From: Candidatus Aminicenantota bacterium
Lineage (GTDB): Bacteria > Acidobacteriota > Aminicenantia > Aminicenantales > CALLJL01
NCBI GenBank assembly: GCA_026416195.1
Contig: JAOAFQ010000190.1
Span: 1-34,337 of the forward strand
Reading direction: 5' to 3'
DNA: 34,337 nucleotides
The position numbers and the translations under genes were made by a program. Below are positions 1 through 34,337 of this stretch, in pieces. Positions within the stretch are counted from its first letter, which is position 1; each line of letters begins with the position of its first letter. The notes under the pieces were generated by a model that saw nothing but the letters and a program-made list of their open reading frames with translations, was not told the DNA's origin and searched no databases.

Positions 1-25
1 AGCGTCAGATGTGTATAAGAGACAG
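1..25 (+). other. Nextera transposase adapter remnant (sequencing artefact)
   Basis: Positions 7-25 read AGATGTGTATAAGAGACAG, the 19-base Tn5 mosaic end. Positions 1-6 (AGCGTC) match the bases that precede it in the Illumina Nextera read 1 adapter. Genomic sequence therefore begins at position 26. The adapter creates a false stop (TAA, 16-18) in the frame of the truncated protease, so gene callers may choose a wrong internal start for it. Confidence 0.97.
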
Positions 26-27
26 GG

Positions 28-954
28 TATCAATATGCCCTATATAATCCTGGAGGGGCTCTTCTTATTCCTGGCAGTCCTCAAGGCAAATCAAGGGCTG
101 ATATTCGGGCTTGTGAGGCCTGGGAAGAAACCAAAGGGACAAAAGAAGTAATAATTGCCATTGTGGATAGCGGCATTGATTTGCTCCATCCTGATATTAA
201 AGATAAAATCCGGTCAAGTGGCCGTGATTTTGTTAATAATGATTTTGATGCCACCGATGATCATGGACATGGGACTCATGTCTCAGGTATTGCCGCTGCA
301 GCCACAAACAATAATGAAGGGATAGCTGGTGTTGCCTGGAATTGTCAGGTTTTACCCTTAAAGGTAATCGACAAGGAAGGCTCAGGACTTTATAGTTGGG
401 TGGCTGAAGCCATTATTTGGGCCGCTGATAACAAAGTAGATGTTATCAATCTCAGTATTGGTGGCACCGAACCCTCGCAGACCCTAGAATCAGCTCTCCG
501 TTATGCTTATGAAAAAAACGTGGTAATTATTGCTGCGGCTGGGAATGATGGCGGAAAAGTGCTTTATCCAGCGGCTTATGATAATTATTGCCTCGCTGTC
601 GCCGCTACTGATTACAATGACACGAGGCCTGAATGGTCTAATTACGGACCTGAAATCGATGTGGCGGCCCCTGGAGTTAGAGTAGTCAGTCTCGTCCCAA
701 GGTGGTATTTCGGCCCAGATTCTTTTCCTTACGGCTATGGCACAGGCACTTCCATGGCCGCTCCTCATGTAGCCGGTCTCGCAGCTCTTATTAAGAGCCT
801 AAAACCGTGGCTAAGAGCCAGAGAAATATTGGATGTCATTCGCTACTCTTGCGAAGATGTTAATGCTTTGGCTAATAAGGGCCGCGATAATTTTATTGGC
901 TATGGTCGCATCAATATGGAAAAAGCTTTAGTCCCGATTAAAATAAAAAAATAG
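28..954 (+). CDS. Subtilisin-like serine peptidase (S8 family), 5' truncated
   Basis: This is the C-terminal 308 residues of a subtilase. It is an endopeptidase, probably exported, although the part that would carry a signal peptide is missing. The catalytic triad is complete: Asp in IVDSGID (bases 166-168), His in HGHGTHVSG (268-270) and Ser in GTSMAAPHVAG (751-753). The oxyanion-hole Asn lies in AAAGNDGG. Reading frame continues upstream of the Asp to the adapter junction (YQYALYNPGG...AWEETKGT). This matches the region just before the catalytic Asp in subtilases, so the GTG at 163 is not the true start. The protein ends shortly after the catalytic domain, with a short Lys-rich tail and no added C-terminal domain. 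recN begins 3 bases after the stop, so the two may be co-transcribed. Family assignment is firm; substrate is unknown. Confidence 0.93.
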   Translation, partial: YQYALYNPGGALLIPGSPQGKSRADIRACEAWEETKGTKEVIIAIVDSGIDLLHPDIKDKIRSSGRDFVNNDFDATDDHGHGTHVSGIAAAATNNNEGIAGVAWNCQVLPLKVIDKEGSGLYSWVAEAIIWAADNKVDVINLSIGGTEPSQTLESALRYAYEKNVVIIAAAGNDGGKVLYPAAYDNYCLAVAATDYNDTRPEWSNYGPEIDVAAPGVRVVSLVPRWYFGPDSFPYGYGTGTSMAAPHVAGLAALIKSLKPWLRAREILDVIRYSCEDVNALANKGRDNFIGYGRINMEKALVPIKIKK

Positions 955-957
955 GGA

Positions 958-2649
958 ATGATTAAATCGCTGCATATTCGAAATTTGGCCACGATCGAAG
1001 AAATCGAACTCGAGTTTCAACCTGGTTTTACCATCCTCACAGGTGAAACTGGGGCTGGAAAATCAATTATTATTGATGGCCTCAAGCTTCTTTTGGGTGA
1101 GAGGGCCACACCTGATCTTATCCGAACCGGAAAAAAAGAGGCTCTCGTAGAGGCTGTTTTTAAAATAAAACCTTGGTCAAGGGAGTCGACCTTAAATTCT
1201 TATTTAGTTGATGGTGAAATTTTTTTGCAAAGATCAATAACGATTGAGGGAACTGGTCGGGCCTATATTAATGGCATTCTAGTTCCAGTCCGCCGATTAA
1301 AAGAAATCGCCGATGAACTAGTTGATATTTATGGCCAAAATGATCATGTCTTCCTTCTTCAACTGGAAAATCATCTCAATTATCTTGATAATTATATTGA
1401 GGCAATCCCCCTCAGACAAGAAGTAAGCTCCCTTTACCGTTATTTAATAAAGCTGATAGAAGAAAAAGAAGCAATTCAAGAAAAACAAAAAGAAAGAGAA
1501 AGGAAACTTGATTTCTTGGCCTATCAAATTGAAGAAATCAAAAGAGCTAATCTTCGCCCTGGGGAATGGGACGAGTTGGTGGCTGAACGCTATTTGCTAA
1601 AAAATGCCGAAAAAATTGCCCGTCTTTGCGAAAAGGCTTTGGAAATAGCCTATAACAATGAAAATTCTCTTTTAGCCTTGATCAAACGCCTGACTACTCA
1701 TCTTGACGAGTTAAGTCAATTTGAACCCAGCTTCAAAGAAATCATTAGCCACCTTGAACCTTTAAACATAATGATTCAAGAAACAGTTCATAATCTTATC
1801 CGCTTGGCCGAAAAGCAGGAAGCTTCACCAGATAAGCTGGAAAAAATTGAAGAAAGATTAAGTCAGATAGAGAGACTGAAACGAAAATATGGTGGAGAAA
1901 TAGAGGATATTCTGGATTATCTCAAAAAAATTGAAGAGGAAAGAAAAGAGCTTTTAAACACGGAGGAAAGGCTATTTGAACTCAATAAGGAAATTGAGTT
2001 GACTTTTAAAGAATATCAAAATAAAGCTAACCTTCTTTCCGATAAGAGAAAAAAGGGAGCTAAAGACTTGGAAAAACAACTTAAGAATGAAATAAGCCAA
2101 TTGGGCCTGAAACAAGCTGAATTCCACATTAAAATCTCCAGTCACCCTTTATCCCTTGAGCAAATTGATCAAATTAAAGAAACTGGCTGGGATGAGGTCG
2201 AATTTCTTATTAGCCCTAATCCTGGGGAAGAACTAAGGCCTCTAAGACGAATCGCTTCAGGTGGTGAATTATCCCGAATAATGCTTGCTTTGAAAACTAT
2301 AGGCAAGGAAACTTCCTTAGGTAAAACTCTAATTTTTGACGAAATTGATTCGGGCATTGGTGGGCAGACAGCCGATTTAATTGCTCAAAAATTACGGACC
2401 TTGTCTCAGCGACATCAGGTTGTCTGTATTACCCATTTACCCCAAATTGCCTCTTTTGCTAATCACCATTTTCGTATTGTTAAGAGAGTTGTAGGGGAAA
2501 GAACTTTTACTGAAGTCGAAAAACTTGATTTTGAAGAAAGAGTTAAGGAAGTAGCGAGATTGCTGTCAGGACGGAGAATTACCCAAGCCTCGCTCCAAAA
2601 TGCTAGAGAAATGCTTCGTCATAATCTCAGGAGGGATATTGCTGATTAA
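958..2649 (+). CDS. recN: DNA repair protein RecN
   Basis: RecN is an SMC-like ATPase that acts at DNA double-strand breaks with the RecA pathway in the cytoplasm. The 563-residue length is normal for the family. The N-terminal half-ATPase has Walker A GETGAGKS at residues 29-36. A long charged coiled-coil middle (about 150-390) follows. The C-terminal half-ATPase has the ABC signature ASGGELSRIM near residue 435 and Walker B LIFDEIDSGIGG near 458. The N-terminal MIKSLHIRNLATI is typical of RecN. It starts 3 bases after the protease stop, with a GGGA just upstream. No SOS-box-like palindrome was recognised nearby. Assignment is confident. Confidence 0.96.
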   Translation: MIKSLHIRNLATIEEIELEFQPGFTILTGETGAGKSIIIDGLKLLLGERATPDLIRTGKKEALVEAVFKIKPWSRESTLNSYLVDGEIFLQRSITIEGTGRAYINGILVPVRRLKEIADELVDIYGQNDHVFLLQLENHLNYLDNYIEAIPLRQEVSSLYRYLIKLIEEKEAIQEKQKERERKLDFLAYQIEEIKRANLRPGEWDELVAERYLLKNAEKIARLCEKALEIAYNNENSLLALIKRLTTHLDELSQFEPSFKEIISHLEPLNIMIQETVHNLIRLAEKQEASPDKLEKIEERLSQIERLKRKYGGEIEDILDYLKKIEEERKELLNTEERLFELNKEIELTFKEYQNKANLLSDKRKKGAKDLEKQLKNEISQLGLKQAEFHIKISSHPLSLEQIDQIKETGWDEVEFLISPNPGEELRPLRRIASGGELSRIMLALKTIGKETSLGKTLIFDEIDSGIGGQTADLIAQKLRTLSQRHQVVCITHLPQIASFANHHFRIVKRVVGERTFTEVEKLDFEERVKEVARLLSGRRITQASLQNAREMLRHNLRRDIAD

Positions 2650-2707
2650 ATAACTATTAAATCTCAATGAAATCCAATAAATCTTTTTTCTCAAGATGAG
2701 GTAAAAA

Positions 2708-3142
2708 ATGAATCGAGTTGATAAAGCCAAAAAATATTTTCAACTCCATTATAACTGTGCTCAATCAGTGCTTCTTGCTTTTGCTCCTGACTATGAATTA
2801 CCAAAAGCCAAAGCTTCGAAAATAGCTCAGGCTTTTGGTGGTGGTTTGGCCCGACAAGGAGAAATTTGTGGGGCGGTGACCGGAGCGCTAATGGTTATTG
2901 GGCTCAAATATGGGAAAATTAAGCCCGAGGAAGAAGAAGCTCGGGAAAAGACCTATTCGCTCGCTCAGAAATTCTTTTCTTTTTTTAAAGAAAAACATGG
3001 AGCTCTATCTTGTCGACAATTACTTGGTATTGATTTAAGCCAGCCAGGTGGCTACGAATTGGCCTCTTCCCAAGGACTCTTTATGTCAGTTTGCCCTTCT
3101 CTTATAGCCTCTGCTGTAACAATTCTTGAGGAAATTCTTTAA
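2708..3142 (+). CDS. C_GCAxxG_C_C-type redox protein
   Basis: This small 144-residue protein resembles the C_GCAxxG_C_C family (putative redox-active proteins, PF09719-like). Four cysteines are spaced through the chain: Cys17 (NCAQSVL), Cys54 in GEICGAVTGA, Cys102 (SCRQLLG) and Cys129 (SVCPSL). A Gly-rich FGGGLARQGE precedes the second Cys. There is no signal peptide, so it is presumably cytoplasmic. The family is thought to be redox active or metal binding, but its reaction is not established. A GAGG about 6 bases before the ATG serves as ribosome binding site. It lies 58 bases after recN with no clear promoter, so it may be read through from recN. Confidence 0.82.
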   Translation: MNRVDKAKKYFQLHYNCAQSVLLAFAPDYELPKAKASKIAQAFGGGLARQGEICGAVTGALMVIGLKYGKIKPEEEEAREKTYSLAQKFFSFFKEKHGALSCRQLLGIDLSQPGGYELASSQGLFMSVCPSLIASAVTILEEIL

Positions 3143-3249
3143 TTTTATTAAGTCATTTGATTTATAGGACCTCGTTTCCTGTGTTTCTTCAGTTTAGGTA
3201 CTTTATTATTTTTTGTTTTTAAGACAAAAAATTATTATTTTTTACAGCC

Positions 3250-3258
3250 TGCTATAAT
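3250..3258 (+). promoter_or_regulatory. Extended -10 promoter for miaB
   Basis: TGCTATAAT is a perfect extended -10 (TGn plus consensus hexamer at 3253-3258). No convincing -35 lies 16-18 bases upstream, which fits the extended -10 class. The predicted transcript start near 3265 leaves a leader of about 14 bases before the miaB ATG. Confidence 0.6.
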
Positions 3259-3278
3259 ATAAAAAGAAAGCCAGAAAT

Positions 3279-4646
3279 ATGAATGAAATAAAGATGACCC
3301 AAATAAGAGTCGAAGAGCAAGATAAAAAAAATCGGCAAGGCCAAAGTCCGTCTTTCTTCATTCATACTTTTGGCTGCCAAATGAATGAAAGTGACTCTGA
3401 ACATATCGCTGGCTTACTTATAAGTCAGGGTTGGCAAAAAGTTGAGCTACCAGAAAAAAGTAACTTAGCCATTATTAATACCTGTGCCGTTCGGGCTAAA
3501 TCAGTTGACAAATTTTTATCTCTCCTTGGCCGATTAAAGGAAATTAAGAAAAAGCGTGATCTAAAAATAGCGATTGTTGGCTGTGTCGCTCAGCTTGAAG
3601 GAGAAAATTTATTAAAACTTAGGCCTGAAATAGATTATATTTTTGGCCCTGATAATTATCTCGAAATATTAAAAATTATTAATCATCAAGCAAAAGCAGT
3701 AGCTACAAATTGGTCGCACCAATGGCGAGAACATCCCCTGACTCAAATTCATCGGGAAAGCCAAGTAAGTGCTTATGTACCAGTTATGGAAGGTTGCAAT
3801 AATTTTTGTACTTATTGTATTGTCCCCTTCGTTCGTGGTCGGGAAAAATATCGTCCAGCCCGAATGATTTTAGAAGAAATCAAACGTCTAGCTGATCAAG
3901 GTTTTCTAGAGGTTCAACTTCTCGGTCAAAGTATTACAAGCTATCATGATCCAGAATCTGGTAAACCTTTAGCTGAGTTGCTCCAAGAAATCGCTCAAAT
4001 CGACGGTCTCATTTGGATTCGTTTTATCACCTCTCATCCCAAAAATCTAAGTAAAGAAATAGCTCAGGTAATGGCTACAGAGAAAAAAATATGTCGGCAA
4101 CTTCATCTTCCTGTTCAGTCAGGTTCAAATTCCATTCTGAAAAAAATGAATCGGGGTTATACTCGAGAGGAATATTTGGAAAAAATAGCTATGCTTAGAG
4201 AACTTATGCCTGATATAAGTCTTTCAACCGACATTATTGTTGGTTTCCCAGGGGAAACTGAAAAGGACTTCGAAGCTACGCTTAGGTTACTTGAAGAAGT
4301 TCGATTTTCTAATATTTTTTCTTTCCGCTATTCCCCTCGTCCCTTAACCGCTGCTTCTCGTTGGGTTGACGACGTTCCCTTTGAAGTAAAACGACGCCGA
4401 TTAATAGATCTTCAAAATCAACAAAAGAAAATTCAATTAGAAAACAATGCGACCTTAGTTGGCCAAATTATGAATGTTCTTTGTATTGGCCGAAGCCAGA
4501 AAACACCCCATCTCTATTGTGGTCGGAATGAGGCTCACCAAGTCATTAATTTTGCTTCTCCTATTGAGGTGGTCAACAAAATGGTTAAAGTAAAGATAAC
4601 CTCTTTCGGGCCTTATAGTCTTCAAGGGGAACTTGTGGCTGAATAA
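3279..4646 (+). CDS. miaB: tRNA-2-methylthio-N6-dimethylallyladenosine synthase MiaB
   Basis: MiaB is a radical-SAM methylthiotransferase that adds a 2-methylthio group to i6A37 of tRNAs reading UNN codons. The N-terminal UPF0004 domain has the three auxiliary-cluster cysteines at Cys33 (FGCQMNESDS), Cys69 (NTCAVR) and Cys102 (VGCVAQ). The radical-SAM Cys-x3-Cys-x2-Cys is Cys173/177/180 in EGCNNFCTYCIVPFVRGRE. A TRAM domain fills about the last 65 residues. FGCQMNESDSE and NTCAVR favour MiaB over MtaB or RimO. Two in-frame ATGs (3279 and 3294) are possible starts. Neither has a strong Shine-Dalgarno sequence, and the first is used here. It is monocistronic or the first gene of its unit; hppA downstream has its own promoter. 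Confidence 0.95.
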   Translation: MNEIKMTQIRVEEQDKKNRQGQSPSFFIHTFGCQMNESDSEHIAGLLISQGWQKVELPEKSNLAIINTCAVRAKSVDKFLSLLGRLKEIKKKRDLKIAIVGCVAQLEGENLLKLRPEIDYIFGPDNYLEILKIINHQAKAVATNWSHQWREHPLTQIHRESQVSAYVPVMEGCNNFCTYCIVPFVRGREKYRPARMILEEIKRLADQGFLEVQLLGQSITSYHDPESGKPLAELLQEIAQIDGLIWIRFITSHPKNLSKEIAQVMATEKKICRQLHLPVQSGSNSILKKMNRGYTREEYLEKIAMLRELMPDISLSTDIIVGFPGETEKDFEATLRLLEEVRFSNIFSFRYSPRPLTAASRWVDDVPFEVKRRRLIDLQNQQKKIQLENNATLVGQIMNVLCIGRSQKTPHLYCGRNEAHQVINFASPIEVVNKMVKVKITSFGPYSLQGELVAE

Positions 4647-4658
4647 TCTTAAATCAAA

Positions 4659-4687
4659 TTGAATTTCAATCAAAAATATGTTATAAA
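4659..4687 (+). promoter_or_regulatory. Sigma-70-type promoter for hppA
   Basis: TTGAAT (4659-4664), a 17-base spacer and TATAAA (4682-4687) with TGT just before the -10 (extended -10). The predicted start near 4694 gives a leader of about 70 bases to the hppA ATG at 4764. The leader contains AAGGAG at 4752-4757 as ribosome binding site. Confidence 0.65.
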
Positions 4688-4763
4688 AAGCGGCTAAATT
4701 TGGGATTGAAGTTTCACGGCAGAAATGGTGAGATGGGTTTAACTCATTCTTAAGGAGTAAAGA

Positions 4764-7073
4764 ATGTTAGCGCCAACTCCATTCGAAATGGTAGCCCTTT
4801 GGACAATTCTTTCAATCGCTATCGCTGGTCTTGGCTATGCCATTTTTCTTTGGCGACAGATCATCACCGAGGACAAAGGCTCGCCTTTGATGATTGAAAT
4901 TTGGGAGGCTATTCGCCAAGGGGCTGAAGCTTATTTAAGACGCCAACTAAAGACCATTTTGCCTTTAATAATTCTTTTGACCTTTGCTCTCTTCTTCAGT
5001 GTTTACATCGTCCCCCCATCAACTGAGGCCCTTGAGCGCTTTCCCGAATTAGCCCCTCATCAGATCAAATTAATAATGGGTCTTGGTCGAGCTGGAGCTT
5101 TTGTTTTGGGAGCAACCTTTTCTTTACTGGTCGGCCAAATTGGCATGCGCATGGCCGTGCAAGGCAATGTTCGGGTGGCGGCAGCGGCGCGAACTAGCTT
5201 TGATAAGGCTTTGCGGATTGCTTACCGAGCTGGAACCATTACAGGAATGCTAACTGATGGTCTAGGACTTCTCGGAGGCACAGTTATTTTCATGATCTTC
5301 CAAAAAGCCGCACCTGATGCCCTTTTAGGGTTTGGCTTTGGCGGAACACTCCTGGCTCTTTTTATGCGCGTTGGTGGCGGAATTTACACAAAAGCGGCTG
5401 ATGTTGGAGCCGACCTCGTGGGGAAAGTTGAAGCTAATGTGCCCGAAGATGATCCCCGCAATGCCGCTGTTATTGCTGATCTGGTTGGCGATAACGTTGG
5501 TGATTGTGCGGGTATGGCGGCTGACATCTTTGAAAGCTATGAAGTTACCATTGTGTCTGGACTAATTTTAGGGCTATCTCTAGTCGCTATAACCGGCGAG
5601 ATAAAATGGATCATCTTCCCCCTCCTTGTTCGGGCTATTGGAGTCTTTTCCTCTATTGTCGGCACTTATCAAGTAAGAGGGAAAAAAGGGGAGGAAATCG
5701 GGAATGCTATGGCTGCAATTAATCGCGGTTTTTACACCTCAGCTATTCTCTGCATTGTCCTTTTTGCTTTGCTAGCTCATTTTTATATGCGTGAATGGCG
5801 AGCCTTCCTTTCTGTTGGCGTCGGAATTTTACTAGCTATTGCTATTGATGAATTAACTAAATATTTTACTCACCCTCATTATTCGCCTGTTAAGGAAATT
5901 GCCCGTCATTCGCGAACTGGGGCGGCTACCCTTCTTTTAACCGGGCTTTCTAAAGGAATGGAATCTACGGTCTGGGCGATCGTTGTCATTGCCGCTACCA
6001 TTCTTTCGGCTTTGCTGATTTATTGGGGACAACCAGTCGCTTTTGTTCTTTATGGAGTGGCTATGACTGGCATTGGGATGCTCACTTTAACTGGAAACAA
6101 TGTCGCTATGGACTCCTATGGTCCAATTGTAGATAACGCTAACGGTATTGGTGAAATGGCCCATCTGGATAAAAAGGCCAGGCAAATTATGGCTGATCTT
6201 GACGCTGTCGGCAACACCACCAAAGCAATTACTAAAGGAGTGGCTATTGGTTCAGCGGTAATAGCCGCTGTGTCCCTTTTCGGCTCTTATCTTACCGATG
6301 TAACCAAAGTTCAAGCTCAGATTGGCGTACCTGAAACAGAACAGCTTTTGTCTACAGGCATTAGAATTAATATACCTATTGTTTTGATTGGTCTTCTCAT
6401 TGGGGGAGCTATCCCTTGGCTGTTTTCTGCTTTAACTATCAATGCCGTTAGTCGAGCAGCTTCGCTTATTGTGATGGAAGTTCGACGGCAATTTAAAATA
6501 CCTGGCTTGATGGAAGGTCGAGTTAAACCTGATTATGCGCGGGCCGTTTCCATCTGCACTGGAGCTGCCCAGAAAGAGCTAATCGGTCTTGCCCTTTTAG
6601 CGGTTTTGACTCCGTTGCTTGTTGGGTTAACTCTTCAAGTTGAGGCTCTAGGTGGGTTTTTGGCCGGAGCCATCCTATCAGCCCAGCTTCTAGCTGTTTT
6701 TATGGCCAATACAGGTGGTGCCTGGGATAACGCTAAAAAAACCATTGAAGACGGCCTTTATGGAGGCAAAGGTTCAACCTGTCATGTAGCTGCAGTTATC
6801 GGTGATACTGTTGGAGATCCCTTAAAAGATACTTCTGGTCCAGCTCTTAACCCTATGATTAAGGTAATCAATTTGGTTTCGGTTTTAGCCGCGCCTATAA
6901 TTATTCAATATAAAAAGGTCACTCCAGGTTTAGTGGCTGTGGTTGCTCTTCTTCTAGTAATTACCGCCGCAGCAATTCTTTATTCAAAAAGACCAGGTTT
7001 AAAAGAATTCGAAACCAGTGGAGAAACTCTCGAAATTAAAGAGGCACCTCAATCGGCTAATCCTTCAGATTAA
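4764..7073 (+). CDS. hppA: Membrane-bound H+-pumping pyrophosphatase (K+-independent type)
   Basis: This integral membrane enzyme hydrolyses pyrophosphate and pumps protons across the inner membrane. The 769-residue protein has about 15-16 hydrophobic segments. It carries the substrate-site motifs [11 protein letters not shown] and [19 protein letters not shown] around residues 212-245. A C-terminal-half motif, [17 protein letters not shown], lies near 690. In the segment [12 protein letters not shown], Lys487 and Thr490 occupy the positions that distinguish K+-independent enzymes (Lys/Thr) from K+-dependent ones (Ala with Gly/Ala). It is therefore predicted to be K+-independent and H+-specific. 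The chain is longer than many bacterial forms and ends in a polar tail of about 35 residues. It is expressed from its own promoter and has a good AAGGAG ribosome binding site. The family is certain; ion specificity is inferred from the two residues. Confidence 0.95.
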
Positions 7074-7104
7074 ACATCGAAATACTTTTTCTTAAAACCA
7101 CAAT

Positions 7105-7133
7105 TTGCTATTAATCAATAATTGGATTATAAT
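7105..7133 (+). promoter_or_regulatory. Sigma-70-type promoter for the nusA operon
   Basis: TTGCTA (7105-7110), a 17-base spacer and a perfect TATAAT (7128-7133). The predicted start is near 7140, giving a leader of about 34 bases. The leader contains a short GACC/GGTC inverted repeat (about 7148-7163) directly before the GAAGG ribosome binding site. Confidence 0.7.
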
Positions 7134-7173
7134 TAGCCCTCTTTAAAGACCCGCCGCGAGGTCGAAGGCATCA

Positions 7174-8199
7174 ATGAAAATAGAGGTCTGGCCAACTATT
7201 CTTCAGCTAAGCCAAGAGCGAGGCGTCCAACCTCAAATAATCGTCGAGGCCATTATCGAATCACTTCGCGTGGCCTCAAGTAAATATTTCACCAATGGAG
7301 AAAAGATATTGGTAGATTTTAAACCTGAAGAAGGGGAACTCCGGGTCTTTGTTATTAAAAAAGTCGTTGAGCGGGTTGAAAATAAAGCTACCGAAATATC
7401 TCTTGAAGAAGCTCAGAAAATTTGGAGTAAGGCTAAAATTGGCGATTTTCTTGAAATTGATTTACCCGCAGCCACTTTAGGTCGCATCTCAGCTCAAGTT
7501 GCTAAACAAGTCATTTTTCAAAAAGTTCATGATGCTGAACAAGAAAAAATTTATGATGAATTCGCTCCGAGGGTTGGTGAATTGGTTTCCGGAACAGTGC
7601 GTCGCTTTGAAGGGCAAAATATGATTGTTGAAGTCGATAAAGCTGAAGCCATCTTTCCTTTTAAAGAAAAATTACCTAACGAAGAATTTATTCGAGGCGA
7701 TAGGATAAGAGCCATTATTACCCATGTTATTAAAGGCTCGAAGGGTTCTCAAATCTATCTTTCTCGTATTTCCCCCCGTTTCTTGGCCAAATTGCTGGAA
7801 ATTGAAATCCCCGAAATCGCTAATGGCTTAATAGAGATTAAAGATATAGTTCGTCAGCCAGGTGAAAGAGCTAAAGTGGCAGTTTATACTTCCGATAAAG
7901 ATATCGACCCTGTTGGAGCTTGTATTGGTCCGAAGGGCAACCGAATTCAAGCCATCAGTAAAGAACTGCGAGGCGAAAAAATTGATATTATAATTTGGTC
8001 TTCTGATCCTGTTAGCTATGCTCGGGCGGCTTTAAGTCCAGCTAAAATTGAAAATATTATCATTGTTGATAGGAAAGAAAAAATTCTAAAAGCCTTGGTG
8101 CCTAAAGACCAGCTTTCTCTGGCGATTGGCAAAAAGGGAATTAATGTTAAACTAGCTTCTCGCTTAACTGGCTGGAAAATAGAAATTAACGAAGAGTAA
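7174..8199 (+). CDS. nusA: Transcription termination/antitermination protein NusA
   Basis: NusA binds RNA polymerase and nascent RNA to control pausing, termination and antitermination. The order of domains is an N-terminal RNAP-binding domain (about 1-125), an S1 domain (about 133-200; GELVSGTVRRFEGQNMIVEV), KH1 with GACIGPKGNRIQ (about 245-260) and KH2 with AIGKKGINVKLASRL near the C-terminus. At 341 residues it stops right after KH2. It lacks the C-terminal acidic repeats of the enterobacterial protein, as in Gram-positive NusA. It is first in the operon with no rimP in front, and infB follows after 3 bases. The ATG at 7174 has GAAGG 5 bases upstream. Confidence 0.96.
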   Translation: MKIEVWPTILQLSQERGVQPQIIVEAIIESLRVASSKYFTNGEKILVDFKPEEGELRVFVIKKVVERVENKATEISLEEAQKIWSKAKIGDFLEIDLPAATLGRISAQVAKQVIFQKVHDAEQEKIYDEFAPRVGELVSGTVRRFEGQNMIVEVDKAEAIFPFKEKLPNEEFIRGDRIRAIITHVIKGSKGSQIYLSRISPRFLAKLLEIEIPEIANGLIEIKDIVRQPGERAKVAVYTSDKDIDPVGACIGPKGNRIQAISKELRGEKIDIIIWSSDPVSYARAALSPAKIENIIIVDRKEKILKALVPKDQLSLAIGKKGINVKLASRLTGWKIEINEE

Positions 8200-8202
8200 G
8201 CT

Positions 8203-9999
8203 ATGGAAAAAAAGAAAGTAAAGAAAAAAGCAAAAGAGGTTCCTGTCGCACCTCCCCGTCCCATTTTTATTTTGAGGGAGGGTATGACTTTGAAAGAAGT
8301 GGCCGAAAAACTTGGCGTCAAGACCCGCGATCTCCTCTTAAGGCTCGAAAATCGAGGCAAAATTGTCGATCTAAATGATCTTATTGATGAAACTTTTGTT
8401 CCTATCCTTGGACAAGAATTTAACTGCGAAATTGAACTCCTCCCCTACGAACAGGAAGTTAAGAAGAGGGCTTTAAGTGAAAAAGATAAGCTGGTCATAA
8501 GGCCACCTGTCGTGACTATTATGGGTCATGTTGATCATGGAAAAACGACTTTGCTGGACGCCATCCGTCATTCCCGCCTTGTTGACAAAGAATTCGGGGG
8601 AATTACTCAACACATTGGCGCCTATCGGGTTACTTGGCAAAATCGTTGGATCACCTTTATTGACACGCCGGGCCATGAGGCTTTCACCCAACTTCGTTTA
8701 AGAGGAGCTCAAGTTACAGATATAGTAGTTCTTGTTGTGGCGGCCGATGACGGGGTTATGCCCCAAACAAGAGAAGCTATCAGCCACGCTCGAGCGGCTG
8801 GTGTCCCCATAATTGTCGCTATAAACAAAATTGACAAACCCGAAGCCAATCCAGAAAAGGTAAAACAACAGTTAGCACAGGAAGGGATTTTGGTTGAGGA
8901 ATGGGGAGGCGACACTATATGTGTTGAAATTTCGGCCAAAGAAAAAAGAAATATCAATGAATTGCTAGAGATGATCCTTCTCTTAGCTGACATTATCGAA
9001 ATCAAGGCCAATCCTGAAGTAGAAGCCCATGGCATTGTTTTGGAAGCCAAATTAGATCCTAAAAAAGGTCCTTGTGGAACTATTATTATCCAACATGGTC
9101 ATCTTTTACCTGGACAAGCCTTTATTTCTGGACTTACCTTTGGCAAAGTTAGGGCTATTTTTGATGATTTCGGCCGTCCAGTGCGACGAGTTGAACCCTC
9201 AATGCCTGTCGAAATTTTAGGTTTCAATGAAGTACCAATAGCTGGAGATTATTTCCAGGTTGTCCCTGATATCGAGACAGCAGAAAGAATTGTAAAAGGT
9301 AGACTAGCCAAGATAAGAAAGGAGGAACCTGCCAGGCCCCAAATTCTTTCTTTGGAAGAATTATTTAAACAAATTGAAAAAGGCGAAGCCAAGGAATTCG
9401 CTCTTATCGTTAAAGCTGATGTTCAAGGCTCAATAGATGTTCTGAAGAGCCTTCTTCCAACTTTCAGCACCGAAGAAGTTAAAGTCAAAATTCTTCATGC
9501 GGCTACCGGTCCAGTTACGGAATCAGACATTCTTTTGGCCTCAGCCTCCAAAGCTGTTATTTTGGCTTATAATCTCCGCATTCCCCCAGCCATCCAAGAA
9601 ATTGCTCAGAGAGAGAAAGTGGAAATTAGAAGCTATCAGGTGATTTATGAGCTAATCGATGATATTAAAAGGGCTGTGCGCGGCCTGTTGGAGCCTGAAA
9701 TTAAAGAAATTCCCTTGGGCAAAGCTGAGATTAGGAAAATATTTGACCTTACCCGAGTAGGTAAGGTTGCGGGCTGTTACGTTCTCGAAGGCATTATTAC
9801 TCGACAGGCCGAAGTCCGGGTTCTCCGTGGCCAGCAAGTTATTTATCAAGGTCGAATTGCTTCTTTAAAACATCTCAAAGACAATGTTAATGAGGTGAAG
9901 AAAGGTATGGAATGTGGACTTACCCTTGATAAATTTCAAGATTTTCAAGAGGGAGATATTATCTACGCTTTTCAAATAGAAAAAAGAAAACCTCAATAA
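8203..9999 (+). CDS. infB: Translation initiation factor IF-2
   Basis: IF-2 is the GTPase that places initiator fMet-tRNA on the 30S subunit and promotes subunit joining. G motifs are complete: G1 GHVDHGKT at residues 108-115, G2 in FGGITQHIGAY, G3 DTPGHE from 154, G4 NKID at 208-211 and G5 SAKEKRN. Elongation-factor-like domain II, IF2 domain 3 and the C-terminal fMet-tRNA-binding domain follow. At 598 residues it is a short form. Only about 100 residues with a single IF2_N module precede the G domain, against the long charged extension of many other bacteria. It starts 3 bases after nusA; the usual ylxR gene between them is absent. Confidence 0.97.
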   Translation: MEKKKVKKKAKEVPVAPPRPIFILREGMTLKEVAEKLGVKTRDLLLRLENRGKIVDLNDLIDETFVPILGQEFNCEIELLPYEQEVKKRALSEKDKLVIRPPVVTIMGHVDHGKTTLLDAIRHSRLVDKEFGGITQHIGAYRVTWQNRWITFIDTPGHEAFTQLRLRGAQVTDIVVLVVAADDGVMPQTREAISHARAAGVPIIVAINKIDKPEANPEKVKQQLAQEGILVEEWGGDTICVEISAKEKRNINELLEMILLLADIIEIKANPEVEAHGIVLEAKLDPKKGPCGTIIIQHGHLLPGQAFISGLTFGKVRAIFDDFGRPVRRVEPSMPVEILGFNEVPIAGDYFQVVPDIETAERIVKGRLAKIRKEEPARPQILSLEELFKQIEKGEAKEFALIVKADVQGSIDVLKSLLPTFSTEEVKVKILHAATGPVTESDILLASASKAVILAYNLRIPPAIQEIAQREKVEIRSYQVIYELIDDIKRAVRGLLEPEIKEIPLGKAEIRKIFDLTRVGKVAGCYVLEGIITRQAEVRVLRGQQVIYQGRIASLKHLKDNVNEVKKGMECGLTLDKFQDFQEGDIIYAFQIEKRKPQ

Positions 10000-10005
10000 T
10001 GACTC

Positions 10006-10287
10006 ATGGTTATCGGACTACTCTTGATTGAAATTCATTTTCCTCATTCTACTTCACTTAAGGAAAAACGAGCAGCGTTATCTGGATTTAAGGAAAAAAT
10101 TAGAAACCGTTTTAATGTAGCTTTAGCCGAAGTAGCCAACCAAGATAAATGGCAGCTGGCTTCGCTTGCTTTTGTCACCATAAATAATGAAAAAGATATC
10201 GTTGATCAAACTCTCGAAAAAATCATTCAAGAAGCTGAAATAAACCTTGAAGGTGAAATTATTCATTCGAAGATTGTTCATCTCTAA
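10006..10287 (+). CDS. DUF503 family protein (YlxP-like)
   Basis: This 93-residue protein has the DUF503/YlxP pattern: an N-terminal beta strand MVIGLLLIEIHFPHS, then SLKEKRAALSGFKEKIRNRF and a mixed alpha/beta remainder. The family sits between infB and rbfA in many bacteria, exactly as here. It is thought to take part in ribosome maturation or translation, but its biochemical role is not settled. It starts 6 bases after the infB stop and 20 bases before rbfA, clearly within the operon. Confidence 0.88.
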   Translation: MVIGLLLIEIHFPHSTSLKEKRAALSGFKEKIRNRFNVALAEVANQDKWQLASLAFVTINNEKDIVDQTLEKIIQEAEINLEGEIIHSKIVHL

Positions 10288-10307
10288 ATAAAAAATAAAT
10301 TGAAGCA

Positions 10308-10652
10308 ATGACAAAAACCCGACGTCAGGAAAGAGTAGCTAGCCTTTTTGAAATGGCTATAAGTGAAATTATTCGCCGCGATCTTCATTTCGATAAGGCT
10401 GCTTTCATTAGTGTAAGTGGAGTTGAAATGAGCGGCGATCTCAAGCTGGCCCGTATTTACTTTCGCATCTTCGGTCAAATTTCACCTGAAAAAGTCCTCG
10501 CTTATCTAGAAAAGAGAAAGGGATTTATTCGGAAAATTCTTGCCTCTAAGGTAAATCTTAAGTATAATCCAGAGCTAATTTTTTTGCTCGATCCCAGAGC
10601 CGAACATGAGCAAAAAATTGACAGCTTGATTGAAAAAATTAAAAAAAAATGA
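10308..10652 (+). CDS. rbfA: 30S ribosome-binding factor RbfA
   Basis: RbfA is a KH-like fold protein that binds the 30S subunit during late 16S rRNA maturation. The 114-residue length is typical. TRRQERVASLFEMAISEII at the N-terminus and the following VSGVEMSGDLKLARIYF are characteristic. The C-terminus is Lys-rich. The stop overlaps the nrnA start (ATGA at 10649-10652), which suggests translational coupling. Confidence 0.94.
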   Translation: MTKTRRQERVASLFEMAISEIIRRDLHFDKAAFISVSGVEMSGDLKLARIYFRIFGQISPEKVLAYLEKRKGFIRKILASKVNLKYNPELIFLLDPRAEHEQKIDSLIEKIKKK

Positions 10653-11620
10653 ATGACTTAATTGTGAATCAGGTCGCAGCTAAAATTGCCTCAAGTGAGA
10701 GAATTGTCATTAGCTCCCATCTCCGCCCTGATGGCGATTCTATTTGCACAGCTTTAGCCTTGGCTTTCATGTGTGAAGCCTTAGGCAAAGAAGCTCTAAT
10801 TATTAATCATGACCCCACCCCCTTTCCCTTTAATTTTTTCCCTGATGTTGAAAGAATCCGGATTGGCCAAATCTATCCTGAGCGTAGCGATTGTGTTATT
10901 CTTCTTGAGTGTGCGAGCGTCGAAAGATCCGGTCAAAATAATCTTGATGGATACTTTATTATAAACATAGATCATCACTATTCAAATTTTTGCTATGCTA
11001 ACCTCAATTGGGTCGATTCTCAAGCCGCGGCTGTTGGCGAAATGGTTTTTTTCCTCGCTCAGGTACTTAAGATCAAATTGACCCCTAAAATTGCCAGCCA
11101 TCTTTATTGTGCTATAGCTTCCGATACCGGCAATTTTCAGTTTTCTAACACCAACGCCAGAACTTTTTTAGTTTGTCACCATTTGGTCGAAGCTGGGGCG
11201 GATCCAGCCAAGATATCAGAACTTCTCTTTAGCAACTATTCACCTGAAAAAATTAAGCTTCTAGGGCTTGTTCTTTCTACTTTAAGAATGAATTCCGATG
11301 GCCGAATGGCCATTATTACCATGTTTCGCTCTTTCCTTGAACGACTAGGACTCAGTGAAGTTGATACGGAAGATATTACTACTTTGGCGCGGTCGATTCG
11401 AGGGGTAGAACTTGTTCTTTTCTTTAAAGAAATTGACTCTAAGACTTTCCGGATAAGCCTTAGATCCAAAGGAGAGGTTAATGCTGCCGTCATAGCTGAA
11501 CGTTTCGGCGGCGGCGGTCATGTTCATGCCGCTGGTTTTACGGCCCATGGCTCCTATGAAACCTTAATTCAGGAAATACCCCAGAAAATTGAAAGACTCC
11601 TCTCGCCTAAAAACTCTTAA
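10649..11620 (+). CDS. nrnA: DHH/DHHA1 phosphoesterase, NrnA-like nanoRNase / pAp phosphatase
   Basis: This cytoplasmic Mn-dependent phosphoesterase is predicted to degrade 2-5 nt RNAs and 3'-phosphoadenosine-5'-phosphate. Metal-binding motifs are SSHLRPDGDS (His24, Asp28, Asp30), NIDHHYSN (Asp108-His109-His110) and SDTGNFQFSNT. The DHHA1 domain ends with the glycine-rich GGGGHVHAAGF. In motif II, LLECASVERSG, a Glu (residue 87) sits where many NrnA proteins have a metal-ligating Asp. Length (323 residues) is normal. The start overlaps rbfA by 4 bases, and the rbfA-nrnA-truB order is common. The precise substrate is inferred from the family. Confidence 0.92.
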   Translation: MNDLIVNQVAAKIASSERIVISSHLRPDGDSICTALALAFMCEALGKEALIINHDPTPFPFNFFPDVERIRIGQIYPERSDCVILLECASVERSGQNNLDGYFIINIDHHYSNFCYANLNWVDSQAAAVGEMVFFLAQVLKIKLTPKIASHLYCAIASDTGNFQFSNTNARTFLVCHHLVEAGADPAKISELLFSNYSPEKIKLLGLVLSTLRMNSDGRMAIITMFRSFLERLGLSEVDTEDITTLARSIRGVELVLFFKEIDSKTFRISLRSKGEVNAAVIAERFGGGGHVHAAGFTAHGSYETLIQEIPQKIERLLSPKNS

Positions 11621-11643
11621 ACTCTTGTTTCAAGTATTGGTCT

Positions 11644-12564
11644 ATGGATATAGAGTCTCTTCTCTTGGTAGATAAGCCAAAAGGCTGGACATCTCATGAT
11701 GTGGTTGATTTTCTGCGACAACTAACCGGTTGGAAAAAAGTTGGCCATTTTGGTTCCCTTGACCCCTTAGCCACCGGCCTCCTTCTGCTTGGAATCGGCC
11801 GAGCTACCCGACTCTTCCCTTTTCTCTCAAGGCAACCCAAAGTTTATCAAGGCATAATTCGCCTTGGTCTGGCTACAGATACTTATGACGCTGATGGCAA
11901 GCCGATCTCACTTCCCTCTTCCCATCTACCCACAGAAAATAAATTAAAAGAAATAATAAAGTCATTTGAAGGTGAAATCGAACAATTACCACCTCCCTTT
12001 TCGGCTAAAAAGCATAAAGGGAAACCCCTTTATCAGTTAGCAAGAAAAGGTCAGCCCGTTCTGAGAAAGCCCGTAAAAGTCAGGATTTACGAATTCCAGA
12101 TTATTAGCTACAGGCCACCTGATTTATCTTTTCTCATTGCCTGTAGTTCCGGCACTTATATCCGAAGTTTGGCCCATGATTTAGGTCAAATCGCTGGCTG
12201 TGGGGCCCATCTAGCTCAACTTGTGCGTCTCGCCATCGGTCCATTTAGGCTGGAAAAGGCTTTCTCCCCGGCTCAAATTGAAGAATATTTCAAGAAAGGC
12301 CAGATCTATTCCCTCCTTTGTCCATTAGAAATGATTTTGGAGAATCTGTCTAAAGCTATCTTGACAGAGAAGATTAATTTGCCTCTAGCCAGGGGTCGAG
12401 CGATTCCTCCTCATTTTATTAAAGTTATTCTTCCCCCAACTCAGGAAATTTTAACTTACGAGGAAGAAAAGGTAATCCGTCTCTTCTCTTTTGAAGGCCG
12501 ATTTCTCGGTTTGGCTCGTCAAGCCACCAAACCAGGTTATCTTATCCCCTTTTTGCTCATTTAA
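11644..12564 (+). CDS. truB: tRNA pseudouridine(55) synthase TruB
   Basis: TruB isomerises U55 in the T-arm of tRNAs. The catalytic Asp is Asp40 in GHFGSLDPLATG, preceded by the typical VDKPKGWTSHDVV. CSSGTYIRSLAHDLG, another TruB landmark, follows near residue 170. A C-terminal PUA-like region completes the 306 residues. It lies 23 bases after nrnA without an obvious Shine-Dalgarno sequence, so translation may depend on reinitiation. It belongs to the nusA operon. The downstream genes normally seen in such operons (ribF, rpsO, pnp) are replaced by DUF507 genes. Confidence 0.96.
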   Translation: MDIESLLLVDKPKGWTSHDVVDFLRQLTGWKKVGHFGSLDPLATGLLLLGIGRATRLFPFLSRQPKVYQGIIRLGLATDTYDADGKPISLPSSHLPTENKLKEIIKSFEGEIEQLPPPFSAKKHKGKPLYQLARKGQPVLRKPVKVRIYEFQIISYRPPDLSFLIACSSGTYIRSLAHDLGQIAGCGAHLAQLVRLAIGPFRLEKAFSPAQIEEYFKKGQIYSLLCPLEMILENLSKAILTEKINLPLARGRAIPPHFIKVILPPTQEILTYEEEKVIRLFSFEGRFLGLARQATKPGYLIPFLLI

Positions 12565-12618
12565 ACCACGTCTATTTTGAACCTAGATTTTTTGGGATCA
12601 GTTTTAAGAGATTTTGAC

Positions 12619-12656
12619 TTCAAGTTCTTGAATTTTCGGCCTGGGTGGTGTATTTT
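12619..12656 (+). promoter_or_regulatory. Possible internal promoter overlapped by an inverted repeat
   Basis: A candidate -35 TTGAAT (12628-12633) is followed by a 17-base spacer and a weaker -10 TATTTT (12651-12656), directly before the DUF507 pair. A perfect inverted repeat TTCAAG-TT-CTTGAA (12619-12632) covers the -35 and could be an operator. The predicted start would be about 4 bases before the ATG at 12667. Both elements are short, so chance is possible. Confidence 0.35.
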
Positions 12657-12666
12657 TAAATACAAG

Positions 12667-12945
12667 ATGAGGCTGAACAGGAATCAAATTGAACATATGG
12701 CTTCGGTTATTGTCAGGAACCTTATTCGCGAAGAGAAGATTCTAGTCGATGATAAGACTAAGCTAATTGATGAAATAATCAATCTAATCCAAGAAGAATT
12801 TATTAAAGAAGATCAACTTGACCAGGAAGTGAGAGAAATCCTGAGTAAACACATGGAGAAAATCCGTCGGGAAAATATTGAATATCAAACCATGTTTCGC
12901 ATGATTAAAACTAAATTGGCTAAAGAAAGGAATATAGTTCTGTGA
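12667..12945 (+). CDS. DUF507 family protein, divergent paralogue A
   Basis: This 92-residue protein opens MRLNRNQIEHMASVIV and matches the DUF507 N-terminal pattern (MRLs...I..LA..I...L). The rest is strongly helical and charged. The family's C-terminal EGSREWxxLYRKYY signature is missing and is replaced by a different helix ending KERNIVL. In-frame sequence runs upstream to a TTG at 12577. I reject that start because homology begins at the ATG at 12667. It overlaps the next gene by 4 bases (GTGA), so the two are translationally coupled. DUF507 has no known function. Identification rests on the N-terminal half and on the adjacent, clearer paralogue. Confidence 0.72.
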   Translation: MRLNRNQIEHMASVIVRNLIREEKILVDDKTKLIDEIINLIQEEFIKEDQLDQEVREILSKHMEKIRRENIEYQTMFRMIKTKLAKERNIVL

Positions 12946-13232
12946 GTAATCGCCTTTCTAGGGAAAAAATCAACTATCTAGCTCGCCTCATTCTTGATCA
13001 TCTGAGAAAAAGCGAACAGGTTGAATTTATTGACGAACCCAATGAGATTCGTTTGTCTATTGTCCATTCCATAGAAGAAGAATTAAAACTTTATGAGGCT
13101 CTGGATAAAAAGGCAGTAGAAAAAATTAGAGCTCAAAAAAAGCCGATAGAAGAAGGCAGTCGGGAGTGGGAAATTCTTTACAGAAAATATTATAACGAAG
13201 AGCTTGCAAAACTCGGAAAAATTGTCGACTAA
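12942..13232 (+). CDS. DUF507 family protein, canonical paralogue B
   Basis: This 96-residue DUF507 protein carries the family's landmarks: N-terminal RLSREKINYLARLILDHL and C-terminal EGSREWEILYRKYYNEEL. It is predicted to be helical and soluble. The GTG start lies within the stop of paralogue A (GTGA at 12942-12945). It is followed by a thioesterase gene that overlaps it by up to 29 bases in another frame. Function is unknown. Its place at the end of a translation operon hints at a ribosome- or RNA-related job, but that is association only. Confidence 0.85.
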   Translation: MSNRLSREKINYLARLILDHLRKSEQVEFIDEPNEIRLSIVHSIEEELKLYEALDKKAVEKIRAQKKPIEEGSREWEILYRKYYNEELAKLGKIVD

Positions 13233-13650
13233 TCCTTATCTTGAGGTTCCTGAATTTCCAGTAGAAATAGAGGAAAGAGTCCGCTATTCGGAAGTTGATC
13301 GTTTTGGAGTGGCTCACAATAAGCATTACTTTGAGTGGTTTGAGATAGGACGAACCGAATATTGTCGCCAGAAGGGCCTTCCTTATAAAGAAATTGAAGA
13401 AAAAGGCTATGTTTTGGTCGTAGTAGAAGCCTTTTGTCGCTATCGACGACCACTTCGCTATGACGAGCGATTTATTATCCAAGTTGCCTGTTGCGAAGCC
13501 AAACCTAGGAAAATAGTTTTTTCTTATCGACTGATCAGCCTAGATCGATCAACAATTATCGCTCAAGGCTATACTATTCATGTCCCGGTTAATTTTAAGG
13601 CTGAAGTGACCTCTCTTCCCGATGATATTTTAACCTATCTTTATCGCTAG
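13204..13650 (+). CDS. Acyl-CoA thioesterase of the YbgC/4HBT hotdog family
   Basis: This protein is a hotdog-fold thioesterase predicted to hydrolyse acyl-CoA (or acyl-ACP) thioesters. The active-site segment VRYSEVDRFGVAHNKHYFEWFE matches the YbgC-type pattern (V.Y.E.D..G...H..Y...FE), with Asp32 as likely catalytic residue. The start is uncertain. TTG at 13204 is preceded by GAAGAG and overlaps DUF507-B by 29 bases. A second TTG in frame at 13222 would shorten the overlap. No in-frame ATG precedes the domain. It is the last gene of the nusA operon; a promoter for the next gene follows. Substrate is not predictable. Confidence 0.85.
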   Translation: MQNSEKLSTNPYLEVPEFPVEIEERVRYSEVDRFGVAHNKHYFEWFEIGRTEYCRQKGLPYKEIEEKGYVLVVVEAFCRYRRPLRYDERFIIQVACCEAKPRKIVFSYRLISLDRSTIIAQGYTIHVPVNFKAEVTSLPDDILTYLYR

Positions 13651-13674
13651 CTCCTTTCCTTTTTTCCATTAAAC

Positions 13675-13703
13675 TTCAAATTTATTTTTGTTTTTGATAT
13701 AAG
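13675..13703 (+). promoter_or_regulatory. Extended -10 promoter for the Asp-box protein
   Basis: TTCAAA (13675-13680), a 17-base spacer and TATAAG (13698-13703) preceded by TGA, giving the extended -10 TGATATAAG. The predicted start near 13710 leaves about 25 bases to the ATG at 13735, which has AAAGGAGA as ribosome binding site. Confidence 0.5.
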
Positions 13704-13734
13704 ACTTTCCTCATTATTTTTGAAAGGAGATACT

Positions 13735-16700
13735 ATGTTCTCAAGGAAGCGCTTTTTTGGTTTAGTGGCTTTCTTATTTTTTCTTGCTTTCTCTTCTCTT
13801 TTATCCCAAGAAAAATTGCCTATAGAAACAAGAGATCTTGATCAATTCAACTGGCGACACATTGGACCTTGGTCCTTTTCTGGTCGAATTACCAATGTGG
13901 CTGTCCCTCGAGGTCAAACTTTAATTTATTATGTTTTAACAGCAAGTGGTGGTCTTTGGAAAACCGTCGATAATGGATATCATTTTGAACCAATCTTTGA
14001 AAAGTATGGCAATATGAGTCTAGGTTATCTAGCGATTGCTCCCTCTGACCCGAATATTCTCTATCTTGGAACAGGAGAACCGCTCCATGCTCGGTCGGCG
14101 GCTCATGGCAATGGCGTTTGGAAGTCCACGGATGGAGGTAAAACCTGGACTCACCTTGGCTTAAGCCAGAGCTATTTCATTCCCAAAATTGAAGTGGATT
14201 TTAGGAATCCTGATATAGTCTATGTAGCGTGTGAGGGCAAACTTTATGATAATGAAATGGATTGTGAACGAGGACTTTACAAAAGTCTTGATGGTGGAAA
14301 GACTTGGCTAAATGTCTCCCCTGTTAACGACAGGGGCATAGCTGATTTTATCATTGATCCTAGGAATTCAGATCTAATCATTGCTGCTGCCTATAAAACC
14401 TATCGACGGACATGGACTTATATTGACCGCCAACCTGGTAATCACCTTTATAAAAGCACCGATGGCGGAAAGACCTGGAAAAAATTAACTAATGGCTTGC
14501 CTCTTCACCTCGATTTAGGTCGCAATGGCTTAGCTATTTTTGAAAAAAATCCAAACATTGTTTACGCTCGTCTTGACGAAGAAGTTAACTTAGGCTATGA
14601 CCAGCGCGAAAATACCGCTAATTTCAGGCAAGGACAGCTTTTCCGTGACGATTTTTATTTCAATAAATTTAAGACCTATAAAATACACCCCGAGATAGTT
14701 AAGCTGGTCAAATTTACTCCTCTTCAAGCTGAGGACGAAGCTGACCTCGTCAGAAAACTCAATGATTTAATTCGCGACAAAGATTTTTTAACAAAAATCG
14801 GCGCTGAGCTAACCAAGTTACATCAAGTAGCTAAAAAGGTTTATAGCAAGAACAAAGAGTTAATGGAGGCCATCAGCGAAGTTGAAAAAATGTTAAAGGA
14901 ACCAGAAACCGAAAATACCAAGGGTCGGTATCAAGTTTTGAATCGACACATTCTGGAAATTCTTTACGCCGACGCCTTTCGCAATTTATCCCCGATAAAA
15001 AGATCAGGGGTCATTTACCGATCGACTGATCAGGGTGAATCTTGGCAGCGAATGACTGAATATAAAATAGTAGGAGGAAGCGTTGAAATTAATCAATCCG
15101 AAGCTGGCTATTATGGTCGGATTTATGTTGATCAGACTAATGAAAATCGCCTTTATTGTTGTGACGTGAATGTTACTATTTCGGAAGATGGAGGTAAAAC
15201 TTTTCGGGTTTCTGGCTGGGATGGAAATTTTAAAACCCATGTTGATCATCGGGCCCTTTGGATCGACCCTCAAAATCCTAATCATATTCTCAGTTGCAAT
15301 GACGGCGGTTTAAGCGAAACTTGGGACGGGGGAAAACATTGGCATCAAAAGGAAACAATAAGCGCTCAGCAATTTTATGATGTCGCAGTTGATAATTGTC
15401 AACCTTATAATGTTATGGGAGGAACTCAAGATTGTGGTTGTTGGATAGGGCCATCCCGCAATCGTAATCCAAATGGCGTCTATCCTTCTGATTGGCTTTA
15501 TTTGCCTACTGGCGATGGTTTCTATGTTGTTAGAGACTTTTGGAACAATGAATTCCTTTATTATGAAAGCCAGTTTGGCAATTCAAGCCGAATTAACCTA
15601 AAAACTGGCGAGACGATTAGGCTAGCTCGACGTAATACTCTTGAAGAAACGGCGGCTGGAGCCGCCCCTCAACGGTATCAATGGAATGCTCCAATCGTTA
15701 TCTCACCCCACAATCCTGGAATTATCTATATTTGCTCTCAATATGTTCATCGTTCCTTGACAAGAGGGGAACCAGGTACTTGGCAAACAATAAGTCCTGA
15801 TCTTTCTAAAAATGAAAAGGACAAGATTGAACTTTCTAAAAAAACAAATCTTCAATACGCCACAATTTATACCTTCGCTGAATCTCCCAAAAAACCTGGA
15901 CTTTTTTGGGCCGGAACTGATGACGGTAACCTTCAAATGAGTCCCGATGGAGGGGCAACTTGGATTAATATTACGTCTCGCTTTTACGATAAAAAAGGTC
16001 AACCTAAAAAGGGAATCAAAGGCCCTAGAATTCCATATGATCGCTGGGTAATTAGAGTTCTTCCTTCTGCTTTCGACGAAAAAATTTGCTATGTGGCTTA
16101 TTCAGGTTACCGAACTCACAATGAGGACAAAACTTATCTTTATATTACTCGTGATCTCGGCCAGACTTTTGAAGATATAAGCGGTGGTTTGGAATGCCCG
16201 GTCAATGATATAGAAGAGGATCCCCATAATCCTAATATTCTTTATTTGGCCACTGACTATGGAGTTTTTATTACCTTTGATCAAGGCAAGAACTGGCTTA
16301 AATTTTCTTCAAAAGCTCCTGATGTCATCATTATGGATCTAGCAATCCAAAAAAGAGATCGAGACCTAGTAATTGGAACATACGGCCGAGGAATTTATAT
16401 TGCCGATATTTTTCCTTTAAAAGAATTTAAACAAGAAAATTTAGAAAAAAACATTTTCCTTTTTGAACCTCAAGAAGTGATTAAATGGAACATGTTCGAC
16501 CGACGTGGTGGAACTTATGGAGAAGCCGCTCGGGCCCAAAATCCTCCGGTTGGCGCTACGATTTATTATTATTTAAAAAATAAAGTTAATAAAGTAAGCG
16601 TTGTAATTAAAGATATTGACGGAAAAATAATTCAAGAACTGAATGGCTCGCCAGACCAAGGCATTCAGAAAGTCTTTTGGAATCTTTCAATAAGAGCGGC

Positions 16701-16860
16701 TCAGCCAGTTCCTGAAAGAGGGACTTACACGGGGCCTGCTGGACGAGGAACCACCGCTGAGCCTGGCATCTATTTCATATCCCTAATTGTTAATGGCCAA
16801 CAGGTTGAAACAAAAAAGCTTATTATTAGCCCTGACCCTTTAGATCGTCCAATTATCTGA
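13735..16860 (+). CDS. Secreted Asp-box (BNR/VPS10 sortilin-like) multi-propeller protein
   Basis: This exported protein of 1041 residues starts with a signal peptide (MFSRKRFFGLVAFLFFLAFS, cleavage near residue 24). ATG 13735 is chosen over the in-frame TTG at 13720 because the ribosome binding site AAAGGAGA and the signal peptide fit it. I count ten Asp-box-like motifs. Examples are GVWKSTDGGKTW, GLYKSLDGGKTW, HLYKSTDGGKTW, VIYRSTDQGESW, NLQMSPDGGATW and GVFITFDQGKNW. They indicate one or two beta-propellers. An alpha-helical, charged segment (residues about 305-415) interrupts the propeller between boxes 4 and 5. The last roughly 130 residues resemble an Ig-like FlgD/T9SS-type fold (VFWNL...PGIYFISLIVNG). 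Such proteins are often called sortilins or glycosyl hydrolases, but no catalytic residues are evident and function is unknown. Confidence 0.88.
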   Translation: MFSRKRFFGLVAFLFFLAFSSLLSQEKLPIETRDLDQFNWRHIGPWSFSGRITNVAVPRGQTLIYYVLTASGGLWKTVDNGYHFEPIFEKYGNMSLGYLAIAPSDPNILYLGTGEPLHARSAAHGNGVWKSTDGGKTWTHLGLSQSYFIPKIEVDFRNPDIVYVACEGKLYDNEMDCERGLYKSLDGGKTWLNVSPVNDRGIADFIIDPRNSDLIIAAAYKTYRRTWTYIDRQPGNHLYKSTDGGKTWKKLTNGLPLHLDLGRNGLAIFEKNPNIVYARLDEEVNLGYDQRENTANFRQGQLFRDDFYFNKFKTYKIHPEIVKLVKFTPLQAEDEADLVRKLNDLIRDKDFLTKIGAELTKLHQVAKKVYSKNKELMEAISEVEKMLKEPETENTKGRYQVLNRHILEILYADAFRNLSPIKRSGVIYRSTDQGESWQRMTEYKIVGGSVEINQSEAGYYGRIYVDQTNENRLYCCDVNVTISEDGGKTFRVSGWDGNFKTHVDHRALWIDPQNPNHILSCNDGGLSETWDGGKHWHQKETISAQQFYDVAVDNCQPYNVMGGTQDCGCWIGPSRNRNPNGVYPSDWLYLPTGDGFYVVRDFWNNEFLYYESQFGNSSRINLKTGETIRLARRNTLEETAAGAAPQRYQWNAPIVISPHNPGIIYICSQYVHRSLTRGEPGTWQTISPDLSKNEKDKIELSKKTNLQYATIYTFAESPKKPGLFWAGTDDGNLQMSPDGGATWINITSRFYDKKGQPKKGIKGPRIPYDRWVIRVLPSAFDEKICYVAYSGYRTHNEDKTYLYITRDLGQTFEDISGGLECPVNDIEEDPHNPNILYLATDYGVFITFDQGKNWLKFSSKAPDVIIMDLAIQKRDRDLVIGTYGRGIYIADIFPLKEFKQENLEKNIFLFEPQEVIKWNMFDRRGGTYGEAARAQNPPVGATIYYYLKNKVNKVSVVIKDIDGKIIQELNGSPDQGIQKVFWNLSIRAAQPVPERGTYTGPAGRGTTAEPGIYFISLIVNGQQVETKKLIISPDPLDRPII

Positions 16861-16892
16861 TCTCTGAAATCTTAAAAGCTGAAAGAGTAGTT

Positions 16893-16922
16893 AAAAAAAG
16901 AGGGCCGGCTCTTAACCGGCCC
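16893..16922 (-). terminator. Rho-independent terminator for the minus-strand outer-membrane gene
   Basis: A 7-bp GC-only stem, GGGCCGG / CCGGCCC (16902-16908 with 16916-16922), has a 7-base loop. On the minus strand it is followed by TC and seven Ts (16899-16893). It lies between two convergent genes. Read on the plus strand, the next T-run begins only at 16932, so it mainly serves the minus strand. Confidence 0.88.
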
Positions 16923-16955
16923 AACTGTTGATTTTTAATGAATTGTCGATGCTTT

Positions 16956-18413
16956 TTAGAAAATTACCCTGAATCCGAGAGCCAATTTATGATTCTTAGA
17001 GAAAGAACGATCTTCCCCAATAGCGCCTCGAGCCTCAAAGAAAAGGGAACCGGTTGAAGTGTAATAATTAAAAACATCAATCCCAATTTCACCAACAAGT
17101 TCGAAAGAACCTTTATGATCTTCTTTTGATTTGGTAGCGAAGCCAAAACCACCGCCAAAATAGGCTGGACCAGAATGATAGAGCAGGAGCACATTGCCCA
17201 TGACGAAAGATTTCCAAGGTTCACCTTTAAGGGCAATACCCGGCCCCACACTGATCAAAAGATCAAGCGGATCTGGAATTAGTCGATAAAGGAAACCAAT
17301 TCGGCCAAAGAAATAGGGGCCATGGCTTCCTTTAGCGAAGAGGGGACCTCCTTCAGCGACAAAGAAACTTCGCTTTGGAGTAACTTCAAAGCTTGTTCGG
17401 CACGGCTCAGAGACAGCCCCAAAATCATCAGTAGCAATCGCTGTAATGGTAAAGTTTCCACCCTTCAAGAAGGTTTTGGTCCAAGTAAAGGGTTTACTAG
17501 TTGAGCTGAATTTATCTATTACCTGACCATTTTTATCGAGAAGCTCAAAATCTACTCGAACTACCTGACCATCAGGATCGGTCGATTCAGAGGCATCAAA
17601 AGTTATCGGTTTACCGACATAATTAAGGCACGTCACACAAGGCGTAATCAATTTGCATAGAGGAGGGAAATTAACATGAACTTTGGCCTCACAAGGATTG
17701 GTCGAAGGTTTGTCGGCTAAATTAATAGCCACCGCTTTAAAGGAATAGTCTCCGGGTTTATCAAGAGTCATAGTCACCTTAGCGTTAGTCGGCGTAAGTT
17801 TATGAGTGGCTATTTTAGCTCCATCTGGACCAAAAACATCCACTGTCATCGCCTTAGCATTTTGACTCCCGCTCATATCGATAACCACATTACCCTTAAT
17901 ATTAAGGCGATTAGGAGTTACGACTAGAGAGCAAATGGCTGCTGGTGGTGGAACTTCTTCAATGCTTCGTAATGATATATTGCCGCAAGGTTTCGGCATT
18001 ATAAATTCATATTTTTTCCAGTCTTTAACCACATAAAAAGCAAAAACATCCAACGGTTTTTTCCCTGCCCACTCAATGTCATGAACAATTTTTATTTTGC
18101 CTTGAGAACGGAAGAGCATCCATCTCAATTTATCGCCTATAGGCAAAGACTTTTCTTCAAATTTGCTAGTTTTGAGTTGTTCCATAAAAGGAAGATAGAG
18201 TTCACCAAAACCCGCTAGATCAAAGCCATATTTAATATCACCAGCGTAAAGCTCAACCAATCGCTTCATAACTTCTTGAGTTGGAACCACTCCTCTAATG
18301 CGAACAAAAGTATAACGACCGATAGAAGTAAGTTTTTTAGTCTGAGCAAACGAAATATTCGCGACTAAGAGCAATCCCATGATAACAAAACAAAATATTA
18401 CCTTTCTTTTCAT
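16956..18413 (-). CDS. Exported protein with PKD/Ig-like domains and C-terminal outer-membrane barrel-like region
   Basis: This 485-residue protein has a signal peptide (MKRKVIFCFVIMGLLLVANI, cleavage about residue 23) and an N-terminal globular region to about 145. Two Ig-like domains follow. The first is about 158-247. The second is about 249-346 and PKD-type, with FDASESTDPDGQVV. Residues 347-485 alternate Gly/aromatic/hydrophobic stretches and end in Phe, as expected for outer-membrane beta strands recognised by BamA. Seven cysteines (143, 161, 241, 253, 259, 262, 338) cluster in and around the Ig region, suggesting disulfides. The ribosome binding site AAGGAGGT is perfect, a consensus promoter lies upstream, and a strong terminator lies downstream, so this is a monocistronic, probably well-expressed gene. 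No specific family was recognised. The barrel is short (about 140 residues), like an eight-stranded OmpA/OmpW-size barrel, but this is inference. Confidence 0.72.
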   Translation of the reverse strand: MKRKVIFCFVIMGLLLVANISFAQTKKLTSIGRYTFVRIRGVVPTQEVMKRLVELYAGDIKYGFDLAGFGELYLPFMEQLKTSKFEEKSLPIGDKLRWMLFRSQGKIKIVHDIEWAGKKPLDVFAFYVVKDWKKYEFIMPKPCGNISLRSIEEVPPPAAICSLVVTPNRLNIKGNVVIDMSGSQNAKAMTVDVFGPDGAKIATHKLTPTNAKVTMTLDKPGDYSFKAVAINLADKPSTNPCEAKVHVNFPPLCKLITPCVTCLNYVGKPITFDASESTDPDGQVVRVDFELLDKNGQVIDKFSSTSKPFTWTKTFLKGGNFTITAIATDDFGAVSEPCRTSFEVTPKRSFFVAEGGPLFAKGSHGPYFFGRIGFLYRLIPDPLDLLISVGPGIALKGEPWKSFVMGNVLLLYHSGPAYFGGGFGFATKSKEDHKGSFELVGEIGIDVFNYYTSTGSLFFEARGAIGEDRSFSKNHKLALGFRVIF

Positions 18414-18471
18414 AATTACCTCCTTTTTGGAGATATTTTTGACTAATTTTGAAGATAATTACAATTTAAAA

Positions 18472-18499
18472 ATTAAAAGAAAATCTATAGAAATGTCAA
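18472..18499 (-). promoter_or_regulatory. Near-consensus promoter for the exported PKD/OMP gene
   Basis: On the minus strand a perfect TTGACA (18499-18494) is followed by a 16-base spacer and TTTAAT (18477-18472). The predicted start near 18465 gives a leader of about 50 bases ending in AAGGAGGT before the ATG at 18413. Confidence 0.65.
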
Positions 18500-18621
18500 G
18501 AAAAATTGGCAAAAAGATTTGATTTTTTTCGACCTCATCCAAGAATTCTCTTCATTGAATTAATCTAATTAAAAAGAAGCCTCCTTTCATCTTAGTATCT
18601 TAATCTTTTTAAATAAAAAAT

Positions 18622-19308
18622 TTAACTTTTCAAAAAAGAGGTAATAATAGAGTTAATCACTCCTGAATCTCTTGGTTCCATTTTAAGGGCCTGGATGAAT
18701 AAGTCTTGATGAGGCCAGCCCCTTTTTACCAATTCCTGAAGTAAAAAGCGGGCTTCCACCAGATTAATCTCAGGATGGAATTGAATACCCCAAACCCTTT
18801 CGCCTTTCATCTCCATCGCTTGGATTGAACATATTTCAGTTTCGGCCAAGGAATAAAAAGGCGGCTTGAGGTCCACAACTTCATCAAAATGAATGGAAAA
18901 AGCGTAAAATTGTTTCTTATGACCAAAAAATTCATGAGGTCTCAAAGCTTTGATTTTTATCCAGCCAATTTCAGGCTGGAGGCAACGGCGAACATGGGCT
19001 TCTCCCAAGAGTGATAAAGCAAGAAGCTGATGACCGTAGCAACTACCAAGAAGAGCTAAACCTCGGTTAAAGGCGAGCCTAATGAATTCGACTTCTTGGC
19101 GAACCCATTCATCCCGCTCTAAAATTGAGGCTTCTGACCCAGTAAGAATAATATGAGTAAAGCCATCGCTAAGCTCTGGAAATTGGACTTCTTTGGCCCG
19201 AAAGACTTGAAAAGGAACGGCAAGATATTTTCTCCAATGATCAACCGGCTTATAAAGATCTGGATAAAGAGAATTATCAATAAGAGCAACTTTAGGCTCA
19301 CTTGCCAT
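18622..19308 (-). CDS. Class I glutamine amidotransferase-like protein
   Basis: This protein has a class I GATase (triad amidotransferase) fold, 228 residues. The nucleophile elbow is LLGSCYGHQLL with Cys90, and the His-Glu pair is His178/Glu180 in WGIQFHPEI. It resembles the stand-alone GuaA-like type 1 glutamine amidotransferases that act on small molecules, such as gamma-glutamyl hydrolases. No synthetase domain or partner gene is adjacent, so the acceptor is unknown. The ribosome binding site GGGAGG lies 6 bases before the ATG. It is transcribed divergently from the ACT-domain gene from overlapping promoters. Confidence 0.85.
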   Translation of the reverse strand: MASEPKVALIDNSLYPDLYKPVDHWRKYLAVPFQVFRAKEVQFPELSDGFTHIILTGSEASILERDEWVRQEVEFIRLAFNRGLALLGSCYGHQLLALSLLGEAHVRRCLQPEIGWIKIKALRPHEFFGHKKQFYAFSIHFDEVVDLKPPFYSLAETEICSIQAMEMKGERVWGIQFHPEINLVEARFLLQELVKRGWPHQDLFIQALKMEPRDSGVINSIITSFLKS

Positions 19309-19354
19309 CGTTTACCTCCCGGGTTTGAATCCTATGGCCCTAAAAAGGTTTTCT

Positions 19355-19383
19355 ATCTTATCCATAATTATTTTTGAATTCAA
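19355..19383 (-). promoter_or_regulatory. Promoter for the amidotransferase gene, -35 shared with the divergent promoter
   Basis: On the minus strand TTGAAT (19383-19378), a 17-base spacer and TAAGAT (19360-19355). The -35 is one half of the palindrome TTGAATTCAA (19374-19383); the other half is the -35 of the plus-strand promoter. Confidence 0.55.
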
Positions 19384-19403
19384 ATCCCCTTTTTTGCTAT
19401 AAT
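19374..19403 (+). promoter_or_regulatory. Extended -10 promoter for the ACT-domain gene
   Basis: TTGAAT (19374-19379), an 18-base spacer and a perfect TATAAT (19398-19403) preceded by TGC (extended -10). The predicted start near 19410 places the ribosome binding site AAGGAGG (19413-19419) almost at the 5' end of the transcript. Confidence 0.72.
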
Positions 19404-19427
19404 CAAAAACTTTAAGGAGGCATCGAG

Positions 19428-19823
19428 GTGTTTAAGGTTAAAGAAGAGACGGAACTCCGCCTTATAACCCCTAACGAACCTGGAATTTTAGGCCGAGTTT
19501 TGAGTACGTTAGCCAATGCCGGAATTAACCTGATTGCTCTTTGTGCCTATGCTCAAGGTGACAAAGGCATTTTTTATCTAATAACTTCAGACAATGGCTT
19601 AGCTCAAAAGCGTCTTCGAAGCCTTGGTTATAAGGTTAAATTAGAAAAAGTAATTACTTGCGAAATTAGCGACCGAGTCGGAGCAGGAGCTGAAATTGGG
19701 GCCTTGCTGGGCAACGCGGCAATTGATATTCATTATTGCTATGGAACTTCGGCTGGCTTAGGCAAGGCATTGCTTGTTTTTAAAACCAATCGCCATAAAA
19801 AAGCTCTACAAACGCTCTTATAA
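19428..19823 (+). CDS. Tandem ACT-domain protein
   Basis: This 131-residue protein contains two ACT-like modules. The first (about 8-74) has LRLITPNEPGILGRVLSTLA, the classic ligand-binding ACT start, then INLIALCAYAQGDKGIFYLIT. The second (about 76-131) has VITCEISDRVGAGAEIGALL. ACT domains bind amino acids or other small ligands and usually regulate metabolic enzymes; a stand-alone tandem protein is probably a small regulatory or sensor subunit. The GTG start is supported by AAGGAGG 8 bases upstream. No amino-acid biosynthesis gene is adjacent to suggest the ligand. A glycosyltransferase gene follows after 52 bases. Confidence 0.85.
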   Translation: MFKVKEETELRLITPNEPGILGRVLSTLANAGINLIALCAYAQGDKGIFYLITSDNGLAQKRLRSLGYKVKLEKVITCEISDRVGAGAEIGALLGNAAIDIHYCYGTSAGLGKALLVFKTNRHKKALQTLL

Positions 19824-19875
19824 AAGGATTCTCCTTCGAGATGATTAGTCGACCCCAATCTCTCATTGTTAAATA

Positions 19876-20919
19876 ATGAGAATAGCTGTCGTCACTTCTC
19901 ATGTGCCTTTTATCGAGGGAGGCCATTTAATCATTGCTCGCTCTACGGTCAAAGCTCTTCAGCAGGCAGGTCATGAAGCAGAAATGATTCTGACACCTCA
20001 AAATCGCTTTGACCGAATCTTTCAAGCTTATCTGGCCAACTGGTTAACCGATGTTAGTGAAGACGGTTTAGGTCGAAAAATTGATCAGGTTATCTCTTTC
20101 AGATTTCCCAGTTTCGCGGTAAGACACCCGATTCACGTCAACTGGCTTAATCATCGCTTCCGCGAATATTACGATCTGTGGGATCAATTTTCAGCTAATC
20201 TTTCTTGGAAAAATAAAATAAAAGAATATTGGAAACGCTGGCTCCTCCATCGTTTGGATAATTATTTGCTTAAAAGGAAAATCAAAAAAATTTACGCCCA
20301 ATCAAGAACAATTCAGGAGAGATTAAGAAAATGGGGTGGTATAAATTCAGAAGTTTTATATCCGCCCCCTCCTCAACGCCCTTATCGCTTAGAAAAATAT
20401 GGTGATTTTATATTAGCTGTATCAAGACTACAAAAACTCAAACGCTTTGACCTCCTTATCAAGGCAGTCAGTCTATTAGGTTCTTTCCCAGGTAAAGTAA
20501 TGATTATCGGTGATGGGCCAGAAAAGCCCCGGCTTGCTTCCTTAATTAAGGAAAAGAATTTAGAAAATAAAATAATTTTAACGGGTTGGACAGACGAAGA
20601 CACATTGATCAAAGCTTACGCCGAGTGCCGAGCTGTCTTTTTTGGGCCTTATCAAGAAGATTATGGTCTCGTTACTGTCGAAGCTTTTTCTTCTGGGAAA
20701 GCAGTTATTACCTGTCACGACAGTGGTGGACCCACTGAATTGGTATCCCTTTCAAAAGGTGGGCTCGTTGTATCCCCTGAGCCTGAATCGATAGCTGAGG
20801 CTATCAATCAAATTCTCCTTGAGCCTTCTTTAGCTGAAAATTTAGGTAAAAGGGCTTTTGAATTTGTTAAAACCATAAATTGGGAAGAAACCATTAAAAA
20901 ACTGACTCTTGCCGTTTGA
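19876..20919 (+). CDS. GT4-family glycosyltransferase
   Basis: This GT-B fold retaining glycosyltransferase of 347 residues transfers a sugar from a nucleotide donor to a cell-envelope or other acceptor. The N-terminal domain starts MRIAVVTSHVPFIEGGHLII, with the Gly-Gly loop. The C-terminal domain shows FILAVSRLQKLKRFDLLIKA, VMIIGDGPEK and the EX7E motif with Glu261 and Glu269 (EDYGLVTVEAF). No transmembrane segment is present, but the basic helical stretch near residues 113-142 could bind membrane. The ATG has no recognisable Shine-Dalgarno sequence and no clear promoter, so it is probably read through from the ACT gene. Donor and acceptor are unknown, and no other glycan genes are adjacent. 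Confidence 0.88.
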   Translation: MRIAVVTSHVPFIEGGHLIIARSTVKALQQAGHEAEMILTPQNRFDRIFQAYLANWLTDVSEDGLGRKIDQVISFRFPSFAVRHPIHVNWLNHRFREYYDLWDQFSANLSWKNKIKEYWKRWLLHRLDNYLLKRKIKKIYAQSRTIQERLRKWGGINSEVLYPPPPQRPYRLEKYGDFILAVSRLQKLKRFDLLIKAVSLLGSFPGKVMIIGDGPEKPRLASLIKEKNLENKIILTGWTDEDTLIKAYAECRAVFFGPYQEDYGLVTVEAFSSGKAVITCHDSGGPTELVSLSKGGLVVSPEPESIAEAINQILLEPSLAENLGKRAFEFVKTINWEETIKKLTLAV

Positions 20920-20944
20920 GGTTAATCCTCGGAGCCTTCCTTAA

Positions 20945-21217
20945 TTAATCAAGACAAGTTACCTTAAAAACGACGCCCTTAGGATCAGGACAAGTTAGAT
21001 ATTCCGTTTCCGCAATCCAATCATCCTCAGGAAGTTCATCTTCTCGCTGTTTAGCTGTCAAAAAAGGAAAGAGACTATTGAGAGCAAAAAGACAAACCCG
21101 CTTGGCCCCAGGAATTTCGATGGTTCCTTCACCGCGAATAAAGAAGTGATCGCCGATTTTATGTTTAGCCCCACATCTTTCTTTAATTTCTACGACTTCA
21201 ACTTTAAGGTCTTTCAT
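20945..21217 (-). CDS. Small TIGR04076-like protein
   Basis: This 90-residue protein has four cysteines (15, 42, 76, 88) and the layout of TIGR04076 proteins: an N-terminal strand with VEVVEIKERCGAKHKIGD, a middle VCLFALNSLFPFL, and a C-terminal TCPDPKGVVFKVTCLD. The family is uncharacterised; the cysteines suggest metal or redox chemistry, which is inference. The start has a strong AAAAGGAGGAGG ribosome binding site and a well-matched promoter, so it is its own transcription unit. It is convergent with the glycosyltransferase, 25 bases away. Confidence 0.72.
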   Translation of the reverse strand: MKDLKVEVVEIKERCGAKHKIGDHFFIRGEGTIEIPGAKRVCLFALNSLFPFLTAKQREDELPEDDWIAETEYLTCPDPKGVVFKVTCLD

Positions 21218-21250
21218 CCCTCCTCCTTTTTTTATATCCCTTACTTTTTT

Positions 21251-21279
21251 AATATAAACTGCTTAATTCGAAATAGCAA
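21251..21279 (-). promoter_or_regulatory. Promoter for the TIGR04076-like gene
   Basis: On the minus strand TTGCTA (21279-21274), a 17-base spacer and TATATT (21256-21251). It has the same -35 hexamer as the nusA promoter. The predicted start near 21244 leaves a leader of about 27 bases. Confidence 0.6.
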
Positions 21280-21368
21280 CCAGCAACTCTTGACCCAGTT
21301 TTATCAGTCAATTCCTGGTAAGTTTAATTAAGCCGGAACTAAGCTAACCTCCTAAAAAAATGCCTTGA

Positions 21369-21398
21369 TTGACAAAGATAAGTTATTTGCTCTAAAAT
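21369..21398 (+). promoter_or_regulatory. Promoter for exbD
   Basis: A perfect TTGACA (21369-21374), an 18-base spacer and TAAAAT (21393-21398). The predicted start near 21405 gives a leader of about 25 bases, which contains AAGGAGG before the ATG at 21430. Confidence 0.65.
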
Positions 21399-21429
21399 TA
21401 AATCTTTAAGAAAGATTAAGGAGGCGATT

Positions 21430-21822
21430 ATGGCAAAGGCCGAACCAAATGTTGTTCCTCTATGCGACGTTCTTCTTGTTTTGCTCATTATTTTTATGGT
21501 CATCACGCCTATGGTCCAAAAAGGAATCGACGTCAAGCTTCCAGATACTGCCCAAGATACAGGGGGAGGAGTTCCTGCTGGAATAATCGTTTTAACCTTG
21601 AAAAAAGACTTATCTGTGATGATTAATCAAGAGCAAATTGACCTGGCTATGCTTCAAGATCGGTTGCGGGCGATTTATTCTGCCCGTCAGGATAAGACGA
21701 TTTTTATTCGAGCTGATGCGAAACTTCCCTTTGTTAGGGTAATGGAACTAATTGATATTGCTAAGGGAGCTGGAGTCGAAACACTTGGACTTATTCCTGA
21801 ATACTTCACTGAGGAAAATTAG
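21430..21822 (+). CDS. exbD: ExbD/TolR family biopolymer transport protein, solitary
   Basis: ExbD/TolR proteins are inner-membrane subunits that, with ExbB/TolQ, use the proton gradient to drive TonB or Tol. This 130-residue protein has a very short cytoplasmic N-terminus and one membrane helix (residues about 10-28). The essential Asp is Asp13 in VVPLCDVLLVLLIIFMVITP. A periplasmic domain follows with FIRADAKLPFVRVMELIDIA. It has its own promoter and a strong AAGGAGG. No exbB, tolQ, tonB or second exbD is adjacent; its neighbours are convergent or divergent and unrelated. The partner is presumably elsewhere in the genome. Confidence 0.88.
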   Translation: MAKAEPNVVPLCDVLLVLLIIFMVITPMVQKGIDVKLPDTAQDTGGGVPAGIIVLTLKKDLSVMINQEQIDLAMLQDRLRAIYSARQDKTIFIRADAKLPFVRVMELIDIAKGAGVETLGLIPEYFTEEN

Positions 21823-21866
21823 AGTCATCGAGCCAAGAGAAAATCCCTAAATTATCCCTAAAGAAT

Positions 21867-23015
21867 TTATTTCATTGAACCTATTACTTCCCTAGAAATA
21901 ATTAATTTTTGAATTTCATTAGTTCCTTCATATATCTGGAGGAGCTTGGCGTCGCGCATTAACTTTTCCATAGGATAATCTTTCATATAGCCGTAACCAC
22001 CAAAAATTTGCAAACATTCAATGGTCGTTTTCATAGCCACGTCTGAACCAAAGCACTTGGCCATTGCTGATTCTTTGCTGCAGGGTTTACCTTGATCCGC
22101 CAGCCAGGCAGCATGGTAGACCAGTAACCGAGCAGCATTTATTTCCATAGCTAGTTGGGCAATCTTAAAAGCTATATGCTGAAAGGTGGCTATAGGTTTG
22201 CCAAACTGAATTCGTGTTTTAGCATAATCGATCGCGTATTCTAGAGCTGTTCTAGCTATGCCAACGCCAGCGGCGCCAACTGAAACTCTGGTCTTATCAA
22301 GGGTTTTCATCGCAATTAAAAATCCTAGGCCTTCTTTACCTAAAAGATTTTCTTCTGAAATCCGAACATCTTCAAAGAAGAGTTCCACGGTATTTGAAGC
22401 TCGATGCCCCAGCTTATCTTCTTCCTTGCCAATGATAATTCCTGGGGTATCCCGAGGGACAATAAAAGCACTAATCCCTCTTGCCCCTTTTTCAGGATCA
22501 GTACTGGCAAAAACGACATAAAGTTTGGCCAGACCTCCATTGGTGATGAAGCATTTAGAGCCGTTAATTACATATTCATGACCTTTTCTTTCAGCTCTGG
22601 TTTTTAGCGAGCCAGCATCTGAACCTGCCTCTCTTTCAGTAAGACAGAAAGACGCAAAACCCATCTCCTTGGTGAAGGGGGTTAAAAATTTTTTCTTTTG
22701 CTCATCAGTTCCGAAAAGAATAATGGGAGTAAAAGCAAGCCCATTAGCCATAATTGTTGTGAACATCCCGGCACAGCCAGCGGCTAGCTCTTCACTAACA
22801 ATAACTGTCTCTAGCTCCCCTAAGCCTCCTCCACCATATTCCTCAGGGATATTGCAGGTCAGAAAACCAGCCTCAAAGGCTTTTTGCATAATAGGCCACG
22901 GAAACTCATCACCTCGATCATAGCGAGAAGCATTGGGCCTCATTTCTTTTAAGGCAAATTCCCTAGCCATCGATTGCAGAGCTTGCTGTTCTTCAGTTAA
23001 ACTAAAATCAATCAC
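21867..23015 (-). CDS. Acyl-CoA dehydrogenase
   Basis: This FAD-dependent acyl-CoA dehydrogenase of 382 residues catalyses alpha,beta-dehydrogenation of acyl-CoA thioesters in the cytoplasm. It has the three-domain layout, with FASFCLTEREAGSDAGSLKT as the flavin/substrate signature. The catalytic base is Glu363 in LLQIYEGTNEIQKLI, the position used by short/branched-chain enzymes (SCAD, butyryl-CoA dehydrogenase). The C-terminal helical domain includes RIQFGKPIATFQHIAFKIA. The GTG start has GGAGG 5 bases upstream. No etfAB, thiolase or enoyl-CoA hydratase is adjacent. It has its own near-consensus promoter. Chain-length preference cannot be set from sequence alone. Confidence 0.94.
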   Translation of the reverse strand: MIDFSLTEEQQALQSMAREFALKEMRPNASRYDRGDEFPWPIMQKAFEAGFLTCNIPEEYGGGGLGELETVIVSEELAAGCAGMFTTIMANGLAFTPIILFGTDEQKKKFLTPFTKEMGFASFCLTEREAGSDAGSLKTRAERKGHEYVINGSKCFITNGGLAKLYVVFASTDPEKGARGISAFIVPRDTPGIIIGKEEDKLGHRASNTVELFFEDVRISEENLLGKEGLGFLIAMKTLDKTRVSVGAAGVGIARTALEYAIDYAKTRIQFGKPIATFQHIAFKIAQLAMEINAARLLVYHAAWLADQGKPCSKESAMAKCFGSDVAMKTTIECLQIFGGYGYMKDYPMEKLMRDAKLLQIYEGTNEIQKLIISREVIGSMK

Positions 23016-23049
23016 GTTAACCTCCTTTTTTTAATTTCTGTCGCCTTGG

Positions 23050-23078
23050 CTTATATTCAATTTCCCTTTTGATGTCAA
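23050..23078 (-). promoter_or_regulatory. Near-consensus promoter for the acyl-CoA dehydrogenase
   Basis: On the minus strand a perfect TTGACA (23078-23073), a 17-base spacer and TATAAG (23055-23050). The -35 begins only 5 bases after the radical-SAM stop codon, so the dehydrogenase has a promoter separate from the mre/rod operon in front of it. Confidence 0.75.
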
Positions 23079-23083
23079 TTTGA

Positions 23084-25639
23084 TTATTGTTCTTTAAAAA
23101 TGAACTTTTCTCTAACTAAATAAAAGCTTATACCTCTTAGGCCAAGATACTCCTCGAGAAAATCTCGAGGCTGAAAAGAAGGTGAAAACAGGGGAAGACG
23201 GATATAAAGTCGACCAAGGGAAGAATCAATCCATATTTTTTCTTTTGGACTTAGAAATTGGCTAAATTCTCTTATTTTTTCTTCAAGCCAAGCTAGACAG
23301 GCCTCTCGGCTTTTAATCTCACTTTTTAATTCATAAAACGATTCAACCACTTCAGGTAGAGAAAGATCTAAAAAATAATGGACAGCTTCAAGTCTTCTTA
23401 CCAAGGGAGGATAGCTAGCTGGAACTTCCTTTATATCCTTAAATTTTAAACCCAATGGAAGCAAAATATTTAATTTCTGAACCACTTCATTAACCTCAAT
23501 CGGTTCTAACAATTTCAATTCAAAACATTCTTCATAACCTTCAAGACCAAGAGCTATTGGGGGAGGAAAACTTAGCCGAATTTTAGGATGAAAGCCATGA
23601 GAATAAGCCACTGGGATCTTAGCTCTACGGAGAGCCCGTTCAATGACTCTAATCGTATCGAGATGAGAAATAAACCGAGCTAAGCCTTTTTTTTCATAAA
23701 AAACGATGTAGCGATAGAGCCTTTGCGAGCTTTTAGCTTTTTTAAGCCCTTTCTTTTTGACGACACTTAAAGTCGAAGGCATTTCTATTTTTTTGGGCTT
23801 AAATACGGCTGGGGCCTCACATCCTAAACAATTAGCACAGTTAAGCTCAAAACAAGAAGGAGTCGGTTTTCCCTGCCAAGCTTTTTGGAGTTCTTGCTTT
23901 AAATGGTCCTTTCTTAAGCCAGTCCAACAATGGTCCCAAGGAAGTTCAGCTTCCAGATCTATCGCTCCTAGATAATCTTCCATAGATATTTGCAATTCAT
24001 TGAAGGCGGCTTGCCATAGGGCAAAATTAAAGTTATCCCCCCAGCTTTCAAACCGAGCTCCTTGACGCCAAACTTTTTCTAAAACAGCAGCTAGACGGCG
24101 ATCACCGCGGGAAATGATAGCTTCAATTATCGACATCTCGATTTTGCGATCTTTGACTTTGATTAAGGGAAAACGCTTTAGTCTTGATTTTATTAAATTC
24201 AATTTTTCTCTTAGCTCTTCAGGAGAAGCCATAGCTAACCATTGAAAAGGAGTATGTGGCTTAGGAATAAAAGGAGAAAGACTGAGATTGATCCGCGGTG
24301 GGCGATGCCTTATTTTTCGGCCAATATTATAAATATCTTCTGTTAGAGCAATGAGACCCTCAATATCATCCATAGTTTCAGTTGGCAAACCAATCATGAA
24401 ATAAAGTTTTAATAATTGCCAACCATGGATAAAAGCCAATTCTGCTGCTTTAATAATCTCATCATTTTTAAGATTTTTGTTAATGACTTGACGAAGACGT
24501 TGAGTGCCAGCTTCTGGGACAAGAGTAAAACCAGTCTTTCTCACTTTAAGAATATTTTTAATCGCCTCTTTGGTCAAACCGGATGGCCTCAAAGAAGAAA
24601 GAGAAAGGGAAATTCGTTTATCTTCAAGCTCAGTCATTAAAGCTTCAATGATTTCATTAAAATAAGGATAATCGCCGACAGAAAGAGCGGTCAAAGAAAC
24701 GTCTTCGTAGCCAGTTTTATTAATACTTTCTAAAATTGTCTTGATGGATTTTTCAGGTGAGCGAGCCCTAAAAGGAAAATAAATCGCCGTAGCCTGGCAG
24801 AACCGACATTTTTGGGGACAACCCCGAGCAATTTCCATGGCCACCCGATCATGGATTATCTGAATATTAGGAACAACAATGGCAACAGGAAATTTGGCTC
24901 GATCAATCGGCATAATTACTCGTTTACGGATTATAGGCGGAACTTGATCTTTAGGTTTAACTATCATAAGCGGTGAACGACTCGTTGAAGTAACCTCATA
25001 AAAATGAGGAACATAAACTCCTTCAATTGAAGCCAGATGTTTTAAAAGAGAAAGGCGGTCAGCTCCTTGTTTTTTTAACTCTTGATAAGCTCTAATTACC
25101 TCTAAAAAGGCCTCTTCTCCATCTCCTAAAAGAAAGAGATCAAAAAAGGGAGCTACCGGTTCAGGGTTTAAAGCGCCAGGTCCTCCACCAATAACCAATG
25201 GGTCGCCATCCTTTCTTTGCTCAGCCTTGAGTGAAATTTGACCAAGATCTAAAATCGTCAAAATGTTGACGTAATTAAGTTCATACAGAAGAGAAATGCC
25301 AATAAAATCGAACTCCTTCAGAGGTAAACGGTTCTCAAGGGAAAAAAGAGGCCAACCTCTTTTTCTTAATTCCCTTTCCATATCTGGCCAAGGCGCAAAA
25401 ACTCTTTCCGCTAAGATATCAGGTTGAGAATTAAGCTGATCATAAAGAATTTTTTGCCCCAAATAGGACATCCCGATTTCATAGACATCCGGAAAAACGA
25501 GGGCAATTTTAACCTTAATTTCAGAAGGATTTTTTTGATAGCTATTCCATTCTCTTCCTAGATAACGACCAGGTTTTTGAACATGACGGAGAAGATCAAT
25601 CAAAGCTTTCTCTTCTAACCAAGGGAATTTTTCAAGCAT
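23084..25639 (-). CDS. TIGR03960-type radical SAM protein fused to a DUF2344 (TIGR03936) domain
   Basis: This 851-residue fusion has an N-terminal B12-binding-like Rossmann region (about 40-180; LVIGGGPGALNPEP, DLFLLGDGEEAF). A radical-SAM core follows with Cys274/278/281 in ARGCPQKCRFCQA. Then comes a Cys cluster, Cys596-x4-Cys601-x2-Cys604-x2-Cys607, which could hold an extra metal centre. The C-terminal DUF2344 domain is about 640-851 (RYIVFYEKKGLARFISHLD). The family often sits near ribonuclease E/G and rplU genes and its reaction is unknown. Here it is the last gene of the mre/rod operon and overlaps rodA by 8 bases. No rng or rplU is next to it. Domain calls are solid; RNA modification is only a family-level guess. 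Confidence 0.88.
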   Translation of the reverse strand: MLEKFPWLEEKALIDLLRHVQKPGRYLGREWNSYQKNPSEIKVKIALVFPDVYEIGMSYLGQKILYDQLNSQPDILAERVFAPWPDMERELRKRGWPLFSLENRLPLKEFDFIGISLLYELNYVNILTILDLGQISLKAEQRKDGDPLVIGGGPGALNPEPVAPFFDLFLLGDGEEAFLEVIRAYQELKKQGADRLSLLKHLASIEGVYVPHFYEVTSTSRSPLMIVKPKDQVPPIIRKRVIMPIDRAKFPVAIVVPNIQIIHDRVAMEIARGCPQKCRFCQATAIYFPFRARSPEKSIKTILESINKTGYEDVSLTALSVGDYPYFNEIIEALMTELEDKRISLSLSSLRPSGLTKEAIKNILKVRKTGFTLVPEAGTQRLRQVINKNLKNDEIIKAAELAFIHGWQLLKLYFMIGLPTETMDDIEGLIALTEDIYNIGRKIRHRPPRINLSLSPFIPKPHTPFQWLAMASPEELREKLNLIKSRLKRFPLIKVKDRKIEMSIIEAIISRGDRRLAAVLEKVWRQGARFESWGDNFNFALWQAAFNELQISMEDYLGAIDLEAELPWDHCWTGLRKDHLKQELQKAWQGKPTPSCFELNCANCLGCEAPAVFKPKKIEMPSTLSVVKKKGLKKAKSSQRLYRYIVFYEKKGLARFISHLDTIRVIERALRRAKIPVAYSHGFHPKIRLSFPPPIALGLEGYEECFELKLLEPIEVNEVVQKLNILLPLGLKFKDIKEVPASYPPLVRRLEAVHYFLDLSLPEVVESFYELKSEIKSREACLAWLEEKIREFSQFLSPKEKIWIDSSLGRLYIRLPLFSPSFQPRDFLEEYLGLRGISFYLVREKFIFKEQ

Positions 25640-26723
25640 AAGTAAATCGCCTCATCCTCACATTAATAGCTAAGCCAATAGCCAAATAATGAGCCAATAG
25701 AGATGAGCCCCCGTAACTAACAAAAGGTAATGGAATGCCAATAACAGGAAAGAAACCTATAACCATGGAAATATTTATAATAGCTTCAACGGCGATTAGC
25801 ATAGCGATCATAAAAATAAGATATTTACCGGCTCTATCTTTAGCCAATTCAATTGATTTCAAAAGACGCCAAATGAGCCAAGCAAAAAGCCCGATCACGG
25901 TCAGACTGCCTAAATAACCAGCTTCTTCAGCGATCACGGCCATAATAAAATCGGTGTGGCGAGCTGGGAGAAAGCGAAGCTGACTCTGAGTCCCCTTTTT
26001 AAAACCTTTGCCTATAAGACCACCTGACCCAATGGCAATTTTCGACTGAAGGAGATGATAACCAGCGCCTCTCTTATCTTGAGAAGGAGCTATAACGGTA
26101 ATCAATCTTTTTTTCTGATAATCTTTAAGATAAAAATGCCAGCTAGCCGTCCCAGCTATGACAGCTATAATTAACATCCAAGCAAGAGCTCGACGACTTA
26201 GCCCGGCCAAAAATAGAGCAGCTAGTAAAATTGGCAGAAAACAGGCTGCTGTTCCCAGATCGGGTTGCAGCATAACCAAAAATAAAGGGATGGCGGCAAG
26301 CCCACAACTACTAACAATAACTTGAAGGGTCAATTTCTCTTGTCTATATTCAGAAAAATAATAAGCCAGAAGGAGGATGAGAGAAAACTTAGCTAACTCA
26401 GCCGGTTGAAGACGAAAAGAAAAAAGATCAAGCCAGCCTCTAGTTCCAGCAATCCGGCGACTAAAGAAAAGAGTAATTAAGAGAAGAAAATTGGTTAAAA
26501 TAAAAAAAGGCAAGGAAAATAGTAAAAGGCGTCGATAATCAATAGAAATCACTATAATTAAAGCAATTAAGCTTACTAAGAGCCAAATAAGCTGTCTAGT
26601 AAAAAAATTACCTGGTAGATAATAAGATGCACTATAGATGAAGAGAAGCCCAATCAAGGAAAGAATTAAGACGGCCGCAAGGACGATGCCATCAATCTCT
26701 TTTAAGTGTTTTTGATTAATCAT
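25632..26723 (-). CDS. rodA: Rod-shape peptidoglycan glycosyltransferase RodA
   Basis: RodA is a SEDS-family polytopic membrane glycosyltransferase. It polymerises lipid II for sidewall growth together with PBP2. The 363-residue protein has about ten membrane segments. Family landmarks are IGLLFIYSASYY, RLQPAELAKFSLIL, MLQPDLGTAACFLP, the loop FLPARHTDFIMAVIAEEAG and PLPFVSYGGSSLL. I use the ATG at 26723 (MINQKHLKEIDGIV), which overlaps mrdA by 8 bases and fits family N-termini. An in-frame TTG at 26765 would add 14 residues and is preceded by AAAGAGAT, so the start is not certain. It is adjacent to its cognate PBP2, as expected. Confidence 0.94.
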   Translation of the reverse strand: MINQKHLKEIDGIVLAAVLILSLIGLLFIYSASYYLPGNFFTRQLIWLLVSLIALIIVISIDYRRLLLFSLPFFILTNFLLLITLFFSRRIAGTRGWLDLFSFRLQPAELAKFSLILLLAYYFSEYRQEKLTLQVIVSSCGLAAIPLFLVMLQPDLGTAACFLPILLAALFLAGLSRRALAWMLIIAVIAGTASWHFYLKDYQKKRLITVIAPSQDKRGAGYHLLQSKIAIGSGGLIGKGFKKGTQSQLRFLPARHTDFIMAVIAEEAGYLGSLTVIGLFAWLIWRLLKSIELAKDRAGKYLIFMIAMLIAVEAIINISMVIGFFPVIGIPLPFVSYGGSSLLAHYLAIGLAINVRMRRFTYA

Positions 26724-28527
26724 TGAGGTTTTTATTTTTATTAATTTTATTTTGATAAAAAGCAAATATCTCTTTAGCTAAAGGAGCGGCAGAAGCTCCG
26801 CCAAGTCCGCCGTATTCCACGATTACCGTAACGACGATTTTAGGATCATAACGAGGTGCAAAGCCAGTAAACCAGGAATGAGGTCGGATTATTTGTTGTT
26901 TTTTTTCAGCTTTTTCTCGACTTATAATTTGAGCTGAGCCCGTTTTACCACAAACATCAAAACCATCAACCATGGCTAAATGTCCAGTTCCGCCTTGATT
27001 GACCGAGAGCCACATCCCCTCAATGATCGTCTCGAAATAATCAGGTTTAAGGTTAATACTAGTTCGAGAATTATTTTGATCTTTCGACATCATATCTTTA
27101 TTTTTAACAAGATGAGGTTTGACAGGACGACCACGATTAGCAATTAAAGCCGTATAAACAGCAATTTGTAATGGGGTAACTTGAATCGGACCTTGACCAA
27201 TGGAAACAGAAATGGTTTCTCCCGGAAACCACTCCTGGCCTAAGATACGCTGTTTCCATCGAGGATCAGGCACTAAACCTTCTTTTTCGCCAGGTAAATC
27301 AATCCCTGTCAAAGAACCGAAACCAATTTGGCGGGCTGTTTGCGCTATGTTTTCAATTCCCAGTTGTCGGCCGATGTTATAGAAATAAATATTACAAGAA
27401 TTTTTGATAGCCTCAACTAAATTAATCCATCCATGTCCACCCCTTTGCCAGCAAGCGAATGTTCGCCCATAATAATTAGCTTCACCGGAACAAAAATGCA
27501 TAGTCTGAGAAGTTATTAGCCCTTTGTGCAGAGCACTTAAGGCCACGCTCAACTTGAAAATTGAACCAGGTGGATAAAGTCCTCTCACCGCTCTGTTTTC
27601 TAAAGGATTATCACCACGGTTATTAATCTCCATCCACTCTTTAAAGCTTAAACGAGAGACAAATCTATTAGGATCAAAGGAAGGAGAACTGTAAAGAACC
27701 AGAACTTCACCAGATTTAGGCTCTAAAGCTACGATCGCCCCTTCCCTTCCCTCAAGGAGCTCAGCGGCCTTTCTTTGAAGATCAAGATCAAGCGATAACT
27801 GCAAATCATGACCAGTTTTAGGCTCAATTCTTGAATATTCACCATGGCTTCGGCCGAGACTATCAACTATTTCCAATTTTTTCCCGTTTACTCCCTCAAG
27901 CCAATTCTCATATCTTCTCTCAAGGCCAGTTTTACCCACCAAATCGCCCATGGTTTTATTTTTAAATTCACCCGAATTAAGCTCCTCATAAGAAATTTCT
28001 TGAATATAACCGGTAACATGAGCGGTGATTTGGCCGAAGGGATAAAACCTTTTTGGTTCTCGGTCAATAAAAAGCTCAGGGAACTCCAATTGACGAGCTT
28101 CGATTCTGGCAATTTCTTCAAGGCTAAGATTATCTTTGATCACAATTGGAAAAAAAAATGGCTGGGAGGTAAATTTATTGATGCGTTCTTGGAGGCTGGT
28201 CAAATCCATTTTTAGTAGCTTAGCTATCATAGGTAGAGAATCTTTCCAACGAAGATTATTTTCCCGAATTAAACAGACTCTAAAAGCTACCGTGTTATCA
28301 GCGAGGATAAGTCCCTGGCGATCAAACATCCGTCCTCTAGGAGCAGGAATAATTATTTCTTTAAGTCGATTGGCTTCTGATAAAACCCAATACTTCCGAT
28401 GGTCAAGAATTTGAATTTTCCAATAGTTCAAAGCGAGAAGAAAAAATATAATTAAAATCAAAAAGAGAGCTATCTTAGCCCGATGATGAAGAAAACTGAA
28501 ATCTTCATAAATTTTCTCTCTAGCCAT
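26716..28527 (-). CDS. mrdA: Penicillin-binding protein 2 (elongation transpeptidase)
   Basis: PBP2 is a class B monofunctional transpeptidase of the elongasome, anchored in the inner membrane with its catalytic domain in the periplasm. One N-terminal membrane helix lies at about 17-34. The pedestal domain starts at PAPRGRMFDRQGLILADN. The catalytic motifs are Ser322-x-x-Lys325 (PGSIFKLS), SxN at Ser377-Cys-Asn379 (KNSCNIYFYN) and KTG at 528-530 (CGKTGSAQ). Length (603 residues) is normal. It begins 4 bases after the mreD stop and overlaps rodA, so the pair is likely translationally coupled. Identification is confident. Confidence 0.96.
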   Translation of the reverse strand: MAREKIYEDFSFLHHRAKIALFLILIIFFLLALNYWKIQILDHRKYWVLSEANRLKEIIIPAPRGRMFDRQGLILADNTVAFRVCLIRENNLRWKDSLPMIAKLLKMDLTSLQERINKFTSQPFFFPIVIKDNLSLEEIARIEARQLEFPELFIDREPKRFYPFGQITAHVTGYIQEISYEELNSGEFKNKTMGDLVGKTGLERRYENWLEGVNGKKLEIVDSLGRSHGEYSRIEPKTGHDLQLSLDLDLQRKAAELLEGREGAIVALEPKSGEVLVLYSSPSFDPNRFVSRLSFKEWMEINNRGDNPLENRAVRGLYPPGSIFKLSVALSALHKGLITSQTMHFCSGEANYYGRTFACWQRGGHGWINLVEAIKNSCNIYFYNIGRQLGIENIAQTARQIGFGSLTGIDLPGEKEGLVPDPRWKQRILGQEWFPGETISVSIGQGPIQVTPLQIAVYTALIANRGRPVKPHLVKNKDMMSKDQNNSRTSINLKPDYFETIIEGMWLSVNQGGTGHLAMVDGFDVCGKTGSAQIISREKAEKKQQIIRPHSWFTGFAPRYDPKIVVTVIVEYGGLGGASAAPLAKEIFAFYQNKINKNKNLND

Positions 28528-28531
28528 AGTT

Positions 28532-29011
28532 TCAATCGTTGTATTGGTTAATCAGACGAAATACGAAACCAGTTACTAAGGTAGTCGTCAAAGGTTGAAG
28601 CCAGAACCACCCCAAATGAAAGGGTGGATTAAACGAAAAGATTAAATTAGCCAGACTAGCCCAGAGCAAAAGTTCAAAGGCAGAGACAGCAAAAATAAAA
28701 AGAACTTGATTGATAAAAGAAGCCAAATTGAGTTTTCGATAGCCTAAGCCCACAATAAAACCTAAACTTGTCTTGGTTAAGCCAGCTAAACCGAAAACAT
28801 GAAGGGTCAATGAATCTTGAATTAACCCAGCCAGACTCCCACAAAAAGCACCAATCCCTTCGCCATGCCTAAGAGCCAATAAGATGACTGCTATTGATAA
28901 GAAATTAAAAGCATCGGCATAAAAGTGAGGCAACCCTCGCCAAAGCATCTGAAAGATAATGGCCGTTATAATTATCAGGGGGGAGAGAATCGATTTCCTT
29001 ACGCCGCTCAT
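28532..29011 (-). CDS. mreD: Rod shape-determining protein MreD
   Basis: MreD is a small polytopic inner-membrane protein of the elongasome that partners MreC. The 159-residue length, about five or six hydrophobic segments and GAFCGSLAGLIQDSLTLHVFG (the MreD G-x4-G-x2-D signature region) support the call, although MreD sequences are variable. Position clinches it: one base after the mreC stop and 4 bases before mrdA. Confidence 0.9.
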   Translation of the reverse strand: MSGVRKSILSPLIIITAIIFQMLWRGLPHFYADAFNFLSIAVILLALRHGEGIGAFCGSLAGLIQDSLTLHVFGLAGLTKTSLGFIVGLGYRKLNLASFINQVLFIFAVSAFELLLWASLANLIFSFNPPFHLGWFWLQPLTTTLVTGFVFRLINQYND

Positions 29012-29012
29012 C

Positions 29013-29846
29013 CTAGAACTTTTTTAAATCAAAATTAATTATCGCTACTTGTTTTAATTTGTTTAATTGGAAAAAAGGCTCAACTTCTATTTTCTTAAAT
29101 AAGGCATCTTTAATGGAAATTCCAACAACTCGTCCTACCTTGAGGCCGGCTGGATGGATGCCATCAAGACCTGAAGTTAAGACCTCTTCACCAATTGCCA
29201 CTTCAGGCGAAGTAATCAAGACATAATCGAGATATCCCCGGCCTCGTCCATCCCCACGAAAAACTCCAGAAACATTTTGATTAGCGGTTATAACTGCGAC
29301 TCCGCTAGTTTCATCAGTAATAAGCTGAACTCGGCAGGACCAAGGTAAAACTGGGTTAATTACCCGCCCAACAAGATTACCTTCTGGGTCCAGAACAGTC
29401 ATATCACCGCTAACTCCATGGAGGGAGCCTCGATTAATAATAATTGATTGAAAAATATTGCCAGCGTCGCTACCGATAACCGAAGCGATCAAGATCGAGT
29501 TACCTAGAGAACTTAATCTTTTCTTTATCTCAGCTTCTTTTTCAAGTTTTTCAATTATGTTCTTGAGGAGAATATTTTCTTGACGCAGTTGGACATTTTC
29601 AGCAGCTAATTTTTCATTTTGCGATTTAACTTGGATAAGAAAAAAATATTTTTCCCAGAAATTACTAATTTCATTCCAAAGCCAGTTAAGACCAGCTTGA
29701 AGGGGCGTGAAAATAGCTAGAAAAGTTTCTTTTAAAAGAGTCTTATCTTGACCTAGGGGAATCTGAATGGAGAGCAAAATAACATTGACTAAAAGCAAAA
29801 TTAGAAAGAAATAATAGTTTTTTCTTTCTTTTGAGGGAAGGGCCAT
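29013..29846 (-). CDS. mreC: Rod shape-determining protein MreC
   Basis: MreC is a bitopic membrane scaffold of the elongasome that activates PBP2 from the periplasm. The 277 residues comprise a membrane anchor (about 10-28), a coiled coil (about 73-112; QNEKLAAENVQLRQENILLK) and a beta-rich C-terminal half with ASVIGSDAGNIFQSIIINRG and GGRGYLDYV-like strands typical of the family. The ATG follows a GGGAGG by three bases. It starts 24 bases after mreB, and mreD follows after one base. Confidence 0.94.
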   Translation of the reverse strand: MALPSKERKNYYFFLILLLVNVILLSIQIPLGQDKTLLKETFLAIFTPLQAGLNWLWNEISNFWEKYFFLIQVKSQNEKLAAENVQLRQENILLKNIIEKLEKEAEIKKRLSSLGNSILIASVIGSDAGNIFQSIIINRGSLHGVSGDMTVLDPEGNLVGRVINPVLPWSCRVQLITDETSGVAVITANQNVSGVFRGDGRGRGYLDYVLITSPEVAIGEEVLTSGLDGIHPAGLKVGRVVGISIKDALFKKIEVEPFFQLNKLKQVAIINFDLKKF

Positions 29847-29870
29847 GGACCTCCCTGCTTGTAATGATGG

Positions 29871-30902
29871 TCAATTAACGGCAATTTTTTTGAGAAGATC
29901 AGGATCATCAAGGAGTTTGCCAGCTCCCAAGACAACAGTGGACATAGGATCTTCTGTAATAAAAACTGGAAGTTGCGTTTCTTCTCTAATTCTTTTATCA
30001 AAGTTCCTTAATAAGGCTCCTCCGCCAGTAAGAACAATTCCTCGATCAATGATATCTGCTGAAAGTTCGGGGGGAGTTCTTTCTAAAGCTACTCTGATCG
30101 CATTTATGATCGCCGCAACCACATCTTCTAAGGCCTCTCGAATCTCTTGGTCATCCACAACCACTGTTTTGGGGATCCCTTCTCTTAAATCCCGGCCTTT
30201 AATTTCCATGGTCAAAGGCTCGTCCAGGGGATAGGCTGAACCAATCTGAATTTTAACTATTTCTGCCGTTTTTTCACCAATTAGCAGGTTATATTTCTTT
30301 TTAATATACTGAATAATGTGTTCATCCATTTCATTGCCGCCAATCCGAATGGAGTGATTGAAAACAATTCCGTTAAGGGAAATTACCGCTATGTCCGTCG
30401 TTCCACCACCAATATCTACAACCATATTGCCTGTAGGTTCGGAAATGGGTAGATCCGCGCCCACAGCGGCTGACATAGGTTGCTCAATCAGATAAACTTC
30501 CGAAGCCTTCGCTTTTAAGGCCACATCTTTGACTGCTCTTCTTTCTACCTGAGTTATGCCCGTAGGAATACCAATAACAATTCTTGGCCGTATTAAAAAG
30601 GCTCGATTATTTGTCGCTTTGCGGATAAAATAATCGAGCATTTTTTCAGCAATTTCAAAGTCAGCAATCACCCCATCTCTAAGAGGTTTTATAGTGGCAA
30701 CATTGGTAGGGGTTTTACCCAGCATTTCCTTAGCTCTTGCACCAACAGCTTCAACTTTGCCTGTAATTTTATTAACCACCACAATTGAGGGTTCGTTCAC
30801 CACGATCCCTTTTCCCTTAACATAAACCAGGGTATTAGCTGTCCCAAGATCAATGGCAATATCACAAAAAAGGCTTGATTTTATCCATGTAATCAGACTC
30901 AT
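29871..30902 (-). CDS. mreB: Actin-like rod shape-determining protein MreB
   Basis: MreB is a bacterial actin that forms membrane-bound filaments directing elongasome movement. The 343-residue length is normal. Nucleotide-binding motifs include AIDLGTANTLVYVKGKG (phosphate 1), MVVDIGGGTTDIAVISLNG (phosphate 2) and IVLTGGGALL (adenosine). The ATG at 30902 (MSLITWIKSS) is used because GGAAAGGAAG lies just upstream of it. An in-frame TTG at 30917 would fall at the predicted transcript start, leaving no ribosome binding site. It is first in the six-gene minus-strand operon. Confidence 0.97.
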   Translation of the reverse strand: MSLITWIKSSLFCDIAIDLGTANTLVYVKGKGIVVNEPSIVVVNKITGKVEAVGARAKEMLGKTPTNVATIKPLRDGVIADFEIAEKMLDYFIRKATNNRAFLIRPRIVIGIPTGITQVERRAVKDVALKAKASEVYLIEQPMSAAVGADLPISEPTGNMVVDIGGGTTDIAVISLNGIVFNHSIRIGGNEMDEHIIQYIKKKYNLLIGEKTAEIVKIQIGSAYPLDEPLTMEIKGRDLREGIPKTVVVDDQEIREALEDVVAAIINAIRVALERTPPELSADIIDRGIVLTGGGALLRNFDKRIREETQLPVFITEDPMSTVVLGAGKLLDDPDLLKKIAVN

Positions 30903-30923
30903 TTTCTTCCTTTCCAAAAAAGT

Positions 30924-30951
30924 ATTTTATCTTATTTTAGGCCTAATGCAA
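30924..30951 (-). promoter_or_regulatory. Promoter of the mre/rod operon
   Basis: On the minus strand TTGCAT (30951-30946), a 16-base spacer and TAAAAT (30929-30924). The predicted start near 30917 gives a leader of about 15 bases that holds the mreB ribosome binding site. It is divergent from the OPT promoter about 45 bases away. Confidence 0.6.
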
Positions 30952-30994
30952 AGAAATTTAACCTTCTTTTTAAAATAAATTTGATCATTTTGTC

Positions 30995-31024
30995 TTGACT
31001 TGACTTCCCTAATTTGAATATACA
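30995..31024 (+). promoter_or_regulatory. Likely promoter of the OPT transporter gene
   Basis: TTGACT (30995-31000), an 18-base spacer and TATACA (31019-31024). A second, overlapping TTGACT (31000-31005) is directly repeated 5 bases later and would pair with TACATT at a 15-base spacing. The first arrangement fits better. AAAAGGAG follows about 8 bases before the ATG at 31053. Confidence 0.45.
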
Positions 31025-31052
31025 TTAGGCATCACCTAAAAGGAGTTAGACG

Positions 31053-33059
31053 ATGAGAGAGGGACCTTTCATTCCCGAAAAAACTGACTTAAGAGAATTT
31101 ACCGTTCGAGCCTTAGTTCTAGGATTAATCATGACGGTTATTTTAGGAGCAGCCAATGCTTATCTTGGACTAAGAGCTGGGATGACGATTGCAGCTACCT
31201 ACCCAGCCGCGGTCATTGGCATGGCTATTCTTAGATTAATGAGGGGTTCAATTCTTGAAGAAAATTTTGCTCGAACGGTCGGTTCTATTGGCGAATCTGT
31301 CGCCGCAGGAGCCATCTTTACTATTCCTGCTTTCCTCATTGTGGGAGCTTGGGCAAACTTCAACACTATTGATGCTTATATTAAATCTTCAGCCTTAATG
31401 TTTGTCGGTGGCCTTTTAGGTATTCTATTCGTCACTTTTCTTCGGAGAGTTATGGTGACTGATCCTGAGCTTCCTTTTCCTGAGTCAGTAGCTGCTGCTG
31501 AAATTCACAAGGCAGGTCAGAAAGGCAGTGCTGGGGCTAAATTTCTTTTTCAAGCCATGGGAGTTGGAGCGGCCATCTACGCCCTTGGAGTTTTAAAGCT
31601 CTTTGCGGCTTCTAAAGATTTTATTGTCAAGGTAGGTAGCCTGGGCTCAAGCTTTGTCCGGTTAGGGACGACAAAGACTTCACCAACCGTAAATACTGGC
31701 GGAACAATCGCGGTAGCAGGACCTGGAATTTATCCAGCCTATATTGGGGTTGGTTACATAATTGGTCCCAGATTGGCTTCACTAAATTTTGCTGGGGGGG
31801 TTTTAGCCTGGGGACTATTCGCTCCTCTACTTGTTTACTTCCTTGGTCCTCAGCTTGTCACCAGTTTCTACGGACCTGAAGTAACTTTATCTGAAGTTAG
31901 CTGGGAGGCCTTGGTTGGTCATGTTTGGCGATTCATTATCCGTCCCATAGCTGTTGGCGGAATGCTGGTTGGGGCATGTTTTACCCTCTATCGAATGCGA
32001 AAGAACCTTATAGCTGGTCTCAAACGGTCCGTCAGTGATGTCAAGAAAGCCGCTGGCCGAGTTGAACAAGTTTCTCGATTAGAAAAAGATCTCGATTTCC
32101 GTTATGTCTTCAGCGGTCTTACCGTTTGCTTTATCCTTATGATTTTTGTTTATCATATCTTTGCTGGCACCTACGGGGCAGCAATAGTTGCCGCTTTAGT
32201 GATGGCTTTAGCTGGCTTCTTCTTTGCCGCCGTTTCCGGCAATCTTGTTGGCACGATCGGTTCATCCAATAATCCCATTTCTGGATTGACTCTTTCCACT
32301 TTAATCATTGCCGCTATTCTCATGGTGCTTATTGGAGCAACTGGAATGAGCGGGGTTGCCGCTGTTTTAGGGGTAGCTGCCGTTGTCTGCGTTTCTTCAG
32401 CGGTGGCCGGAGAAATGCTTCAAGACCTTAAAGTTGGTCATATTTTGGGTGGAACACCTTGGAAAATGCAAGTGGGAGATGTCATCGGAGTTCTCGTCGC
32501 CTCATTGATTCTTTTCTTTCCCCTTATGATCCTTCACGGAGCCTTTACCTTTGGAAGTAAGGAATTACCAGCTCCTCAAGCTGGATTAATGGCCGCTTTA
32601 TCGCAAGGAATTGTTGGAGGGGAAATGGCTTGGCCATTGGTTATTGTGGGGATGTTCATGGGATTGGCTTTAATTCTTGTTCAGGTACGTTCACCCATGC
32701 TTGTAGCTGTCGGAATGTACTTGCCCCTGGAAACAACCTTTGCCATTTTCTGCGGCGGCGTTATTAGAGCTATCGTCGACAAACTCGCTGTAAAAAATAA
32801 TTTCAATGAAGCCCAGAAAGCTAGAGTAGAAAATACAGGTATTCTTTTAGCCTCTGGTCTTATCGCGGGTGAAGCCTTAACTGGACTTATTCGGGCGGCT
32901 TTGACCTTTTTTAATATTCCCATTCCAAGTATCATGGCTGCACCCAGCTACTTTTTTGGTCTAGTTTTTCTCGTCATAATTGCAATATATCTGGTGGTTG
33001 TGCCGTTGCGCCATGCAGGAAAGGCCGAAGAACCGCGTCCTCCGTCGGCGATAATTTAA
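31053..33059 (+). CDS. OPT family oligopeptide transporter
   Basis: This polytopic inner-membrane secondary transporter of the OPT superfamily has 668 residues and about 14-16 hydrophobic segments. The N-terminal pattern TVRALVLGLIMTVILGAANA, then YLGLRAGMTIAATYPAAV, is characteristic of the bacterial peptide-type OPT branch. Other family landmarks are FPESVAAAEIHKAGQ and GTIGSSNNPISGLTLSTLI. OPT proteins import oligopeptides or metal-chelate peptides with protons. The substrate here is probably peptides, in keeping with the secreted protease in this window, but that is inference. It has its own promoter and a strong ribosome binding site. It is not obviously co-transcribed with def. Confidence 0.94.
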   Translation: MREGPFIPEKTDLREFTVRALVLGLIMTVILGAANAYLGLRAGMTIAATYPAAVIGMAILRLMRGSILEENFARTVGSIGESVAAGAIFTIPAFLIVGAWANFNTIDAYIKSSALMFVGGLLGILFVTFLRRVMVTDPELPFPESVAAAEIHKAGQKGSAGAKFLFQAMGVGAAIYALGVLKLFAASKDFIVKVGSLGSSFVRLGTTKTSPTVNTGGTIAVAGPGIYPAYIGVGYIIGPRLASLNFAGGVLAWGLFAPLLVYFLGPQLVTSFYGPEVTLSEVSWEALVGHVWRFIIRPIAVGGMLVGACFTLYRMRKNLIAGLKRSVSDVKKAAGRVEQVSRLEKDLDFRYVFSGLTVCFILMIFVYHIFAGTYGAAIVAALVMALAGFFFAAVSGNLVGTIGSSNNPISGLTLSTLIIAAILMVLIGATGMSGVAAVLGVAAVVCVSSAVAGEMLQDLKVGHILGGTPWKMQVGDVIGVLVASLILFFPLMILHGAFTFGSKELPAPQAGLMAALSQGIVGGEMAWPLVIVGMFMGLALILVQVRSPMLVAVGMYLPLETTFAIFCGGVIRAIVDKLAVKNNFNEAQKARVENTGILLASGLIAGEALTGLIRAALTFFNIPIPSIMAAPSYFFGLVFLVIIAIYLVVVPLRHAGKAEEPRPPSAII

Positions 33060-33165
33060 TTTATTTAAAAAATTGATTTTTCCCCTCAAAAGAGATTTTA
33101 AAATTTGAAAGGTGATTTAAAAATCAAGTTGAGATAGGGATTTATTTTTTTAAAAACCTTTGGTC

Positions 33166-33174
33166 TGATAAAAT
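33166..33174 (+). promoter_or_regulatory. Extended -10 promoter giving a probably leaderless def transcript
   Basis: TGATAAAAT (extended -10, hexamer 33169-33174) lies 6 bases before the def ATG at 33181, placing the expected transcript start on or next to the ATG. No convincing -35 and no Shine-Dalgarno sequence are seen. TATAAA at 33174-33179 is an overlapping alternative but would start transcription inside the gene. Confidence 0.45.
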
Positions 33175-33180
33175 ATAAAT

Positions 33181-33690
33181 ATGGCCATAAGAAAAATTCT
33201 TAAAATTGGTCACCCCATTCTCCATCGTCGAGCTGATCCAATAAACGAAATCAATGAAGAAATAATAGCCTTAGCTAGAGACATGGTTGAAACGATGCAT
33301 TTGGCTCCAGGAATTGGTTTAGCCGCTCCTCAAGTTGGGGTTAGCCAGAGAATAATCACCATTGACCTATCTATCGGCGAAAAACCAGAAGAACTTATTA
33401 TTATGATCAATCCAGAAATAATTGAAGCTGAAGGCGAAACAGTTGAAGAAGAAGGTTGTCTTTCTGTTCCTGAAATTAGAGAAAAAGTTGTCCGACCGGC
33501 TAAATTATTAGTCCGTGGTTTTACTCTTGATGGCCAGGAAATAGAGATTGAAGCCAAAAATTTATTAGCCCGAGTTTTTTCTCACGAATTAGATCATCTG
33601 GATGGCAAGCTTTTTGTGGATCGCTTATCTCCTCTTAAAAAAAGCTTATTATATCGTCGCCTGAAAAAACAGCTTTCTCTTGATATATAA
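33181..33690 (+). CDS. def: Peptide deformylase
   Basis: This metalloenzyme removes the formyl group from nascent N-terminal fMet. All three motifs are intact: GIGLAAPQVG (from residue 44), EEGCLSVPE with metal ligand Cys93, and HELDHLDG with ligands His135 and His139 and catalytic Glu136. The 169-residue length is normal. No Shine-Dalgarno sequence precedes the ATG (see the promoter at 33166). fmt begins 3 bases after its stop, the usual def-fmt pair that adds and removes the formyl group. Confidence 0.97.
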   Translation: MAIRKILKIGHPILHRRADPINEINEEIIALARDMVETMHLAPGIGLAAPQVGVSQRIITIDLSIGEKPEELIIMINPEIIEAEGETVEEEGCLSVPEIREKVVRPAKLLVRGFTLDGQEIEIEAKNLLARVFSHELDHLDGKLFVDRLSPLKKSLLYRRLKKQLSLDI

Positions 33691-33693
33691 CAA

Positions 33694-34337
33694 ATGAATA
33701 TTGTTTTTTTTGGTACACCTGAGGCAGCCTTACCAAGTTTAGAAAAGCTTCTTAATTCTGAACACCAAATTAAATTGATTGTTACCCAGCCTGATCGACC
33801 GGCTGGTCGCGGCTTGAAGTTGACTCCCCCTCCGGTAAAGGAATTTGCTTTAAAAAACGGTTTGCCCTTTATCCAGCCTGAAAAGATAAGAAAAGACCAG
33901 ACAGCTTTGAATTTGATCCGATCTATTTTCCCCGATATTATTGTGGTCGTAGCTTATGGCCAAATTTTACCAGCTGAAATCATCTATTTTCCTCCTTATC
34001 GAGCTATAAATGTCCATTTTTCGCTTTTGCCTAAATACCGAGGTGCTTGTCCAGTAGCCTGGGCCATTCTTAACGGTGAAGAAAAAACAGGAATAACTAT
34101 TTTCGTCCTCAATGAAAAAATGGATGAAGGTGATATTTTAGCCCAAGTAGAAGTCGAGATTAGGCCAAGAGAAAATGCTGGAGAACTAGAAAACCGATTA
34201 GCTCAAATAGGAGCCGATCTTCTAATAAAGACACTATCCGAAATAGATAAACTTACCCCTAAACCGCAAGACCATTCTCAAGCTACCTACGCTCCCAAGC
34301 TAAATAAAAATATGGGGCAAATCGATTGGTCATGGCC
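33694..34337 (+). CDS. fmt: Methionyl-tRNA formyltransferase, 3' truncated by window end
   Basis: This enzyme formylates initiator Met-tRNA using 10-formyl-tetrahydrofolate. The first 214 codons are present and the frame is open to the last base. The N-terminal MNIVFFGTPEAALPSLEKLL is typical. Catalytic residues Asn106 and His108 (INVHFSLLPKYRGACPVAWA) and Asp147 (MDEGDIL) are present. The C-terminal tRNA-binding domain is mostly beyond the window. It is translationally close to def (2-3 base gap). Confidence 0.96.
   Translation, partial: MNIVFFGTPEAALPSLEKLLNSEHQIKLIVTQPDRPAGRGLKLTPPPVKEFALKNGLPFIQPEKIRKDQTALNLIRSIFPDIIVVVAYGQILPAEIIYFPPYRAINVHFSLLPKYRGACPVAWAILNGEEKTGITIFVLNEKMDEGDILAQVEVEIRPRENAGELENRLAQIGADLLIKTLSEIDKLTPKPQDHSQATYAPKLNKNMGQIDWSW

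Follow-up and report, generated by a model that had tools for sequence, protein, structure and literature searches.

DUF507 proteins are best known from AaDUF507 of Aquifex aeolicus (O67633; PDB 8T8K and 8T8L), a 183-residue single chain with pseudo-twofold symmetry between two homologous halves, residues 1 to 91 and 92 to 183, which is monomeric by SAXS (PMC10439177). The protein in 8T8K has a Y-shaped fold with one arm per half, and to its base, a four-helix bundle, each half contributes helix 1 and the beginning of helix 2; a pocket for an unknown ligand is formed at the junction of helix 1 of the N half with the final two helices of the C half (PMC10439177). Members of ∼90 residues, the short architecture, are described as C-half-like forms only, and are proposed to self-dimerize (PMC10439177). 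DUF507 has a fold of its own, and PMC10439177 cites a listing of it among essential families whose function is unknown. Our literature search on DUF507 found no functional paper apart from the crystal structure.

Genes A and B and their immediate neighbors

We analyzed a 34,337-nt stretch of DNA (the window) from a Candidatus Aminicenantota bacterium, in which a preliminary description had placed two adjacent DUF507 genes, here called A and B, behind truB, with a GTGA overlap between them and a thioesterase gene overlapping B. The coordinates and the PF04368 scores confirm this arrangement:

11644-12564, + strand: truB, upstream neighbor and last gene of infB-DUF503-rbfA-DHH-truB (TIGR00431, 222.5 bits)
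12565-12666, + strand: 102-nt gap between truB (stop at 12564) and A
12667-12945, + strand: gene A, DUF507 N half and putative subunit (ATG start, TGA stop, 92 aa)
12942-12945, + strand: GTGA, 4-nt overlap of the A stop and B start, read from the sequence
12942-13232, + strand: gene B, DUF507 C half and putative subunit (GTG start, 96 aa, carrying EGSREWEILYRKYY)
13204-13650, + strand: YbgC/FadM-type acyl-CoA thioesterase (4HBT), downstream neighbor (TIGR00051, 77.1 bits)

The thioesterase open reading frame overlaps B by 11 to 29 nt, according to the choice of TTG start, and a scan of the 102-nt truB-A gap against shuffled sequences found no promoter or terminator above chance. Comparison with a same-genus genome gave a dN of 0.028 and a dS of 0.92 for A, and a dN of 0.039 with saturated dS for B; this strong purifying selection shows that both genes are real. 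Both products are near neutral, with pIs of 6.75 (A) and 6.21 (B). Although the pair was at first regarded as an uncharacterized small system, a crystal structure from its family has already been published (PMC10439177).

A and B match different halves of DUF507

Against PF04368 (DUF507; model length 182 positions, curated cutoff 24.7 bits), A scores 56.4 bits over positions 1 to 93 and B scores 68.2 bits over positions 95 to 181. Both are above the cutoff, which settles in the affirmative whether A is a DUF507 protein, and together they span the whole model. The long architecture, in which a single ∼180-residue chain contains the two halves, is absent from the window, which has two genes instead. 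The same division is seen with the 8T8K chain, to which A aligns at residues 2 to 92 (E = 6.9e-10) and B at residues 96 to 182 (E = 2.7e-10), each scoring ∼37 to 39 bits higher with its own half than with the other. Homology between A and B can still be recognized (26% identity, E = 2e-6). From these alignments, A and B are the front and back halves of one known DUF507 protein, not two copies, and each is the ortholog of a single half of the one-chain form.

The suggestion that A has lost a C-terminal signature kept by B is not upheld. EGSREW belongs to the C-type half, and is absent both from the Aquifex N half and from the N-type proteins examined here, and A has an equally conserved arm of its own, with a tail in which N70, E72, Y73, Q74, M76, F77, K81, L84, A85, and E87 are invariant in 40 Aminicenantes sequences. 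A never carried the EGSREW signature, and nothing was lost.

Structure predictions bear on the two proteins unequally. The AlphaFold model of B has three helices (residues 7-23, 33-63, and 74-95; pLDDT 89), in agreement with the three-helix half as the repeated structural unit of DUF507, and in a Foldseek search 8t8k is its best and only significant PDB match (probability 1.00, E = 2.8e-4). The prediction for A alone is less certain: helices are placed at residues 5-21 and 30-87, with the arm helices merged into one long helix (pTM 0.55), and the best fold match is again 8t8k, with a probability of 0.96, an E value of 0.23, and an rmsd of 18.

In a phylogeny built from 90 half sequences, 44 of the N type and 46 of the C type, the branch dividing N from C has 100% SH-aLRT support, and the Aquifex halves fall on the matching N and C sides; the sequences are short, and much inside each half is unresolved. 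Because the two types split with full support, Aquifex halves included, the N/C duplication is ancient, predating the split of the Aquifex and Acidobacteriota genes, and is not a local tandem duplication.

Conservation and fusion of the split pair

A survey for coupled DUF507 genes shows that relatives have kept both the pair and its overlap. In a first set of loci, two of which are the window itself, A is 92 aa throughout and the overlap is 4 nt in all but three, where it is 1 nt. All 79 Aminicenantes loci of named records overlap, 61 by 4 nt and 18 by 1 nt. More broadly, 67 of 159 Acidobacteriota genomes that are at least 90% complete have DUF507, and by position the halves are adjacent in 56, fused in 6, and unlinked in 5; many Acidobacteriota in the sample are without both genes. 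Both half types are present in all 67 positive genomes. Among the unlinked genomes, which belong to families f21, f42, and f34, the halves are 400 kb apart on one contig in G068 and on different contigs in G108 and G143. In the other two, G086 and G097, the Pfam model detected B only, and a broader N-type profile located an A-type gene of 87 to 88 aa elsewhere in the genome (whole-genome E = 2.6e-4 and 8e-5, respectively); these two genes are 54% identical to each other, that of G097 scores higher with the N profile than with the C profile, and that of G086 is matched by the N profile only. The divergent N-type DUF507 genes of family f34 that the Pfam model missed (L187:4392-4655 and L188:4244-4510) both immediately precede the same carboxylase-like gene. 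In eight DUF507-negative genomes neither half profile scored more than marginally and, since the positive genomes keep both types, the N and C halves are gained and lost together. Among the 80 matches retained from a scan of genome contigs for loci in other phyla there were only Aminicenantes-type loci, and a plasmid search for the pair gave no match; the split or fused state outside the Acidobacteriota is taken here from Aquifex and PMC10439177.

The six fused genes are single-chain forms from Acidobacteriota families f14 and f38 (L140, L141, and L143 to L146). In a concatenated tree the Acidobacteriota fusions are nested within split forms, with the split pair of G075 placed, at modest support, among the fusions. 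At the codon corresponding to the A stop, all three f38 fusions (L144, L145, and L146) have TGG, one change from TGA, and all three f14 fusions have TCC, while G074 and G105, in which the adjacent halves share a frame with one stop between them, have TGA or TAA in frame at the same site. These codons suggest that fusion in the Acidobacteriota arose when adjacent genes in one frame lost the intervening stop, and that this was independent of Aquifex; fission may be the alternative direction between fused and split forms.

Genomic neighborhoods

The order infB-DUF503-rbfA-DHH-truB-A-B is conserved across Aminicenantes. In 53 of the 75 Aminicenantes loci with enough flanking sequence truB is no more than 400 nt upstream of A, and in about a quarter of the Aminicenantes loci the distance exceeds 1 kb. 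An SNF (sodium:neurotransmitter symporter) gene of ∼500 codons is found between truB and A in several Aminicenantes loci (L035, L045, L064, and L176). The DUF503 gene, at 10006-10287 of the window between infB and rbfA, is likewise small and uncharacterized, and the operon retains it across Aminicenantes. The thioesterase gene is not a conserved partner: of 74 Aminicenantes loci, just 24 have it next to B.

Neighbors elsewhere are diverse. A sigma-70 factor accompanies the pair together with SelB in families f27 and f53, and together with a CT398-like zinc-ribbon protein in f14 and f38, with metG also in f14; in other classes we find TPR proteins (f17 and f28), PPDK (f8), trigger factor (f11), and lptC/lptD-like genes (f13), and the f18 loci have no neighbor gene common to all. 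In f34 and f42 (L153, L154, L150, and L152) gyrB-gyrA lies ahead of B, and A is elsewhere in the genome. No neighbor is constant across the Acidobacteriota classes, and the translation-gene neighborhood is not conserved beyond Aminicenantes. Thus, of the conservation in relatives anticipated at the outset, that of the pair extends beyond Aminicenantes to other Acidobacteriota, whereas that of the truB/rbfA neighborhood is restricted to Aminicenantes; the place behind translation genes is peculiar to that lineage and says little about function.

A and B as a candidate heterodimer

A and B are the N and C halves of one DUF507 encoded by two overlapping genes, and we infer that they bind each other as a heterodimer rebuilding the Y-shaped fold, a reading to which we give a probability of about 80%. 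Translational coupling across GTGA would yield A and B in a 1:1 ratio, and the two chains would fold on each other, with helices 1 and 2 of A packing against helices 1 and 2 of B to form the four-helix base that is intramolecular in 8T8K, and with A and B each supplying an arm that has a distinct conserved tail. In a lone half the two base helices would have their hydrophobic face exposed, so that neither is likely to be functional alone. The pocket, lined by both halves in 8T8K, would sit between the subunits in the split form, and the pair is probably a two-armed clamp or adaptor whose cleft or base-arm pocket takes up a ligand or partner.

This reading draws on the half-specific profile and PDB matches, the N/C split in the tree, the natural fusions, the conserved overlap, the retention of both halves even when they are unlinked, and the 8t8k fold matches of the B and A models; most of these features likewise support the earlier proposal of a translationally coupled heteromeric pair. 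Counting against it, 4-nt overlaps are common in bacterial operons, the A genes of family f34 are divergent, and the model of A alone merges the arm helices. Covariation between A and B by mean-field DCA was too shallow (119 pairs, effective number 53), and the top 60 couplings are not richer in interchain pairs than chance.

A frameshift or an assembly error within a single full-length gene would also leave two halves, and the change of frame here does fall exactly on the domain boundary. The comparative data refute it: the same split and overlap recur in 79 of 79 Aminicenantes loci and in most other positive Acidobacteriota, and both halves start at a codon of their own and show strong purifying selection, leaving such an error with a negligible probability. 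Another possibility is that A and B are independent short DUF507 proteins, each homodimeric. The fold is pseudo-twofold symmetric, A and B are homologous, and dimerizing short forms of ∼90 residues have been proposed (PMC10439177). However, A and B match different halves, every positive genome retains both even when they are unlinked, and the 1:1 coupling and repeated fusion favor a heterodimer; we consider homodimers highly unlikely.

The pair could also act in ribosome assembly or RNA maturation, a role suggested by its position behind infB-rbfA-truB, and as a function this is compatible with a heterodimer. The conserved gene order across Aminicenantes speaks for it, as do translation-related neighbors elsewhere, namely selB in f27 and f53, trigger factor in f11, and metG in f14. 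Yet the truB/rbfA context is Aminicenantes-specific, other classes having a sigma factor, selB, gyrB-gyrA, TPR, lpt, and other genes, with no neighbor common to all; truB is >1 kb away in about a quarter of the Aminicenantes loci, several with the SNF gene between; the near-neutral pIs are atypical for RNA-binding proteins; and many Acidobacteriota do without both genes. Some neighbors are translation genes, but none is constant, which leaves a weak link to ribosome or RNA maturation, and such a role seems quite unlikely. The pair is a two-gene version of a known family, for which a heterodimer of N-type and C-type subunits is the best reading.

A residue switch at the putative ligand pocket

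In an ungapped alignment, Glu140 of the 8T8K pocket corresponds to residue 51 of B, a Tyr in the window. At this position all 89 Aminicenantes pairs have Tyr (83) or Phe (6), whereas the 30 pairs from other Acidobacteriota classes all have Asp (19) or Glu (11). Tyr/Phe versus Asp/Glu is a lineage mark of Aminicenantes at a possible binding site, and in the literature we did not find an earlier description of this class-level switch at B51. A bolder and rather doubtful extension is that short DUF507 proteins are obligate N/C heterodimers that interconvert with the single chain by fusion and fission, and that the subunit-straddling pocket was retuned in the Aminicenantes ancestor, from an acid to Tyr/Phe at B51, to give a small-molecule-responsive clamp with a changed ligand. 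The switch offers a concrete residue for ligand-binding tests, and with two separate genes each arm can be tested individually. If short members are half-subunits with a partner, A should be expressed and assayed with B, in place of B alone as a homodimer.

Comparison with known DUF507 proteins

AaDUF507 and the window pair correspond almost without gaps, residues 1 to 91 with A and 95 to 181 with B, and they have in common the helix plan of B and the ancient N/C duplication; they differ in that AaDUF507 is one chain and the window has two genes. The fused proteins of families f14 and f38 have the same two halves in the same order as the window pair, but in one open frame with no stop between them, and in f38 the linker begins exactly at the position of the A stop. 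The short DUF507 proteins resemble B in length and in similarity to the C half, but whereas they are suggested to self-dimerize (PMC10439177), each short C half here has a short N-half partner.
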